Shown one piece after another: positions 1 through 64,000 of a DNA stretch of 64,000 nt. The DNA is taken from assembly GCA_013538855.1 (NCBI GenBank), contig JABXJS010000109.1, positions 1 through 64,000 on the forward strand, read 5' to 3'. The first letter of the stretch is position 1. Every line of letters starts with the position of its first letter. The stretch comes from Herpetosiphonaceae bacterium. GTDB taxonomy: Bacteria; Chloroflexota; Chloroflexia; Chloroflexales; Herpetosiphonaceae. A model generated the notes under the pieces. It saw nothing but the letters and a program-made list of their open reading frames with translations, was not told where the DNA came from and searched no databases. Both the position numbers and the translations under genes were made by a program.

Positions 1-420
1 ATCCACAGCATTACTGCGTTAGGTGGATGCCGACACCTGCATCCACGCCGCTCGGGCTGGCACACGCGCTCGCTACCCGCAGGCGCTGCGCACACCTGGC
101 CCTCCCGCCGCACAGCCGCTGATCAACCTCCGCACTGGACATCCACAGCATTGCGGCTTTTTTGGATGCCGACGCCTGCACGGTTGCCGCTCGGGCTGGC
201 ACACGCGCTCGCTTGGCTGGTGTTCGTGCGCACACCTGGCCCTGCATCTGCACCCACCGTGATCAACCTCCGCGCTGGCCATCCACAGCATTACGGCTTT
301 TTTGGATGCCGACTCCTGCACGATTGCCGCTCGGGCTGGCACAGTCGCTCGCTTGGCTGGTGTTCGTGCGCACACCTGGCCCTGCAGCTGCACACCGCGT
401 GATTAAACACCGCGCCGCCC
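1..420. repeat. Three tandem copies of a 140-bp repeat
   Basis: Three units start at 1, 141 and 281, each beginning with atccacagca and sharing long stretches such as ctcgggctggcacacgcgct and cgcacacctggccct, so the period is exactly 140 bp. Units 2 and 3 are nearly identical; unit 1 is more diverged. A fourth start (atccacac) appears at 421 but turns into the gnd terminator. The array may continue left of the window. 140 is not a multiple of three, and open frames across it are only repeat artefacts, so I see no gene here. Confidence 0.9.
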
Positions 421-459
421 ATCCACACCGCGGCACAGCGAGCGGATGGGCGGCGCGGT
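409..459 (-). terminator. Terminator of gnd
   Basis: A perfect 16-bp stem (accgcgccgcccatcc at 409-424 and its complement at 444-459) with a 19-nt loop lies just downstream of the gnd stop. On the minus strand the stem is followed by gtttaat. The outer arm lies at the end of the third tandem repeat. Confidence 0.75.
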
Positions 460-467
460 AATCGGCG

Positions 468-1889
<1,422 letters not shown>

Positions 1890-1982
1890 GATTCCTCCTT
1901 CCTGATAACACTGTGAGCATAGCACAGTTTCGACCATGGCAGCCTAGACTTCTTGGCGGGCTGAAGCAGCAGCGGCTAGATT

Positions 1983-1991
1983 TGCTATCAT
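1983..1991 (+). promoter_or_regulatory. Extended -10 promoter of the DUF1275 gene
   Basis: TGCTATCAT is an extended -10 element 28 bp before the start codon at 2020. No convincing -35 is seen at 17 bp. Confidence 0.45.
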
Positions 1992-2019
1992 GCGCTGATC
2001 ATCTAGGTGAGGTTGCGCT

Positions 2020-2757
2020 ATGCCGTATCGCTCGTATCCTGCCATCGATAAGCGGCAGTTCTATCGTGAGCGCCCGTGGGCCTTCTGGTTTGGGGTGGTG
2101 CTGGCCGTCAGCGCCGGCTATGTCAACGTGGTCGCGCTAGGGTTTTTCAAGCTGCCGGTGAGCCATGTGACCGGCTCGGTGTCGCACGTGAGCATCGATA
2201 TTGTCGATAACCAGGGGCGTGATCTTGCGCTGGCGCTCAGCGCCATTGGCGGCTTCTGGCTCGGCGCGGTGCTCAGCGGGGCGATCATCGGCAACAGCAG
2301 CCTGCTGCCTGGGCGCCGCTACGGCGTGGCGCTGATGCTGGTGGGAACAATGCTGGCCGCCGCGACGTGGTGCTTCATCAGCGGCAGCGCGCTCGGCATC
2401 GGGCTGGCGGCGCTGGCCTGCGGGCTGCAGAACGGGATGTACAGCAGCTACCACGGCCTGATCCTGCGCACCACCCATCTCACTGGCGTCGTCACCGACC
2501 TGGGCGTGCTGGTCGGCCACTGGCTGCGCCATCGCCAGATCGAGTGGTGGAAGGTCACGCTGCTCAGCGGCATCCTGGCCGCCTTTTTGCTCGGCGGCAT
2601 CGTTGGCGCGCTGGCTCTGCGCTGGCTTGGCGCACGCGCCATGGGGGCTGCCGCCGCCTGGAGCGCCCTCGCGGGCCTGGCCTACTTTATCTACAAACAG
2701 CGCCACCCGAGCATGCCGCCAGCGGCGCTGCAGCAGCCACAGGAGGAGTTTCTATGA
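2020..2757 (+). CDS. DUF1275 (YoaK-like) membrane protein
   Basis: A 245-residue integral membrane protein of the DUF1275/YoaK family; the family's transport substrate is unknown. The N-terminal motif AGYVNVVALGFFKLPVSHVTG fits the conserved first-helix motif of the family (AGyvDa...fvShmTGn), and about six hydrophobic segments follow through residue 230. Start chosen at ATG 2020 after aggtgagg. The stop overlaps the start of the alpha/beta hydrolase (ATGA), so the two are co-translated. What the pair does together is not evident. Confidence 0.8.
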   Translation: MPYRSYPAIDKRQFYRERPWAFWFGVVLAVSAGYVNVVALGFFKLPVSHVTGSVSHVSIDIVDNQGRDLALALSAIGGFWLGAVLSGAIIGNSSLLPGRRYGVALMLVGTMLAAATWCFISGSALGIGLAALACGLQNGMYSSYHGLILRTTHLTGVVTDLGVLVGHWLRHRQIEWWKVTLLSGILAAFLLGGIVGALALRWLGARAMGAAAAWSALAGLAYFIYKQRHPSMPPAALQQPQEEFL

Positions 2758-3563
2758 GCGATGCTATTCTGGCCCAAACGCCGCCGCCCGCCGATCTGCG
2801 CCTGGCCTACGGGCCTGATCCGCTGCACGTTGGCGATCTGCGCCTGCCGGCCGGGCCGGGGCCGCACCCGCTGGCGATTATGATTCACGGCGGCTTCTGG
2901 CGCGCACGCTACGACCTGGAGCACCTCGGGCATCTCTGCGCCGCGCTGACCGCGCAGGGCCTGGCAACCTGGAGCATCGAGTATCGGCGGCTGGGCAATC
3001 CTGGCGGCGGCTGGCCCGGCACCTTCCACGATGTGGGCCGCGCCATCGACTACGCCCGCGAGCTTGCGCCGCGCTACCAGCTCGATCTGGATCGCGTGGT
3101 TGTGGCCGGACACTCAGCCGGCGGCCACCTGGCGCTCTGGGTCAACGCCCGTGCGCGGCTCGCTGCGCACAGCCCGCTGTATCAGCCCGATCCGCTGCCA
3201 ATCCGCGGCGCAGTCAGCCTGGCCGGCGTGTCCGATCTCCAGCAGGGCTATGCGCTACGCCTGAGCCAGCGCGTGGTCGCCGAGCTGCTCGGCGGCAGCC
3301 CCGCGGCCGTGCCGGAGCGCTACGCCGCCGCCTCGCCCGCCGCGCTGCTGCCGCACGGCCGCCCGCAGATACTCGTCCACGGCACCAAGGACGGCCCGGT
3401 GCCCTTCGCACTGAGCGCTGACTATGTTGCGCAGGCCCGTGCCGCTGGCGACAGCGCCATGCTCGTGCCGCTGGTCGGCGCACACCACTTCGAACTGATC
3501 GACCCGACCAGCAGCGAGTGGCCCGTCGTCGCGGCGGCGATCTGCGGCCTCTGCACAGCCTAG
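2754..3563 (+). CDS. Alpha/beta hydrolase, BD-FAE/esterase-like
   Basis: A 269-residue cytoplasmic alpha/beta hydrolase. It has the oxyanion motif IHGGFW, the nucleophile elbow GHSAGGHLALW, an acid candidate in the segment HGTKDGPVPF and a C-terminal histidine in GAHHFELID. HGGFW plus GHSAGGH is typical of the BD-FAE / kynurenine-formamidase-like / carboxylesterase group. The start at 2754 has an aggaggag site and overlaps the upstream stop by four bases, so it is translationally coupled to the DUF1275 permease. The substrate cannot be read from sequence; arylformamidase activity is possible but no tryptophan-degradation genes are adjacent. Confidence 0.82.
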   Translation: MSDAILAQTPPPADLRLAYGPDPLHVGDLRLPAGPGPHPLAIMIHGGFWRARYDLEHLGHLCAALTAQGLATWSIEYRRLGNPGGGWPGTFHDVGRAIDYARELAPRYQLDLDRVVVAGHSAGGHLALWVNARARLAAHSPLYQPDPLPIRGAVSLAGVSDLQQGYALRLSQRVVAELLGGSPAAVPERYAAASPAALLPHGRPQILVHGTKDGPVPFALSADYVAQARAAGDSAMLVPLVGAHHFELIDPTSSEWPVVAAAICGLCTA

Positions 3564-3596
3564 CGCCATGACAACAGCAGGGATTTGGCCCGCAGC

Positions 3597-3653
3597 AGTG
3601 CAGCCAAAGCACAGCGGGAAAGCACGGGCGAAGTGCAGCTAAAACACAGGGGG
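3597..3653. repeat. Short imperfect direct repeat, 35-bp spacing
   Basis: agtgcagccaaagcacag at 3597 and agtgcagctaaaacacag at 3632 form an imperfect direct repeat of about 22 bp in the 201-bp gap between convergent hydrolase genes. A 7-bp hairpin gggccgt/acggccc lies at 3714-3737 and a 14-nt perfect palindrome gctagcgcgctagc at 3756-3769 overlaps the stop of the next gene. Confidence 0.6.
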
Positions 3654-3764
3654 TAGCACGAGCGGAGCGGCGCAGAAGAGCAAAACGGGGTGGCCGGAGC
3701 GATGCATCGTGACGGGCCGTGCGCCTTTGAACGGCCCAGGCATACACCAGACAGAGCTAGCGCG

Positions 3765-4625
3765 CTAGCACGGCGCGGCCAGCCAGCCACCCTGGGAGCA
3801 GTCGAGGCGGCCAGCGTCTCGCTGCGTAGCGCCGCTGGTCCAGTCGATCACCGACTGCTCGATGAGATCGACAACCCGCGGCCAGGCTGGGTCAAACATC
3901 AGATCGTGGGCGGCAGCCGGGATCACGTGCAGCGGCACACCATAGGCCGCAGCGGTGCGCTCCTGCTCCTCAAGCGTAAACACCGCATCGTGCTCGGCGG
4001 CGACCACCAGCAGCGGCGAGCGCACCAGGCGCGGCTTCGGCAGCTTGGTTAGCGACACATCAACCAGGATGCGCAGGCTCTCTGGGCCAAGCTGGGCCGC
4101 CACATGGCGCACAAGGCCGCGCGCCGCATCACGGCGCAGAAAGGCCGCGCGCGTCAGCCGCCGCGTGCGCACAAAGTTGCGCATGTTCAGCGTCAGCAGC
4201 GTGCGCAGCAGCGCCAGCGGATGCCGTCGCGACCAGCGCAGCGCAAAGCCCGCCGCGCCACCAACCGGGATCGACGCCAGCAGCACCGCCCCCGGCAGGT
4301 CGTGGACCTGGAGGTAGCGCTGTAGCACATAGCCGCCCATGCTGTGGCCAACCACCACCGGCCGCGCCTCCAGCGCCTCGATCACCGCGTGCAGATCGTG
4401 CACATAGTCGTCTGCGCCACAGAGATTCAGCGCCCGTGGGCTGTGGCTCTGGCCGTGGCCGCGCAGGCTAAAGCTGTGCACCACGAAGCCGCGCTCCAGC
4501 AGCTCCGTCACCGCCGACTCCCAGCACCACGCGCCATGCCACGCGCCATGCAGCAGCAGCAGCGGCGTGGCGTAGCGCCGCACCTGCGGCTCATAGCGCC
4601 GCTGCTCTAAGCCTTGTTGCTCCAT
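3765..4625 (-). CDS. Alpha/beta hydrolase (lysophospholipase-like)
   Basis: A 286-residue alpha/beta-fold hydrolase. After a short N-terminus come LLLLHGAWHGAWCWES (oxyanion region), the cap FSLRGHGQSH, the nucleophile elbow GHSMGGYVLQ, the acid segment VVAAEHDAVF and the histidine in PAAAHDLMFDP, so the triad is complete. It resembles general AB-hydrolase-1 esterases and lysophospholipases; the substrate is unknown. The frame extends upstream to 5033 but that part is antisense to hutU; the start at 4625 has AGGAGA seven bases before it. Transcribed divergently from hutU. Confidence 0.85.
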   Translation of the reverse strand: MEQQGLEQRRYEPQVRRYATPLLLLHGAWHGAWCWESAVTELLERGFVVHSFSLRGHGQSHSPRALNLCGADDYVHDLHAVIEALEARPVVVGHSMGGYVLQRYLQVHDLPGAVLLASIPVGGAAGFALRWSRRHPLALLRTLLTLNMRNFVRTRRLTRAAFLRRDAARGLVRHVAAQLGPESLRILVDVSLTKLPKPRLVRSPLLVVAAEHDAVFTLEEQERTAAAYGVPLHVIPAAAHDLMFDPAWPRVVDLIEQSVIDWTSGATQRDAGRLDCSQGGWLAAPC

Positions 4626-4713
4626 AGACCTCTCCTTAATAAAGTTTAATAGCATGCTGCGCATTGTACTCGATTCATGCCAATCAAGCGGAGGCACACC
4701 GCGACGACTAGTG

Positions 4714-4719
4714 TACAAT
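4714..4719 (+). promoter_or_regulatory. Candidate -10 of hutU
   Basis: TACAAT lies 41 bp upstream of the hutU ATG. No good -35 hexamer is visible, so this is a weak call. Confidence 0.35.
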
Positions 4720-4760
4720 GAGGCCCGATGAATTCCGTGTTGTTCAAAGGAGAATGACCT

Positions 4761-6425
4761 ATGACCAGCGGTCCCCGTCCGGTTCACGCCCCTCACGGCA
4801 CACAGCTCTCGTGCAAAGGCTGGGCGCAAGAGGCAGCCTTGCGCATGCTCATGAATAACCTCGACCCCGATGTGGCCGAGGACCCCGATCACCTGATCGT
4901 CTACGGCGGCACTGGCCGCGCCGCCCGCTCCTGGGCCGCCTTCGACGCCATCGTCGAGAGCCTGCGCGCCCTTGAGGACGACGAGACGCTGCTCGTCCAG
5001 TCCGGCAAGCCTGTGGCGGTGTTCAAAACCCACACCGCCGCCCCACGCGTGCTGATCGCTAACTCGCTGCTCGTGCCGCGCTGGGCCACCTGGGAGAACT
5101 TCCGCGAGCTAGAGCACGCCGGCCTCACGATGTACGGCCAGATGACGGCCGGCTCGTGGATCTATATCGGCACCCAGGGCATCCTCCAGGGCACCTATGA
5201 GACGCTGGCCGAGCTGGCCCGCCAGCACTTCGGCGGCTCGCTGCGCGGGCGCTGGGTGCTCACCGCCGGCCTCGGCGGCATGGGTGGCGCGCAGCCGCTC
5301 GCCGTCACCATGAACGATGGCGTCGCCCTCGTTGTCGAAGTTGATCGCCACCGCATCGAGCGCCGCCTCCAGACCCGCTATCTCGACACCGCCGTCGATA
5401 CCCTGGAGGAGGCTATGACGCTCGTCGAGGACGCCGTCAAGACAGGCAAGCCGCTCTCCGTCGGCCTGCTCGGCAACGCCGCCACGATCTTCGGCGAGCT
5501 GGTCGAGCGCGGCGTCGTGCCCGATGTCGTCACCGACCAGACCAGCGCCCACGATCCGCTCAACGGCTATGTGCCCGCCGACATGCCCTACGCCGCGGCC
5601 CTAGAGCTGCGCGAGCGCGATCCCGACGAGTATGTGCGCCGCTCCACCGCCTCCATGGTCGCCCACGTCCAGGCCATGGTCGAGCTACAGGACAAGGGCG
5701 CGGTCGTCTTTGACTATGGCAATAACTTGCGCGGCGTGGCTGCCGCCGCTGGCTACGAGCGCGCCTTCGACTACCCCGGCTTTGTGCCCGCCTTCATCCG
5801 CCCGCTCTTCTGCGAGGGCAAGGGGCCGTTCCGCTGGGCCGCGCTCTCCGGCGATCCCGCCGACATCGCCCGCACCGACCAGGCCATCCTCGACCTGTTT
5901 CCCGAGGACGAGGCGCTGCACCGCTGGATCAAGAAGGCCCAGCAGCAGGTCGCCTTCCAGGGCCTGCCCGCCCGCATCTGCTGGCTGGGCTACGGCGAGC
6001 GCGCCAAGGCCGGCCTGGCCTTCAACGAACTCGTGCGCTCCGGCCAGGTCAGCGCGCCCATCGTCATTGGCCGCGACCACCTCGACTGCGGCTCGGTCGC
6101 CTCGCCCAACCGCGAGACCGAGGGCATGCGCGACGGCTCCGACGCCATCGCCGACTGGCCCATCCTCAACGCGCTGCTCAACGCGGTCAACGGCGCAACC
6201 TGGGTCAGCGTGCACCACGGCGGCGGCGTCGGCATCGGCTACTCGCTCCACGCCGGCATGGTCGTGGTCGCCGACGGGCGCACCGAGACCGACGCCATCC
6301 TCCAGCGCGTGCTCACCGGCGATCCGGGCATGGGTGTGGTGCGCCACGCCGACGCCGGCTACCCCAAGGCGATCGAGGTCGCCCGCGAGCGCGGCGTCAG
6401 CATCCCAATGCTGCCCAAGGAGTAG
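4761..6425 (+). CDS. hutU: Urocanate hydratase
   Basis: Second enzyme of histidine degradation: converts urocanate to 4-imidazolone-5-propionate using a tightly bound NAD as electrophile. The 554-residue length matches the family (about 555). Conserved segments seen are [58 protein letters not shown] (NAD-binding loop), [19 protein letters not shown] and the C-terminal region with [27 protein letters not shown] and [15 protein letters not shown]. An aaaggaga site precedes ATG 4761. It stands alone: no hutH, hutI or hutG is nearby, so the rest of the pathway must be elsewhere. Confidence 0.97.
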
Positions 6426-6436
6426 CCACAGCTGCC

Positions 6437-6467
6437 AGCGCGGCCATCGCAGACTGGTGGCCGCGCT
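6437..6467 (+). terminator. Hairpin after hutU
   Basis: Perfect 10-bp stem agcgcggcca / tggccgcgct with an 11-nt loop starting 12 bp after the stop. It lacks a T-run, so it is a likely 3-prime-end hairpin rather than a classical terminator. Confidence 0.5.
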
Positions 6468-6480
6468 AGGCCGTGGCGCA

Positions 6481-6740
6481 GACCACCCGCAGTGCAGGGG
6501 CCACACCCGTGAACGGTCGAGACGGCAGCAGCGCACCCGCTCCGCTGAGCCGTGCGCGCTCAACCACCGACGCAGCTTCAACCCCTGCGCGGGCTGCCGC
6601 ACGTCCCAGCCGTTGGGCGCAGCATACGCGCTATTGCTTGAAAAAAGACTCGTCGGTGGTTTGTCGTCACAGCTCAGCCGTGCGCCTGCGCTGCTGCACA
6701 AGCACTCGCTCACGGGTGTGGCCCCTGCGCTGCGGGTGGC
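6481..6740. mobile_element. MITE-like long inverted repeat, about 260 bp
   Basis: The 373-bp gap between hutU and the GNAT gene is mostly one long inverted repeat. The outer arms 6483-6512 and 6710-6739 match at 29 of 30 bases; a 10-bp pair (6526-6535 with 6687-6696) and an 11-bp pair (6562-6572 with 6651-6661) lie in the same register, leaving a loop of about 78 nt. The five bases gcgca occur on both sides (6476-6480 and 6741-6745), which could be a target-site duplication. There is no credible coding frame inside. No transposase lies in the window. It could also be a noncoding structural element unrelated to transposition. Confidence 0.55.
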
Positions 6741-6798
6741 GCGCACCGCGGCGCAGCGCCCCCATTCGCCAGCCAAGCATTTAGGAGAAAGGCAGATA

Positions 6799-7854
6799 AT
6801 GATTGTAATTCGTGCAGCGACGGAGAACGACGCCGCCGCGCTTCAGGCGCTTCAGGCGCGCTGTCCGCAGGGAGCCAGCCTGGTTATCTCAACGGTCAAC
6901 GCGCCCGACTTCTTTGGCCGCGCGCGCATCTACGCCGAGCGCGCGGTGTTGGTCGCCGAGGACGGCGGGCGCATTGTTGGCTCGGCCGCCTGCGCCGTGC
7001 GGCCAGCGCTGGTCGATGGCGCGATCCGCCCGGTGGGCTACGAGTTTCAGTACTTCGTCGATCCCGACCAGCGCCAGCGCGGCATCGCCCGCATGCTGCG
7101 CGAGGCGGTCGAGGAGTACCTGCGCGCGCACAACGCCGTGCTCTCGTATGCGGCGATTGTCGAGGGCAACACGCCCTCGCTCAACCTCTTTACGCGCCAG
7201 GGCTTTCACGTGCACCGCACGCTGACGATGTATGGCCTGCTGGTCTACCGCCAGCACGAGCTGCCGAGCACCTACAGCGTGCGCTCCGCCACCGCCGCCG
7301 ATCTCGATGCCATCGCCCGGCTGTGTAACCAGACCTGGGCCGGTCGCGAGCTGTACCTGCCCTTTAACGCCGCCAGCCTCGCCGAGTTCATCGAGCGCAC
7401 GCCCGCCTACAGCCTCGACAATCTACTGGTCGCCGAGCAAGACGGCGCGCTGGTCGCCTGCGCTGGCTACTGGGACTGGGGCGCGATCACCAAAGTCACC
7501 GTCAAGGCGTTCAACCAGCGCCTGCGCCGCCTGGCAACGCTGCTGCGCTGGGGCGGCAAACTCTTTACACTGCCACAGCTGCCCAGCGTCGGTAGCGAGC
7601 TGCGCCAGTGGATTGTCACACCGCTGGGGATGCGCAGCCCACAGGCCACCAACACGCTACTGCGGGAGATCAACAACCGTGCGCTAAGCCAGAACATCGA
7701 CTTTGTGTTTGCCAGCGCCGACCGGCCGCACCCGCTGAGCGCCAGCCTCAAGGGCCTCTTCCACGCCGACACGCAGCTGAGCATTGTTGTCAAGTATTTT
7801 GACGACGCCCGCCTGCGCCCTGGCCCGATCGCCCTTGGCGGCGAGGACGCCTAG
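6799..7854 (+). CDS. GNAT acetyltransferase, probable tandem domains
   Basis: A 351-residue protein. The first half (residues 1-150) is a GNAT domain: acetyl-CoA-binding motif A is seen as FVDPDQRQRGIARMLREAV and motif B as EGNTPSLNLFTRQGF. The second half opens again with a GNAT-like beta1-alpha1 start (YSVRSATAADLDAIARLCN) and continues to a C-terminal segment around RALSQNIDFVFASAD, but its acetyl-CoA motif is degenerate. The start at 6799 is set by aggagaaag nine bases upstream; the frame is open far upstream through hutU without meaning. The acetyl acceptor is unknown. Convergent with murJ, 25 bp apart. Confidence 0.8.
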   Translation: MIVIRAATENDAAALQALQARCPQGASLVISTVNAPDFFGRARIYAERAVLVAEDGGRIVGSAACAVRPALVDGAIRPVGYEFQYFVDPDQRQRGIARMLREAVEEYLRAHNAVLSYAAIVEGNTPSLNLFTRQGFHVHRTLTMYGLLVYRQHELPSTYSVRSATAADLDAIARLCNQTWAGRELYLPFNAASLAEFIERTPAYSLDNLLVAEQDGALVACAGYWDWGAITKVTVKAFNQRLRRLATLLRWGGKLFTLPQLPSVGSELRQWIVTPLGMRSPQATNTLLREINNRALSQNIDFVFASADRPHPLSASLKGLFHADTQLSIVVKYFDDARLRPGPIALGGEDA

Positions 7855-7879
7855 CCCAAGGGTGGCGCAGCACCAGCAG

Positions 7880-9598
7880 CTAGCGCGAGCGGCGCACCCG
7901 TCGCAGCAGCCGCTCGCGCCAGAGCTGCCACTCCTCCGCGCCCTGGAGCGCCGCCAGCGCCACATAGACGCCAGCGCCAACCACCACCGCCAGGCCAACC
8001 CAGCCGACGAGCAGCCGCAGGTCCGCGCCAGTGCCGGAGTAGGCCGGATCGGCGCTGTAGAGGAAGGGGTAGCGCTGCGTGCCCCATGCGCCCAGGCCCA
8101 GCAGCACCGCGCCCATCACCGCTGCGCCAATCACTGCGCGGCGCAGCGAGCGCCGCAGACGGCCATTGGGGTCGAGCGTGCCCAGCTTGCGCCGCAGCAG
8201 CACCAGCAGCAGCAGCGCCTCTAGGTTATTGGTGATGGCGAACGCGCCGGCCAGCGCGGCGTGGCTCAGGTGCAGCCCGTGCACAAACAGCAGCGCCAGC
8301 GCGATGTTGATACCAATCGTCAGCAGCCCGGCCACCACCGGCGTCCAGGTGTCCTGCATCGCATAGAACGTGCGGATCAAGATCTCGGCGGCGGCGAAGG
8401 CGGGCAGCGCAGCGGCATAGAAGAGCAGCGCGCTGGCCACCAGCGCGGTCGATGTGTTGTCGAACTGGCCGCGCTGAAAGAGCATGCGCACCAGCGGCAC
8501 GCTGAGCACCGCCAGGCCCACAGCGGCGGGGATGACCGTCCACAGCACCGTGCGCAGCGTCGAGCGCATGGTCGAGCCAAGCGTCTCCAGGTCGCCAGCG
8601 GCGTAGGCCCGCGACAGCTGCGGGAACATCACCGTGGCCAGGCTCAGCGCGAAAATGCCGTGCGGCAGCAGCATGAGCTGATAGGCTTGGGTGAGCGCCG
8701 CCACGCGGCCGTCGCCAAGCACCGAGGCGATACCGGCCATCACAATCAGGTTGATCTGCATCGCGGCCTGGCCGAACACGCGCGGCCCCATCAGCTTGCC
8801 GATGCGCACCACCGCCACGTTGCGCCACTCAAAGCGCAGCCGTGGCCGAAAACCCGCCTGCCACAGGCCCGGCAGCTGCACCAGCAGATAGGCCACCGCG
8901 CCGATGACCACGCCCCAGGCCACGCCCTCGATCGAGTAGGGCGCGCCCGCCGCGCTGTGCTGCACGCTCTCGGGGTAGCGGTACAGGCCGTGGCGGCCAA
9001 ACCATGGCGCGAGCACCACAATGCCCACGATAATCGCCACATTGTAGATTGTCGGAGCCAGCGCCGAGAGCGTAAAGCGGTCGATGGCGTTGAGCGCCGC
9101 CATGGCCAGCCCACCCAGCCCCAGCAGCAGCGGCGACAGCAGGAAAATCCGCGTCAGATACACCGTCAGCGCCAGCTGCGCCGGTGTGAAGTGCGGATAG
9201 ATCAGCCCCAGCAGCGGCCGCGCCAGGATAAAAATCAGCGCCGAGACCGCCGCCAGCGTGCCGAGCGCCAGCGTCAGCACCGTGTTGGTCAGCTCCCACG
9301 CGCGCGCCTCGCCGTCGCGCTGGCGCAGCTCGCTAAACACCGGGATGAAGGCCGAGCCAAGCGCGCCGCCGATGATCACCAGGTACAGCAGATCGGGCAG
9401 ATTAAAGGCCGCCTTGTAGGCGTCGGCCACCTCGCTGGTGCCAAAGTAGTTGCCAAACACACTATCGCGAATCAGGCCCAGCACACGGCTGAGCACAAAG
9501 CCAACCATCACCACAAAACTATTCAGCAGCACGCTCCACGTTCGCGCCGTCGGCGTTGGCGTGGCGGGCATGGCCACTTTCGAGGGTTCGTTGCGCAT
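7880..9598 (-). CDS. murJ: Lipid II flippase MurJ
   Basis: An integral membrane protein of the MOP superfamily that flips lipid II across the cytoplasmic membrane for peptidoglycan synthesis. At 572 residues it has about 14 predicted hydrophobic helices. Family signatures seen are the first helix with SRVLGLIRDSVFGNYFGTSEVADAYKAAFNLPDLL (split here by position: SRVLGLIRD, then NLPDLLYLVIIGGALGSAF), VFSELRQ, and the middle helices with NQ-poor but typical MLLPHGIFALSLATVMFPQLSR. It begins at ATG 9598 with only a weak ribosome site. It is divergent from rpsT; the two share a 103-bp intergenic region. Confidence 0.93.
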   Translation of the reverse strand: MRNEPSKVAMPATPTPTARTWSVLLNSFVVMVGFVLSRVLGLIRDSVFGNYFGTSEVADAYKAAFNLPDLLYLVIIGGALGSAFIPVFSELRQRDGEARAWELTNTVLTLALGTLAAVSALIFILARPLLGLIYPHFTPAQLALTVYLTRIFLLSPLLLGLGGLAMAALNAIDRFTLSALAPTIYNVAIIVGIVVLAPWFGRHGLYRYPESVQHSAAGAPYSIEGVAWGVVIGAVAYLLVQLPGLWQAGFRPRLRFEWRNVAVVRIGKLMGPRVFGQAAMQINLIVMAGIASVLGDGRVAALTQAYQLMLLPHGIFALSLATVMFPQLSRAYAAGDLETLGSTMRSTLRTVLWTVIPAAVGLAVLSVPLVRMLFQRGQFDNTSTALVASALLFYAAALPAFAAAEILIRTFYAMQDTWTPVVAGLLTIGINIALALLFVHGLHLSHAALAGAFAITNNLEALLLLVLLRRKLGTLDPNGRLRRSLRRAVIGAAVMGAVLLGLGAWGTQRYPFLYSADPAYSGTGADLRLLVGWVGLAVVVGAGVYVALAALQGAEEWQLWRERLLRRVRRSR

Positions 9599-9619
9599 CT
9601 TTTTGCTTTCTGCTATAAT
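9591..9619 (+). promoter_or_regulatory. Promoter of rpsT
   Basis: TTGCGC (9591-9596), a 17-bp spacer and TATAAT (9614-9619) preceded by TGC, giving an extended -10. It overlaps the start of murJ on the other strand and leaves a leader of about 75 nt before rpsT. Confidence 0.7.
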
Positions 9620-9701
9620 CGGGTTTTGCTGACTGACGCCGCGCGGCCTCGTGGCCCGTTGGCAATTTTGTTATGATACCAGAAAGTCCGAGGAGGTCAC
9701 G

Positions 9702-9989
9702 TTGGCTAATACTCCTTCCGCCCGCAAACGGATTCGTACAAATGCTCGTCGTCGGATGCGCAACGTGATGGTGCGCACGAAGCTCAAAACATTGACCAAG
9801 CGCTCGATGCAGGCGAGCAACACCCATGCAAGCAACAGCATCGAAGAGCTGAAGGCCGCGCTGAAGGCGCTGGATCAGGCCGCCAACAAGGGCGTCATCC
9901 ATCGCAACCAGGCCGATCGCCGCAAGTCGCGCTTGGTGCGCCGCTACAACATCGCCAACAATATCGGTTCTAAAACAACCGTTAGCTAA
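9702..9989 (+). CDS. rpsT: 30S ribosomal protein S20
   Basis: Small-subunit protein that binds 16S rRNA helices in the ribosome body. The protein starts with the family's ANTPSARKRIRTNARRR segment and has the basic helical composition and 95-residue length usual for S20, ending RRYNIANNIGSKTTVS. The start is a TTG at 9702: AGGAGG ends five bases upstream and the next residues are the conserved ANT. Reading from the in-frame ATG-type start at 9651 would add 17 residues that do not match the family. Two hairpins follow. Confidence 0.95.
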   Translation: MANTPSARKRIRTNARRRMRNVMVRTKLKTLTKRSMQASNTHASNSIEELKAALKALDQAANKGVIHRNQADRRKSRLVRRYNIANNIGSKTTVS

Positions 9990-10021
9990 TAGCTTCGAGG
10001 GCCACGCCCTCCCCGCCAGAG

Positions 10022-10044
10022 AAAGGCCGCTGACCGGCCTTTTT
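10022..10044 (+). terminator. Terminator of rpsT
   Basis: aaaggccg, a 5-nt loop and cggccttt followed by tt: an 8-bp stem with a short T-run, 32 bp after the rpsT stop. Confidence 0.8.
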
Positions 10045-10060
10045 GGCGCTTAAAGGCCAA

Positions 10061-10092
10061 AAAACCCCGCCGCATCCACGCGACGGGGTTTT
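10061..10092 (-). terminator. Terminator of the GNAT gene (bidirectional)
   Basis: aaaaccccg / cggggtttt is a 9-bp stem ending in T-runs on either strand. It lies just downstream of the minus-strand GNAT gene and could also back up rpsT termination. Confidence 0.75.
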
Positions 10093-10115
10093 GCTCTGCT
10101 CAGGCGCGCGGCGTC

Positions 10116-10904
10116 CTACGAGGACTTGCGGTGCGCCAGGCCCTCGTAGAACAGCGCGTGCGAGATAAAGCCCAGCGCCTCGTAGAGCTGAAGCGCGCGG
10201 AAGTTTGACTTCTCCACGTTCAGCACCACCTCGCTACAGCCCTGCTCAAATAGCTCGGCGACCAAGACGCTGACGATGGTGCGCGCATAGCCGTTGCCGC
10301 GCAGCACCTGGTCGGTGTACACATTGCCAATCGCCGCCACCCGGTCCTCGCGGTCGATGAAGTGCGTGCCGCCAACCGCCACCAGCAGCCCATGGCGCCG
10401 GATGCCATAGTAGATGCCGTGCTGCACCTGATCTGGGCTGAACGTCGGCACATTGTTCATGGAGTAGAAGCCCGACATTTCCGGCACGTCTTTCAGCGAC
10501 AGCCGCTCACAGTGCGTCAGGCCCTCGAAGGGCTTGAAGGTGTTTTGCGTCACGGCCATGCGGTACATCAGCTCTTCGTTGCGCAGCGTGTACCAGCCGT
10601 CGATCAGCGGGCGCAGATCGCCGGTAAGATTGGAGACGATGCAGTTCTCCGGCAGCGGGTCCATCGCCGTCAGCAGGGCGGCGACGCCCTCGGGCATGCC
10701 AAACGGGATCAGCGCGGTAAAGGTTGAGGTGCGATACACCAGCACCACCGCAACCTCTTCGCCCTCGCGGGCGAGCGTGTAGGTCGAGCGCTCACGAAAG
10801 GGCGGCCGAAGATCAGCCAGCGCGTAGGCTCCCCAAATCCGATGTTGTTGAAGATAGGCCCGCACGACCTCGTCAGGCGGGGAAAGATCGATCTGCCAGC
10901 TCAT
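10116..10904 (-). CDS. GNAT family acetyltransferase (FR47-like)
   Basis: A 262-residue protein. The N-terminal half (1-130) is a poorly conserved domain with segments such as RIWGAYALADLRPPF; the C-terminal half is a GNAT fold with the acetyl-CoA motif NVYTDQVLRGNGYARTIVSVLV and motif B NVEKSNFRALQLYEALGF. This architecture fits the GCN5-related/FR47-like branch. The acceptor molecule is unknown. The ATG at 10904 follows gaggggggct. An ATTATA on the plus strand at 10975-10980 could be its -10 element. Confidence 0.82.
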   Translation of the reverse strand: MSWQIDLSPPDEVVRAYLQQHRIWGAYALADLRPPFRERSTYTLAREGEEVAVVLVYRTSTFTALIPFGMPEGVAALLTAMDPLPENCIVSNLTGDLRPLIDGWYTLRNEELMYRMAVTQNTFKPFEGLTHCERLSLKDVPEMSGFYSMNNVPTFSPDQVQHGIYYGIRRHGLLVAVGGTHFIDREDRVAAIGNVYTDQVLRGNGYARTIVSVLVAELFEQGCSEVVLNVEKSNFRALQLYEALGFISHALFYEGLAHRKSS

Positions 10905-11242
10905 AGCCCCCCTCGTCAGGGAATTTCAAAGAAACACAAAGAGTCCTGGGTGCTCCAGAGACTCCTCATCTGCAATTATACGCAATGTAGAGTCAGATTG
11001 CTACTACTCTATGCCGTATGCAGCGCTCATACCAGCTCATGGTCGATCCGCCGCAGTGCTGCGCATAGCTATATCAATGTTCGTGCCGCCTCTGGGGCCT
11101 GGCAGCTCTTGGCATGCAAAATGGTGTACACCAACACGGTGTTAGCACTTTGTTTGGACATCTCTAACGTTGCACCAATGGGAATCAAAGACAGCGCTGG
11201 TATGATTAATTGCAGTTAGTACCAAGCCCTGAGGAGCACTGT
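10905..11242. other. 338-bp intergenic region between GNAT and hsp20
   Basis: No convincing gene. It holds a perfect 12-bp palindrome tggtgtacacca (11122-11133), an adjacent 11-nt palindrome aacacggtgtt (11133-11143), and a candidate -10 TATGAT (11201-11206) for hsp20. The sequence ttagcac at 11142 recalls one half of a CIRCE element but the inverted partner is missing. The local base composition is more AT-rich than the flanking genes. Confidence 0.6.
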
Positions 11243-11719
11243 ATGCCAAAGTTTGTTATTGTTCGCCGCGTTCCAATGGCCCGCGCCGCCGCGCTTCAGC
11301 GCCAGCTCGAGCGCGAGTGGATGGAGCGCTGGGGCCGCTCGCGACCGATGAAACCAACCACCACCTGGCACCCGCACACCGACGTCCACGAGAGCGCCAC
11401 AGCCTACCTGCTCAAGATCGAACTGGCCGGCATGCGCGATGCCGAGATCGAGGTGTTGGTCGATGATGGCCGCCTCGTTGTGCGCGGCAACCGCACCGAG
11501 CATCCGCACGAGGATGTCGAGCGCGTGCACGAGCTGGGCATCAACTATGGTCTCTTTCAGCTCGACTTCGCCCTGCCGCAGCAGATTCAGGCCGAAGAGA
11601 TCAACGCCCGCTATGATGACGGTTTTCTCTATATCACAGTCCCGAAGCGGCCGCGCGAGCAGCGCGAGCCTCGGCGCATCACGATTCAGGTCGATGAGTC
11701 GTCGCTGACGCCTCAGTAG
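11243..11719 (+). CDS. Hsp20/alpha-crystallin small heat-shock protein
   Basis: ATP-independent holdase chaperone that keeps unfolding proteins soluble. In its 158 residues the alpha-crystallin domain spans about 45-145: PHTDVHESATAYLLKIELAGM, DDGRLVVRGNR, then FALPQQIQAEEINARYDDGFLYITVPK, with the usual A-x-x-x-G-x-L core replaced by NARYDDGFLYI. The N-terminal arm is rich in Arg/Glu. The start at 11243 follows gaggag eight bases upstream. Only 13 bp separate it from lon, so chaperone and protease form one operon. Confidence 0.92.
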   Translation: MPKFVIVRRVPMARAAALQRQLEREWMERWGRSRPMKPTTTWHPHTDVHESATAYLLKIELAGMRDAEIEVLVDDGRLVVRGNRTEHPHEDVERVHELGINYGLFQLDFALPQQIQAEEINARYDDGFLYITVPKRPREQREPRRITIQVDESSLTPQ

Positions 11720-11732
11720 GGAAGGAGTGGCT

Positions 11733-14216
<2,484 letters not shown>

Positions 14217-14233
14217 TCGTTCGTCGCCGTGAG

Positions 14234-14269
14234 CGCCGGAGTCAGCGTAGCGCTTGACTCCGGCGTTTT
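14234..14269 (+). terminator. Terminator of lon
   Basis: cgccggagtca pairs perfectly with tgactccggcg (11 bp, 10-nt loop) and is followed by tttta, 17 bp after the lon stop. Confidence 0.85.
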
Positions 14270-14317
14270 ATGTTAATCAAATACCTATCAAACCGCACGC
14301 GCCCACTGCTCACGCCA

Positions 14318-14508
14318 TCGCACCACGGCCGTAGGCGAGACACGTGGGCCGGGAGCAACTAGCGCCGCGCGCGCTGAGCCGCTGGCCCTGTTGCCCGCTG
14401 CACCTGCCCCAACCACCGCGCAGCCATTCAACAGCAGCCCAGCTCACCGCTGATCGGCCTAAAGGGCACCGACTCACAGGGTTCCCTGTCGCACCACGGC
14501 TGTAGGCG
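14318..14508. repeat. Pair of 20-bp direct repeats
   Basis: tcgcaccacggccgtaggcg at 14318-14337 recurs with one change at 14489-14508. The stretch between is GC-rich with no credible gene. This accounts for most of the 382-bp gap between lon and the GH44 gene. Confidence 0.7.
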
Positions 14509-14545
14509 CACCACAACACTGATAGTTTCCACATACATTAAACCA

Positions 14546-14580
14546 CGTGCAGCGGAATCGAAAGAAGATTCCGCTGCACG
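14546..14580 (-). terminator. Terminator of the GH44 operon
   Basis: Perfect 14-bp stem cgtgcagcggaatc / gattccgctgcacg with a 7-nt loop, 18 bp after the GH44 stop on the minus strand, followed there by tggttta. Confidence 0.8.
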
Positions 14581-14598
14581 TTGGACTACCGCCGAGCG

Positions 14599-16767
14599 CT
14601 ACTTGCGCACCATCGGTAGCGAGATAACGTGGTTGAAATTCACCGGCGTGCCGCTGGGAACAACCAGCAGCGTGGCCGAGTTGGCCGTGAACGTCGTCGT
14701 GAGACTGCTTGGGCCGACGGCGACCGCTGGCAGGTGCTCGATGGCGTTGAGGTTGGCGGCACTGTAGCGGTAGACCTCGGCGGAGCTGGCGGGCGCGAAG
14801 TTGGCGAGACTAATCGCCTGCGTTATATCGCTGCCCGTCTTATTGATCACCATGATCGTCAGTGCCTGATCGCTGCGCTCGGCGGCGTAGATCGCCAGCT
14901 GATCCTGGTCGGAGCTGGTCGCCGCCACGCTGGTGGAGCCGAACTGACCGCCGTTGCCGTCGTAGTTGCGATAGAGGCGGAAGGCAAAGGCACCTGGCTC
15001 GCTTGGCGCTGGCGGCGACCACAGCGTGGCCAAGTCCAAACCCTCGCGGCCAAAGATGCCGAGCACATCGGCCTGGGCCAGCGCGCCGTTGATATCATCG
15101 AGCGCGCCCCAGTTGTACTCGGAGATCGCCAGCTTGGTGCCGGGATAGTTGGTATCAACCCAATCGCGCATACGCGGAATAAGATTAACCGCGGCGTCGA
15201 TCCAGCTCTCGTCCTGGTAGGTGGGGTCCCACAGCGAGCGCGTAGAGCGCAGGCGCAGGGCCTGAGTGCTGCTGCTGCCCGCTGGCGACAGCGACACACC
15301 GTTGGCCTGCGGGTAGTAGTGGATGTCGAAGTAGTCGAGGATGCGCTGGCCGTGCTGCGTCTCGTAGTCCTGCATCTGCTGGAGATACCACTCAGCAAAG
15401 GGCACATCGCCGTGCGCAGCGCGGTCGGGGCTGGTGGTGGGCCAGTTCGGATCGGCCTGATCGAGCGCCGAGTAGAAGTAGGCGACCCAGCCCCACAGCT
15501 CGGGGCCGAGAATTTGCGCGTTGGGATCGCGCTGCTTGATGGCGGGCGCATAGGTAGTGGCAAGATCGCGCACCTCGTCGTAGCTGGTTGGCTGCGGGTG
15601 GATATCGCGGTGCGTGTCGGACCAGAGCATCGGCTCGTTGTCGAGGGCGTAGAAGCGCACGCCGCTGCTGTTTGCCGCGCCATAGGCCGTGATCAAATGA
15701 TCCATCCAGCTTTGCACAAAGGCGGTGCCAACCACGGCGCTGGTCAGCCCTGGATCGTTGCCGGTTATCGGCGTGCCATTGGGCATGCGCCCGTTGCCAC
15801 AGTTGGTGTCCCACGGATCAAAGGACTGCTGCGAGGGATAGACCGAGGCCGGGAAGCCGCAGAAGTAGGGGTGGTTGGTTGGGCTGTCGGCGCGAGCGAC
15901 GTAGCCCATGCCAGGAATGGTGATGATTGACTGCGTGCCAGTGCGGCGATTCTGCTCAATGAAGAGATCGGAGGCCGAGCCGTCGGGCAGCGTGCGATTG
16001 GTATCGCGATCCATCGGGATATTTTCATAGAAGTAGTCTTGGGCTGTATTGCTGATGCTCGTCTGCCAGTTGTAGCGGCTGGTGGAGTTGCCGCCCCAGC
16101 GGGCGACAGGCAGATCAAGCTCCTGTGCCAGGCTCTCGGCGGGAAAGTTCATGCCGTAGATATCGGAGCTGATCGACCGCCGACTGGCCTGCGCATCGAC
16201 GGCAAGGCTCAGCGGCACCACCCCAGTGCCAACCAGCGTGATGTCATCAAGATAGAAGGCGGGCTGCGCGCTGCCGGTGGCGTCCATCCAGTTGAGGCGC
16301 GCGATCGAGGCCACGCCAAACTGTGCGAGCGGAATCGACACATTGCTCCACGTCCCAGCGGCGGCACTAACGGACACGGGCGTGCCGGAGCCGCCGGAGT
16401 CGCTGGCGTCGATATTGACGTTGAGCTGCGTCCCGCCAGGGCCGCCGTAGATCGCGAACTCCAGCGCGGAGTAGCCGCTGGCGTTGAGCGCCGGGCCGAC
16501 CCGCAGCGACAGGCCGCCCCAGGCGGCGGTAAACGTTGCCTGGAGCGCTGCCGAGCCAGCGTGAACCTGAGCGGTAGCCGCAAAGTCAACGTTGGTGTCC
16601 CACGACCAGTTGTCCCAGGCGGCGTCCAGGCTATCGGTGTACACAACGACATCGGCGGCCTGCGGATGCTGCGGCAGCTGGGCGGCAGTTGGCAGGCAGG
16701 CCCAGCCGCCAAAGCCAAAGACGACAATCCACAGCGGCATCAAGCGCCGCCATACTCCTAAGCGCAT
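14599..16767 (-). CDS. Secreted glycoside hydrolase family 44 protein
   Basis: Probable secreted endo-beta-glucanase/xyloglucanase (GH44 attacks cellulose-like glucans). The 722 residues start with a signal peptide (basic MRLGVWRRLM, hydrophobic core, AAQ near 30). Residues about 40-180 look like a beta-sandwich carbohydrate-binding domain ending FYLDDITLVGTG. The GH44 catalytic part runs from about 186 (SSDIYGMNFP, RWGGNSTSRYNW) with acid/base Glu378 in YALDNEP and nucleophile Glu550 in AISEYNWG; their 172-residue spacing fits the family. It ends with LPMVRK, like two other secreted proteins here. Start at 16767 follows AAGGAG. Third gene of the NHL-kinase-GH44 operon, 19 bp after the kinase. 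The exact substrate is inferred. Confidence 0.88.
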   Translation of the reverse strand: MRLGVWRRLMPLWIVVFGFGGWACLPTAAQLPQHPQAADVVVYTDSLDAAWDNWSWDTNVDFAATAQVHAGSAALQATFTAAWGGLSLRVGPALNASGYSALEFAIYGGPGGTQLNVNIDASDSGGSGTPVSVSAAAGTWSNVSIPLAQFGVASIARLNWMDATGSAQPAFYLDDITLVGTGVVPLSLAVDAQASRRSISSDIYGMNFPAESLAQELDLPVARWGGNSTSRYNWQTSISNTAQDYFYENIPMDRDTNRTLPDGSASDLFIEQNRRTGTQSIITIPGMGYVARADSPTNHPYFCGFPASVYPSQQSFDPWDTNCGNGRMPNGTPITGNDPGLTSAVVGTAFVQSWMDHLITAYGAANSSGVRFYALDNEPMLWSDTHRDIHPQPTSYDEVRDLATTYAPAIKQRDPNAQILGPELWGWVAYFYSALDQADPNWPTTSPDRAAHGDVPFAEWYLQQMQDYETQHGQRILDYFDIHYYPQANGVSLSPAGSSSTQALRLRSTRSLWDPTYQDESWIDAAVNLIPRMRDWVDTNYPGTKLAISEYNWGALDDINGALAQADVLGIFGREGLDLATLWSPPAPSEPGAFAFRLYRNYDGNGGQFGSTSVAATSSDQDQLAIYAAERSDQALTIMVINKTGSDITQAISLANFAPASSAEVYRYSAANLNAIEHLPAVAVGPSSLTTTFTANSATLLVVPSGTPVNFNHVISLPMVRK

Positions 16768-16786
16768 ACCTGCTCCTTGAAAATAG

Positions 16787-18454
16787 CTATGGCAGCGGCG
16801 ACACCTGAAAATCATCGAACTGAATCCGTGCGCCGTTGCCAACGGAAAGATACGTCGTGCCTGCGGTCAGCTGGTCATCGTCGGCCTCAGCGACCGGAAC
16901 ATTATCGATGGCCAGCGCAAGCTGGTGATCGCGCACCGTTGCCTGAAGCGTATGCCACGAGCTAGGCACAAGCTCAATGCTGGCCGATGCAAGCGGCGTA
17001 AAGCCGCCGCAGCTGCTGTTGCCCGCCCGTGCGATGAGCGCCGACTGCGTAGCGCTATCGATGAAAAACGAATAGGACTCACAGCCGTCGTGCTGCGCAG
17101 GATCATCCTGGGCGCGCAGCGCTAGCCAGAAGTCGGCCAAGTCATCGCTGACGAGGCTGGGCACAGCGATGCGAAAGCGCACGCTGATAGCGTAGTTTGG
17201 GGTTGTGGCCAGCAGCGCCTGCACAGCATCAGGCGGCGCGGTGGCGACCTCGCTATCGGCGGGAGCCTGGCCCTCGTAGACGAAGCCACCGCGCTCGTCG
17301 CGGGTCACCTGCCAGGCAGGCGCTGCGCCAGCCCAGCCGAGCGCCTGCCCGTCAGCAAAGGTGAACAGCTGACTTGGTGCGAGGGCTTGGGCGACTGGCG
17401 CTGCTGGAGGCGCGGTGGGCCAAGCGCTGTACCAGATTGCGCCTGCCCCCAATGCCAGCAGCACAAGACCGGCGAGCAGCCAGCGCCGCCAGCGCCGCAG
17501 GTCAAGCCGCTCCGGCTGGCGCACAGCAACGCTGAGTGGTGCAGCCTCCGACTGCTGTGCAGCGATCAGATCGTGCTGCGGCAGCGTTGCCAGCCCGGCC
17601 TGGGCGCTAGCGCTGGCGATCTCGCGCAGGGCGGCGGCCAGCGCCTCGGCCGTTTGGAAGCGCTCGGCAGGATGTTTGGCTGTTGCGCGCAGCACAACCT
17701 GCGCCAGCGCTGGTGGTAGCGTCGGCACCAGGTCGAGCGGCGTGGGCACAGGCGCGCTAAGCTGCATCTGCATGACGGCCCACGGCGTTTCGGCCTCAAA
17801 GGGACGTCGGCCAGTCAGGCACTCATAGAGCACCAGGCCCAGGCTGTAGATATCGGTACGCGCATCAACAGCGCCAGCCTGGATCTGCTCGGGGGCCATG
17901 TAGTAGGGCGTGCCAATCAGCGCGCCGGTGTCGGTGATATGCTTCAGCTCACTCAGCAGCTTGGCGATGCCGAAGTCGGCCAGCAGCGCGTGGTCATCAG
18001 GGGCAATCAGAATATTGGCTGGCTTGACATCGCGGTGGATCACGCCGTGCCGATGGGCGTAGCCCAGGGCGTCGGCGACCTGCGCCACCAGCGCACAGGC
18101 TCGTGCGGGAGCGAGTGGCCCAGCGGCCAGCAAGGTTCCCAGCGTTCCACTATCCACAAAGCGCATCGCCAGATACATCACCCCATCGGCCTGGCCGACA
18201 TCGTAGAGCGGCAAGATGAACGGATGCTCTAGATGGGCGATCGTATGCGCCTCGCGGCTGAAGCGCTCGCGCAGCGCTGGATCGCGCACCAGCTCGGCCC
18301 GAATCACCTTGAGCGCCACATAGCGATCCAGCGCAGGCTGGTGGGCCTTGTAGACCAGCGCCATCCCGCCGCCGCCGATCAGCTCAGCCACGGTATACGG
18401 GCCGACCTGTGCCCCAGGCGCTAAGGCGTGCGGGTCAGCCGCTGGCGTGCTCAT
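16787..18454 (-). CDS. Membrane Ser/Thr protein kinase with ectodomain
   Basis: PknB-like receptor kinase of 555 residues. The kinase domain (about 18-280) is complete: glycine loop LIGGGGMALVYKA, Lys49 in VALKV, HRDVKPAN at 140-147, DFG at 160-162 and GTPYYMAPEQ. A proline/alanine linker leads to one transmembrane helix (about 324-344). The ectodomain (about 360-555) has no PASTA repeats; its predicted beta pattern and segments such as SWHTLQATVRDHQLALAIDN suggest a concanavalin A-like jelly roll that could bind glycans. The start overlaps the upstream NHL gene stop (ATGA), and GH44 follows 19 bp later, so all three are probably one transcript. Ligand and targets are unknown. Confidence 0.9.
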   Translation of the reverse strand: MSTPAADPHALAPGAQVGPYTVAELIGGGGMALVYKAHQPALDRYVALKVIRAELVRDPALRERFSREAHTIAHLEHPFILPLYDVGQADGVMYLAMRFVDSGTLGTLLAAGPLAPARACALVAQVADALGYAHRHGVIHRDVKPANILIAPDDHALLADFGIAKLLSELKHITDTGALIGTPYYMAPEQIQAGAVDARTDIYSLGLVLYECLTGRRPFEAETPWAVMQMQLSAPVPTPLDLVPTLPPALAQVVLRATAKHPAERFQTAEALAAALREIASASAQAGLATLPQHDLIAAQQSEAAPLSVAVRQPERLDLRRWRRWLLAGLVLLALGAGAIWYSAWPTAPPAAPVAQALAPSQLFTFADGQALGWAGAAPAWQVTRDERGGFVYEGQAPADSEVATAPPDAVQALLATTPNYAISVRFRIAVPSLVSDDLADFWLALRAQDDPAQHDGCESYSFFIDSATQSALIARAGNSSCGGFTPLASASIELVPSSWHTLQATVRDHQLALAIDNVPVAEADDDQLTAGTTYLSVGNGARIQFDDFQVSPLP

Positions 18455-20229
18455 TTGAGCAGTACCGGCAGCTGCACCGTGTAGCCAGTGAGCACCAGCA
18501 CCAAGGTATCAGCGTAGCCATCGTTGTAGAAGCCAGCGGTGCGCTGCATCTGGAGCTGCACTTGGATGCGGCGCGTGCCGACTGGCAGGGTGCCGCTGGC
18601 CGAGTCGAAGAGCAGGCCGGTGGCATTCTGGCGGTCGGTGGCAGTGTACAAGCCCATGATGGCTTGATCGATAAACGTCCCATCGGCCTGCTGAAAGTTC
18701 AGCTCCAGAAATGCTTGGTCGTTCTCTGTCTCGTAGCCACCAAAGTAGCCCGAGGCGGCGTAGCGAATCGCCCCAGCGTCGATGGCCGCTGCCAGCTCAT
18801 CGACATAGATGACCTGCTGCGCCGTCGTGTGATCCACATTCGGCCCACCAGCAAACAGATTCACGCCCCGGTCAGGCGGGCCAGGATCGCTCGGTGCGGG
18901 CAGACCGCTCACGCCGTAGCCGACGGCAGTAAGCGCCCCATCAAGCACGGCCCACGAGCCAGGCGCAAAAACGCTGTTGTTATCGCTGGCTCCAGCGCTC
19001 GTCTCCGCCGCACCGTTGGCGATCAGATTACTCGTCAACAGCTCTGTCAGGGTTGGCCGCGCTGCATACACCAGCACACGGTTGTTCAGAAAATCGGCCA
19101 GCCACAGGCTGCCGCGGCTATCGATGGCCATGCCCAGCGGATTGTTCAGGCCGATGGTGCTAGCAGCCGCACCGCGATTAGGCTGGCTGCTGGAGAAATC
19201 TGGTTGACCAATACCCTCAGTCGGCACGTTGGAGTTCAGCGGATCGTCGAACACCAGCACCCGATGGTTGTAGATATCGCTGACATACACGTTGTCATCG
19301 GCATCGACGGCGACATCGATGGGGCAGGACATCGTTGTTGCGGTGGCGTTGTTGTTCGTTGTAACAGCCCCGCCGCACTCTAGGTGCGTGCCATCGGAGC
19401 CGCCCAGCGTATGATCGGGGGCAAAATCATTGCTCAAGACAGGCGTGTCGTACACCAGCACCTGATCGTTCTCACTGTCGGTGATGTACACATTATCGAG
19501 GCTATCGACGGCCACGCCGCGTGGAGCGAAAAGATTGACAATCTGCGCATCTGGCAGTGTGTCGGTTGTCTCTGGCGCTAGGTAGATCAGCACGCGATTG
19601 TGGAACTCATCAACGAGATAGAGGTTGCCTGCCGAGTCGAGGGCTAAACCACGGGGGAAGAAGAACTGGTTGGTCAGCGGCGGCGGATCAGGCAGTGTCA
19701 TCACAAACGTGCCAAAGCTGGCGCTGGCGGCCATGGCGCTGCTGAGCGGGGGATCGAAGATCAGCACGCGGTGGTTGTTGCTATCGGCCACATAGACGCG
19801 CCCGCTAGCGGCGACCGTGATCGCCTCCGGCCCATCCATTTTATTGAGCGTGTTAGCGGCGGAGGTGGTGTTGAAATCCGGCTGGCCGAGCACCAAATCG
19901 GCCGCTGCGCCGGTCTGAAATGCGCTCGCGCTGGGCCAGCTGAGCACGCGGTTGTTGCCATAGTCCACCACAAAAACACGGCCAGCGGGGCCAACTGCCA
20001 CACCAGCAGGCTGATTAAGGCCGCTGGCCCCAGCCGCAGGGGCGCTGCTGCTCAAGTGGGCTTGGCCCGCCACCCAGTCCGCGATCGGATCTGGAGGACG
20101 CCGCACCAGCACCAGCGCAGGGGCAACAGCTGCTCGATCAGCAGGTGACTGTGCCAGCGCGCCCAACGGTACAATAAAAAGTCCACACAGAAGCATAGAG
20201 AGCCAGCGCCAGCGTAACCGAAATGCCAT
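18451..20229 (-). CDS. Secreted NHL-repeat (beta-propeller) protein
   Basis: A 592-residue exported protein. A signal peptide (MAFRLRWRW..., core LLCGLFIVPLGALAQ) is followed by six or so NHL repeats (about 65-400), each with the pattern GLA(V/L)D..GNLYLVDEFHNRVLIY, forming a beta-propeller. Residues about 410-585 form another beta-rich domain (NLIANGAAET at its start, resembling galactose-binding-like domains). It ends with LPVLLK. The start at 20229 is supported by GGAGG six bases upstream; the longer frame is not. First gene of the operon with the receptor kinase and GH44. It may bind or scaffold surface polymers; function is not known. Confidence 0.85.
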   Translation of the reverse strand: MAFRLRWRWLSMLLCGLFIVPLGALAQSPADRAAVAPALVLVRRPPDPIADWVAGQAHLSSSAPAAGASGLNQPAGVAVGPAGRVFVVDYGNNRVLSWPSASAFQTGAAADLVLGQPDFNTTSAANTLNKMDGPEAITVAASGRVYVADSNNHRVLIFDPPLSSAMAASASFGTFVMTLPDPPPLTNQFFFPRGLALDSAGNLYLVDEFHNRVLIYLAPETTDTLPDAQIVNLFAPRGVAVDSLDNVYITDSENDQVLVYDTPVLSNDFAPDHTLGGSDGTHLECGGAVTTNNNATATTMSCPIDVAVDADDNVYVSDIYNHRVLVFDDPLNSNVPTEGIGQPDFSSSQPNRGAAASTIGLNNPLGMAIDSRGSLWLADFLNNRVLVYAARPTLTELLTSNLIANGAAETSAGASDNNSVFAPGSWAVLDGALTAVGYGVSGLPAPSDPGPPDRGVNLFAGGPNVDHTTAQQVIYVDELAAAIDAGAIRYAASGYFGGYETENDQAFLELNFQQADGTFIDQAIMGLYTATDRQNATGLLFDSASGTLPVGTRRIQVQLQMQRTAGFYNDGYADTLVLVLTGYTVQLPVLLK

Positions 20230-20344
20230 AACATGCCTCCAAGCTAGGCCGCAAGCAACATCCATGCAAAGGCAGGCGCGGTGTCCATTGCTCACTCGGC
20301 AGGTTGACCAATACAGTTCAGCCTACAGTGTTCTCTGTCCAGCG

Positions 20345-20827
20345 TCAATCATGAAAATCGGCAGCTGAGCTAGTCGCTGTCAACCACGTGTAGTACAGCG
20401 TGCCCGGATCACGCCGCCAGCCGAGCCGCTCATAGAGCTGTTGGGCTGGATTATCGACTGCGGTCTCTAAAAACAATCCCTTTGCGTTGGTCTCACGTGC
20501 CCAGGCTTGTGCGCGCTGCAGCAGCAAAGCGCCAACCCCGCGCCCGCGCTCGCTTGGCACAACAAACAGATCATTTAAAATCCAGAAGCGCTGTGTTGAA
20601 ACCGAAGAAAACCAGGGGTAGAGCAGCGTAAAGCCGAGCGCCGTAGTGTGCTCCCAGGCCAGAAAGACAATCGCCTCAGCCCGCTCAAGCCGCTCGCGGA
20701 GAAAAACCTCTGCGCGTGCTAGATCCGACTCCTGTCGATAAAATTGACGATAGCCATCGAACAGCGGCACCAGTGCCGCCAGATCGGCCAGGCTTGCCTG
20801 CCGCACCTGAACAGTTGCCGGATTCAT
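20345..20827 (-). CDS. GNAT family acetyltransferase
   Basis: A 160-residue single-domain GNAT. It has the acetyl-CoA-binding motif A LNDLFVVPSERGRGVGALLLQRA, motif B ETAVDNPAQQLYERLGW and the usual ending TLYYTWL. Closest in style to small-molecule/diamine-type acetyltransferases (motif DLFVxPxxRGxGVG), but the acceptor cannot be told. A very strong AGGAGG lies six bases before ATG 20827. Monocistronic between the NHL operon and the SH3-domain gene. Confidence 0.88.
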   Translation of the reverse strand: MNPATVQVRQASLADLAALVPLFDGYRQFYRQESDLARAEVFLRERLERAEAIVFLAWEHTTALGFTLLYPWFSSVSTQRFWILNDLFVVPSERGRGVGALLLQRAQAWARETNAKGLFLETAVDNPAQQLYERLGWRRDPGTLYYTWLTATSSAADFHD

Positions 20828-20914
20828 TGCACCTCCTAAAGATTACGCTAGCCTATGTGCTGTGGACACCAAGAATCTGGTATCATGGCCCTAGTTCAGT
20901 TCTGTGAGGAGCCT

Positions 20915-21475
20915 ATGCCCAACAGTCAGTACTATGAACAAGGGCAGCGTGATGCCGAGACCGGGCAGCTAAACCAGCTGCTCTATCACACCTACCTCGA
21001 CTACAAACGCGGCTACGATGAGCGCCTGTATGGCCCGCCGCGCCGCCGTCGCTGGACGTGGCTCTGGGTTGGCCTGATCGTCGCCGCAGCCTTTGGTGGC
21101 GGCTGGGTGCTGCGTGATCGCGGCATCCTCGTTGGCACACCAACGCCGGTTGTCCAAGTCGTTACGCCCACCAATGTGATTCCCACCCCCACCTTTCCAT
21201 TTGTCATCGCCACAGCTGCGCCAGCGACGCCGACAGCCGTGGTGGTCAGCGGCATCGGCATTGGAGCCAGCGTGCAGGTGAGCACCGATGGCGGCAATCT
21301 GCGCGTGCGCCCCGAGCCAAGCCTCAATGGCGAGCCGGTCGCCTCGCTCAGCAATGGCAGCATCGTGCAAATTATCGCTGGGCCGACCGAGGGCGATGGC
21401 TATACGTGGTGGCAGATCGACACCGGCTCGGTACAAGGCTGGGTCGCCGCCGATTTTCTCGAGCCGCAGCCGTAA
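20915..21475 (+). CDS. Single-pass membrane protein with bacterial SH3 domain
   Basis: 186 residues. The N-terminal 40 residues are charged (YYEQGQRDAETGQLNQ, YKRGYDERLYGPPRRRR) and probably cytoplasmic; one transmembrane helix follows (WTWLWVGLIVAAAFGGGWVL); then a Pro/Thr/Val-rich linker of about 55 residues; then an SH3b domain (about 120-186) with GNLRVRPEPSLNGEPVASL and WWQIDTGSVQGWVAADFLEP. Such domains bind cell-wall or other surface ligands. Start at 20915 after gaggag. No enzymatic domain is attached, so it may be a wall-anchoring or sensing protein. Confidence 0.8.
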   Translation: MPNSQYYEQGQRDAETGQLNQLLYHTYLDYKRGYDERLYGPPRRRRWTWLWVGLIVAAAFGGGWVLRDRGILVGTPTPVVQVVTPTNVIPTPTFPFVIATAAPATPTAVVVSGIGIGASVQVSTDGGNLRVRPEPSLNGEPVASLSNGSIVQIIAGPTEGDGYTWWQIDTGSVQGWVAADFLEPQP

Positions 21476-21483
21476 ATCCATGC

Positions 21484-21513
21484 AAAAGGGCTGCCCCATG
21501 CAGGAGCAGCCCT
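21484..21513 (-). terminator. Terminator of the 21528-22232 gene
   Basis: 8-bp stem agggctgc / gcagccct; on the minus strand it is followed by four T. It also sits 8 bp after the plus-strand SH3 gene and may serve both convergent genes. Confidence 0.75.
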
Positions 21514-21527
21514 AACAGCAGCAAAAA

Positions 21528-22232
21528 CTACTGATCTTTGCGCAAGATCGGTGCTTCCACAAGGCCCGGCGGCAGATACTCTACCCGTGCGCTGCGGAAG
21601 ACCATATTCGAGGTCGGCATGTCGATCTTAAGCAAGTAGGCATATTTTACAGGATCAACCGTCGATGTCAGCGTCGCTGTCGCCGAATAGATGCCGAGAT
21701 CGCTGATCAGCGGCGTGTTCGGATAGGACAGCACAACCGCGACATCTTGCTCTGATGGCGGCGTGCCCGCCAGATCAAGCCGATCAAGGTCCGACTGCAG
21801 CAGCGAGAGCGCCATCGCACCGTCGCGGTTGCCGGCTGTGTCCGGCTCGGTGTCGCCGCCAACCATGACCAGGTTAGTCACGATCGAGCCTGGCGGCAGC
21901 TGAATCGGGGCGATGTAGGTTTGAAATGTACCATCGCTGTTGATAATGCCTTTGCCGTAGTTCACAAAGGTGTAGGCCGAGTCCGCTGGCTGGAACGCCG
22001 CACTTGACACCGAAATATAGCGATGGCCAGGCTTTTCGGCCGGCAGCTCGCCAATGGTCGCCGATGTGCCATCGGGCTTGGAGGGAAACACTTCGTACCG
22101 ACCGTAGACCGGGGCCTTGGCGCTTGGCTTCTGCGCGCTCGTACCAGTGATGCGCAAGGCACCGACGAATAAACCCAGGATGGCGACCTGACTCAGTAGC
22201 AACAAGCCTACTGAACGGCGTGATCGCAGCAT
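21528..22232 (-). CDS. Exported protein of unknown function
   Basis: 234 residues that I do not recognise. Start at 22232 (AAGGAG eight bases upstream): MLRSRRSVGLLLLSQVAILGLFVG is a signal peptide or membrane anchor. The rest is beta-rich and soluble, with segments YISVSSAAFQPADSAYTFVNYG, IQLPPGSIVTNLVMVGGDTEPD and a C-terminal AYLLKIDMPTSNMVFRSARVEYLPPG, which reads like an all-beta surface domain with repeated strands. Residue pattern resembles exported hypothetical proteins where a regular ordered strand alternation is seen. Monocistronic, divergent from trpB. Confidence 0.75.
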   Translation of the reverse strand: MLRSRRSVGLLLLSQVAILGLFVGALRITGTSAQKPSAKAPVYGRYEVFPSKPDGTSATIGELPAEKPGHRYISVSSAAFQPADSAYTFVNYGKGIINSDGTFQTYIAPIQLPPGSIVTNLVMVGGDTEPDTAGNRDGAMALSLLQSDLDRLDLAGTPPSEQDVAVVLSYPNTPLISDLGIYSATATLTSTVDPVKYAYLLKIDMPTSNMVFRSARVEYLPPGLVEAPILRKDQ

Positions 22233-22344
22233 TGGGCACTCCTTCCTGCTATTCCGTACATCTAAGAAAAGGGGAACATATGTAGTTCCATCATAGAGGA
22301 TTGGTTTAGCCTCTGTCAATCAACAAAAAGAAGGAAGTTAACAC

Positions 22345-23544
22345 ATGCTTAAAGAACCAGTTGTCTCACCACTGAGCGGCCATTTTGGGCCATTCGGCGG
22401 TCGCTATATTCCTGAAACACTGATGACGGCGGTTGATGAGTTGACTGCGGCCTATCTTCAGGTGCGCGACGACGCCGCCTTCCAGCAGCAGCTCGCCGAG
22501 CTTCATCGCAGCTACACCGGCCGCCCAACCGCCTTAACCTTCGCAGCCCGGCTGAGCGCCGAGTGCGGCGGAGCACAGATCTGGCTCAAGCGCGAGGATC
22601 TGGCCCACACTGGTGCCCACAAGATCAACAATGCGCTCGGTCAGGGGTTGCTCGCCCAGCGCATGGGCAAGCGGCGCATCATTGCCGAGACTGGAGCGGG
22701 ACAGCATGGTGTGGCCACTGCTGCTGTCTGTGCGCTGCTAGGCATGGAGTGTGTCGTCTACATGGGCACCGAGGACATGGCGCGCCAGCAGCCGAATGTC
22801 TTCCGCATGCGGCTGCTCGGGGCCGAGGTGCGCGGCGTCGATACCGGCGCACGCACGCTCAAAGATGCGGTCAACGAGGCGATGCGCGATTGGGTCACCA
22901 ACCCCGACTCATACTACCTGCTTGGCTCGGCGCTTGGGCCGCATCCATATCCGCTGATGGTGCGCGATTTCCAAAGTGTGATTGGGCGCGAAGCCCGCGC
23001 ACAAATCCTCGCCGCCACTGGCCGCCTGCCCGATCTGATCATTGCCTGTGTCGGCGGTGGCTCCAACGCCATCGGTATGTTCTATCCCTTCCTTGACGAC
23101 GCAGACGTTGAGCTGCGCGGCGTTGAGGCCGGCGGCCATGGCGTTGCCACTGGTATGCACGCGGCACGCTTTGCTGGCGGTCGCCTCGGCATCTTTCAGG
23201 GCACGCGCTCGTATGTGCTGCAGGATACCAACGGCCAGATCGCCACAACCCACAGCATCTCTGCCGGCCTCGACTATGCTGCCGTCGGCCCCGAGCACGC
23301 CTGGCTCCACGATGAGGAGCGCGCCAGCTACGTCGATGCCACCGATGACGATGCCCTGGCTGCCTTCCAAACCCTGTGCCGCACAGAAGGCATCATTCCA
23401 GCCCTCGAGTCATCGCACGCAGTCGCCGAGGCAATCCGCCTCGCGCCAACCATGAACAAAGATCAAATCATCTTGGTCAATCTATCTGGCCGCGGCGATA
23501 AAGATATCTTCACCGTCGCCAAAACCCTTGGCGTCGAAATCTAG
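22345..23544 (+). CDS. trpB: Tryptophan synthase beta chain
   Basis: PLP enzyme that joins indole and serine to make tryptophan, normally with TrpA. The 399 residues show [12 protein letters not shown] at the N-terminus, the PLP lysine Lys93 in [25 protein letters not shown] (carboxylate and COMM-domain loop), the glycine-rich phosphate site [12 protein letters not shown] and the C-terminal SGRGDKD. This is the standard TrpB1 form expected to pair with TrpA, yet no trpA or other trp gene is adjacent. Start ATG 22345 follows aaggaag. Confidence 0.97.
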
Positions 23545-23569
23545 CGCAGGCCAAGGCGCAGCGGGCGTA

Positions 23570-23578
23570 TGGTATAAT
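23570..23578 (+). promoter_or_regulatory. Extended -10 promoter of nrdR
   Basis: TGGTATAAT, a consensus -10 with the TGn extension, 42 bp before nrdR. The -35 region is poor. Confidence 0.65.
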
Positions 23579-23619
23579 GACTCTATTGAGTCAATCCAAT
23601 CACGGTGTGAGTTAAGCCC

Positions 23620-24081
23620 ATGCGGTGCCCCTACTGCCAAGGCGAAAGTGCGGTTATCGACACCCGCGAACTTGATAACGGCGATACTATCCGACGACGG
23701 CGGCGCTGCAAGTACTGTGAGCGCCGCTTTACAACGTATGAGCGTGCGGAGTCGGTTAATGTCACCATCGTCAAAAAAAACGGTGATCGTGAGCCATATG
23801 ATCGCGAAAAAATGATGCGCGGCCTTCGTGTCGCCACCTATAAACGCCCCATTCCTGCTGAGTCCTTGGAAGCTCTGGTCGCCGATGTCGAGGCCGATCT
23901 GATCGCCTACGATGCACCAGAGGTTCCTAGCACGGTCATCGGCGAGGCAGTGATGGCCCGCCTGCGCGATATCGACGAGGTGGCCTACATTCGCTTTGCC
24001 TCAGTGTATCGCTCATTCAGCGACCTAGGTAAGCTCCGCGAGGCCGTGGAGGAGCTTTTCGATTCGGAAACACCACGTTAA
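23620..24081 (+). CDS. nrdR: Transcriptional repressor NrdR
   Basis: Repressor of ribonucleotide reductase genes that senses ATP/dATP through its ATP-cone. The 153 residues hold the N-terminal zinc ribbon (MRCPYC and RCKYC, four cysteines), the DNA-binding [18 protein letters not shown] segment and an ATP-cone domain from about 46 ([24 protein letters not shown]). Length is normal (about 150). No ribonucleotide reductase gene is in the window. It has its own extended -10 promoter and a weak ribosome site; the membrane protein gene begins 19 bp later and may be co-transcribed. Confidence 0.97.
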
Positions 24082-24100
24082 TTGAGGATTATAGAGTTTC

Positions 24101-25012
24101 ATGGCTGCTCAAACGCTTGAAGAAAAGAACGTCTCATCGCAAGACACGTCGGCGCTCGATACCCCTGCCTCTAGCCAAGCCAAAGCACCAGTTCAGTGGC
24201 GCTTTATGCTCATCGCTGGCCTGATCACCGGCTTGCTGTGGGCGCTCGTGCTCACCCTCGGGGGGCAAAGTTTACTGCTCATTGTTGGCGTCGTGCCAGT
24301 GGTCAGCGGCATGGTTGTCGGCCGCCGCATCAAAGGGCGCGCCTTCGCCAACAGCTTGGTGATGGCGCTCAGCGGCGCACTTGCTGCAGCGATTGTGGTC
24401 TGCGCCTATTACTACTTGATCGTAACACCAGAGCAGCTTGTAACACTCCAAAATCCCGATGCCGCACCAAGCAGCCCCGAGAACATTCGGACGGCCCTCG
24501 TGCTCAGCTCGCTCTTGATGATGCTGATCTCATTGGTCCCCTTCACCATCTACGGTGTCTGGATCTCGCACCGCACCTATTTGCGCAATCAAGACTACAA
24601 GCAGGAGGTCGATCGCCGCGGCGGCACCCTCCAGCGCGCTGGCCGCGTCGCCGCCATCGAAGACTTGCAGGGTCTCCCGCTGCCAAAGTTTGCCTCATGG
24701 GTCTCGCAGCTCTTCAAGCAAAATGGCTTTGTGCTTCAGGACTACCGCTTCCAAAAAGACTCCATTGAGCTGCATATGCGCCGTCTCGATCCCGAGGAGC
24801 TTTGGCTCGTACGCTGCACCACCGAGGAAGTGCTCAAGCCAGGCATGGCCCAGTCGCTTGATCAGGACTTACGTGCCAGCGATGAGTTCACCAAAGGTAT
24901 TGTGCTCACCTCAATGAAGGTTCAGGATGGCACCCGCAAGTGGGCCAAGGGCCGCCGCAATATCGAGGTGCTCGATGGCGAGACACTGTGGGAAATGCAC
25001 GAGGCCGCCTAG
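24101..25012 (+). CDS. Membrane protein with C-terminal restriction-endonuclease-like fold
   Basis: 303 residues. After a polar 32-residue N-terminus come four hydrophobic helices (about 33-55, 58-72, 84-106, 130-152). From about 165 a soluble cytoplasmic domain resembles Mrr-type PD-(D/E)XK folds: a helix LPKFASWVSQLFKQNGF, a strand pair around IELHMRRLDPEELWLVRC, a helix SLDQDLRASDEF, the strand GIVLTSM and the ending NIEVLDGETLWEM, which mirrors the typical Mrr ending (i.LidG..L). The catalytic D and E-x-K residues are not clearly in place (LVRC where xxK is expected), so it may be an inactive sensor version. Follows nrdR by 19 bp. Confidence 0.6.
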   Translation: MAAQTLEEKNVSSQDTSALDTPASSQAKAPVQWRFMLIAGLITGLLWALVLTLGGQSLLLIVGVVPVVSGMVVGRRIKGRAFANSLVMALSGALAAAIVVCAYYYLIVTPEQLVTLQNPDAAPSSPENIRTALVLSSLLMMLISLVPFTIYGVWISHRTYLRNQDYKQEVDRRGGTLQRAGRVAAIEDLQGLPLPKFASWVSQLFKQNGFVLQDYRFQKDSIELHMRRLDPEELWLVRCTTEEVLKPGMAQSLDQDLRASDEFTKGIVLTSMKVQDGTRKWAKGRRNIEVLDGETLWEMHEAA

Positions 25013-25027
25013 CACTGAATTCAACCG

Positions 25028-25069
25028 CAACGCAAGCGCCCTGCGGAGTTCCGCAGGGCGCTTGCGTTG
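25028..25069. terminator. Hairpin between convergent genes
   Basis: Perfect 19-bp stem caacgcaagcgccctgcgg with its complement and a 4-nt loop (25028-25046 and 25051-25069). No T-run, but the position between two converging genes suggests bidirectional termination. Confidence 0.7.
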
Positions 25070-25088
25070 GACCCTTGATGGAGGATGT

Positions 25089-28000
25089 CTAGGCCACACG
25101 CTCCGCTGGCGCTGGCAGCGAGCCAACGCTCGTGTCAAGCCGCTCTAGCGGCACAGTAAAGAGAAATGTGCTGCCAGGCCCTTCGGTCTCACCAACCCAG
25201 ATACGCCCGCCATGCGCCTCGACAGCCAGCCGACAGTAGGTCAGCCCTAGCCCAGTCCCCTTGACACCTGACTTCTGCACCTGCGCAAATTTCTCAAACA
25301 CCCGCTCGCGCAGATGCGCAGGAATGCCGGGGCCAGCATCGCGCACCTTCACCAGCATCCACGCACCATGCGGGTTAGGATGCTCGGCAACTAGCTCATC
25401 AGGATGCGCTACATGCATGCCGATCTCTATCGCGCTGCCCGACGGCGAGTACTTGATCGCATTATCCACTAAGTTCTGAATGACCCGGTCGATCGTCGCC
25501 GGATCGATCCACACCGCTGGTAGGTTGGGCGCAATTTCAATTTTGGCATGCACCCTACGCTCAGCCAGCAACCCCTCGTAGGTCTGGAGCACTGGGCGCA
25601 GTAGATCCTCTATCTGCGTCGGAGCCTGATTCAGTGGCATCTGGCCAGCCTCAAGCTTGTTAATATCGAGCAACATATTGACCATATCCAGCAGCCGACT
25701 GCATGAGCGCATGGCAATGCGCAGCACTTTATCCTGGCCCTCGGTAATCGCCCCCATCATCTGCTTGCTCAACATATCCAGCGATGTCAGCACCGAGCTG
25801 ATCGGGCCGCGCAGATCATGCACAATCATGTAGGTCAGCTCTTGACGCAGATTCTCGATCTCCATTGCCGCTGTGATATCGCGCAGCACTAAAATCAGCG
25901 GGTAGGGCGCAGCCGCCTGCTGCGATAGCACCGGCAGCACCGTCCACTCGTACCAGCGCGGACGCACACCTGCGCTCTTGAACTGGCCGCGGGCCTCGGA
26001 CTCAGCGCCGCTCTGCACGCTATCGAGCGCGCTGAACAGTGAGTCCCATGCATCACTTGTCACCGCCGAGCGCGCGCCCCACTCGGGGATCAGCGTGACC
26101 ACTGGCTGATGCAGCCACGCGTCGGCCTGCAGCATGTCGAACAGCGACTGCGCCGCCGCATTGACTTCGATCACCATAAGATCAGCGCTGAGCAGCATAA
26201 TTGCTTCTTCAGTCGATGAAAGGATCGAGGCCAGCCGGTCACGGCCTTCGCGCACTGCGGCAGCCAGCAGCTTGTTCTCAACCGCCACCGCCGCCTGGTT
26301 GGCAAACAGCGCCACTAGATCTTGATCCTCCAGCGAGGGCAGCAGATCTGGATACCACACATACAGCGTGCCCAGCGTGGTGTGGCTGCCGGCCAGCGGG
26401 AGCATCAGCACAGCCCGCCCGCCAGCACTGGCAATGGATGCTGGAAACGTCGCAGCGTTATCGTGGATTTGAAGCGGCCGCCCACGCCGGGCAACTTGGC
26501 CTGCAAGCTCCAGTAGCTGATCATCTGGCGTATGATCGCGCCCAAGCTTAAGAATCTCTGGCTGCTGGGTCGCATCGCCAATCAGCAGCACGCCAGCGCC
26601 AACCGCACCTGAGGCATCAACGATACCGCCCACGGTGAGCTGCCAGATCGACTGCGGCGTGTAGTCCTGTGTGTTGATCGCCATGCCTAGCGCGCTCAGC
26701 GCCGTGACGCCCTGCAAGCTCTGGCGCAGCTGATCATACAGGCGGCTGTTTTCTAGCGCGACAACCAGCTGGTTCGTAAAGATTTCAAGCGTTTGAATCT
26801 GATCGCCAGTCGGTAGCAGCCCATCGAGCGGATCATCAACGGTCAGCAGTCCCAGCAGCTCACCGCTTGACGAGCGCAGCACCGCCACCAGCATGTCATC
26901 AGGATGCCACGCACCAATGCGCGGCTGCGGCATATCGATCGGTGCCGGTGAGTGGGTGCGCAGCGGGTTATCGCCATTCACCCCTTGATCAAGATAGTAG
27001 ATCGAGGGGCTACGCTGCGTGCCCTGACGCAGCAGACTCTCAATCCGCTCTGGATCAATCATGCCGGCATTGATGGGATCACTATCGAGACCGCTGTAGG
27101 CCACCTGCTGGAGCACAGGTCGCCGACCGGAGACCGCCTCGAGCAGAAAGATTGACGCCCGTTGGAAGCGAATACTGCCACAGATCGCCTGCAGCAGCTG
27201 TGGCAACATCGCTCGCAGGTCACTGGCCGCTTTGATCAGGTTGCCCACCTGCAAGATCTCGTGCAGCTGTTTGTTACGCTCATCTAGCTCTTGCACCCGC
27301 CGTGCCAGCGTGCGATCAGTGCGCGCATACAGATTGGCGTTTTCAATCGCAATCACCGCCTGATCTGCCACCGCCTCCAGCAGCGTGCGGTCACGCACCG
27401 TGAATGGCGTACCGTCGCGGCGATTGATAATCTCAATCACACCCTGCACACCGTAACGCCCAATCAGCGGCACACAGAGCATATCGCGCGTCTGATGGCC
27501 AGTCACTTCGTCTATTTCGGCATAGAAGGCTGGATGCCGATGCGCGCGATTCGCAATCAACGACTGGCCTGTGCGCACCACAAGCCCGGCTAAGCCCACC
27601 GACAGCGGCAAGCGCATCCCCAGCAGCTGCCTGCCATAGGGGCTTAGGCTGTAGCTGAAGATCAGCTCATTGGTGTCCTCATCAAGCAGCAGCAGCGAGC
27701 CTTCTTCTACATCCATGATCTGCTGCACTCGGCCCATAATCAGCGAAGGCACAGCCTCTAGATCTAGCGTCGAGGTGACCGTTCGCCCAAGCTCATTCAG
27801 CAGCTCTAGCTGGCGCGTTTGTTGTATCGCACGCTCTGAGAGCCGCATGCGCTCTAATGATGAGGCCGCCCACTCGGCGAACATCTCGAGCGTGCGCACG
27901 TACTCGGCCGAGTAGGTCACTGTCGGGTCGTCAGAGTAGATCGTCAGCACGCCAAGAATGCGATCACCATGGCACAGCGGCACGCCCAGCCAGGCATAGA

Positions 28001-28742
28001 CTGGGGGGGCATCGGCCATAAACATCGGCGTTATGCCTGCTTCCTTGCAGGCCTCAACATAGTTATCGGTGACCAAGGTTGTGTTGCGCCGAATGACTTC
28101 GCCAGTCAGCCCTTGCGCCACAGTCCACTGCTCGGTGTCTGCGCCACGCCGCCCGTAGACAAAGTTTGCGGCAAAGCGCAGCAGGCCCGAGGCCGAGTCA
28201 TAGAGCGCCAAGAACATATGTTGCGCACCGAGGGTGCGCTGCACTGCCTCGTAAAGCTCATTGAGCAGCGGGTCGGTCGCATGCAGATCAGGATCAAAGG
28301 CATGCAGCTCTTGGAGCTGCGCCGCTGCCCGTAGATCTGAGCCAAACGTTACAAGCCGTGCGGCGGCCTGGAGGGCAATCGGCAGCAGCAGAGGATCGTC
28401 GGCATGCGGATGCGGCAGCGCCAGCCAGCCACGTAGCCAGCCATGCAGCAGCGGCAGCAGTGTCCACTCCTTGCCGGTCGGATCCGTGTGTGTAACGCTG
28501 CTGCCGGAGGCGAGCTGCTCTTGCAGCGCTTGATCGGGCGTAAAGGCGGAGTCGAGCGTGACGTTGATTGTAGCGGTATCATTCCAGATCAAGTGGTACT
28601 CATCGTTACCACGAATCTCGAAACACACCTGCTTCAGCGTCGTATGAACGGCAGCAATGCTTGTTGCAGTCGCTAGTGCTGGTAGCCAACCCATAATGCG
28701 GATTGACACGTTTTTCGCTCTGGAAGGCCGTATTGTAGTCAT
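25089..28742 (-). CDS. Multi-GAF sensor histidine kinase
   Basis: A 1217-residue cytoplasmic sensor. Several GAF domains in a row are visible: about 170-300 (GVPLCHGDRILGVLTIYS), 320-480 (CVPLIGRYGVQGVIEIINR), 500-660 (MLVAVLRSSSGELLGLLTVDD) and 670-830 (LPLAGSHTTLGTLYVWY), each ending in a helix like ALENSRLYDQL. A PAS domain (about 840-965, ILSSTEEAIMLLSADLMVIEVN) precedes the HisKA phosphoacceptor histidine in YMIVHDLRGPISS and a HATPase with N-box NLVDNAIKYSPSG, DAGPGI and GTGLGLTYCRLAVEAHGG. No transmembrane segments are clear, so it senses an internal or diffusible ligand. No response regulator is adjacent (orphan kinase). Start at 28742 after caggga. Confidence 0.92.
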   Translation of the reverse strand: MTTIRPSRAKNVSIRIMGWLPALATATSIAAVHTTLKQVCFEIRGNDEYHLIWNDTATINVTLDSAFTPDQALQEQLASGSSVTHTDPTGKEWTLLPLLHGWLRGWLALPHPHADDPLLLPIALQAAARLVTFGSDLRAAAQLQELHAFDPDLHATDPLLNELYEAVQRTLGAQHMFLALYDSASGLLRFAANFVYGRRGADTEQWTVAQGLTGEVIRRNTTLVTDNYVEACKEAGITPMFMADAPPVYAWLGVPLCHGDRILGVLTIYSDDPTVTYSAEYVRTLEMFAEWAASSLERMRLSERAIQQTRQLELLNELGRTVTSTLDLEAVPSLIMGRVQQIMDVEEGSLLLLDEDTNELIFSYSLSPYGRQLLGMRLPLSVGLAGLVVRTGQSLIANRAHRHPAFYAEIDEVTGHQTRDMLCVPLIGRYGVQGVIEIINRRDGTPFTVRDRTLLEAVADQAVIAIENANLYARTDRTLARRVQELDERNKQLHEILQVGNLIKAASDLRAMLPQLLQAICGSIRFQRASIFLLEAVSGRRPVLQQVAYSGLDSDPINAGMIDPERIESLLRQGTQRSPSIYYLDQGVNGDNPLRTHSPAPIDMPQPRIGAWHPDDMLVAVLRSSSGELLGLLTVDDPLDGLLPTGDQIQTLEIFTNQLVVALENSRLYDQLRQSLQGVTALSALGMAINTQDYTPQSIWQLTVGGIVDASGAVGAGVLLIGDATQQPEILKLGRDHTPDDQLLELAGQVARRGRPLQIHDNAATFPASIASAGGRAVLMLPLAGSHTTLGTLYVWYPDLLPSLEDQDLVALFANQAAVAVENKLLAAAVREGRDRLASILSSTEEAIMLLSADLMVIEVNAAAQSLFDMLQADAWLHQPVVTLIPEWGARSAVTSDAWDSLFSALDSVQSGAESEARGQFKSAGVRPRWYEWTVLPVLSQQAAAPYPLILVLRDITAAMEIENLRQELTYMIVHDLRGPISSVLTSLDMLSKQMMGAITEGQDKVLRIAMRSCSRLLDMVNMLLDINKLEAGQMPLNQAPTQIEDLLRPVLQTYEGLLAERRVHAKIEIAPNLPAVWIDPATIDRVIQNLVDNAIKYSPSGSAIEIGMHVAHPDELVAEHPNPHGAWMLVKVRDAGPGIPAHLRERVFEKFAQVQKSGVKGTGLGLTYCRLAVEAHGGRIWVGETEGPGSTFLFTVPLERLDTSVGSLPAPAERVA

Positions 28743-28811
28743 AAGTCCCTGTCGCTAACACCGCCTGTATGTTACCAAATCCGCCCGATTTTGACAAAAC
28801 TTTGACGAATC

Positions 28812-28839
28812 AAAAAGCCCTCCGCCGTAGCGAAGGGCT
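28812..28839 (-). terminator. Terminator of the SCP2 gene
   Basis: 10-bp stem with one mismatch (agccctccgc / gcgaagggct), followed on the minus strand by five T. It separates the SCP2 gene from the downstream histidine kinase. Confidence 0.8.
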
Positions 28840-28858
28840 ATCATTTTGACAGCTACGG

Positions 28859-29296
28859 CTACTTTTTAAGCACCAAATCCTCACGGCCTTGCTCGCGCAG
28901 GATGCGTGGATACATATCGTACATCGGCGTGATGGCTGGCAACAGCTTGATGATCTTTGGGATTGGCCCCTTGGCAACAATCTGTCGGCGCGTCAGTGCT
29001 GCCATCAAATTAACCGAGCCATGCCAGAACTGATGCGCAACATCGGCCTTCATCGACATCGTGACATCAGGCTTTACATCAGTCAGCTCGCCCCATACAA
29101 CATCGAAGTAGGCATCTGGCTGCGTCGGCGGACGATTGGCTAGAATGGTCACAATTCCGTCTGGCTCAGTATAGCGAAACTGAATTGCCAATCCTGAGGC
29201 CTTGATCTTTGGGGCTACTTCATCATCACCTTTAGCCTCATCGTAGAGGGCACCCATGTATTGCTGCAGTTCTGCCGAGTCTTTGAAAGAAGGCAT
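28859..29296 (-). CDS. SCP2 sterol-transfer-domain protein
   Basis: A 145-residue single SCP2 domain, a hydrophobic-tunnel fold binding lipids or acyl groups. Seen are an amphipathic N-terminus (FKDSAELQQYMGALYDEA), the strand DGIVTILANRPPTQPDAYFDVVWG, DVTMSMKADVAHQFWHGSVNLMAALTRRQIVAKGPIPKIIKLLP, which is the classical central part with K/G-rich turn. The start 29296 follows AAGGAG; eight codons upstream in frame are not needed. It is divergent from the phasin-family operon with overlapping control sites, suggesting a shared role in polymer or lipid granules. Confidence 0.9.
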   Translation of the reverse strand: MPSFKDSAELQQYMGALYDEAKGDDEVAPKIKASGLAIQFRYTEPDGIVTILANRPPTQPDAYFDVVWGELTDVKPDVTMSMKADVAHQFWHGSVNLMAALTRRQIVAKGPIPKIIKLLPAITPMYDMYPRILREQGREDLVLKK

Positions 29297-29377
29297 GCTA
29301 CGCTCCTTGTCATTACGCATCGCGTGCTAGTTGAGGATACGGGGGTGGGGCGCTTTCGCTCCATTGCGCTGCGCCGG

Positions 29378-29406
29378 ATTATAGGAGATATAACCCGCTG
29401 CGTCAA
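29378..29406 (-). promoter_or_regulatory. Promoter of the SCP2 gene
   Basis: Minus-strand TTGACG (29401-29406), exactly 17 bp, then TATAAT (29378-29383). The -35 overlaps a TGCGTCA site (29399-29405). Confidence 0.8.
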
Positions 29407-29460
29407 GAGTTGACATGTATGACGCAACGTGTTATATTGTTGGTAACGCAATGCGTCATA
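29399..29460. promoter_or_regulatory. Cluster of TGCGTCA operator-like sites
   Basis: TGCGTCA at 29399-29405, its inverse TGACGCA at 29420-29426 and TGCGTCA again at 29452-29458. The last two extend to a 9-bp inverted repeat TATGACGCA / TGCGTCATA (29418-29426 and 29452-29460). Together they cover both -35 regions and the start of the phasin transcript, as expected for a shared repressor. The regulator is not identified. Confidence 0.6.
29410..29438 (+). promoter_or_regulatory. Promoter of the phasin operon
   Basis: TTGACA (29410-29415), 17 bp, TATATT (29433-29438). It stands back to back with the SCP2 promoter, the two -35 boxes being 3 bp apart, and carries a TGACGCA site in its spacer. Confidence 0.85.
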
Positions 29461-29525
29461 ACACAATCAACTTGTAGCAACAAACGCACTATAGTATAAA
29501 CGAAAATACGTTGAGGAGGCATCCG

Positions 29526-30281
29526 ATGACGATCGTTCGCCAGATTGCTGATACCACGGAAGAACAAATCAAGAATGTGCAAGGTCTCGTCCGTCGCTCG
29601 TGGCTTGCTGCTCTGGGCGTCGCCGGGATGGCTATCGACAGCAGCGAGAACACGTTCAAAAAGTGTGTCAACCGCGGCGAAGATGTTGCAAAGACCACCA
29701 AAGATGAGCTGAAGAAGCTCAACCAGCGCCTACGCCGCGAGCAAGCTCAGCTCAACGAAGATATCCAAGATGCCGAGCAGACGGCGGAGCGCAAAGTCAC
29801 CGATGTGTTGGCCTCGTTCAATGTGCCGTCACGCCGCGATCTGCGCGTGCTCGATGCACGTATCAACCAGCTGAATGTTCAGCTGCGCGAGCTGAATAGC
29901 GAGCTACACCCCAGCGGCAAGCCGCTACAGAACTACGACGAGTTGAACGTCGAGGAGATCAACGCGGTGCTGCCCACCCTAAAGCTCGATGACCTCTACC
30001 ACGTAGAGCACTACGAGATCAGCCATCAGGGCCGCGTAACCATCCTGCGCGAGGTCGAGCGCCAAATTGCGCAGCGCCTCACCGAGAATGGCGAGATCAC
30101 CACGCCCTTCGCTGGCTACGATGCGCTACGCGCTGAAGAGGTTGTCGCCCAGCTCGATGGCATGAGCCTGGCCGAGCTGCGCCACGTCAAACTCTATGAG
30201 TCAACTCACGCCAAGCGGGTCACTGTACAGCGCGAAGTTGAGCGGCGAATCGAGGCAACCTGGAACACCACCGTTGCCTAG
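29526..30281 (+). CDS. Phasin-family protein with duplicated C-terminal module
   Basis: 251 residues, start at 29526 after gaggagg. Residues 1-125 are phasin-like: an amphipathic alpha helix (VRRSWLAALGVAGMAIDSSENTFKKC) then a long charged coiled coil ending VLASFNVPSRRDLRVLDARI, typical of polyhydroxyalkanoate granule-associated proteins. Two copies of a helical module follow (137-185 and 198-246), both with YD.L..EE...L, L.HV..YE..H..RVT and REVER.I. Similar YEEL...EV...L...YE..H..R modules occur in actinobacterial proteins as far as I recall. No PHA synthase is in the window, so granule coating is an inference. Forms an operon with the next gene. Confidence 0.8.
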   Translation: MTIVRQIADTTEEQIKNVQGLVRRSWLAALGVAGMAIDSSENTFKKCVNRGEDVAKTTKDELKKLNQRLRREQAQLNEDIQDAEQTAERKVTDVLASFNVPSRRDLRVLDARINQLNVQLRELNSELHPSGKPLQNYDELNVEEINAVLPTLKLDDLYHVEHYEISHQGRVTILREVERQIAQRLTENGEITTPFAGYDALRAEEVVAQLDGMSLAELRHVKLYESTHAKRVTVQREVERRIEATWNTTVA

Positions 30282-30303
30282 ATTAAGATCACTTGTGTAT
30301 ACT
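30274..30303 (+). promoter_or_regulatory. Possible internal promoter before the second phasin
   Basis: TTGCCT (30274-30279), 18 bp, TATACT (30298-30303) at the end of the first phasin gene. An 8-bp hairpin aggcacgc / gcgtgcct follows at 30313-30332 in the leader. Confidence 0.4.
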
Positions 30304-30364
30304 AGTTCTGGGAGGCACGCATCGGCGTGCCTTCCATCTGAATAAAATTCCACGGAGGCTGATG

Positions 30365-30760
30365 ATGACTGACGAGATCGAAGTGAAAATCAATGAGATC
30401 AAGGACGATGTAGCCGAGCGTGCCACCCCACTCCTCGATGGTGTACGCCGCCTCATGCTGGCCGCTGTTGGTGCTGTCGCCATGACTCGCGATGAGATGG
30501 AGCAGTTCGTCTCCCGCTTGGTCGAGCGCGGCGAGATCGCCGAGCGTGACGCCAAAAAGCTGGTCAACGACGTGATGGCACGTCGCAAGCGCGAAGTTGA
30601 AAGCGCCGCCGATGAGGCCGAGGCCCGCGTGGAGACCCGCCTAGAGCAGGTGCTCAGCCGCATGAACATCCCCACCAAGCGCGATATCGATGAGCTTAGC
30701 GACAAGATCGCGCTCCTGTCGGCGCGCGTCGAAGAGCTGAAGAAAAATCGCGCTCAGTAA
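30365..30760 (+). CDS. Phasin-family protein
   Basis: 131 residues with the same plan as the N-terminal half of the preceding protein: an amphipathic helix (LLDGVRRLMLAAVGAVAMTRDEMEQFVSRL), a charged coiled coil with AERDAKKLVNDVMARRKRE and the hinge MNIPTKRDIDELSDKIALLSARVEEL, matching PHA granule-associated (PhaF/PhaI-like) proteins. Of two adjacent ATG codons the second (30365) is preferred because GGAGG lies six bases upstream. Followed by a strong terminator. Confidence 0.85.
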   Translation: MTDEIEVKINEIKDDVAERATPLLDGVRRLMLAAVGAVAMTRDEMEQFVSRLVERGEIAERDAKKLVNDVMARRKREVESAADEAEARVETRLEQVLSRMNIPTKRDIDELSDKIALLSARVEELKKNRAQ

Positions 30761-30783
30761 CGCACTATCATAGGTCCTGTTGC

Positions 30784-30823
30784 GCCGCTGCCCCTGTTGT
30801 GCGATCAGGGGCAGCGGCTTTTT
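30784..30823 (+). terminator. Terminator of the phasin operon
   Basis: Perfect 13-bp stem gccgctgcccctg / caggggcagcggc, 9-nt loop, then ttttt. Confidence 0.93.
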
Positions 30824-30826
30824 AGC

Positions 30827-31822
30827 CTATGCCGGTGGCGCAGGCGTCGTGGTCAGAAATTCGGTGAGCTGCTGTGCTGTCCGCTCAATAAATGTCGGCG
30901 CACGCTCACCGAAGTCCAATAAAATGTAGTTGGCCAGAATCAATGCCCGCCCAGCCACAAATGTTTCCAGCTCGCCTTGGTAGCCCTCGGGCCAGGGCAG
31001 CCGCTGACCATAGCCGGCTTGAAAGCTCTCCAGCAGCGTAGCGTAGTTTGGCTGTGATCTTAAGTAGTACATGGTGATCGCTGCATCTTGAATCGCGTAG
31101 CCGCGCATGCAGTCGTCAAAGTCCAACACCGCAAGCTGCTCGGCCTGCACCTTTATGTTAAACTGGTGCAGATCGGCGTGCAGTAAAAAAGGCTCCTCAC
31201 CATGCTGCCTGCGCCAAGCCAGCGCTGCCTCAACCCGCTGCAGCGTCTGCTCAAACACCGCGCGCTGCTCGGCTGTAACCCCGCTAGCGTTTGGTGCAAA
31301 CAGCGCCTGCTCATGGCCAAAAGGAAAGGGCTGATCCCATACGCGCAGCGCCGCCGCCGTTCGGTGCCGGAAGCTCTGCACATGCTGGTGCAGGCGCGCC
31401 GTAATGTGGCCAAGCTGATGCAGGTAGTACGGCGAGAGCTTTGCAGCGAGCAGCGGCCCTGGCAGCCACGTAAACACAGCACACCAGCGCGCCTCCGGCA
31501 CACCCTCAACATGCACCTGCACATTCAACCGGCCTTCACGTGTCGGCAGCGGCTGCGGCACGCGCAGATCTGTCTCTGTGCTCAATGCCGCCAGCCAATC
31601 CATCTCGATCGCAATCTCTTCGGCGCTGCGATTGAAGGGGCGATTGATGCGCAACACATAGATCCGACCATCTGTCGTATCAATCCGAAATGTACAGTTG
31701 TAGCCATAGACCAGCAGGCTGAGCTTGCGCACCGCCAGATCGTAGTGCTCTAGCGCGGCCAGCGCTAGTGTGCGCAACCGCCGAATGCGACCTAAACGCG
31801 TTAGATTCTCCCACGCTTGCAT
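30827..31822 (-). CDS. Phosphotransferase, APH/homoserine kinase-like fold
   Basis: 331 residues of the aminoglycoside phosphotransferase (APH)/choline kinase fold. N-lobe: TFRIDTTDGRIYVLRINRP with the Lys-equivalent position as Arg. C-lobe: the catalytic Brenner motif LHADLHQFNIKV (Asp in HADLH) and the metal-binding LDFDDCMRG. It resembles SrkA/ThrB2-type kinases acting on small molecules or proteins. Its position divergent from the SAM-riboswitch metY-metX operon hints at homoserine or a related substrate, but this is inference. Start at 31822; a slightly longer frame uses TTG at 31846, which would overlap the metY -35 box. Confidence 0.8.
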   Translation of the reverse strand: MQAWENLTRLGRIRRLRTLALAALEHYDLAVRKLSLLVYGYNCTFRIDTTDGRIYVLRINRPFNRSAEEIAIEMDWLAALSTETDLRVPQPLPTREGRLNVQVHVEGVPEARWCAVFTWLPGPLLAAKLSPYYLHQLGHITARLHQHVQSFRHRTAAALRVWDQPFPFGHEQALFAPNASGVTAEQRAVFEQTLQRVEAALAWRRQHGEEPFLLHADLHQFNIKVQAEQLAVLDFDDCMRGYAIQDAAITMYYLRSQPNYATLLESFQAGYGQRLPWPEGYQGELETFVAGRALILANYILLDFGERAPTFIERTAQQLTEFLTTTPAPPA

Positions 31823-31839
31823 AGGGTTACTTCCTATTC

Positions 31840-31868
31840 TTGACAAACTTGATAAACTCTGTTATATT
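31840..31868 (+). promoter_or_regulatory. Promoter of the metY leader
   Basis: TTGACA (31840-31845), 17 bp, TATATT (31863-31868). Transcription would start near 31875, just before the riboswitch. Confidence 0.88.
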
Positions 31869-31888
31869 TCGCGTCAATAAAATAAAGT

Positions 31889-32054
31889 CCTCATCCAGAG
31901 GGGTGGAGGGATCGGCCCGATGAAACCCCGGCAACCATCAAACAACGCTTTGTTTGGTATGGTGCTAACTCCGACAGAGCAATCTGGAAGATGAGGGGTT
32001 CTTAGCCAACTGTTGCATGGGCCTCTCATTCTTAATGAGAGGCTCTTCTGTTTT
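31889..32054 (+). promoter_or_regulatory. SAM-I (S-box) riboswitch with terminator
   Basis: The aptamer is bounded by P1 arms cctcatc (31889-31895) and gatgagg (31990-31996). The core signatures are present: agaggggtggagggatcggc, cccgatgaaaccccggcaacc and tggtgctaactcc, as in S-box leaders. A terminator follows: gcctctcatt / aatgagaggc (32021-32043) and tcttctgtttt. The P1 3-prime arm can instead pair with the terminator's cctctcat, giving the usual OFF switch when S-adenosylmethionine is bound. Controls metY and probably metX. Confidence 0.95.
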
Positions 32055-32106
32055 GCAGGCGACGCTGCCATTTGCAAGGGCGCAGTCGATAGCTACAAAC
32101 CTTTAG

Positions 32107-33411
<1,305 letters not shown>

Positions 33412-33414
33412 CCG

Positions 33415-33502
33415 GAACAGCCTGAGCAGAGGCAGAGACTGTTTTTGTTGTAGTTGTGAAACGCGGAACCACACTACTTCCCTCTGTCTCTGCTCGCTGT
33501 TC
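33415..33502 (+). other. Long hairpin in the metY-metX gap
   Basis: The arms 33415-33437 and 33481-33502 pair over about 22 bp with one bulge and one mismatch (core gagcagaggcagag with ctctgtctctgctc). The loop holds a smaller possible pairing (gtagttgtg with cacactac). This is too large for a normal terminator; it could stabilise or process the metY-metX mRNA. Confidence 0.65.
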
Positions 33503-33576
33503 GCCACATGATCCATAGCTATCGGCGCATGCATCAACGCTTGATCATGCGCCGTTGAATTGAGGAGTTCAATCCA

Positions 33577-34761
33577 ATGAGCAACGTCAGCATTGGCGAT
33601 ATACCCACTGTTGAACACCCAGGCTGGGGGCGCTCGGTTGGGTTGGTGCAAGCCCAGTCCGTAACCTTTGAACAACCATTTATCACCGACAGCGGGGCCA
33701 TCATTCATGCCCCCTGGACACTGGCCTACGAGACCTACGGCCAGCTGAATGCAGAGCATTCAAACGCCATTTTGATCTGTCATGCGCTTTCAGGTGATGC
33801 GCATGCAGCCGGCAAGCATCAGCTAGCTGATACGAAGTATGGCTGGTGCGAGCCATTTATCGGCCCTGGTCGCGCCTTCGATACCGAGCGCTACTTTGTG
33901 ATCTGCTCCAACATTTTAGGCGGATGCAGCGGCTCAACCGGACCAGCCTCGCTGCACCCGCACACGGGCACAGCGTGGGGCAGCCGCTTCCCTGTGCTCA
34001 CCATCAACGATCTTGTGCGCGCTCAAGCGCTGTTGCTTGATCGGCTGGGCATCAAGCAGCTGCTGGCTGTGGCCGGTGGCTCACTTGGTGGAATGCAGGC
34101 CCTCCAGTGGGCGCGCACATACGGCGAGCGTGTTCGCGGCGTCATTGCCCTGGCAACAACAGCGCGATCTTCCGCCCTCACTATTGCGCTCAACGCCACA
34201 GGTCGGCAAGCGATCACCAACGATCCACACTGGCATGGAGGCGACTACTACACTGGCACCCCGCCAGCAGCAGGTCTGGCCACAGCGCGCCGGATCGGGC
34301 ATATCAGCTACCTAAGCGAGGCGGCGCTAGCGGCCAAGTTTGACCGCCAGTGGCAAGAGTATCCTGGGCCACGCTGGAGTCATAGTGCCGAGTTCGCGGT
34401 AGAGAGCTACCTAGAGTATCAAGGCCGGGCATTTGTGCAGCGATTTGATGCCAACACCTACTTAATTATTACCCGCGCCATGGACTACTTCGACCTCTCA
34501 GCCGAGGCTGGGGGGCTGCAGGCCGCGTTTGCGCACACGCAGGCCCAGTTTTTCGTTGCGTCGTGGAGCAGCGACTGGCTCTACCCACCCAGCGAGGCCG
34601 TGCAGATTGTGGCTGCGGCCGAGGCAGCCGGTCGCCCGACAGTCTACTATGCCTTTGAGAGTGATCGCGGCCATGACTCATTCCTGCTCAACGATGATCA
34701 GCTCACGCCGCCACTGACCGAGTGGCTGGAGGAATTAACGTTAAACGCGACATCGCTATGA
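33577..34761 (+). CDS. metXA: Homoserine O-acetyltransferase
   Basis: Acetylates homoserine with acetyl-CoA in the methionine pathway; supplies the substrate for MetY. The 394 residues have the alpha/beta-hydrolase acyltransferase fold of MetX: LAYETYGQLN, ICHALSGDAHAAG, CSNILGGCSGSTGP, the nucleophile Ser169 in GGSLGGMQALQW, and the C-terminal DSFLLN segment with the catalytic His in RGHDSF. Length is standard. Start ATG 33577 follows gaggag. It probably follows metY in the same riboswitch-controlled transcript, 165 bp downstream. Confidence 0.96.
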   Translation: MSNVSIGDIPTVEHPGWGRSVGLVQAQSVTFEQPFITDSGAIIHAPWTLAYETYGQLNAEHSNAILICHALSGDAHAAGKHQLADTKYGWCEPFIGPGRAFDTERYFVICSNILGGCSGSTGPASLHPHTGTAWGSRFPVLTINDLVRAQALLLDRLGIKQLLAVAGGSLGGMQALQWARTYGERVRGVIALATTARSSALTIALNATGRQAITNDPHWHGGDYYTGTPPAAGLATARRIGHISYLSEAALAAKFDRQWQEYPGPRWSHSAEFAVESYLEYQGRAFVQRFDANTYLIITRAMDYFDLSAEAGGLQAAFAHTQAQFFVASWSSDWLYPPSEAVQIVAAAEAAGRPTVYYAFESDRGHDSFLLNDDQLTPPLTEWLEELTLNATSL

Positions 34762-34770
34762 TGTCGCGTT
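34744..34770. terminator. Hairpin overlapping the metX stop
   Basis: Perfect 11-bp stem aacgcgacatc / gatgtcgcgtt with loop gctat; the metX stop codon lies inside. No T-run. Between convergent genes. Confidence 0.6.
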
Positions 34771-34799
34771 GATCTGCATTCAGTAGCGGCCGAAAAGCG

Positions 34800-35609
34800 C
34801 TAGACTCGACTGCTGAGGATACGCTGCGCGCGCTCGCGCATGCGCTCGGCCAGCTGCATAGCATTCGAGCGCCCCATCAGCAAGCGGATGGACTCCTCGA
34901 ACGAGTCGATGGCGGCGAGCACCTGCACATCGGTTGCAGCATCGGAGGCTGGCTCAATCCCGACGCGGCGATAGGCCTCAGAGAGCAAAACCTGAGATGA
35001 GCTACCAAGAGCCCCGCGAGCAAGTTCCTCCAGTTGAGGAAACAACGACTCAGCGAGGCTCAGATCTTTTTTTTCGACCAGCCCGCCTTTCAGGAGATCG
35101 GCGACGATCTCGCCAGTGCGGTACCAGCCGAGGCCTGTGCGTTCGGCAATCTGAGCGACCGTATTCTTGCCATTGATCATCGTCAGCACGCGCCACTCAT
35201 CGGCGGCCAGATTAATATCACGTGCGCCGACATCGGGATTTTGCACGAGACGCAGCACAATGCTGGTGGTTGGAATAACCTGCTCAATCTCCTGCCAACG
35301 ATCCTGGCGACCGATGCCCTCCATGATCAGCAGCTCATTGGAAGCGCTGATTGTTGTTTCAGGAATCGGCTGTTCGTAGAAACGGAACTCGCCCTCGTGC
35401 AGCGTGAACATCGTCAAGGCCGCCTCGTAGGGGGCCAGTTGATCCAGCGCTGCGCCAACAATACGCCCATCGCGAAAATGCAGCCAGCCTTCGACTGGCT
35501 CACCACTCTGGTGTCCCTGGATATGGATCGTCCCCGTTTTTTTGCTCAGATCAACAAGTTGGATCAGATCCGGGATGCTAAATTCGCTCAGATTACCTTC
35601 AAGTGCCAT
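34800..35609 (-). CDS. DUF4388 domain protein
   Basis: 269 residues. The N-terminus is a DUF4388 (PATAN-like) domain: MALEGNLSEFSIPDLIQLVDLSKKTGTIHI, then EGWLHFRDGRIVGAALD and LHEGEFRFYE. Residues about 130-190 form a winged-helix-like region (WRVLTMINGKNTVAQIAERTGLGWYRTGEIVADLLKGGLVEK). The C-terminal 60 residues are helical. Family members occur with MglA GTPases and roadblock proteins in gliding and signalling clusters, and this one follows the MglA gene by 56 bp on the same strand. Confidence 0.88.
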   Translation of the reverse strand: MALEGNLSEFSIPDLIQLVDLSKKTGTIHIQGHQSGEPVEGWLHFRDGRIVGAALDQLAPYEAALTMFTLHEGEFRFYEQPIPETTISASNELLIMEGIGRQDRWQEIEQVIPTTSIVLRLVQNPDVGARDINLAADEWRVLTMINGKNTVAQIAERTGLGWYRTGEIVADLLKGGLVEKKDLSLAESLFPQLEELARGALGSSSQVLLSEAYRRVGIEPASDAATDVQVLAAIDSFEESIRLLMGRSNAMQLAERMRERAQRILSSRV

Positions 35610-35665
35610 AGCGAGACCCTACCAGACAGACTGGGAGTGTGGCGGCGGGCACGCTCCCAAGCCTG

Positions 35666-36241
35666 CTACAATTTACTGATCACCAGCTTACTAATCGACT
35701 TCAGCGTATCGAACACGCCTACGCCGGTGGTCGCAACAGCCTCAAAACGCTGCCAGTTCAGCGGGTTCAGGTACTTATCCATGACTGCTGTTGGCAAGGC
35801 CTCGGGCATATCGCGCTTATTATACTGAAGCACAATCGGGAACTCTTTGAAATTTTTGTTTTGTTTCGTAATATTGCGGGCCAGCTCCTGGAGGCTCTTG
35901 ATATCTTCCTGAAGCTTATCACGCTGTGAGTCGGCCACAAACACCACGCCATCGGCACCGTTGAGCACGGCGACACGAGTGCGCTCGTACAGCACCTGGC
36001 CTGGCACTGTATAGAGGTGGAAGCGCGTTGAAAACCCTCGAACTTTGCCAAGATCGAGGGGCAAAAAGTCGAAGAAGAGCGTGCGTTCAGTCTCGGTGGC
36101 GATCGAGAGCAAATCACCTTTCGCTTCGCGCGGCACCTGACTGTGAATATATTGTAGGTTGGTCGTCTTACCACACATGCCGGGCCCGTAGTACACGATT
36201 TTGCAATGAATTTCGCGGACCCCTACATTGATAATCGCCAT
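35666..36241 (-). CDS. MglA-like small Ras-type GTPase
   Basis: 191 residues of the prokaryotic MglA/Gtr-like GTPases that control polarity and gliding motility. P-loop GPGMCGKTT at residues 19-27, the switch region with PLDLGKVRGFSTRFHLYTVPGQVLYERTRVAVLNGADGVVFVADS, and the base-recognition NKRD. The last helix ends SKLVISKL. Start at 36241 after gaggacgt. Neighbours are DUF4388 downstream and two roadblock/LC7 proteins upstream, the usual GAP or cofactor partners of MglA. Confidence 0.93.
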   Translation of the reverse strand: MAIINVGVREIHCKIVYYGPGMCGKTTNLQYIHSQVPREAKGDLLSIATETERTLFFDFLPLDLGKVRGFSTRFHLYTVPGQVLYERTRVAVLNGADGVVFVADSQRDKLQEDIKSLQELARNITKQNKNFKEFPIVLQYNKRDMPEALPTAVMDKYLNPLNWQRFEAVATTGVGVFDTLKSISKLVISKL

Positions 36242-36313
36242 ACGTCCTCTCAAATATGCGCCGAAATCATCCCTATGGACGACAGCTTCTGCAACAGGTC
36301 GGTGTGATTACGG

Positions 36314-36808
36314 TTAGTCGCGGAACAGCAGATCGATGGTGTCTTCCATCGACGTTCGGAAGTTGCTGCCCAACACATCATCGCGCGATTTATGCTGCTT
36401 GCGCACGCGCTCCAACACCGTTGACAATTCTTCCGTCGCCTTCTTGGTAAGCACTTTGACGAGGCCGATGTGCGTGCCTTTGTTGAAAATAATGGTAAGA
36501 ATCCACTGATCTTCGATCAGAGCAATAAAAAGATTTTCGCGCACCCCTTGCTGGAGCAGCATGCGAAAATCTTTCTCGCGTAGTAGCTTGGCGATCTGCT
36601 GTGATGATGCGAACGAGCCAGCGATCAATGCCCCTAATGCTGTGGTGTCTTGGCGATTGCCATCACCACTCGCAGCAATCACCTGACCACTTTTATCCAG
36701 CAGCAACGCATAGTTCCCGCCGGTATCTTCAACCAGGCGCGACAGGCATTCATCGATATTCGTGATTTCCTCAGGCGGAACAATAAGACTTGTTAGTTGT
36801 GGATCCAT
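36314..36808 (-). CDS. Roadblock/LC7 domain protein
   Basis: 164 residues with a roadblock fold (about 20-125): ITNIDECLSRLVEDTGGNYALLLDKSGQVIAASG, then TTALGALIAGSFASSQQIAKLL and ENLFIALIEDQWILTIIFNK, and a helical C-terminus. Such proteins act as MglB-like partners of MglA. Start at 36808 (MDPQL) after aggtgg; a GTG three codons earlier is possible. A good extended -10 element lies upstream, so it may be transcribed separately from the first roadblock gene. Confidence 0.85.
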   Translation of the reverse strand: MDPQLTSLIVPPEEITNIDECLSRLVEDTGGNYALLLDKSGQVIAASGDGNRQDTTALGALIAGSFASSQQIAKLLREKDFRMLLQQGVRENLFIALIEDQWILTIIFNKGTHIGLVKVLTKKATEELSTVLERVRKQHKSRDDVLGSNFRTSMEDTIDLLFRD

Positions 36809-36869
36809 GCCTACCACCTATACTTTGGTGTTGATGCTACCCCGACAAGAACCGTGGGCACTACCCGCC

Positions 36870-36878
36870 ATTATAGCA
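36870..36878 (-). promoter_or_regulatory. Extended -10 before the second roadblock gene
   Basis: TGCTATAAT on the minus strand, about 60 bp before ATG 36808, in the 96-bp gap after the first roadblock gene. -35 is weak. Confidence 0.6.
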
Positions 36879-36904
36879 CAAGCCATTGTGCGATGCGAAG
36901 CAGG

Positions 36905-37270
36905 TTAGATCGCCGCAAGTGCCGCTGCAAACCCTGAGCGGTGGGACTGAATCATGTAGCGCAGGCGCCCTAGCAGGTCGCGGTCGCTAGTCATGACGAG
37001 CAGCATTGCGTCATCGCTGACTGGTTCAAGCAGAATAAGCCCATTATCGTACTCAAGCACTGTCTGCACAGTGCCGCCTTTTTTGATCTCGCGGCCAAGC
37101 GCCTCGGCCATGGCCAGGCCATTCGATGCAACCGCACAGATCGCATCAACATCCACACCTGCACGGGCAGTGCTCTCAATCAACAGCCCATCGGTTCCAG
37201 CTAGCGCAGCAAGCTCAACGTTATCTAAAGCTCGGAAGCGACTCAACAGGTCACGTAGTGTTCCGCTCAT
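36905..37270 (-). CDS. Roadblock/LC7 domain protein (MglB-like)
   Basis: 121 residues, almost entirely roadblock domain: LRDLLSRFRALDNVELAALAGTDGLLIES, DAICAVASNGLAMAEALGREIKKG and VLEYDNGLILLEPVSDDAMLLVMTS. Compact MglB-like length. Its start overlaps the stop of the HTH gene by four bases (ATGA), so translation is coupled. Probably a regulator of the neighbouring MglA GTPase. Confidence 0.88.
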   Translation of the reverse strand: MSGTLRDLLSRFRALDNVELAALAGTDGLLIESTARAGVDVDAICAVASNGLAMAEALGREIKKGGTVQTVLEYDNGLILLEPVSDDAMLLVMTSDRDLLGRLRYMIQSHRSGFAAALAAI

Positions 37271-37632
37271 GTGGTTTTATTCTCCTTTGTAGCAAATGAT
37301 GACTCTGGAGTAGGACGCTGAATACGCACTGGGGCCCGACCACGGAGCCGACGGCGCCGCCCACGGCCACGGGACTCTTTGGGCGGCCGGCCGGTGCGGA
37401 TGTTGCGCAACGAGTCAATCGTCGCTACCATCGCACGATCAGCCCAGCCATAGATCGTCGGTCGACTCTTGCTGAGCTCCTGTGCCAGCTGCGTGACGTT
37501 CGTTTTGTAGTCGAGATCAAAGGTAGCCAGATTGATACGCGCTGAAGCCACAATCTGCCGGATTTCTTCTTCGGTCAGTTGGTGATCGCTTATGAGTTTG
37601 CGGGCGCGTTTGCCTGCTAAATCAAGCCGCAT
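37267..37632 (-). CDS. Small HTH protein with basic AT-hook-like tail
   Basis: 121 residues. The N-terminal half is helical, with LTEEEIRQIVASARINLATFDLDYKTNVTQLAQELSKSRPTIYGWADRA resembling a homeodomain-like/HTH unit (QELSKSRPTIYGW as recognition helix). The C-terminal third is basic and contains GRPPK (an AT-hook core) and RGRGRRRRLRGR. It is a likely DNA-binding protein and is translationally coupled to a roadblock gene, so it may autoregulate the motility-type cluster. Start at 37632 after aggag. Confidence 0.75.
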   Translation of the reverse strand: MRLDLAGKRARKLISDHQLTEEEIRQIVASARINLATFDLDYKTNVTQLAQELSKSRPTIYGWADRAMVATIDSLRNIRTGRPPKESRGRGRRRRLRGRAPVRIQRPTPESSFATKENKTT

Positions 37633-37724
37633 GGGGTACTCCTCAGGGCTGTTTCAGCAATAGGGAAACCCCGCCATAGCGGGATGACGGAGCCGACACA
37701 GACGTGGACGGGTCGTGGTGGCTC

Positions 37725-37753
37725 ATCTTAGCACAGGTTTGGAGCGCTGTCTA
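37725..37753 (-). promoter_or_regulatory. Promoter of the HTH-roadblock operon
   Basis: Minus-strand TAGACA (37748-37753), 17 bp, TAAGAT (37725-37730) preceded by TGC. The leader of about 90 nt carries a hairpin cccgc / gcggg near 37670. Confidence 0.55.
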
Positions 37754-37865
37754 GAGGATTTTGTAAACCGTATCCTGCGTTCATGGTCCACTTTATACCA
37801 TGTCTAGTTCCCTAGAATGAACCATCTACGCCAGGACAATAGTAATAACCCTTGACAATAGAAAT

Positions 37866-37889
37866 GGGCCGACGGTTCGCCGTCGGCCC
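37866..37889 (-). terminator. Terminator of hsp20
   Basis: 10-bp perfect stem gggccgacgg / ccgtcggccc with a TTCG tetraloop. On the minus strand it is followed by atttct. It lies 17 bp after the hsp20 stop. Confidence 0.88.
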
Positions 37890-37905
37890 TAACTAAAGCT
37901 ATGAT

Positions 37906-38376
37906 CTATTTGCCAGCCTCTAAGGTCTGCTGACCCCGACCAACCTGCACGTTGATTTTGCGCGGCTTGGCCTCCTCGGCCTTAGGAATATTGAGTGTCA
38001 GGATGCCGTGCTCAAGCTGTGCGTGAACTGAATCACCTTTCACAGCCGTCGGTAGACTGAACGAGCGGCTAAAGCGGCCATAGCGGCGCTCGGTACGATG
38101 CGTGGTGGTGCCGTCAGGCTGTTCAACTTGGCGGAACTCGCCGGTGATCGTCAGCACATTATCATGCAGCGTGATGTCCAGATCTTCAGGCTTCAAGCCT
38201 GGCACGCTCGCTTCAACGATGAAGGAATCGGCCTGCTCGTACACGTTGGTCTCAACACCCAGCGTGTTGGCGCGGCTCCACGACGCGGGCACAAAACTGT
38301 CTTCAAAAAGCCGATTCATTGCATCACGCAAGCTCAAAGCTTCATCAAACGGTGTCCAACGAGTCATGTTTGCCAT
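37906..38376 (-). CDS. Hsp20/alpha-crystallin small heat-shock protein
   Basis: 156 residues, a second small heat-shock protein in the window, in the classic class: WTPFDEALSLRDAMNRLFEDSFV at the N-terminus, alpha-crystallin domain about 42-140 with NVYEQADSFIVEASVPGLKPEDLDITLHDNVLTITGEFR and FSLPTAVKGDSVHAQLEHGILTLNIPKAEE. Length and the A-x-L-E-x-G-I-L-T-L core match the family exactly. GAGGAGG lies upstream of ATG 38376. Monocistronic. Confidence 0.95.
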   Translation of the reverse strand: MANMTRWTPFDEALSLRDAMNRLFEDSFVPASWSRANTLGVETNVYEQADSFIVEASVPGLKPEDLDITLHDNVLTITGEFRQVEQPDGTTTHRTERRYGRFSRSFSLPTAVKGDSVHAQLEHGILTLNIPKAEEAKPRKINVQVGRGQQTLEAGK

Positions 38377-38466
38377 ACCTATATTCCTCCTCTTGTATGG
38401 TGGTGAGAGTGTTTGACTAGCTCTACGCCCCTAGCAATGGCAGAGGGAGTTTCGTCGATATCTCTA

Positions 38467-38475
38467 TGGTACAAT
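38467..38475 (+). promoter_or_regulatory. Extended -10 promoter of the histidine kinase
   Basis: TGGTACAAT, an extended -10. Transcription would begin near 38482, which excludes the GTG start of the longer frame at 38480 and supports ATG 38513. Confidence 0.6.
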
Positions 38476-38512
38476 CCCCGTGTTAGATCTGCATTCACGG
38501 AGCATTAGATCG

Positions 38513-40114
38513 ATGTTAGAGCCCAATGATCGGCGTCTGCAACAGCGCGATTATGTCCTCCGGTTAGCCCGCGCGATGGCCGCGCAGCTCGACCTTGAAC
38601 GGTTGCTTAACCTCGTTATTGCGCAAGCAGTGAACCTGCTGGTGGGCAACTATGGACTCATTGCTTTATGTAATGCAGCTGGTCATCTTGAAATACGGGC
38701 CGCGTTCAACCTGCCGCTCTCTTCGTGGGCCGCGTTTGAGGACTTAATGGGCGCACTTGATCGCTATGAGCCGCATGCGCCAGAGGTCAGCATGGAGATT
38801 CGCAAGGTAGCCGCCACGCTGCAGCTGCCACTGCGCCAAGCGGTCGCCCTGCCGCTGCTCGTCGGAGAGCAACAGGTTGGTATGCTCCTGATTTTCCGTG
38901 CTGCGCTGAACGTTGGCTTCACAGCTGATGATCGCCAGTTCCTCGGTGCCTTTGCCGACTTCGCCGCTATCGCCGTGCACAACGCCCAGCTGTATGAGGC
39001 AGCCAACGCCGAGCGCAGCCGCCTCGACACCATCATCGAGCAAAGCGCCGATGGCATGATGATGCTCGACGCACGTTGGCGCATCACCCGCTTCAACGCG
39101 GCCATGGAGCAGCTAACTGGCTGGCCACGCGAAGAGGCGATTGGCCGACCGTGCGCTGAGGTGTTGGCGATCCACAATGACCGCGGCACTAATCTGTGCC
39201 TCACCGCCTGTCCGCTGCAAGCCTTCCCGCTCGATAGCCATCCAGCGATCGAGGGCTGGGTTGCACACCGCGATGGCCATGAGGTGTATGTCGGGCTATC
39301 GTACAGTCCAACACGCGACGCCGCAGGGCGCTTTGTTGGTGCCATTGGCAACGTCCGCGACCTGACAAAGCAGAAGCGCGAGGAGGAGCTACAGGCAACC
39401 TTTATCTCGGTCATGTCACACGAGCTTAAAACGCCAGTCTCCATCATCAAAGGCTACGCCAGTACCCTAAGCCGCACCGATGTCAGTCTCGACGCAGCAA
39501 CACAGCATGAGCTGCTGACTGGCATCGAAGAGGAAGCCGACCGGCTAGCCAATCTGATCGCCGATCTGCTGGAGGTCTCACGCATTCAAGCCGGTGGCTT
39601 GCGCATCCATCCAACCGAGATCGATGCCGCCGACATTGCGGCGCAGGTCGTTAGCGCGCTTGCTGCCACAACCGATGAGCGCTTTGAGTTTCAGCTACGC
39701 TTTGAGCATGCGATGCCAGCAGTTCTGGCCGACGCAGAGCGGCTGCGCATGGTCTTCAGCAACTTAATCTCCAACGCCATCAAGTACTCACCAGATGGCG
39801 GAACCATTCGCGTTGGCGGCTGGCACGAGGGCGCGCACGTGCTGATCTATGTCTCAGATGAAGGCATTGGCATAGCCGCCGATGAAATCCCACGGCTCTT
39901 CAGCCGCTTCTACCGTGTTGACAACCGCCTAGCCCGCGAGACCCAAGGCAGCGGGCTGGGCCTCTATCTCACCAAAGCGATCATAGAGGCCCACGGCGGG
40001 CGCATCTGGGTTGATAGCAGCATAGGCAAAGGCTCACGCTTTACCTTTACGCTGCCGGTTGCGCCGCCGCGCTTGCCCGAAGCTACCACCCTGCCGTCCC
40101 AGGACCACCCTTGA
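38513..40114 (+). CDS. GAF-PAS sensor histidine kinase
   Basis: 533 residues, soluble. A GAF domain (about 20-170, [20 protein letters not shown]), a PAS domain (about 180-300, [26 protein letters not shown]; conserved [11 protein letters not shown] in the middle), HisKA with phosphoacceptor in [19 protein letters not shown], and a HATPase with [28 protein letters not shown] and [18 protein letters not shown]. Architecture fits bacterial phosphorelay kinases of the Chloroflexota type. No response regulator is adjacent. Its 3-prime end overlaps DUF427 on the other strand by 32 bp. Confidence 0.93.
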
Positions 40115-40574
40115 ACGGGCCAACAATATCCTGCGTAATCCACCCGCCATAGAAGCCCCCAGGCTGGGGCACCACCTGCTCACCACCAACAGTCACACGA
40201 TCCATCGGGCCAGCATAAAAGGCAACATAGCCGCCGATCACAGCAAAGGCGGCCACAGGATCAGGGTATGACCATGCCGCACGCTCGGCGCGCTGGTCGC
40301 CGACCACAACATCAAAATAGATCGCACGGCCCTTCCACTCACACCAGCTGCTGCCTGCCACAGGCACAAGGACGCCAGGCTGAATATCCTGGGGCGGAAT
40401 ATAGTAGACTGGCGGATGGCTTGTCTCTAGCACACGCATGGCGGCTGTTGTCGCAACAATCTGCACGCTATTAAAGATCACCGTAATCGGCTTCGCGACA
40501 GGCTCAACGCGCGGCGGACGTGGATAATCCCAGACAGACTCCTGCTGTGGACCTGGCTCAATCCGTTGTGGCAT
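40083..40574 (-). CDS. DUF427 domain protein
   Basis: 163 residues of the DUF427 family, a small beta-fold of unknown function often near sugar or nucleotide genes. Seen are the N-terminal [12 protein letters not shown], the core [47 protein letters not shown] and the ending [34 protein letters not shown] strong AAGGAGG precedes ATG 40574. The gene runs tail to tail into the histidine kinase, sharing 32 bp of coding sequence. Confidence 0.9.
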
Positions 40575-40600
40575 TGTAGATCCCCTCCTTAAGATACAAA

Positions 40601-40628
40601 CCCCCGAGCCAGTGAACTAGCTCGGGGG
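40601..40628 (-). terminator. Terminator of the SdrD-type gene
   Basis: 9-bp stem cccccgagc / gctcggggg; on the minus strand followed by tttgt. Confidence 0.78.
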
Positions 40629-40651
40629 CACTGCGATCCAGCGTAGATAGC

Positions 40652-43324
40652 CTAACGGTACAGCAGCGGGAGATAGAACGTTGGCTGCGTCGCAGCAACT
40701 GGAATATCCGTCACCGCTGGGCCGTAGGTATTTGCGGCACCGCCGACCTCGATTTCTTCCAGCCAGTAGAAGTAGGTGCGACCACGCATAATATCATGAT
40801 CGACAAGGCTGTAGGCGGAGAAATCGCCCTGAGCTGGAACAATCGTAGCATTAATCTTCACAGCTGTGGCGCGATCAGCGCTCAGCGAGCGATAGACGTT
40901 AAAGCCAGCGGTCTGATCCTCTTTGCCAGTGCGCCAGCGCACGGTGACATCGTTCAGCGCGCTGGAGGCGGTGAAGGAGACCAGATCAACGTTGGTTGGG
41001 ATGGGCGGATAGAAGCCAAAGTCATAGGAGTGGTCGTTATTGCCAGCGCCGCCAGTGTTCACAGGCACCGAGACATATGCGCCACCACCGCCGACCACAC
41101 CATCGGAGTCATTGGCATCGCCAGCCGATCCATTGTAGTCGGGATTGGTCGGCACTAGGTTGGTCAGACCACCTTGGTTGAGCGGAATGCGAATCTCGTA
41201 GTTCATACCTGGCTGGATGCCACCAGGAACATTCAAAGAGTTGAAGATGTAGTTCCCGTTGGCATCGGTGACAGCCGTGCCAACCAGCACACCGTTGAGG
41301 TACAGTTCGACCGTCACACCTTCAAGCGGGAACTCGCCAGGGTCTTGGCGACCGTTCTGATCGGCGTCGAACCACACGCGGTTGCCGATCTCCAGCGGTG
41401 CAGGCTGACAGAGCGGCTCGATATCGCCGATACCCGAGGCCTTGCCAAAGGTCAGCGGCTCATCAAAGTAGTAGAGCATATACGAGCGTGCGCGCTGTCC
41501 TGACGTGCCGTCGTGCCAGATAATGCCGCCAGAGCGATAGGCATTGGCACCAGCGCCCGCCGAACCTTCTGCTGGCGGTGGGTCAAAGGCCGAGTTGACC
41601 ACCTGGTTGGTGCCCAGTACCACCGCTAGTGCGCCAAGTGTTATCTCGTCATGGGTGGGGAATGTGGCCAATGGATGGCGCTCGGTAAAGAAAAACTCAC
41701 CACCGCCGGGGCCTTGCGTATTGCCAGCACCGCTGGTCGTTAAGCTACCGCTAGTTGCATTACTCTCTAGCGTCCAGGTAGTACCATTGGGTGCCAGCCG
41801 CAGCAGATCGCCAGCGGACACGCCCTCGACTGGGCCTGTATTGATGTTGTTGTTGCCAGTTTGGTGCCCATAGCGATCAGCAACACCTAAGAGCATCGCA
41901 CCACGCTCATCGAACTCAATATCGATGGGCCATGGCTGAGACAGCGCCTCTTGTACACCATATGGATGCAGACAGTTGGCAGTGTTGTTGGGATCACGAA
42001 CACAATCGATAGTGGCGCTCCATGGCCGCCAGTCTGCCGATAAACAAACCGAGCCATTGCGAGAGGCACAGCCGCGTGCATAGTTGAGTGGAATATTGAC
42101 GACCTGCGTCCAGGTGCCACCAACAGGATCATAGGCATACACAAAGGCGCGCAGATCGCTGGCCTGCTGCGTCGACTCAGCGGTACAGACCATACCAACA
42201 TAGATTACGTCGTTGGCCGCCTTCAACGCGCCAGGGCGCAGGTTGCGATTAAGCTCGCCAGCGGGCGTGGAGGCATCAAACGGACAGCCAGTTGCGCCAG
42301 TGCCAGGGTCGGGCAGGGTGATACGGGTGATCTGGGCATTTGTTGGTGCGACAGGTGGATAGCCGATCGGCATCTGATACAGCCGCCGATCAAACAGATT
42401 GATCGCCCAGAGCGTCTGCTCATCCTCGGAGATATCGACATCGCCGAGCGAATTTTTACCAACAGCGTCCCAGCCGGTGTTGCCATTATCATTAAAGAAA
42501 TCAGCGGTATCGTGCTGATTTGGCCCGGCCGTATTGGGGCCAAACAGGGCGTTGAGATCAAGGAAGAGGCTGGCAGTATTGTTCGCGGTGTCAATCTGAT
42601 AGATCGCACCGGTGCCATCAGGGCCAAAGTCCGCGTGGCGCTTCATAAACGCGCCAGCAAAGGCCAGCTGCGAGCGGCGCTGATAGGCAATACCCCACAC
42701 CGCACCTAGCTCAGAGATTGGGCGCATAATCGCGTGGCTGGTTGGATTGGCAACATTGGCGTTGCTTGTGGTCGATGTGGTGCCGGCATCGAAGGGAAAT
42801 GATACAATAGCAGCCTCAGTATTCCCAACGTGGCTGCCATAGACATAGCAGCTAGTCAACAACACAGGATTGCTTTGACAGTACTCGCTTGGCTTATTGA
42901 CACCTACGTTGACATCAACTGCATTACTAGGAACAAACTGTACCGCAGTACCCGAGTCTGGACCAGCAGGACCATATAAAAAAGTGCTAGGCAAACCCGA
43001 AAACTCCACCCGAATTTCGGGACTGTTGGGAACAGTTAAGCTGTACTGACCAAGTGTAGCAGCTGCAGTGCTCGTTGTAGTTGAGTCAAGCAGTGCGCCA
43101 GTAGCATCGAATGCTTGGACTGTGACGCCGCCAACGCCAAACTCAAATGGGTCTTGAACGCCATTGGAGTTGTAGTCGCGATAGACCGTGCCGGAGGTAA
43201 CGTCTGCATGGGCGCGACGTACACGCGGCAGGGCCACGACAGCTAAGCCAGTAATACAGAGCAGCACCAGAGCAAGGCGTAACCTGCGCCGAGCTGGTGG
43301 CTGCAGCAGGGGAACTACGGGCAT
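40652..43324 (-). CDS. Large secreted surface protein with SdrD-like B domains
   Basis: 890 residues. Signal peptide (MPVVPLLQPPARRR, core LALVLLCITGLAVVALP). An SdrD-B-like fold near the N-terminus (GTVYRDYNSNGVQDPFEFGVGGVTVQAFDATG) and another at about 600-720 (IGNRVWFDADQNGRQDPGEFPLEGVTVELYLNG, a signature of DUF-type SdrD_B / prealbumin-like domains). The middle contains long beta-rich regions. A C-terminal FnIII-like stretch (VDLVSFTASSALNDVTVRWRTGKEDQTAGFNVYRS) precedes the final FYLPLLYR. Start at 43324 after AAGGAGG. Function is unknown; it looks like a cell-surface or matrix protein. Confidence 0.85.
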   Translation of the reverse strand: MPVVPLLQPPARRRLRLALVLLCITGLAVVALPRVRRAHADVTSGTVYRDYNSNGVQDPFEFGVGGVTVQAFDATGALLDSTTTSTAAATLGQYSLTVPNSPEIRVEFSGLPSTFLYGPAGPDSGTAVQFVPSNAVDVNVGVNKPSEYCQSNPVLLTSCYVYGSHVGNTEAAIVSFPFDAGTTSTTSNANVANPTSHAIMRPISELGAVWGIAYQRRSQLAFAGAFMKRHADFGPDGTGAIYQIDTANNTASLFLDLNALFGPNTAGPNQHDTADFFNDNGNTGWDAVGKNSLGDVDISEDEQTLWAINLFDRRLYQMPIGYPPVAPTNAQITRITLPDPGTGATGCPFDASTPAGELNRNLRPGALKAANDVIYVGMVCTAESTQQASDLRAFVYAYDPVGGTWTQVVNIPLNYARGCASRNGSVCLSADWRPWSATIDCVRDPNNTANCLHPYGVQEALSQPWPIDIEFDERGAMLLGVADRYGHQTGNNNINTGPVEGVSAGDLLRLAPNGTTWTLESNATSGSLTTSGAGNTQGPGGGEFFFTERHPLATFPTHDEITLGALAVVLGTNQVVNSAFDPPPAEGSAGAGANAYRSGGIIWHDGTSGQRARSYMLYYFDEPLTFGKASGIGDIEPLCQPAPLEIGNRVWFDADQNGRQDPGEFPLEGVTVELYLNGVLVGTAVTDANGNYIFNSLNVPGGIQPGMNYEIRIPLNQGGLTNLVPTNPDYNGSAGDANDSDGVVGGGGAYVSVPVNTGGAGNNDHSYDFGFYPPIPTNVDLVSFTASSALNDVTVRWRTGKEDQTAGFNVYRSLSADRATAVKINATIVPAQGDFSAYSLVDHDIMRGRTYFYWLEEIEVGGAANTYGPAVTDIPVAATQPTFYLPLLYR

Positions 43325-43698
43325 GGATGCCTCCTTCAACCTAGTTGCATGGTATACGGTGTGTAGTACACATAGGAGTAGTAGTGTTTACCCCAGAAGT
43401 ACAGCGAGATGCCGTCTCTACGTCCTCTTAGAACATCATGAGCGAACGCTGTACAGATGCAACAGCACCTGTCCAATTGTCAATCTTTACCTTAATCCCT
43501 GGTTTAGGTCATGGATTAGGCATAGGAATAGAGTATGGGCTATTGTAGAATAATAGCCGCAAGAGTCCTAGATGTATATCCCCCATAATCGTGAACTACT
43601 GATTAAAATTTTAGACTAAAGTCCTAGCAGCTGGCTACACAGATACGAATCAGCAGGCCGACGTGGTGTAACTCGGGGATGCGTGTATACTCATGGCT
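43325..43698. other. 374-bp intergenic region upstream of the LuxR gene
   Basis: No gene seen. It carries a perfect 13-nt palindrome tgtgtagtacaca at 43360-43372, about 36 bp from the secreted protein's start, and a -10 for the LuxR gene at 43686. The rest, around 43380-43620, is AT-richer than the surroundings and has no other clear feature. Confidence 0.55.
43686..43691 (+). promoter_or_regulatory. -10 element directly before the LuxR gene
   Basis: TATACT ends 7 bp before ATG 43699, so transcription could start on or next to the ATG. No ribosome site lies upstream. No clear -35. Confidence 0.45.
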
Positions 43699-46335
43699 AT
43701 GGCTATCCTCGCTACAAAACTGTATATGCCACCAGCACGCCCTAGAGGGATACTACGATCTCAGCTGATTGAGCGGCTGAACGCGGGACTGCACCGCACC
43801 TTAACGCTTGTCTCTGCACCTGCTGGCTTTGGCAAAACAACGTTGGTTAGCCAATGGCTGGCCAACTGCCCGCAGCCCGCAGCATGGCTCTCTTTGGATA
43901 CTGCCGATAGCGATCCTATGCGCTTTTTGACCTATGTGGTTGCAGCGATGCAGACGCTTGCGCCAACGCTCGGCGCAGGGGCGCTGCACGCGCTCCAGTC
44001 GCCCCAGCCGCCGCCAGTGGAGCACATCCTCGTTAGCGTGATCAATGAGCTTACGAAGCTTGTCCACCCGTGTGTGCTTGTGCTCGACGATTACCATGAG
44101 ATTAAGTCGCCAGCGGTTGATCACGCACTAGAGTTTTTACTTCAGCATCTGCCTGCTCAGCTGCATCTTGTTGTCATCACCCGTGAAGAACCTGCGCTGC
44201 CCATTGCGCGCCTGCGAGCGCGCAACCAACTGACAGAGCTACGCACCACCGACTTACGCTTTACATCCGCTGAAGCCGCCGAGTTTCTCACGCAGGTCAT
44301 GGAGCTTGCGCTGGAGCCGTCGTCTGTCGCCGCGCTTGCTGCGCGCACTGAAGGCTGGGTTAGCGGCCTACAGCTTGCAGCCATATCAATCCAAAGCCAT
44401 CACAACACTGCGCGGTTCATGGAGGAGTTCACGGGCAGCCACCACTTTGTGCTCAGCTACTTGGTGGAAGAAGTGCTGCACCAGCAGCCGCAGCATGTAC
44501 AGCACTTCTTGCTCGCGACCGCCGTCCTTGATCGACTATGTGCGTCGCTATGTGATGCGGTTATGCAAAGCCCTGCGGGAACAGGCCAGACGCTATTGAC
44601 CTATGCTGAGCAGGCCAACTTGTTTATTGTGCCGCTCGATAACCAGCGGCGCTGGTACCGCTACCATCACCTGTTTGCTGATTTGCTGCGTCAGCGCCTA
44701 CACCAGCGCGAACCAGCCACCATCGCCACGTTGCACATACGCGCGAGCCAGTGGTACGAGGCCAATGGCTTCGCACTTGAGGCATTCAAGCATGCGACAG
44801 CAGGCAACGACCTTGACCGAGCTGAGCGGCTGATGGAGGGCGGCAGCCTATCGCTGCATAATCGGGAGGCCCTCAACGCCATCCATACGTGGCTCACCAC
44901 ACTGCCTCGATCAGTTTTAGATGCACGCCCCTTGCTGTGGGTTCGGTCGGCTACAGTGGCCTTGACAGCTGGTCAAACGACCGGGGTAGCAGCACGTCTT
45001 ACCGCTGCTGAAGCCGCCTTGCAGGGTGTAGAGCTTGATGCAACTCGACGCAACCTTATCGGTCAAATTGCTGCCGCCCGCGCCACACTGGCAGTAACAG
45101 AGTATCAGGCAGACACTATTGTGGCCCAGGCACAGCGAGCACTAGAATACCTACCACAGGACAATCACGATTTTCGCTTTGTTGCCTATTGGGCGCTCGG
45201 CTTTGCGCACCTGCTCCAAGGCGAGCGACCTGCCGCCATTCACGCCTATAACGCAGCGCTTGCCAACGCCCAAAAATCCGCTAGTATGTTTTCGACCCTA
45301 TTAGCTACAAGCGGTCTAGGCCAAGTTCAAGAGTTAGAAAATCAGCTGTACCTAGCGGCTGAAACGTATCGGCGCGCCCTCACACTGGCAGGGGAGCTGC
45401 CGCTGCCCTCTGTCGCTGATGTGCATCTTGGTCTAGCACGAATATACTATGAGTGGAACGACCTTGAGCGTGCTGAGCATCATGGACAACAGAGCCTCCA
45501 GCTTGCCAAGCAGTACGACAGCGTTATCGACAGATTTATTCTTAGTGAGGTATTGCTCGCACGGCTAAAACTGGCGCGCGGTGAGCTAGATGCTGCTGCC
45601 GTAAGCTTGGAGCAGAGTGCCCAAACCGTGCGCCAGCGCAACTTCTGGCAGCAAATGCCTGAGGTTGCAGCGGCACAAGTAGTAACGCTTTTGCAGCAGG
45701 GCGATATAGCAGCAGCGGCGCATAGCGCCAAAACCCACACGCTCCCCTACAGTCAAGCGCGGGTCATGCTTGCTCAAGGCAACACTGCCGCAGCGGTGGC
45801 CCTGCTGACAGAGCTATACCAACAAGCGCTAAAGCGCGGGTGGGTCAATGAGCAACTCAGAATAGCCGTGCTCTATGCCGTCGCGCTCCAGGCTAATGGC
45901 GACACCGCCGACGCGCTCCGTATGCTCGCCAATGCACTAGCGCTGGCAGAGCCAGGTGGGTGTATCCGTGTTTTTGTCGACGAGGGGCCAGTGCTGGCCG
46001 ATCTGCTGGTACACGGCGCAGCGCAGGAACTACACCCAACGTACATCAAAACCATCTTGGCAGCATTTGCCGCCGAGCCACAGCCTCCCAGCACTGGCGC
46101 ATGTGCGCCAATACCCGCCAAAGCCACACCGCAGCGCTTGATCGAGCCACTCACCAAACGCGAGCTAGAGGTGCTCCGGCTCATTGCAGAGGGGCGCTCA
46201 AACCAAGAGATTAGCGCCCAGCTTGTGCTGGCGCTCGACACCGTCAAGGGCCACAATCGCCGCATCTATGCCAAGCTACAGGTCAAACGCCGCACCGAAG
46301 CCATCCTCCGCGCGCGTGCACTTGGGTTGCTCTAG
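43699..46335 (+). CDS. MalT-like LuxR-family transcriptional activator
   Basis: 878 residues, large ATP-binding regulator (STAND class). Start MAILATKLYMPPARPRGILR is the family's usual opening. Walker A APAGFGKT at 40-47, LSLDTADSDPMRFLTYVV, a Walker-B-like VLVLDDYHEI, then a long helical TPR-like sensor region (about 350-780) and the C-terminal LuxR HTH (PLTKRELEVLRLIAEGRSNQEISAQLVLALDTVKGHNRRIYAKL). ATG 43699 is chosen over 43693. The inducer is unknown; the DUF2306 gene downstream is a candidate target. Confidence 0.93.
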   Translation: MAILATKLYMPPARPRGILRSQLIERLNAGLHRTLTLVSAPAGFGKTTLVSQWLANCPQPAAWLSLDTADSDPMRFLTYVVAAMQTLAPTLGAGALHALQSPQPPPVEHILVSVINELTKLVHPCVLVLDDYHEIKSPAVDHALEFLLQHLPAQLHLVVITREEPALPIARLRARNQLTELRTTDLRFTSAEAAEFLTQVMELALEPSSVAALAARTEGWVSGLQLAAISIQSHHNTARFMEEFTGSHHFVLSYLVEEVLHQQPQHVQHFLLATAVLDRLCASLCDAVMQSPAGTGQTLLTYAEQANLFIVPLDNQRRWYRYHHLFADLLRQRLHQREPATIATLHIRASQWYEANGFALEAFKHATAGNDLDRAERLMEGGSLSLHNREALNAIHTWLTTLPRSVLDARPLLWVRSATVALTAGQTTGVAARLTAAEAALQGVELDATRRNLIGQIAAARATLAVTEYQADTIVAQAQRALEYLPQDNHDFRFVAYWALGFAHLLQGERPAAIHAYNAALANAQKSASMFSTLLATSGLGQVQELENQLYLAAETYRRALTLAGELPLPSVADVHLGLARIYYEWNDLERAEHHGQQSLQLAKQYDSVIDRFILSEVLLARLKLARGELDAAAVSLEQSAQTVRQRNFWQQMPEVAAAQVVTLLQQGDIAAAAHSAKTHTLPYSQARVMLAQGNTAAAVALLTELYQQALKRGWVNEQLRIAVLYAVALQANGDTADALRMLANALALAEPGGCIRVFVDEGPVLADLLVHGAAQELHPTYIKTILAAFAAEPQPPSTGACAPIPAKATPQRLIEPLTKRELEVLRLIAEGRSNQEISAQLVLALDTVKGHNRRIYAKLQVKRRTEAILRARALGLL

Positions 46336-46568
46336 GCGCGGCATAGCGCGCTTATCAGCTGGCCCTGACTGCATGCGCGACAGCAAAACAACACCGACAA
46401 TCAACACTAAAGTATCTAGAGCCTGCGTCAGCGCACCGCTACACTAGGTCTAGCTCAAGGCTATGGCTGCCACACACTGCACCAGGATCGCCCTTTAGAT
46501 CGGGACAAGCGGCAGCTCAAGCTCTGTTTGGGCGTATCAATTGTTCTCGACCAGCAAGGAGGCAGCCC

Positions 46569-47237
46569 ATGAATACAAGCCGCAAGCGCGACAATCTGAT
46601 CATCGCAGGCTTGATCGCCCTGAGTCTCGTGCCCGCCATCGCCGGCGTGGTCCGCCTCAGCGAACTCGCCAGCAACGGAGCTGTTACACCAGAAAACGCC
46701 CGATTTTTTACAACCCCCCTGCCGGTGGTTATTCATATTATTGGCTCTTTACTATTCTGCATTGTCGGCGCATTCCAGTTCGCACCTGGATTTCGTCGTC
46801 GCCACCGCGCCTGGCACCGGAACGTTGGGCGCATCCTAATTGTATGTGGTATCGCGAGCGGCTTATCGGGGCTATGGATGGCCCAGTTTTATACGTTTCC
46901 AACGCCACTCCAAGGCGAGCTGCTCTATCTGATTCGGCTTGCAGTTGGCGCAGCCATGGTCGGATCAATTGTGCTGAGCCTGATTGCCATTCGTCGGCGG
47001 GACATAGCCAGCCATCGCGCCTGGATCATGCGTGGCTACGCACTTGGACAAGGCGCGGGCACCCAAGTGCTAACATTCTTGCCTTGGGCTGTGCTACAGG
47101 GCGAGCCAAATGAACTGTCTAGAGCGCTGCTGATGGCCGCTGGCTGGGGCATTAATCTGATTATAGCTGAGTGGATTATCCGGCGGCCAAGCAGGATGAG
47201 TGTTCAGCGACAGCAGTCGCTGTCAACCGTACGCTAA
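46569..47237 (+). CDS. DUF2306 membrane protein
   Basis: 222 residues, about six hydrophobic helices: IIAGLIALSLVPAIAGVVRL, VVIHIIGSLLFCIVGAFQF, VGRILIVCGIASGLSGLWM, LIRLAVGAAMVGSIVLSLIAI and a C-terminal WGINLIIAEWII. The histidine/arginine-rich turn FRRRHRAWHRNVGR and IASHRAWIMRGYALGQGAGTQ match DUF2306 (a membrane family, some members haem-associated). Start at 46569 with AAGGAGG six bases upstream. Lies 233 bp after the MalT-like regulator on the same strand and may be its target. Confidence 0.85.
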   Translation: MNTSRKRDNLIIAGLIALSLVPAIAGVVRLSELASNGAVTPENARFFTTPLPVVIHIIGSLLFCIVGAFQFAPGFRRRHRAWHRNVGRILIVCGIASGLSGLWMAQFYTFPTPLQGELLYLIRLAVGAAMVGSIVLSLIAIRRRDIASHRAWIMRGYALGQGAGTQVLTFLPWAVLQGEPNELSRALLMAAGWGINLIIAEWIIRRPSRMSVQRQQSLSTVR

Positions 47238-47489
47238 CTTAGCTGGGTCCTAGCAGTAACTATCCACGTGAAGACCCGACAGTGTTTGTGTGTATCCACT
47301 GCCGAAAGCGCGCGAACTAATTGATCTCGCTGCCACAGCGCTACGTAGCGCTGAACGCGGGGATATGAATCATAGCCGTGGGGAGATACAGATAGCGGGC
47401 AGACGAAAGCACGATCAATGTAGGAACGCTAGCGTCAGCAGAATCTGCCCTTCCCAGCACACTATTGCGCTGGCAGCAGCATGAGGACG
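47238..47489. other. Intergenic stretch with an 18-nt palindrome
   Basis: About 250 bp without a credible gene, before the tRNA-His terminator. It holds the perfect 18-nt palindrome cagcgctacgtagcgctg at 47336-47353. Confidence 0.5.
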
Positions 47490-47531
47490 AAAACAAACAC
47501 CCTCAGTGCCTTTGAGCATTGAGGGTGTTTG
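47490..47531 (-). terminator. Terminator of tRNA-His
   Basis: 12-bp perfect stem caaacaccctca / tgagggtgtttg (47494-47505 and 47520-47531) with T4 next to it on the minus strand. Confidence 0.9.
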
Positions 47532-47541
47532 CATGTAAGCT

Positions 47542-47617
47542 TGGGGTGGCTGATGGGACTCGAACCCACAACCCCCTCATCCACAGTGAGGTGCTCCGCC
47601 ATTGAGCTACAGCCACC
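47542..47617 (-). tRNA. tRNA-His (anticodon GTG)
   Basis: 76 nt including the G-1 and the encoded CCA. Acceptor stem GTGGCTG / CAGCCAC preceded by G at -1 pairing with C73, as usual for bacterial tRNA-His. Anticodon arm CCTCA-CTGTGGA-TGAGG gives anticodon GTG; T-loop GGTTCGAGTCC is standard. The promoter and terminator are both visible. Confidence 0.97.
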
Positions 47618-47634
47618 ATATTGGGGTGCCGAGG

Positions 47635-47663
47635 ATTGTAGCATGAGCAGTGGCTTTTGTCAA
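47635..47663 (-). promoter_or_regulatory. Promoter of tRNA-His
   Basis: Minus-strand TTGACA (47658-47663), exactly 17 bp, TACAAT (47635-47640) with a TGC extension: a near-consensus promoter. Confidence 0.9.
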
Positions 47664-47757
47664 AGGTATCACAAAGCTATTTCCGCCATCGAACGTTATA
47701 GACGAGCGTGATGCAATTTGTTAAACTCAAGGCGAACTGACATACGGAGGCACTTTT

Positions 47758-48204
47758 ATGGACTCGCAATCAAAGATAATCGGGCGCGACCTTAAGCTCG
47801 TGTTCTGGCTCGTGGGGCTGCTCACATTTATTGTTGGAGCAGCGATGTTTTTGGCTCCAGAAGCTACGGGCGTCGGGAGCGTTGCTGCTGATGGCACCCC
47901 TATCGGCGATCAGCTCTGGCCTTGGCCGCTGCGCACCAATCTCAATACACGCTTTCTAGGTGCACTATTTGTCGGGGTTGGCGTTGGAGCCTTCTGGGCC
48001 GCACGGCAACACACCTGGGCCGCCGTGCGCGGGCTGTTCCTGCCAGGCTTAACCTTTACGGCCCTGGCCACCATCGCTGCCTTTATAAGCTGGTCCAGTT
48101 TTCCATCAACCCGGATCACCACATGGGTTTTCTTCGGTCTGTACATTGCTGTACTGATCGCTGGAACACTAACCTACATGCGCTATGAGCGCCACCAGCG
48201 CTAG
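47758..48204 (+). CDS. Small four-helix membrane protein
   Basis: 148 residues, not recognised. Four hydrophobic helices: LVFWLVGLLTFIVGAAMFLA, TRFLGALFVGVGVGAFWAA, LPGLTFTALATIAAFISW and TTWVFFGLYIAVLIAGTLTYMRY. The loop after helix 1 has EATGVGSVAADGTPIGDQLWPWPLRTN, with a WPW segment. Start at 47758 with GGAGG eight bases upstream. The ArsA-like ATPase follows 60 bp later on the same strand. Confidence 0.75.
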   Translation: MDSQSKIIGRDLKLVFWLVGLLTFIVGAAMFLAPEATGVGSVAADGTPIGDQLWPWPLRTNLNTRFLGALFVGVGVGAFWAARQHTWAAVRGLFLPGLTFTALATIAAFISWSSFPSTRITTWVFFGLYIAVLIAGTLTYMRYERHQR

Positions 48205-48264
48205 CAACAATTAGCCTAGCATCAACGTCTAAGCCCTGACAATAACCCAATAAGGAAGTGAAGC

Positions 48265-49455
48265 ATGCGATTAATTTTGTACTTAGGTAAAGGCGGTGTC
48301 GGTAAAACAACTACCGCTGCCGCTACCGCTGTTCGAGCGGCCCAGCTCAAGCATCGGACGCTTGTCGTCAGCACCGATGTCGCGCACTCGCTCGCCGATG
48401 CCCTCGATCAAGAGGTCGGCCCAATGCCCACCCAAGTTGGCGATAACCTCTGGGCACAAGAGATCAACGTGCTCGATGAGGTGCGCCAGCACTGGGGCGA
48501 GCTGCAAGGCTTTGTCTCAACCATGCTGCGCCGCAAGGGGGTTAACGAGGTCGCCGCTGAAGAGCTGGCCGTTATCCCAGGTATGGAAGAGGTCGTGAGC
48601 CTGCTGCATATCCGCAAACAGGCCAAAGAGGGCAACTTCGATGCAGTTGTCGTCGATGCCGCCCCAACCGGCGAAACTGTGCGGCTGCTGACCATGCCGG
48701 AGACCTTCACATGGTATGCCTCACGGGTTATGCAGTGGGAAACCTCGACCATGAAGGTGGCCCGACCGCTCGTGCGCGCCCTTGTGCCAGCCTCCGATGT
48801 CTTCGATGCGCTGCCACGCTTTGTTGAGCAGGTCGATGCCCTGCGCCAAACGTTGAGCAACCCCGATGTTAGCTCCTATCGCTTGGTCGTCAATCCTGAG
48901 CGCATGGTCATCAAAGAGGCTCAGCGCGCAGCCACCTACCTGTCACTCTATGGCTATCCCATCGATGGTGTCGTGCTCAACCGCGTGCTGCCTAGCGAGG
49001 CCAGCGGCTCGGCCTTCTTGGAGCAAATGCAGCAGGTACAGGCGCAGTACCGCGAGCAGGTCCACGAAATCTTTACACCACTTCCGATCTGGGAAGCACC
49101 CTTCTACGCCCGCGAGATCAAGGGCATCAAAGATCTTGGCGAAGTCGGGGCCGCGCTCTTCGAGGATCGCAATCCACTCGATGTGTTCTTCCGCGGCAAG
49201 ACCATGGACATCAATAAAGTGGGCGAAAACTATGAGCTGCGGCTACCACTTCCTCACGTGGAGGTCAATAAGGTCAATATGACCAAGCGCGGCGATCAGC
49301 TCTTTATTGAGATCGGCAACTTCCGCCGCGAGATGATCCTGCCAACCCTGCTGGCCGACCGCCCTGCCACCAAAGCGAGCTTCCGCAACGGCGAGCTTGT
49401 TGTGCAGTTCGGTGCCCCAGAGCCACCAAAAGTGACCCAGGAACAGCCCGCGTAG
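48265..49455 (+). CDS. ArsA/Get3-like anion-transporting ATPase with Hsp20-like tail
   Basis: 396 residues with a deviant Walker A/P-loop LGKGGVGKTTTAAATA at 7-22, the switch DVAHSLADALD, DAAPTGETVRLL and the nucleotide loop NPERMVIKEAQR. It is a single (not doubled) ATPase unit, so Get3-like. The CxxC zinc motif of eukaryotic Get3 is not seen. Residues about 310-385 (KTMDINKVGENYELRLPLPHVEVNKVNMTKRGDQLFIEIGNFRREMILP) are an ArsA-HSP20 (alpha-crystallin-like) domain, as in many bacterial ArsA/Get3-like proteins. Arsenic export is unlikely because no ars genes are near; a protein-targeting or chaperone role is inferred. Confidence 0.88.
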   Translation: MRLILYLGKGGVGKTTTAAATAVRAAQLKHRTLVVSTDVAHSLADALDQEVGPMPTQVGDNLWAQEINVLDEVRQHWGELQGFVSTMLRRKGVNEVAAEELAVIPGMEEVVSLLHIRKQAKEGNFDAVVVDAAPTGETVRLLTMPETFTWYASRVMQWETSTMKVARPLVRALVPASDVFDALPRFVEQVDALRQTLSNPDVSSYRLVVNPERMVIKEAQRAATYLSLYGYPIDGVVLNRVLPSEASGSAFLEQMQQVQAQYREQVHEIFTPLPIWEAPFYAREIKGIKDLGEVGAALFEDRNPLDVFFRGKTMDINKVGENYELRLPLPHVEVNKVNMTKRGDQLFIEIGNFRREMILPTLLADRPATKASFRNGELVVQFGAPEPPKVTQEQPA

Positions 49456-49464
49456 CGCACCATA

Positions 49465-49495
49465 GCGGCGCGGCGTGATGTTCACGCCGCGCCGC
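49465..49495 (+). terminator. Terminator of the ArsA-like gene
   Basis: 14-bp perfect stem gcggcgcggcgtga / tcacgccgcgccgc, 3-nt loop, then a loosely T-rich cactcttt, 10 bp after the stop; bidirectional between converging genes. Confidence 0.75.
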
Positions 49496-49514
49496 CACTC
49501 TTTCCTCATCTGAT

Positions 49515-50246
49515 CTACTTCAAGGCAAAGGTCACTTGAATATCAATCGACTGCGTCTGCTGGCCTGGCTCCACCGGAACAGCACTGTCGGCCGCCATCG
49601 GCAGCGCCGCCCGCTCCATCATCGGCACAGGCGAGCTGCCAATCTGCTCGGTGATCACCAGCACTGAGCCAACACTCGCGCCACTCGCCTGTGCATACTG
49701 GGTCGCCCGAACTTTGGCATCGTTGATCGCCGCCGCTCGCGCATCTTCCAGCGCCTTGCTCTTGTCCGCTACATCAAACGCAATCCCTGAGATATTATTC
49801 GCCCCTAGCTGCACAACTTTATCGAGCAAGCTACCAGTATCGTTCAATGGAATTTTCACATTGACCGCATTGCTTACATCATAGCCTACAATTGTGCCCT
49901 TGCCATCATCGCTGTAGTCATAGCGCGGATTGACTCCAAATCCCACAGTCTGTATATCGGTGGCGGGAATACCAGCCGCTTTAAGCGCATCAATCAGCTG
50001 CTGCATCTGGGTATTGTTTGATTGTAGCGCCTCGCTAGCCGTCGCGCCCTGTGTCTGCACACCAATCGTCACACGAGCAATGTCAGGCGTTACGTTGACC
50101 TCGCCGTGGCCAACGACTGTTATCCGCTTCTGGCTGTCGGTCGATGGTTGAGCTGAGCTTGATTTTGGCAACAGGATCAAAACAACCGCTACGAGCACAA
50201 TCGCCAAAACAGCTGTGCTAATCCATGGTATTACACGATTTTGCAT
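49515..50246 (-). CDS. SIMPL (DUF541) domain exported protein
   Basis: 243 residues. An N-terminal membrane anchor/signal (VIPWISTAVLAIVLVAVVLILLP) then a SIMPL/DUF541 domain: ITVVGHGEVNVTPDIARVTIGVQTQGATASEAL, IQTVGFGVNPRYDYSDDGKGTIVGYDVSNAVNVKI and DARAAAINDAKVRATQYAQASG. SIMPL proteins are extracytoplasmic with poorly known roles (the family includes the oxidative-stress-related YggE). Start at 50246 with GGAGG six bases upstream. Confidence 0.9.
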   Translation of the reverse strand: MQNRVIPWISTAVLAIVLVAVVLILLPKSSSAQPSTDSQKRITVVGHGEVNVTPDIARVTIGVQTQGATASEALQSNNTQMQQLIDALKAAGIPATDIQTVGFGVNPRYDYSDDGKGTIVGYDVSNAVNVKIPLNDTGSLLDKVVQLGANNISGIAFDVADKSKALEDARAAAINDAKVRATQYAQASGASVGSVLVITEQIGSSPVPMMERAALPMAADSAVPVEPGQQTQSIDIQVTFALK

Positions 50247-50335
50247 TGTATCCTCCATATATCTGCACATCTCTTGCACGTATATAGATTCAACGCCAGC
50301 GCTGTTGATTTAGTTCCGCTGAGTTCATCATGCAC

Positions 50336-50374
50336 AAAAAAGCCGTGAGCGCGATCAGTCCTGCGCTCACAGCC
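50336..50374 (-). terminator. Terminator of nadA
   Basis: agccgtgagcgc pairs with gcgctcacagcc (core gtgagcgc / gcgctcac); on the minus strand it is followed by five T. Confidence 0.85.
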
Positions 50375-50398
50375 TTAGCTATTGATCAGTCTGCGTGA

Positions 50399-51526
50399 TT
50401 AAGTGGCCGATATCTCGAGCATACGCTCTAGCGCCAAGCGCGCCGAGCGCTTGATCGCCGCTGGCACCTCGATCTGATTCACCACCTCGCCCTCCGCAAG
50501 ATGCTCTAGCACCCAGCACAGCTCCTCTGGGTCAATCCGGTACATCGTTGAGCAGAGACAGGCAAACGGCGAGAGCGAAACGATCAGCTTGTCGGGATTG
50601 TGGGTCTGTAGTCGATTGACAAGGTTGATCTCCGTACCCACCGCCCACTTCGACCCTGCCGGTGCGTTTTTGATCGTGTTGATGATGTAGGCCGTCGAGC
50701 CAACATAGTCCGCCGCGCGAATCACACCAAGACTACACTCAGGATGCACAATCACATTGATGTCAGGGTGCTGCTCGCGCCAAGCATCGACATACGCCGG
50801 GCGGAACTGCGCATGCACCGAGCAGTGCCCAGCCCATAAGAACACTTCGGCTTCGCGGATGGCCTCTGGCGTGTGACCACCATAGCGCTGGTTGGGATTC
50901 CACACGAGCATCTTCTCCAGCGGCACGCCGAGCTGCATATGCGCTGTATAGCGCCCAAGGTGCTGGTCCGGTAGAAACAGCATCTTCGGGCGCTGCGCTT
51001 TGGACCAGCGCACGATCTTCTCGGCGTTCGACGATGTGCAACACGCCCCACCATGCGCGCCAACAAACGCCTTGACCGCCGCCGTGGAGTTGACGTAGGT
51101 GATCGGCATAACCTGGGCATCGGCAGCACCAAGCACCTGCTCTAGCTCCTCCCAGACGTCTTCAAGCTGCTCGATGTCGGCCATATCAGCCATTGAGCAG
51201 CCAGCGCTGTGATCTGGCAGAATCACCACTTGATCGTCGCGCCCAAGGATATCGGCGCTCTCCGCCATGAAGTGCACCCCACAAAAGACAATGTACTGCG
51301 CCGCTGTGCGGCAGGCATCAACCGACAGACCATAGGAGTCGCCGGTCAGGTCGGCATGCTTCACCACATCGTCACGTTGATAGTGGTGCCCAAGAATGAC
51401 GAGTTGATCGCCAAGCTTGGCCTTGGCCGCAGCAATACGAGCATCAAGTTCGTCAGTGCTCATGCCAGCGTAGTCCGCAGCATGGTCGTGGGCTGTTCGC
51501 GGGGCCTCCAGCGTGATCACCGTCAT
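50399..51526 (-). CDS. nadA: Quinolinate synthase A
   Basis: 4Fe-4S enzyme that condenses iminoaspartate and dihydroxyacetone phosphate to quinolinate in NAD synthesis. 375 residues, the long form. The three cluster cysteines are visible in IVFCGVHFMAESA, VIVHPECSLGVI and PFACLCSTMYR. Other signatures are LGHHYQRDDVVKHADLTGDS, LPDHSAGCSMADM, YVNSTAAVKAF and GTEINLVNRL. Start at 51526 with GGAGGAG before it, although the frame reaches to 51562. No nadB or nadC adjacent. Confidence 0.97.
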   Translation of the reverse strand: MTVITLEAPRTAHDHAADYAGMSTDELDARIAAAKAKLGDQLVILGHHYQRDDVVKHADLTGDSYGLSVDACRTAAQYIVFCGVHFMAESADILGRDDQVVILPDHSAGCSMADMADIEQLEDVWEELEQVLGAADAQVMPITYVNSTAAVKAFVGAHGGACCTSSNAEKIVRWSKAQRPKMLFLPDQHLGRYTAHMQLGVPLEKMLVWNPNQRYGGHTPEAIREAEVFLWAGHCSVHAQFRPAYVDAWREQHPDINVIVHPECSLGVIRAADYVGSTAYIINTIKNAPAGSKWAVGTEINLVNRLQTHNPDKLIVSLSPFACLCSTMYRIDPEELCWVLEHLAEGEVVNQIEVPAAIKRSARLALERMLEISAT

Positions 51527-51555
51527 TGTGCTCCTCCAAAAGTGTTGTATAAATA

Positions 51556-51570
51556 GTGTCATAACGACAC
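51556..51570. promoter_or_regulatory. Inverted repeat in the nadA leader
   Basis: GTGTC-N5-GACAC (gtgtc at 51556-51560, gacac at 51566-51570), between promoter and start codon of nadA; an operator for an NAD-responsive repressor is possible but unproven. Confidence 0.4.
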
Positions 51571-51617
51571 AAAGTCAAACTATAAAAATAACCGAACCAT
51601 GGCTGGTTCTGATCATA

Positions 51618-51645
51618 AGTGTAGCACAGTTCCATCAAGTGTCAA
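51618..51645 (-). promoter_or_regulatory. Promoter of nadA
   Basis: Minus-strand TTGACA (51640-51645), 16 bp, TACACT (51618-51623) with a TGC extension. Confidence 0.7.
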
Positions 51646-51736
51646 GATGACAACAATAAGAGAATGTTAACAACAGCACAATCGGCTTATGGTGTATCAT
51701 AGCGAGTAGAGCATTTAACGAAAAAAACAGCAAATT

Positions 51737-53041
51737 ATGGCAGTTCAGGTATGGATAGGTGAAAAACCCGAGAATCCCAACGAGCGCAAAGCGATCATCG
51801 CGCTAGCCAACGGCCTCGACCGGCTCGAAGGCCTCTATTTAATGATCGCGAACTTCAGCGTTGGCGGTCATACGATCGATCTCGTGGTCATTAAGAACGA
51901 CGCAATCTTCATTGTTGAGATGAAGCACTGCGATGGCAAAGTCTTTGGCTCAGTCAACGGACGCTGGAAGGTCGTGGGCAACAACGGGGCCGTCAAATGG
52001 CTCAATCAGGGGCGCAAAAATCCGTACAACCAGGTCATCGCCTACTACTATGCCCTGCGCAACTTTTTGCATAGCCACCGCCTCGATTTTCTCTCGGAAC
52101 AGAAGGCCAGCATGGTCGACTTCCGCGCCTGCAAGCGCGTGATCGTCATCTCGCCAACGCTCGAAGCCGGCTCGGAGATCAACCTCGACTGGCGCGTCGC
52201 CGTCAAGGGCCTCGACGAAATGCCCACCTACCTCGTCACTGAGCGCACCGATGAAATCGTGCTCACCGAGACCGAGATGGAGGCCATCCCGCGCCTGCTC
52301 AACTGCGAGCCTTGGACCGAGGTCAACAAGCTCGTCGCCGGCGTCATGCCGCCGTGGCAAGACACCCCCTCGGAGCCACCAGCGCCAGCTCCGCCGGAGC
52401 CGCCAGCGCCGGTCGCTACGCCCGCCCCACCGCCGATCATGCCGCCAAGCCAGTGGAGCGATCGCTCGTCGCAGCGCACAACGCTGCTGGTCATGGGCTG
52501 GGTTACGGTGCTTGTGCTGCTCGTCGTGATCTTAAATCAAAGTAGTCGCCCGCTGAATGTGGCGCAGCTGCCAAGCACCATTGTCTCGCCAATCGCCACC
52601 CTACCCTTCGACGCCTCGCCGATGCCGGTTGAGTGCAGCGCCACCGCCATCGCGCAAACTGTGCGCAAAAGCCGCGACGATGCGTATATCTGGCGCACGA
52701 TCACAACCAATCCCAGCGCAGCACCCTACGTCGCGGTCACACTCGACCGGATCGAGTTCTGCCCAAGCCAGATTGTGCTCCACTGGAGCGTGATCAACCA
52801 TAGTCCCAGCGTGGTCCAGATGGGCCTCAGCGGACGCAATATCCAGGTGCGCGATACCAGCGGCACCATCTACACACCAGCCAACACCCAAGCGCCCATT
52901 CGCGTGCGCCCAGATCAGGTTGGCACTGGCAGCACACACATCGAGCGCGGCGTCAATCCGCTCGCAACATCGCTGACCATCGAGCTGCAAGACGAACCGT
53001 TTGGCCGCCAAATCTACTCTGTTCCGATCCCGACACCCTAG
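51737..53041 (+). CDS. NERD nuclease-like domain fused to a membrane-anchored C-terminal domain
   Basis: 434 residues. Residues about 10-130 look like a NERD (PD-(D/E)XK nuclease-related) domain: NERKAIIALANGLDRLEGLYLMIANFSVGGHTIDLVVIKNDAIFIVEMKHCDG with D and E-x-K in place, then QVIAYYYALRNFL. A Pro/Ala-rich stretch (about 210-240: SEPPAPAPPEPPAPVATPAPPP) leads to one transmembrane helix (TTLLVMGWVTVLVLLVVIL) and a 150-residue exported-like C-terminal domain with WSVINHSPSVVQMGLSG and a beta pattern. Start 51737 has no good ribosome site. Followed by recD2 21 bp later. Confidence 0.72.
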   Translation: MAVQVWIGEKPENPNERKAIIALANGLDRLEGLYLMIANFSVGGHTIDLVVIKNDAIFIVEMKHCDGKVFGSVNGRWKVVGNNGAVKWLNQGRKNPYNQVIAYYYALRNFLHSHRLDFLSEQKASMVDFRACKRVIVISPTLEAGSEINLDWRVAVKGLDEMPTYLVTERTDEIVLTETEMEAIPRLLNCEPWTEVNKLVAGVMPPWQDTPSEPPAPAPPEPPAPVATPAPPPIMPPSQWSDRSSQRTTLLVMGWVTVLVLLVVILNQSSRPLNVAQLPSTIVSPIATLPFDASPMPVECSATAIAQTVRKSRDDAYIWRTITTNPSAAPYVAVTLDRIEFCPSQIVLHWSVINHSPSVVQMGLSGRNIQVRDTSGTIYTPANTQAPIRVRPDQVGTGSTHIERGVNPLATSLTIELQDEPFGRQIYSVPIPTP

Positions 53042-53061
53042 TCGCTGGCCTTGAGGTACCG

Positions 53062-55230
53062 ATGACTGAAACACTAGTCGGCAGCTTGGAGCGGATCACC
53101 TACCGCGCCGAGGATACCGGCTACACTGTAGCCCAGATTCGCCCTCACGCACGCCGGGGCCTGATCACCGCCGTTGGCCGCATGCCCGGCGTTCAGCCTG
53201 GCGAGCTGCTGCATCTCGAAGGCGCTTGGGTCGAGCACCGCGCCCACGGCCGCCAGTTCGAGGTGGTCAGCTTTCGCACTACCCTCCCCGACTCCTCCGA
53301 GGGCATCATGCGCTACCTGGCCTCGGGCTTACTGCCTGGCATCGGCCCGGTTACCGCCCAGCGCATCGTCGATGTCTTCGGACCCTCCACCCTCGATGTG
53401 CTCGATACCCAGCCCGAGCGCCTGCGCGAGGTCAAGGGCCTCGGCACCAAAAAAATCGCCGCCATCATCAGCGCCTGGGAGCAGGAGCGCACCATCAAAA
53501 CCTTGCTCGAGCTGGGCCAGGACGTCGGGCTGGCCCCAACCCTCGCCATCCGCATCTTTCGCCAGTATGGCGCACAGTCCGCCGAGATTGTGCGCTCCGA
53601 TCCGTACCGCCTCGCCCTCGATGTCGATGGCATCAGCTTCCCCACCGCTGATCGGATCGCCCAAACGCTCGGCATCGACCGCGATGCGCCCGGCCGCCTC
53701 ACCGCAGGGCTGCGCTACACCCTCAGCCTCGCCGCCCGCGAGGACGGCCACTGCGCCTTGCCCGCCGCCGAGTTGGTGCCCGCCGCCGCCGCCACGCTGG
53801 AGCTGAGCCACGCCGTCGTCGCCGCCGGACTAGAGGAAGCGACAGCGGCCGTCCTCCTCGTCCGTGACGGCGATTTGATCTACTTGCCAGCGCTGTACTA
53901 CGCCGAGCAAGAGCTAGCCCAACGGCTGCTCGACCTCCAGCACTCGCCGTCCGATGTTCACGCCGCCTTCCAAGCCTATAGCCACACCCACATTCACGCC
54001 GCGCTGGAAGAAGCTGGCTTCGACCTCTCAGCCCAGCAGACGCTGGCCGTCCACCGCGCCTTGACTGTCCCTGTGTGTGTGCTCACCGGCGGCCCTGGCA
54101 CTGGCAAGACCACCACCATTCGCGCGCTGCTGCTGCTGCTGCAACACCAGCGCTTTCGCGTGGCACTGGCCGCCCCGACCGGGCGCGCTGCCCGCCGCCT
54201 AGCCGAGACGACCAGCTATCCGGCCACCACAATCCATCGGCTGCTGGAGTACAGCGGCTCGCCAGGCATCGACCGCTGGGGCCGCAATGAGGCCGCGCCG
54301 CTCGATGTGGATATGGTCATCATCGACGAGGCGTCGATGCTCGATGTGCTGCTGGCCCACCATCTGCTCAAGGCGGTGCGCCGCAGCACCCACATCCTGT
54401 TTGTCGGCGACGCCGATCAGCTGCCGTCGGTGGGGCCGGGCGCGGTGCTGCGCGATCTGCTGGCCGCGCCGCTGATCTCGCGCGTCCATCTCAGCACGAT
54501 CTTCCGCCAATCTGCCGACAGCGGCATCATCGCCAACGCCCATGCCATCAACCGCGGCGAGCTGCCCGAGGTCGACTGGCCAGACTTCTTCTGGTTTCCA
54601 CGCGCCGAGCCGCCAAGCTGCGCCGAGATGGTGGTCGATCTGGTAACCCGCCGCATTCCGCGCCAGTTTCCGCACCTCGATCCACACCACGATGTGCAGG
54701 TGCTGGCAGCAACCCACCGCGGCCCAGCTGGCGTGGCCGCCCTCAATGAACTGCTCCAAGCCACACTCAACCCGCCGCATCCCGAGCGCGCCGAGGCCGT
54801 CATCAACAGCACGCTGTTTCGTGTCGGCGATCGCGTGATTCAGCTGCGCAACAACTACGAGCTTGATGTGAGCAACGGCGATCTGGGCATCTTGATCGAG
54901 CTTGATAGCGAGGAGCGCAGCGCGACCATCCAGTACGATCACGTGCGCACAATCACCTACACCTGGAGCGAGATGGACGAGGTGGCCCTGGCCTACGCCA
55001 TCAGCGTGCACAAGGCCCAGGGCGGCGAGTATCCAGCCGTCGTGATCCCGCTGCTGCGCTACTATGGCGGCCTGCTCAACCGCCCGCTGCTCTACACCGC
55101 CGTCACCCGCGCCCGCGAGCTTGTTGTGCTCACCGGCGATCTGCGCGCCCTGGAGCGCGCCGTCGAGTCGCGCGCAATTGTCGAGCGCACCACCGGCTTA
55201 GCCCAGCGCCTCCAGCCAAGCGCCACATAG
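53062..55230 (+). CDS. recD2: RecD2-type (RecD-like) DNA helicase
   Basis: 722 residues, SF1B 5-prime to 3-prime helicase in DNA repair, outside RecBCD. The N-terminal domain (OB-like, about 1-75) and helix-hairpin-helix region (LLPGIGPVTAQRIVDVFG, VKGLGTKKIAAI) are typical of RecD2. Walker A LTGGPGTGKTTT at 341-352, DEASMLD (motif II), FVGDADQLPSVGPG (motif III), STIFRQSADSGIIANAHAINRG, and the final AYAISVHKAQGGEYPAVVIP and LYTAVTRARELVVLTG. Standard length. Start 53062 lies 20 bp after the NERD gene stop, suggesting co-transcription. Confidence 0.95.
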   Translation: MTETLVGSLERITYRAEDTGYTVAQIRPHARRGLITAVGRMPGVQPGELLHLEGAWVEHRAHGRQFEVVSFRTTLPDSSEGIMRYLASGLLPGIGPVTAQRIVDVFGPSTLDVLDTQPERLREVKGLGTKKIAAIISAWEQERTIKTLLELGQDVGLAPTLAIRIFRQYGAQSAEIVRSDPYRLALDVDGISFPTADRIAQTLGIDRDAPGRLTAGLRYTLSLAAREDGHCALPAAELVPAAAATLELSHAVVAAGLEEATAAVLLVRDGDLIYLPALYYAEQELAQRLLDLQHSPSDVHAAFQAYSHTHIHAALEEAGFDLSAQQTLAVHRALTVPVCVLTGGPGTGKTTTIRALLLLLQHQRFRVALAAPTGRAARRLAETTSYPATTIHRLLEYSGSPGIDRWGRNEAAPLDVDMVIIDEASMLDVLLAHHLLKAVRRSTHILFVGDADQLPSVGPGAVLRDLLAAPLISRVHLSTIFRQSADSGIIANAHAINRGELPEVDWPDFFWFPRAEPPSCAEMVVDLVTRRIPRQFPHLDPHHDVQVLAATHRGPAGVAALNELLQATLNPPHPERAEAVINSTLFRVGDRVIQLRNNYELDVSNGDLGILIELDSEERSATIQYDHVRTITYTWSEMDEVALAYAISVHKAQGGEYPAVVIPLLRYYGGLLNRPLLYTAVTRARELVVLTGDLRALERAVESRAIVERTTGLAQRLQPSAT

Positions 55231-55495
55231 CCGTGCGCCGTGACAGACCGCAATGCCGCGTGATTCCTCCGCCAGCGCATAGGATGTTTTTTAAAGATGT
55301 CTAGCTGGTGGTTGGGCCACGGCTCACCCAGCGTGGGCCAGGTCAGCGCCGCTGAGCGGCAGGCCAAGCGCTGTGCCACGCTCTACCGCTGATGGCGCAC
55401 GCTCGCCGTTGTGCTAGCCGCCGCCGCTGATGGCGTACGCAGCAGGTTGGCACCACCAGACGGGCTGCAAGACAGCGAGCGCACCACAGCGCTGG
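55231..55495. other. 265-bp noncoding region with a short direct repeat
   Basis: No gene seen. ccgctgatggcgcacgc (55386-55402) recurs with one change at 55424-55440. Convergent recD2 and AI-2E genes flank it; no clear terminator is visible on either side. Confidence 0.5.
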
Positions 55496-56548
55496 TTAAT
55501 CTTCACCTGCAAACGGCTGTGGGTCGTTAAGCACGCCGCGAACATAGACCGTCTGGACCAGCACCATAATGCTCACCACCAGCGGCGTCGCCACCACCAG
55601 GCCGATCAGGCCAAACAGAATGCCCATCGCCACCTGCGCAACAATAATCAGCGCCGGCGGCAGTTTGATCATCTTGCGCATCACCATCGGCGTGATCAGA
55701 TACGACTCGAGCGTCTGGATTGCCACATAGGCCAAAATCACATACAGCGCCTTCATTGGGCTTTGCACCAGCCCCAGCAGCACCGCCGGCACCGCCGATA
55801 CAATCGGGCCAATATTCGGAATAAAGGTCAGCAGACCGGCGATCACGCCCAGCAGCAAGGCCAGCGGAATATTCAGCAGCCACATGCTCAGCGCCGTCAA
55901 CACGCCGATCACCGACATCGAAACCATCATGCCCATGATCCAGCCGTGCAGCGTGCCACCAACCTTCCCCAGCACCTCCGCCACACGCGGCCGCGCATCA
56001 AGCGGGAAGAGCCGCACAATGCCGTGCTTATACAGCGACGGCTCAAAGGCTAAATACAGGCCCACAAATAGAATAATCACCAGGTTTGTGACCACGCTAA
56101 ATGTGACCGAAAAAATCCCAGTGATGCGGGTGAGGATGGACTGCCGCCCCTGAAGCCACTCCTGCGGTGAAGGCGTTTGATCGATCAGCCGCTGGCCCCA
56201 CGCGTAGTCCGCCACCTGCGCCTCCAGGCGCTGCAGCGCCTCTGGGACTGTCGAGCGCAGCTGCATCACCTGCTTATTGATCGTCGGCGCAACCCACCAG
56301 ATAAAGCCGCTAGCCAGCGCCAGCAGCAGCACCAGCACCAACCCCAGCGACCAGCGGTAGCTCAGCGGCGAGTGATCGTGCACCCAGCGCGCTAGGCCGC
56401 TTAAGAAGATCGCCAGCAGCATACCGGCGAACACCAACAAAAGAACTTCAATAATCGTCCATGCGCCCAGCAGCACAACAACCGTAAGGGCAACCAAGCC
56501 CACAGCGATCAGTGCGCGGCGCAGAAACGTCGCTTGAGTCTGCGTCAT
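55496..56548 (-). CDS. AI-2E transporter family (PerM/YdiK-like) permease
   Basis: 350 residues with about seven or eight hydrophobic helices. Family marks are the N-terminal FLRRALIAVGLVALTVVVLLGAWTI, the long loop around APTINKQVMQLRSTVPEALQRLEAQ, the core GGTLHGWIMGMMVSMSVIGVLTALS and GVIAGLLTFIPNIGPIVSAVPAVLLGL with the PNIGP motif, and LESYLITPMVM. These proteins export small molecules or act as Na/Li antiporters; the AI-2 name comes from TqsA. Start at 56548 with GGAG nine bases upstream. Divergent from uvrB. Confidence 0.93.
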   Translation of the reverse strand: MTQTQATFLRRALIAVGLVALTVVVLLGAWTIIEVLLLVFAGMLLAIFLSGLARWVHDHSPLSYRWSLGLVLVLLLALASGFIWWVAPTINKQVMQLRSTVPEALQRLEAQVADYAWGQRLIDQTPSPQEWLQGRQSILTRITGIFSVTFSVVTNLVIILFVGLYLAFEPSLYKHGIVRLFPLDARPRVAEVLGKVGGTLHGWIMGMMVSMSVIGVLTALSMWLLNIPLALLLGVIAGLLTFIPNIGPIVSAVPAVLLGLVQSPMKALYVILAYVAIQTLESYLITPMVMRKMIKLPPALIIVAQVAMGILFGLIGLVVATPLVVSIMVLVQTVYVRGVLNDPQPFAGED

Positions 56549-56666
56549 AACTATCTACTCCAATCATGCTTCTTTTAGCCTCAGTTTCAGCAGGTTGCAT
56601 GCCGACGCCACCGAACAAACGAGCTAATTCATTCGTGCGACTGAGGAGTGCGCCAGCGAAAGCAGG

Positions 56667-56672
56667 TATAAT
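56667..56672 (+). promoter_or_regulatory. -10 of uvrB
   Basis: TATAAT at 56667-56672, 39 bp before the ATG. No convincing -35 and no clear LexA box. Confidence 0.5.
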
Positions 56673-56711
56673 GACAGCAGCGATTGATTAAGCACCTTAG
56701 AGCAAAGAGTT

Positions 56712-58802
<2,091 letters not shown>

Positions 58803-58823
58803 CGCCTAGGCCACATAGCCCCA

Positions 58824-58848
58824 ACGGTCCAGTCACTGACTGGGCCGT
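58824..58848 (+). terminator. Terminator of uvrB
   Basis: 11-bp stem acggtccagtc / gactgggccgt (one G-T pair) with loop act, 22 bp after the stop, then cgtgtt. Confidence 0.65.
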
Positions 58849-58934
58849 CGTGTTATGAGCAAAACCCCCGCAACAGTCCTATCCCCGCTATCCCCCACAG
58901 GATGAGCAGAATCTACCGCGCATGGTCAATAGTC

Positions 58935-58981
58935 AGGGACGAAGTTCACCCGATTGGATAGGGACAAATTCACCCATTGGA
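58935..58981. repeat. Two adjacent imperfect direct repeats
   Basis: agggacgaagttcacccgat (58935-58958) and agggacaaattcacccattgga (58960-58981): two copies of AGGGACRAA-TTCACCC-ATTGGA in tandem, in the uvrB - threonine deaminase gap, just upstream of the ilvA promoter. Could be operator sites or the end of an old insertion element. Confidence 0.6.
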
Positions 58982-58993
58982 CCAGATGCGCTA

Positions 58994-59002
58994 TGGTACA
59001 AT
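58994..59002 (+). promoter_or_regulatory. Extended -10 promoter of the threonine deaminase gene
   Basis: TGGTACAAT, an extended -10, about 60 bp upstream of the start codon at 59062. Confidence 0.6.
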
Positions 59003-59061
59003 ACGAGCCGTGGTCGCAGTGTCGCGACCATCCCAATCACCCTCACAGCGGAGGCTATTCC

Positions 59062-60318
59062 ATGAGCGTAGAACGAGCCATTATGCCAACCCTTGATGCC
59101 ATTCGTGCCGCAGCAGCGACACTTGAGCCAATCATCACCAAAACGCCGATGCTGCCCGCCGAGCGGCTGAGCCAAGATGTTGGCGGGCGGATTTGGTATA
59201 AGGCCGAAAATACTCAGCGCGCTGGCTCATTTAAAATTCGCGGCGCGTATAATAAGATTCACTCACTTTCCGAGGCAGAGCGCGCGCGTGGCGTTATCGC
59301 ACACTCGGCCGGCAATCATGCCCAGGGGGTTGCGCTAGCGGCTCGGCTGCACAATATCAAAGCAACGGTCGTTATGCCGGAGTATGCGCCGCTGGCGAAG
59401 ATCAGCGCGACACGCAACTTCGGCGCAGAGGTTGTGCTCCATGGGGCCTCGTTCGACGACGCCGGGGCCTACGCACGCCAGCTGCAGGCCGAGACTGGCG
59501 CAACCTACGTTCATGCGTTTGACGACCCGGCGGTGATTGCCGGTCAAGGCACACTCGGCCTAGAGATTGCCCCCTACCTGCCCGAGCACGGCGGCACAGT
59601 GATTGTGCCAATCGGCGGCGGCGGCATGATGTCGGGCATCGCAATCGCCCTGCGGGCGCTCAAGCCCAGCGTGCGGCTGGTCGGCGTGCAGGCGGCTGGA
59701 TGTCCATCGATCGCTATGTCGCAGCAGGCGGGCCATCCGGTGACCGTGCCACACGCCAGCACGATCAGCGATGGCATCGCCGTGAAGCGCCCTGGCGACC
59801 TGACACTGCCGATCATCACCGACTTGGTTGATGAGGTGGTGACGGTAGACGACAATGCCACAGCACGGGCGATCGTCCATGTTCTGCAGCACAATCGCCT
59901 CGTGGTCGAGGGCGCTGGCGCTGTTGGCGTGGCCGCGCTGCTCGAAAGCGGCCTCATCAAAATTAACCCTGATGAGCCAACGATCATAATGCTCTGCGGC
60001 GGCAACATCGACGGCAACTTCTTAGCGCGCATCATCGAGCAAGTTTTAGTCAAGCAAGGGCGCTATCTGCGCATTCGCACCAGCGTATCGGATCGACCAG
60101 GAAATTTGGCACCGCTGATCTCGGCGATTGCGGCAAAAGGAGCCAATGTCATCGATATCGGCCACCGGCGAGCAGTCTGGCAACTCCCTCTGGATCGGGT
60201 GGGCATCGAGATGATTCTCGAGGTCCGCGATGAAGATCATGGACAACAGGTCATTGAACATCTGGAAGCTCTAGGTTATCACGTCGAACGATTCGGACAC
60301 AGAGTCTGGCCTGTGTGA
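59062..60318 (+). CDS. ilvA: Threonine ammonia-lyase
   Basis: PLP enzyme that deaminates threonine to 2-oxobutanoate. 418 residues, with a catalytic domain (about 1-330) and a single short ACT-type C-terminal domain (about 335-418, TSVSDRPGNLAPLISAIAAKGANVIDIGHRR), as in the TdcB/IlvA-short group. The PLP lysine is Lys58 in GSFKIRGAYNKI; SAGNHAQGVALAA, the GGGGMMSGIAIAL phosphate-binding loop and the segment MLCGGNIDGN are in place. Start at 59062 with GGAGG before it; upstream 36 codons are spurious. The symbol is provisional; tdcB is equally possible. Confidence 0.92.
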   Translation: MSVERAIMPTLDAIRAAAATLEPIITKTPMLPAERLSQDVGGRIWYKAENTQRAGSFKIRGAYNKIHSLSEAERARGVIAHSAGNHAQGVALAARLHNIKATVVMPEYAPLAKISATRNFGAEVVLHGASFDDAGAYARQLQAETGATYVHAFDDPAVIAGQGTLGLEIAPYLPEHGGTVIVPIGGGGMMSGIAIALRALKPSVRLVGVQAAGCPSIAMSQQAGHPVTVPHASTISDGIAVKRPGDLTLPIITDLVDEVVTVDDNATARAIVHVLQHNRLVVEGAGAVGVAALLESGLIKINPDEPTIIMLCGGNIDGNFLARIIEQVLVKQGRYLRIRTSVSDRPGNLAPLISAIAAKGANVIDIGHRRAVWQLPLDRVGIEMILEVRDEDHGQQVIEHLEALGYHVERFGHRVWPV

Positions 60319-60352
60319 TAAAACCAGCTACTGGTTGAAGGAGCATGATCGT

Positions 60353-61168
60353 ATGCCTATCAGGGTTATTGCTACAGACATTGATCGCACACTCATTGAT
60401 GAGCGCGGTATGCTGCCGCCAACGAATATCGAAGCACTCCAGTTAGCAGTTGCCCACGGCATTCGCGTTGTGTTGGCAACCGCCCGCAGACGCCAGCCAA
60501 CGCTAGATATTCTTGATCGCCTCAACATCAAGGCAACGCTTGTCTGCCACAATGGCGCACGGATGTGGGACGAGAATGGACGCGAGCTGTTTCACCAGCC
60601 GCTCGACCTCGAGTTCTCACAACAACTCGCCAAACTAGCCGATGAGCGCCAACTGCCGCTGATCTTTACAATTGACGAGATTAACTTTTTCAACCCGCGC
60701 CTGTCATCGGGCACACCATCAACACGCCTCGATCATGCTCCCGTTCCTTCGCTTCGCCAGGCCGTGATTATGCCGCCGACGCGCATCGTCGCCCGCGGCC
60801 TGGAAACAATCCACGCCATCCAGCCGCTGCTGAAAGACCCGAACATCGCCCATATCTTCCAATACTCCGACAACGATGGCGAGGTCTACTCGGCGGTCAT
60901 CGCCCATCCACAGGCAACCAAGGAAAACGCGCTCTCGGCCCTCTGTCAGCTCTGGAGCGTTCAGCCCAGCGAAGTGCTCTGCATCGGCGATGCCGAGGCC
61001 GACGCGGGCATGCTGCGCTGGGCTGGCATCGGCGTGGCCCCCAAAGGCAGCATGCAGGTGGCACTCGATGCCGCCGACTGGATCGCGCCCTCAGCCCGCT
61101 TTGGCGGCGTGGCCGTAGCCATCCACCGCTATGCGCTCAGCGCCCTTAGCCCTGGCCGCGCGCTCTAA
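60353..61168 (+). CDS. HAD-superfamily Cof-type phosphatase
   Basis: 271 residues, HAD type IIB (Cof-like). Motif I DIDRTLIDERG (Asp nucleophile and the second Asp; the T-L form of DxDxT), motif II LATARR, motif IV GDAEADAGML in place of the usual GDxxND, and a cap domain in the middle (about 85-190). Such enzymes dephosphorylate sugar phosphates or FMN; substrate unknown. Start at 60353 with AAGGAG nine bases before. It follows the threonine deaminase by 34 bp. Confidence 0.88.
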   Translation: MPIRVIATDIDRTLIDERGMLPPTNIEALQLAVAHGIRVVLATARRRQPTLDILDRLNIKATLVCHNGARMWDENGRELFHQPLDLEFSQQLAKLADERQLPLIFTIDEINFFNPRLSSGTPSTRLDHAPVPSLRQAVIMPPTRIVARGLETIHAIQPLLKDPNIAHIFQYSDNDGEVYSAVIAHPQATKENALSALCQLWSVQPSEVLCIGDAEADAGMLRWAGIGVAPKGSMQVALDAADWIAPSARFGGVAVAIHRYALSALSPGRAL

Positions 61169-61235
61169 CCACACATCCCTTGGAACACTATCTGCCGTAC
61201 ATCCTTCAGAATAGAATTTTCTGTCTGGAGGATGT

Positions 61236-61865
61236 ATGGCTATTTCAAACACCGTCAAAGAGCTGATCACCCCCAAGAAAGCGACCAAGCAGTGGCGCTG
61301 GTATCATGGCGCCGCCTGGATCGTCGGTGCCAACTTGGCCGCCTTTGGCCTAGAGGCCGTCGTGTCCAAGCTGGCCGGCAACAGCCCCAGCTTGCAGTTT
61401 GGCAGCAACGCTCAGCGCGAGTACTTCCACGACCTCAAGCAGGCTGTCTTTACCCCGCCGGCCTGGGCATTTGGCCCCGTCTGGATCACCAACAATATTT
61501 TGACCGTCGCCGGAACGTTGCGCGTGCTCAACCGGCATAAAGATGACGCAGGCCACGATTCGTTTCTCACTGTGCAGGGCGTCAGCTGGTTGATCTTTGT
61601 CGCCTTCAATGCCGCCTACGTCGGGCTGCGCTCGCCAATCAACGCCTTTGTACTGACCTTTAGCATGTGGGCGCTCACCGTTGCCAGCATGGTCATCGCC
61701 CTACGCTCGCTGAAAGACAACAAGGTGGCCTGGGCGCTCTCGACACTGCTACTGTGGACCACGCTCGCCAGCGCTGTTGCGCTCTGCCAAGCGCTGTGGA
61801 ACCATGACCAGTTCTACAATGTTGGGCCGTTTGCCAGCGCTCCCGCTTGGCTGCTACGCCAGTAG
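61236..61865 (+). CDS. TspO/MBR-family-like membrane protein
   Basis: 209 residues, five or six hydrophobic helices. The segment QAVFTPPAWAFGPVWITNNIL matches the TspO signature (PPgWvFgpvW...ly) and LLLWTTLASAVALCQALWNHDQ recalls the last helix. TspO proteins bind porphyrins and regulate stress responses. It is about 50 residues longer than canonical TspO, mostly at the N-terminus (TPKKATKQWRWYHGAAWIVGA), so it is called a distant relative. Start 61236 after GGAGG. Upstream 62 bp of leader with a weak hairpin. Confidence 0.72.
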   Translation: MAISNTVKELITPKKATKQWRWYHGAAWIVGANLAAFGLEAVVSKLAGNSPSLQFGSNAQREYFHDLKQAVFTPPAWAFGPVWITNNILTVAGTLRVLNRHKDDAGHDSFLTVQGVSWLIFVAFNAAYVGLRSPINAFVLTFSMWALTVASMVIALRSLKDNKVAWALSTLLLWTTLASAVALCQALWNHDQFYNVGPFASAPAWLLRQ

Positions 61866-61892
61866 ATCGGTGCATGCGCCGTAGCTGCTTTC

Positions 61893-61901
61893 TGGTACAA
61901 T
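61893..61901 (+). promoter_or_regulatory. Extended -10 promoter before the small gene and gatC
   Basis: TGGTACAAT, an extended -10, 33 bp before ATG 61935. It may drive the small membrane protein and gatC together. Confidence 0.55.
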
Positions 61902-61934
61902 CGACAGGAGATTGTCGGATAGCCGCGAGGTTTC

Positions 61935-62120
61935 ATGAATAAAGCACCATCTTCACCACCGGCATGGGCGTTTGCCATCGGCAGCGGGTTTTTCAGCCTC
62001 TTAATCGCAGGAGCCATGGGGCGCATCTATGGGCTAGGCACGCTGCCGCTGGTTACGCTCCTGATTGTCGCTGGCGTTGGTGGAGCCTACTTCGGCTATC
62101 GCTCGCGCCCCACCGAGTAA
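61935..62120 (+). CDS. Small two-helix membrane protein
   Basis: 61 residues, not recognised. Two hydrophobic segments (WAFAIGSGFFSLLIAGAMG and LPLVTLLIVAGVGGAYFGY) with a short GRIYGLGT turn and a RSRPTE tail. A -10 element lies 33 bp before its ATG and gatC follows 27 bp after its stop, so it is probably a real gene and part of that operon. Weak ribosome site (gcgagg). Confidence 0.6.
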   Translation: MNKAPSSPPAWAFAIGSGFFSLLIAGAMGRIYGLGTLPLVTLLIVAGVGGAYFGYRSRPTE

Positions 62121-62147
62121 GGCGCGCTTGTGCTTCAAGGAGGAGCT

Positions 62148-62444
62148 ATGTCGCTAACCCGAGAACAGGTCGATCAGGTCGCCCACCTGGCCCGCCTACG
62201 CCTTGATGATACCGAGATGGAGCGGATGCGCGCGCAGCTGTCCTCCATCCTCGATCACATCGAGCTGCTCAAAGAGGTCGCTATCGACGATGTGCCGATC
62301 ACGGCCCAGGTCACCGATATGACCACCGTCACACGCCCTGATCTGGCCAACTCATCCCTCGACGTCGATGCCGCGCTTGCCAATGCGCCGGATCGCCAGG
62401 GCAACTACTTCCGCGTCAAGGCGGTTTTCGACAACGAGGGCTAG
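62148..62444 (+). CDS. gatC: Aspartyl/glutamyl-tRNA amidotransferase subunit C
   Basis: 98 residues. GatC is a small subunit of GatCAB, which converts Glu-tRNA-Gln (and Asp-tRNA-Asn) to Gln-tRNA-Gln/Asn-tRNA-Asn. Seen: SLTREQVDQVAHLARLRLDDTEMERMRAQLSSILDHIELL, DDVPITAQVTDM and the end RQGNYFRVKAVFD, all typical. Start at 62148 with AAGGAGGA before it. gatA and gatB are not in the window. Confidence 0.96.
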   Translation: MSLTREQVDQVAHLARLRLDDTEMERMRAQLSSILDHIELLKEVAIDDVPITAQVTDMTTVTRPDLANSSLDVDAALANAPDRQGNYFRVKAVFDNEG

Positions 62445-62504
62445 CCGCAACAATCGCGCTACGCCCAGCGTATCATCCACACGATAGACGTTGTGGAGGT
62501 TGCG

Positions 62505-63059
62505 ATGATAAATCGACGTTATACATCAGATAAATTGGTGATCTTCGGCTCGCTGATCGCCCTGGTCGTGCTGCTGGCTGTCTGCTTCTTTCTCACCAAC
62601 TTGGTGATGAACTTCGTGTCAGCCTTTATCCCGCTGGCCACCGGTGCGATGCTCTTGATCGGCAATCGCCGCGAGTTGATCGATCTTGTGCGCACACGCC
62701 AGCCTTCAACGACGGTGCTCAATGCCATGATCGGCCTGGCCCTTGTATGCTTCGGCCTTGGCGTGGCCTTCTTCGGTGGCTCAGCATTGCGCGTGCTGTT
62801 CTACGGTCCCGGCATGGCCCTGCTGCTGCTTGCGCTGCCCGCTGCAATCGGTCGGCCAAGCATCTATAACAGCTACCGCTCATGGGGCACCAGCGTGGTC
62901 GATGCGCTGAAGCGCATGCGCCGCGGCGGTGGTAGCTCCACCAGCCCACACCAGCCAGCGGCCGCGCCGCAGACGTTCAACACCACCTCGGACCAAGAGA
63001 CGGTCAAGCTCGATCCAACACAGGTCGATCCGGCCAACGATCCGCAGCGTCGCTACTAA
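62505..63059 (+). CDS. Membrane protein with acidic/Pro-rich tail
   Basis: 184 residues, not recognised. Four hydrophobic segments within residues 10-125 (LVIFGSLIALVVLLAVCFFLT, LVMNFVSAFIPLATGAMLLIG, MIGLALVCFGLGVAFFGG, LLLLALPAAIG), and a soluble C-terminal tail (SSTSPHQPAAAPQTFNTTSDQETVKLDPTQVDPANDPQ) with several PxxxxD elements. Start at 62505 with GGAGG six bases before. Followed by a strong terminator. Confidence 0.75.
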   Translation: MINRRYTSDKLVIFGSLIALVVLLAVCFFLTNLVMNFVSAFIPLATGAMLLIGNRRELIDLVRTRQPSTTVLNAMIGLALVCFGLGVAFFGGSALRVLFYGPGMALLLLALPAAIGRPSIYNSYRSWGTSVVDALKRMRRGGGSSTSPHQPAAAPQTFNTTSDQETVKLDPTQVDPANDPQRRY

Positions 63060-63081
63060 ACCATCGCGGCCACCCGCACTC

Positions 63082-63113
63082 CGATCCGCCACATGCTGGC
63101 GGATCGTTTGTTT
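63082..63113 (+). terminator. Terminator of the 62505 gene
   Basis: 9-bp perfect stem cgatccgcc / ggcggatcg, 7-nt loop, then tttgttt. Confidence 0.9.
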
Positions 63114-63198
63114 AACCATCCTTCCGCGTATAGCTCCCGTAGCATCCTCCAGAGCTGCTGCGGCAGCCTCAATCCACCCAGCCCACAAGGAGCAAAGC

Positions 63199-64000
63199 AT
63201 GACTAAGCAGGTTGCAATCATTACGGGAGCAGGTCGCGGGATTGGCCGTGCAGTGGCTGAGCATTTAGCGCTCGGCGGATGGACGCTCGCGCTTGTCGCA
63301 CGCACATCCAGCGAGCTGGCCACAGTTGCCAGCCAGATCACAGCTGCGGGCGGCTCAGCCAGCGCACACGCGCTTGATGTCGCTGATGCCGGTGCAGTGC
63401 AGATGCTGACAGCGCAGGTTGTTGCACAGCATGGCCGTATCGACGCGCTGATCAACATCGCCGGGCAGCTTGGCCCCTTCGGTCGCTTCGGCGATCTTGA
63501 GCTAGCTGAGCTGCACCCAATGGTCGCCAGCATCTTATGGGGCACCCTCAACACCTGCCATGCGGTGCTGCCACACATGGAGACCCAAGGCGGCGGCACA
63601 ATCGTTAATATCGCTGGCTACGGCGCTGCCGATCCCTCACCGCGGCTCGCTGTCTATGGCGCTGTGAAGGCGGCCATCGTGCGCTTCAGCGAGTCGCTGG
63701 CACTGGAGTACAAGCGCGCCAAGATTCGCGTCCATGCATTCGGCCCTGGCCTCGTTACCACACGCCTAAGCACCGAGATCGCCAGCACGCCCGAGGGCCA
63801 GCGCTACGCCGACGGCATGGTGCGCCTGGCCCAAACCAAAGGTGTCGCGCCGCAGGAAGCCGCCGCGCTCGTCGCCTGGCTGCTCAGCGCCGATTCGGCT
63901 CCGCTGACTGGGCGGCTGATCACCGTGCACGACGACTATCTGGCGCTCGGCCCACAGGCCGCCCAGATCAATGCAGGCAATGCCTACACGCTGCGGCGGG
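63199..64000 (+). CDS. Short-chain dehydrogenase/reductase (incomplete at window edge)
   Basis: At least 267 residues, running off the right edge. The Rossmann motif TGAGRGIG, NIAG (for NNAG), and Y-G-A-V-K (YxxxK) are present. The usual serine 13 residues before the catalytic tyrosine is a glycine (NIAGYGAADPSPRLAVYGAVK), so either it is catalytically unusual or uses another residue. Sequence after YxxxK (AFGPGLVTTRLSTE) is typical of classical SDRs (the PG-T region). Start at 63199 with aaggag ten bases upstream. Confidence 0.85.
   Translation, partial: MTKQVAIITGAGRGIGRAVAEHLALGGWTLALVARTSSELATVASQITAAGGSASAHALDVADAGAVQMLTAQVVAQHGRIDALINIAGQLGPFGRFGDLELAELHPMVASILWGTLNTCHAVLPHMETQGGGTIVNIAGYGAADPSPRLAVYGAVKAAIVRFSESLALEYKRAKIRVHAFGPGLVTTRLSTEIASTPEGQRYADGMVRLAQTKGVAPQEAAALVAWLLSADSAPLTGRLITVHDDYLALGPQAAQINAGNAYTLRR

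Follow-up and report, generated by a model that had tools for sequence, protein, structure and literature searches.

A putative receptor kinase-GH44 operon in a Herpetosiphonaceae bacterium and a recurrent C-terminal tail in its Chloroflexota order

Analysis of a 64,000-nucleotide stretch of DNA from a Herpetosiphonaceae bacterium (contig JABXJS010000109.1, positions 1 to 64,000, hereafter the window) identified three adjacent genes, encoding an NHL beta-propeller protein, a Ser/Thr receptor kinase, and a CBM-GH44 glycosidase, that may form a lineage-specific, co-transcribed sensing-and-cleavage unit, a reading to which we assign a probability of about 0.42. If correct, a single operon would connect a eukaryote-like kinase that senses polysaccharides with an enzyme that cleaves them, which would be of note in a group where no ligand is known for most of the many receptor kinases. 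All parts of the operon belong to known kinds, and what is new is their combination. The more novel observation concerns the short C-terminal tail found on both exported proteins, which is real and concentrated in this order of Chloroflexota.

Gene layout and domain architecture

Open reading frame analysis placed the three genes on the minus strand (Table 1). The start codon of the kinase gene overlaps the stop codon of the NHL gene as ATGA (18451-18454), and the short gap between the kinase and GH44 genes contains AAGGAG, a Shine-Dalgarno-like motif. Both junctions had been described in an earlier note on this DNA, as an ATGA overlap and a 19-bp gap, and both were seen in the sequence; an overlap together with a 19-nt gap containing a ribosome-binding site implies coupled expression. 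The perfect stem-loop located 3' of the GH44 gene has a weak T-run and is likely the transcript end. The next gene upstream encodes a GNAT acetyltransferase, the stop codon of which lies 115 nt before the NHL start, and a search of the minus strand for a sigma-70-like promoter found none. Based on the spacing and the downstream hairpin, the NHL protein, kinase, and GH44 genes look like a single transcription unit.

Table 1. Positions and architecture of the features analyzed in the window
Feature	Position	Strand	Details
NHL beta-propeller gene	18451..20229	-	592 aa; ATG 20229, stop 18451
NHL protein layout			hydrophobic N-terminal segment; NHL ~60-390; C-terminal domain 395-585; tail VQLPVLLK
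Tail VQLPVLLK of NHL protein	18454..18477	-	from translation
Ser/Thr receptor kinase gene	16787..18454	-	555 aa; Pkinase 3e-48; all catalytic motifs
Kinase layout			catalytic domain 20-273; TM ~326-344; ectodomain 361-555
Kinase ectodomain, predicted ConA-like/CBM66-like beta sandwich	16790..17374	-	AlphaFold, Foldseek
Kinase/GH44 intergenic gap	16768..16786	-	19 nt, CTATTTTCAAGGAGCAGGT; direct sequence reading
CBM-GH44 glycosidase gene	14599..16767	-	722 aa; ATG 16767, stop 14599
GH44 protein layout			signal segment; CBM-like module 31-183; GH44 region ~186-707; tail ISLPMVRK
Tail ISLPMVRK of GH44 protein	14602..14625	-	from translation
Stem-loop 3' of GH44	14545..14581	-	perfect 15-bp stem; folding z-score -5.7 vs shuffles
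Third tailed protein in the window	40652..43339	-	895 aa; secreted; SdrD_B domains; TFYLPLLYR; outside the operon

The kinase has a complete set of catalytic motifs (GGGGMALV, VALK, the glutamate in SREAH, HRDVKPAN, DFG, and APE), and one hydrophobic segment separates the kinase domain from the ectodomain, an arrangement that identifies it as a receptor Ser/Thr kinase. No PASTA domain was detected in the kinase with Pfam, and the earlier description of a membrane kinase with a complete catalytic domain and a non-PASTA ectodomain was thus borne out. Assignment to the PASTA kinases of the PknB type was rejected, as the protein lacks PASTA and scores 322 bits (8e-96) against the PknB/Stk1 model NF033483, below its cut-off of 450 and over the kinase part only. 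Assignment as PknD was also rejected, since the NHL propeller comes from a gene of its own that overlaps the kinase gene. Elsewhere in the same genome (contig C104, L271:6576-9293, plus strand), a 906-aa membrane protein has a tandem pair of complete Ser/Thr kinase domains (residues 34-327 and 335-619), joined through a Pro-rich linker and a TM segment to an ectodomain.

The ectodomain was modeled with AlphaFold using an alignment with 15 distant domains of other genomes (16-27% identity), and the resulting model is an all-beta sandwich (pLDDT 81.2, pTM 0.81). In a Foldseek search, the top match among solved structures was CBM66 (4b1l, E 1e-9), and the five best solved matches were all to the CBM66 module of levanase from B. 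subtilis, with E between 1e-9 and 5e-9 and TM-scores of ~0.64 (query) and 0.76 (target); next in rank came levanases, galectin-like proteins, sialidases, and galactocerebrosidase. A profile of the ectodomain family, mostly built from the distant domains, also ranked CBM66 first (1.9e-12). At the level of the single sequence, PF06439 was matched with an E of 3.8e-4, although at 21 bits this is under the Pfam gathering cut-off of 26.8, and the galactocerebrosidase lectin domain and Laminin_G_3 were among the other matches below cut-off. On the predicted structure, then, the kinase ectodomain has a concanavalin-A-like (lectin/glucanase) fold, and the comparison with lectin and laminarinase folds that the earlier note had proposed as a check favored its expectation, with CBM66 closest to the model. 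The fold leaves the ligand undecided, since this class contains non-sugar binders: concanavalin-A-like sandwiches also bind proteins, lipids, and hormones, and neurexin and sex-hormone-binding globulin were among the matches to the family profile.

The NHL protein was matched by Pfam NHL (2e-41) with six scoring NHL stretches, and the closest natural protein of solved structure is the PknD sensor propeller from M. tuberculosis (1rwi, 6e-25). It has its own C-terminal tail and no membrane anchor. Its C-terminal domain had no match in Pfam, PDB, or relatives, and single-sequence structure prediction of this domain returned a pLDDT of 34. NHL propellers are common in the order, with 58 of 60 genomes matching P0003, and genome G000 (contig C62) contains a 7767-codon open frame that carries NHL-like repeats.

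For the glycosidase, PF12891 (GH44) was matched at 1e-75 over profile positions 2-223 of 223, and the GH44 region could be aligned end to end with solved cellulases (3ii1, 1.5e-132). Alignment with 3ii1 indicated that the catalytic glutamates E378 (LDNEP) and E550 (ISEYN) are kept; with the domain and both glutamates present, the enzyme is, as judged from its sequence, catalytically intact. Assignment as EpsB (NF041873) was rejected, the score of 399.9 bits falling below the equivalog cut-off of 1250. The N-terminal ~150 residues matched a 154-residue solved endoglucanase domain (7t7y, 2.6e-4) and, at a much weaker level (E 0.03-0.08), CBM30 and a xyloglucan-binding domain, and in relatives the homologous module stands before GH5, GH9, and GH44. 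Given the match to 7t7y and this placement, the N-terminal module is very probably a carbohydrate-binding module.

The C-terminal tail

The earlier note had also remarked that the GH44 and NHL proteins share the same unusual ending. The ending is indeed present in both, but it is genome-wide rather than peculiar to these two. Pattern searches combined with the stretches of DNA that were read yielded 65 sites in this genome for L-P-Phi-Phi-x-R/K-stop, and 34 of the 41 distinct readable sites (true stop, final R/K) end frames of more than 100 codons, one of which looks spurious. At least 33 proteins of this genome that are secreted or large terminate in the tail Phi-Y-L-P-Phi-Phi-x-R/K, including a third in the window, outside of the operon. 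A crude test detected a hydrophobic segment near the start codon in 13 of the 15 tail-bearing frames that were complete in the DNA read, and in many of the tailed proteins, (TP)n linkers directly precede the tail. The column profile reads V/L, Y/F, L, P, L/V, V/L/I, x, R/K, with the L and P fixed by the search pattern. Because the tail is genome-wide, it provides no evidence for coupling between the GH44 and NHL proteins, and the shared ending was rejected as a sign that the two cooperate.

Across 60 genomes, YLPxxxR-stop gave 359 in-frame matches, compared to 124 when shifted by one base and 114 when permuted and shifted, and when one locus per genome was considered, frames of at least 100 codons were ended by 22 of 30 in-frame matches compared to 1 of 30 shifted ones. 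The strict form, YLP-Phi-Phi-x-R, was found 142 times in 40 genomes belonging to the order, where the reversed control gave 2 matches; in ~360 other genomes of the phylum, the corresponding counts were 43 and 35. The excess over controls within the order, and near parity elsewhere in the phylum, demonstrate that the tail is real and concentrated in this order.

In every tail, only four residues come after LP and no helix follows. With no transmembrane helix after the motif, the LPXTG and PEP-CTERM types of sorting signal were ruled out. A search of open papers found no description of the tail, and no Pfam or NCBIfam model for it was reported in profile searches of these proteins. It is possible, with the odds a little short of even, that Phi-Y/F-L-P-Phi-Phi-x-R/K-COOH constitutes an undescribed export or anchoring signal, which would imply dedicated recognition machinery. 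The tail singles out a group of exported proteins throughout an order in which little is known of export or of attachment to the cell surface, and it offers a direct way to look for the machinery by which it would be recognized.

Gene order in relatives and competing readings

The earlier note had proposed conserved gene order in related genomes as a further check, and in this respect it was not supported, as the trio was present in no genome inspected. The GH44 catalytic domain was found in 2 of 59 relatives (twice in G016 and once in G057), and outside of these 59, a genome scan gave GH44 relatives in four named genomes only. No kinase or NHL homologue was found within 2-10 kb on each side of seven other GH44 loci, and nine related kinases inspected with their flanks, one of them on a contig of only 4.8 kb, had no NHL or GH44 neighbor. 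Searches for the ectodomain returned no homologue in the 59 relatives apart from one marginal match, and only weak non-kinase matches, none in a kinase, in 400 genomes of the phylum. By eye, the ectodomains on related kinases of the order are of the propeller, PQQ, TPR, LGFP-like, or TolB-like kind, and with so many unrelated ectodomains on these kinases, the ectodomain here need not relate to its neighbors. The absence of partner genes at the inspected GH44 and kinase loci and the near-absence of the ectodomain indicate that the trio is lineage-specific among the genomes compared, a set without a second species of its genus.

The distribution of GH44 is patchy, and full-length relatives occur in unrelated phyla. 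In two records from a different phylum, MAGs of Candidatus Nitrotoga (L082) and Lamprocystis (L083), the GH44 proteins are ~50% identical to that of the window, and in L082 the similarity is nearly full length, N-terminal module included; these records may reflect either transfer or binning error. In one relative, the best GH44 homologue adjoins what by eye appear to be sugar ABC transporter and regulator genes. In G016 (contig C1, L087), a GH44 gene lies among at least four large secreted proteins sharing a CBM2-like C-terminal module, apparently a cellulase cluster.

In the proposed sensing-and-cleavage unit, the lectin-fold ectodomain of the kinase would bind a polysaccharide, or fragments of one, in the extracellular space, and the intracellular kinase would then phosphorylate its targets, while the co-expressed GH44 enzyme, exported and equipped with its own binding module, would cut beta-1,4-glucan or xyloglucan. 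The NHL propeller would be a partner that is likewise exported, perhaps as an accessory subunit of the receptor, and both exported proteins would be routed or retained by the C-terminal Phi-Y/F-L-P-Phi-Phi-x-R/K tail. Here we infer the co-transcription, the ligand, the signaling output, and the roles of the propeller and tail, building on the gene anatomy, the intact catalytic residues, the predicted ectodomain fold, and the distribution of the tail. The polymer-sensing unit suggested previously thus retains a lectin-type ectodomain (by model), an intact GH44 enzyme with a CBM-like module, and a one-unit layout, and loses the argument from gene order. The weakest link is that sensor and enzyme would act on one polymer: the known ligand of CBM66 is fructan ends, not beta-1,4-glucan, whereas the substrates of GH44 enzymes are beta-1,4-glucans, fructan not among them.

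A somewhat less probable alternative is that the genes are co-transcribed or merely adjacent and have no shared function, forming a recent cell-surface island of one lineage with independent parts. This would be consistent with the lack of conserved synteny in any genome inspected, the patchy occurrence of GH44 with full-length relatives in unrelated phyla, the mosaic of kinase ectodomains in the order, and the genome-wide tail, but is harder to reconcile with the coupled expression implied by the ATGA overlap and the 19-nt gap with its ribosome-binding site, or with carbohydrate-related folds in both the kinase ectodomain and the GH44 enzyme.

Given that the NHL and kinase genes overlap, that among natural proteins of solved structure the NHL protein is most similar to the PknD sensor, and that kinase-NHL fusions have been described (PMC1262709), the pair could also represent a split PknD-type receptor, in which the propeller is the true sensor docking on the kinase ectodomain and GH44 is a downstream passenger. 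We consider this unlikely: the abundance of NHL propellers in the order makes the resemblance to PknD weak evidence, no NHL gene was found near any other kinase inspected, and the NHL protein is unanchored and has a tail of its own. A role for the kinase as a sensor of the cell envelope (of peptidoglycan or another wall polymer) in the manner of PASTA kinases, with GH44 unrelated, is very improbable. While its catalytic domain falls in the PknB-like group, according to the sub-cut-off NF033483 match, it has no PASTA domain and its ectodomain is modeled as a concanavalin-A-like sandwich.

Comparison with known systems

The kinase shares with PknB and PknD of M. tuberculosis an N-terminal catalytic domain, a single TM segment, and a C-terminal extracellular sensor, but in place of PASTA or NHL it has a predicted CBM66-like sandwich, and in contrast with PknD, the NHL propeller is exported as a protein of its own. 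The fold predicted for the ectodomain is that of CBM66 and PF06439 (DUF1080), with a Foldseek E of 1e-9, whereas its sequence is 13% identical and scores under the Pfam cut-off, and the module sits on a kinase rather than on a glycosidase. The GH44 enzyme has the full catalytic region and both glutamates of the endoglucanases/xyloglucanases 3ii1, 2yih, and 2e0p, to which it adds an N-terminal CBM-like module and a C-terminal LP tail. Finally, the tail resembles LPXTG, PEP-CTERM, and the T9SS CTD in being a short, recurrent, putative signal at the extreme C-terminus of many unrelated secreted proteins, but differs in comprising eight residues, without a TM helix or folded domain, and in having R/K at the last position.

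Follow-up and report, generated by a model that had tools for sequence, protein, structure and literature searches.

In the 64-kb window from Herpetosiphonaceae bacterium (the whole stretch of 64,000 nucleotides that was analyzed, contig JABXJS010000109.1), the intergenic region between a gene for an SCP2-like protein and a pair of phasin genes contains a cluster of predicted PhaR-type operators that most likely coordinates these genes within a regulon resembling one for lipid catabolism. That the three predicted operators, O1, O2 and O3, are boxes of a PhaR-type regulator, which would be encoded elsewhere in the genome and act by the mechanism outlined below, is a reading in which we have considerable confidence. 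The comparisons involve a sample of 60 genomes, the window's own (G000) and 59 relatives; f, g and L label families, genera and loci, respectively, and f1 is Herpetosiphonaceae.

The SCP2-like gene (28859..29293, minus strand) encodes a protein of 144 aa with a sub-threshold match to PF02036. On the other side of the region, phasin gene 1 (29526..30281, plus strand, 251 aa) and phasin gene 2 (30365..30760, plus strand, 131 aa) match PF05597 with 45.1 and 46.4 bits, respectively (cut-off 28.8), and TIGR01837 with 50.0 and 73.9 bits, under its cut-off of 94.7. These two genes have the same direction and probably form one operon; a second phasin match lies beside the first in all 8 other genomes of f1. 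Querying a set of genome contigs with the phasin yielded no relative. A promoter scan identifies two divergent promoters, each with 11 of 12 consensus matches and a 17-bp spacer: that of the SCP2-like gene, with the -35 box TTGACG at 29401..29406 and the -10 box TATAAT at 29378..29383 on the minus strand, and that of the phasin genes, with the -35 box TTGACA at 29410..29415 and the -10 box TATATT at 29433..29438 on the plus strand. The two -35 boxes are 3 bp apart (29407–29409), and the 1.3 kb scanned contains 3 promoter-like sites, against a shuffle mean of 0.9. The scan thus confirms the back-to-back sigma70-type promoters described in the first-pass annotation, and direct reading of the sequence bears out the three copies of TGCGTCA that it placed over both promoters, at 29399 (plus), 29420 (minus) and 29452 (plus). 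The two 9-mers that it reported as an extension of the outer pair, TATGACGCA (29418–29426) and TGCGTCATA (29452–29460), are both present but belong to copies two and three, not to the outer pair.

By itself, TGCGTCA is not enriched in the 64-kb window (12 occurrences vs 14.0 expected). The copies in the intergenic region are the halves of three 15-bp dyads that lie within 68 bp and share the consensus TRACGCANTGCGTYA. O3, TAACCCGCTGCGTCA (reverse complement TGACGCAGCGGGTTA; 29391..29405), has 2 mismatches and overlaps the -35 box and spacer of the SCP2 promoter; O1, TGACGCAACGTGTTA (29420..29434), occupies the spacer of the phasin promoter, with its right arm reaching into the -10 box; and O2, TAACGCAATGCGTCA (29444..29458), an exact copy of the consensus, is located at the expected transcription start of the phasin genes. 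No further position of the window comes within 2 mismatches of TRACGCANTGCGTYA, for a total of 3 against 0.88 expected, and 4 of 100 shuffles reach 3 such sites anywhere in 64 kb. A dyad pattern with W at the centre omitted O3, which was recovered with N at this position; O3 is less conserved than O1 and O2, and five of its bases come from the -35 box TTGACG. A symmetric matrix was derived from 31 phasin-promoter sites, all of them in f3 and f4 and so outside the family of the window; over the 64 kb it places O2, O1 and O3 first to third (23.0, 18.7 and 15.4 bits; the fourth position scores 8.9). A caveat is that the window had prompted the search pattern by which the training sites were chosen. 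A position as good as O1 occurs in 2 of 30 shuffled windows (the largest score being 19.9), so that neither O1 nor O3 would be remarkable on its own; the three sites together within 68 bp are.

The first-pass annotation made its proposal depend on conservation of the motif upstream of orthologous phasin genes, and such conservation is found. A phasin match is present in 40 of the 60 genomes, including 9 of 9 Herpetosiphonaceae, and every one of the 29 related loci read, out of 39 relatives with a phasin match, has one site or more when up to 2 mismatches to TRACRCANTGYGTYA are allowed in the 450 bp before the phasin gene. In f1, the order TTGACA, O1, -10 box, O2 is the same as in the window in 7 of the 8 loci (L006–L012), that of G001 (L013) being different, and the position of O1 is shared by the phasin promoters of G002–G008. 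In f4, O1 abuts the -10 box and is followed by O2 in 9 of the 12 loci, the remaining ones having a shifted pair (L030), one site (L026) or three tandem copies (L027); in f3, a single site is found in 9 of 9 loci. The three operators of L027 (G055:C131, positions 888–1044) are exact and lie 69–73 bp apart upstream of the phasin gene; at least two of them share flanking promoter sequence, which points to a tandemly multiplied promoter-operator unit.

The comparison points to the SCP2-like gene as a target in its own right. A match to this protein is found in 42 of the 60 genomes, the window's own included, and 29 loci were read from the 41 relatives. When up to 2 mismatches are allowed in the 250 bp before the gene, a site is present in 16 of these loci (in 17 of 30 once the window is counted) and in 1 of 239 controls. 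For 14 of the 16, the SCP2-like gene is on another contig or more than 100 kb away from the phasin match, and therefore the shared control is no by-product of one intergenic region. The divergent SCP2-like/phasin arrangement is also found, by coordinates, in G001 and G003 of f1 and in G046 of f3; O3 is not kept in G003. Two of the SCP2-like promoters with a site, those of L191 and L175, have an additional dyad, with 3 mismatches, on the -35 box. No site is found in any of the 6 loci of g3 (Herpetosiphon-type) or the 6 of g9, or in the one g13 locus read. The lipid-transfer function proposed for this gene in the first-pass annotation rests on a PF02036 match of 16.5 bits, below the cut-off of 21.3, although a PF02036 match at E<=1 is obtained for 7 of 8 members of the family. 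A sequence search of PDB at E<=1 identifies no relative of the family, and the single-sequence structure model (pLDDT 50.3) is too poor for a fold search.

Several observations point to PhaR as the regulator. Its DNA-binding domain, PF07879, is present in Proteobacteria, and the control genome, Caulobacter, gives a PF07879 match as well. The domain is detected in 41 of the 60 genomes, including 8 of 9 Herpetosiphonaceae, and once in the window's genome (G000:C167; 83.6 bits, cut-off 25). In the 60 genomes, PhaR and phasin are found together in 39, PhaR only in 2, phasin only in 1 (G003) and neither in 18. Across 158 genomes of the class, 61 contain the exact motif and 59 contain PF07879; the two occur together in 55, PhaR only in 4 (G048, G068, G071 and G080), the motif only in 6 (G009, G069, G076, G079, G100 and G110, four of which are 71–83% complete) and neither in 93 (Fisher 1e-30, a statistic that ignores phylogeny), whereas the reversed control pattern occurs in 4 of the 158. 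Counted by genus, the tally is 25 with both, 2 with PhaR only, 5 with the motif only and 46 with neither. Among genera beyond the order, the motif and PhaR are present in g36 and g37 and absent from g35 (3 genomes); in most f4 genomes, the phasin and phaR genes are close together. Two individual genomes are of separate note: G003 has a phasin and near-exact operators, with no PhaR found in an assembly that is 76% complete, and G014 (genus g7, 100% complete) lacks PhaR, phasin and the exact operator and retains the SCP2-like gene, while its genus mates have the three.

The core of the operator agrees with PhaR motifs described, in the portions of the papers available, for three Proteobacteria: WNWD2NYGCRNYGCRNH2WNW with the core YGCRNYGCR in S. 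meliloti (PMC12542648), YTKNTGCRNYGCANMAR in R. eutropha (PMC12849132) and TGCRNYGCASMA in B. diazoefficiens (PMC6201568), the latter two containing the core TGCRNYGCA. The O2 core, CGCAATGCG, fits YGCRNYGCR and is close to TGCRNYGCA; the cores of O1, CGCAACGTG, and O3, CCCGCTGCG, are each one base off YGCRNYGCR. Sites are also found at phaR genes themselves: with a threshold of at most 2 mismatches within 150 bp, 20 of 36 phaR promoters (36 loci read from the 41 genomes, the window's own included) have a site, compared with 3 of 408 control windows taken from the phaR reading frame and its 3' side only. An initial control set, in which 29 of 599 windows had a site at the same threshold, contained neighbouring phasin operators and was replaced. 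The best phaR-promoter site has 2 mismatches in the window's genome and 4 in six Herpetosiphon-type genomes; because 16 of the 36 promoters have no site at this threshold, autoregulation of phaR is not general. The PhaR-like candidate put forward in the first-pass annotation thus fits by motif core, co-occurrence and sites at phaR genes; nothing in the analysis, which covered PhaR as the one regulator searched for, indicates its TetR-like candidate. Of its notion of one coordinating repressor, the coordination has good support from the sites at 29 of 29 phasin and 16 of 29 SCP2-like loci, and repression is suggested by the positions of the sites. A similar layout, with sites near the -35 and -10 boxes, causes repression of phaP1 in R. 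eutropha according to the authors of PMC12849132, in the part of that paper available, and the layout here suggests the same; the same authors find activation for phaP3, so the direction of regulation cannot be presumed.

The regulon looks wider than the SCP2-like and phasin genes. Exact-motif places away from a phasin match number 40 in the relatives, of which 37 were examined (G049:C130:9737 and G023:C42:1677 were left out, and G017:C71:1102 was seen solely as an SCP2-like locus). Twelve of the 37 precede acyl-CoA dehydrogenase genes in f1 and f4 (two of the proteins Pfam-checked), 4 precede SCP2-like genes and 3 patatin-like genes; 9 are associated with GNAT acetyltransferase genes (two Pfam-checked), the region being shared with a miaA-like or homoserine-dehydrogenase-like gene, and 1 with a homoserine-dehydrogenase-like gene alone; 1 precedes a small gene that is phasin-like by eye, with no Pfam phasin match; and the remaining 7 fall into none of these classes, four overlying open frames. 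The GNAT gene is a candidate for a further conserved target. In the respective set of loci (L129–L132, L134, L160–L162, L164), its partner is miaA-like in five f4 genomes (g12) and homoserine-dehydrogenase-like in four f3 genomes of g9.

In the window's own genome, 13 sites have at most 1 mismatch to TRACRCANTGYGTYA, compared with 4 for the control pattern, and therefore about a third of them may be chance matches. Besides O1 and O2, these sites precede genes for patatin (PF01734), RelA/SpoT, a secreted protein, a biotin-carrier-like protein, a lipase, an aldehyde-dehydrogenase-like protein, EtfB and malate synthase A; by eye, the sites in C94 and C261 fall within coding sequence, and the one in C186 has no gene assigned to it. 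The names RelA/SpoT, lipase, EtfB and malate synthase are those of the best NCBIfam models, all below their cut-offs and three on 330-residue fragments, and the biotin-carrier and aldehyde-dehydrogenase names were assigned by eye. For EtfB, 11 of 32 loci, taken from titled sequence records, have a site when one mismatch is tolerated; none of the 309 control windows does, and a single one has a site at 2 mismatches. The carriers are four named Herpetosiphon species, a Herpetosiphonaceae MAG, Chloroflexus islandicus, two uncultured Chloroflexus, Chloroflexales ZM16-3 and two Chloroflexota MAGs; the Roseiflexaceae and Chloroploca loci are among the 21 of 32 with no site at this threshold. A zero-mismatch site of the looser pattern lies between the RelA/SpoT and cytochrome-P450-like genes (position 3908 of L167, G000:C253:20907–20921), a possible link to the stringent response.

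The PhaR protein of the window's genome consists of 165 aa, with PF07879 at residues 3–60. The C-terminal domain typical of proteobacterial PhaR is PF05233 (PHB_acc), for which a Pfam scan of the G000 protein gives no match at E<=1. All 4 proteins scanned reach 71–77 bits with TIGR01848 (PhaR), under the cut-off of 109.45, and are for this reason called PhaR-type here and not equivalogs of TIGR01848; a sequence search of PDB at E<=1 identifies no relative. An hhalign comparison of the part after residue 62 (32 of 36 PhaR sequences, two short pieces and duplicates having been dropped) with short phasins (26 sequences) yields a match at 97.1% with an E-value of 1.3e-10, compared with at most 0.06% for five column shuffles and a reversal. 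In separate alignments, the middle part and the terminal coil match their phasin counterparts at 92% and 94%, respectively, compared with 0.2% for an unrelated family and a mismatched pairing; the phasins were picked by their terminal-coil pattern, so that the coil match is biased and the middle match is not. The phasin profile TIGR01837 also hits the C-terminal part of PhaR below its cut-off, with E-values from 3e-4 to 0.06. From this similarity, we infer that the C-terminus of PhaR could bind hydrophobic surfaces or phasin itself.

These proteins occur in a family in which PHA synthase is not detected: none of the PhaC_N (PF07167), TIGR01836 and WS/DGAT models matches in the 9 Herpetosiphonaceae genomes, 7 of which are at least 90% complete, although a very divergent synthase would escape such a search. 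The granule-coating function that the first-pass annotation assigned to the phasins is hence uncertain. In the entire sample, PhaC_N matches are found in 33 of the 60 genomes, most of those in other families being partial; PhaR and PhaC_N are both present in 28, PhaR only in 13, PhaC_N only in 5 and neither in 14, and by this tally PhaR follows phasin and the operator more closely than it follows PHA synthase.

The mechanism that we propose starts with PhaR, probably dimeric, binding O1 in the phasin spacer and O2 at the phasin start site, and more weakly O3 at the SCP2 -35 box; bound PhaR would bar RNA polymerase from both promoters. PhaR might be titrated through its phasin-like C-terminal half once lipid or some other hydrophobic surface accumulates, this signal being the speculative part of the scheme. 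Release of PhaR would then cause joint derepression of the phasin pair, the SCP2-like gene, EtfB and patatin, and perhaps likewise of malate synthase and a lipase. In a bolder reading, which we consider less likely than not, the PhaR N-terminal domain joined to a phasin-like C-terminus would make a DNA-binding phasin that senses hydrophobic lipid surfaces and governs beta-oxidation and related genes without PHA in Herpetosiphonaceae and their relatives. In that case, the control of PHA would be only one version of a general lipid-storage or lipid-flux switch formed by PhaR and phasins.

Alternative interpretations differ in which part of this scheme they replace. Chance clustering of a common 7-mer agrees with the lack of enrichment of TGCGTCA alone and is refuted by the conservation and matrix results, which leaves it with a negligible probability. 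More serious is the notion that only the phasin promoter is regulated, via O1 and O2, with O3 being a -35 box that resembles a half-site and the SCP2-like gene coupled by mere closeness: O3 has two mismatches, is not kept in G003 and owes five bases to TTGACG. Against this, the matrix trained on other families places O3 third in the 64-kb window, SCP2-like genes have an operator in 16 of 29 related loci, in 14 of them away from the phasin match, and L191 and L175 show a further dyad on the SCP2-like -35 box, so that we consider this interpretation rather unlikely. Phasins and PhaR usually accompany PHA, and this, along with the PhaC_N matches, mostly partial, in over half of the sample, favors a classic PHA-granule response under PhaR with a herpetosiphonacean synthase too divergent to detect; the lack of PhaC_N and TIGR01836 matches in all 9 genomes of the family, 7 of them at least 90% complete, and the lipid-catabolic character of the targets in this family (EtfB, acyl-CoA dehydrogenase, patatin) argue against such a response, which appears unlikely.

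The operators might also be read by a different regulator, such as a TetR-family regulator of fatty acid metabolism, with PhaR merely co-occurring. Acyl-CoA dehydrogenase, EtfB and malate synthase are indeed typical targets of FadR/PsrA-type proteins (in part general background, in part after excerpts of PMC5343134). The O2 core, however, agrees with the PhaR motifs in the available portions of the papers cited above; the motif and the PhaR gene are jointly present or absent in 148 of 158 genomes, are both absent from G014 of g7 and, outside the order, both occur in g36 and g37 and not in g35; and there are sites at phaR promoters and closeness of phasin and phaR genes in most f4 genomes. From these comparisons, which covered PhaR among the regulators, we regard a different regulator as improbable and retain the PhaR-type reading.

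In the PhaF-type phasins of Pseudomonas, one protein carries a phasin module and also binds DNA, by a histone-like tail; the PhaR described here likewise would unite the two, by joining the PhaR N-terminal domain to a phasin-like C-terminus. The closest known system is the PhaR/AniA regulon of Proteobacteria (Cupriavidus necator, Paracoccus, Rhodobacter, Sinorhizobium, Bradyrhizobium), with PhaR characterized as a PHB sensor and regulator in the available parts of the papers on it. Common to both are the PF07879 DNA-binding domain, the palindromic core YGCRNYGCR, targets beyond PHB and, in the available parts of PMC12542648 and PMC12849132, several boxes in a single phasin promoter, near its -35 and -10 boxes and the start site. 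In contrast, the sites in Chloroflexota have fixed outer arms, TRA...TYA, and extend to genes for EtfB, acyl-CoA dehydrogenase, patatin and SCP2-like proteins; the G000 PhaR has a phasin-like C-terminal half and no PF05233 match at E<=1; and the system exists in a family with no detected PHA synthase. The FadR/PsrA/FadP regulons of fatty acid degradation share acyl-CoA dehydrogenase, ETF and a glyoxylate-cycle gene with the predicted regulon; their regulators are GntR or TetR proteins, whereas the motif here has the PhaR core (partly after excerpts of PMC5343134, partly general background). A literature search of limited reach found no paper on PhaR in Chloroflexota. As predicted from sequence, the novel parts of the system are the phylum, the fixed arms, the content of the regulon, the phasin-like C-terminus and its existence with no detected PHA synthase. 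The box, the PhaR gene and phasins occur in Chloroflexota without a detectable PHA synthase and are tied to EtfB and acyl-CoA dehydrogenase, which makes this a direct test case for whether it is PHA itself that PhaR senses or any hydrophobic lipid surface, with a concrete operator and regulon named for cultured Herpetosiphon and Chloroflexus.

Elsewhere in the window, a gene for a 1217-aa histidine kinase with several GAF domains (25089–28742) is located directly downstream of the SCP2-like gene on the same strand. The region 23620–25012 contains an NrdR gene followed by a gene with an Mrr_cat-like nuclease domain and, by sequence, membrane segments.
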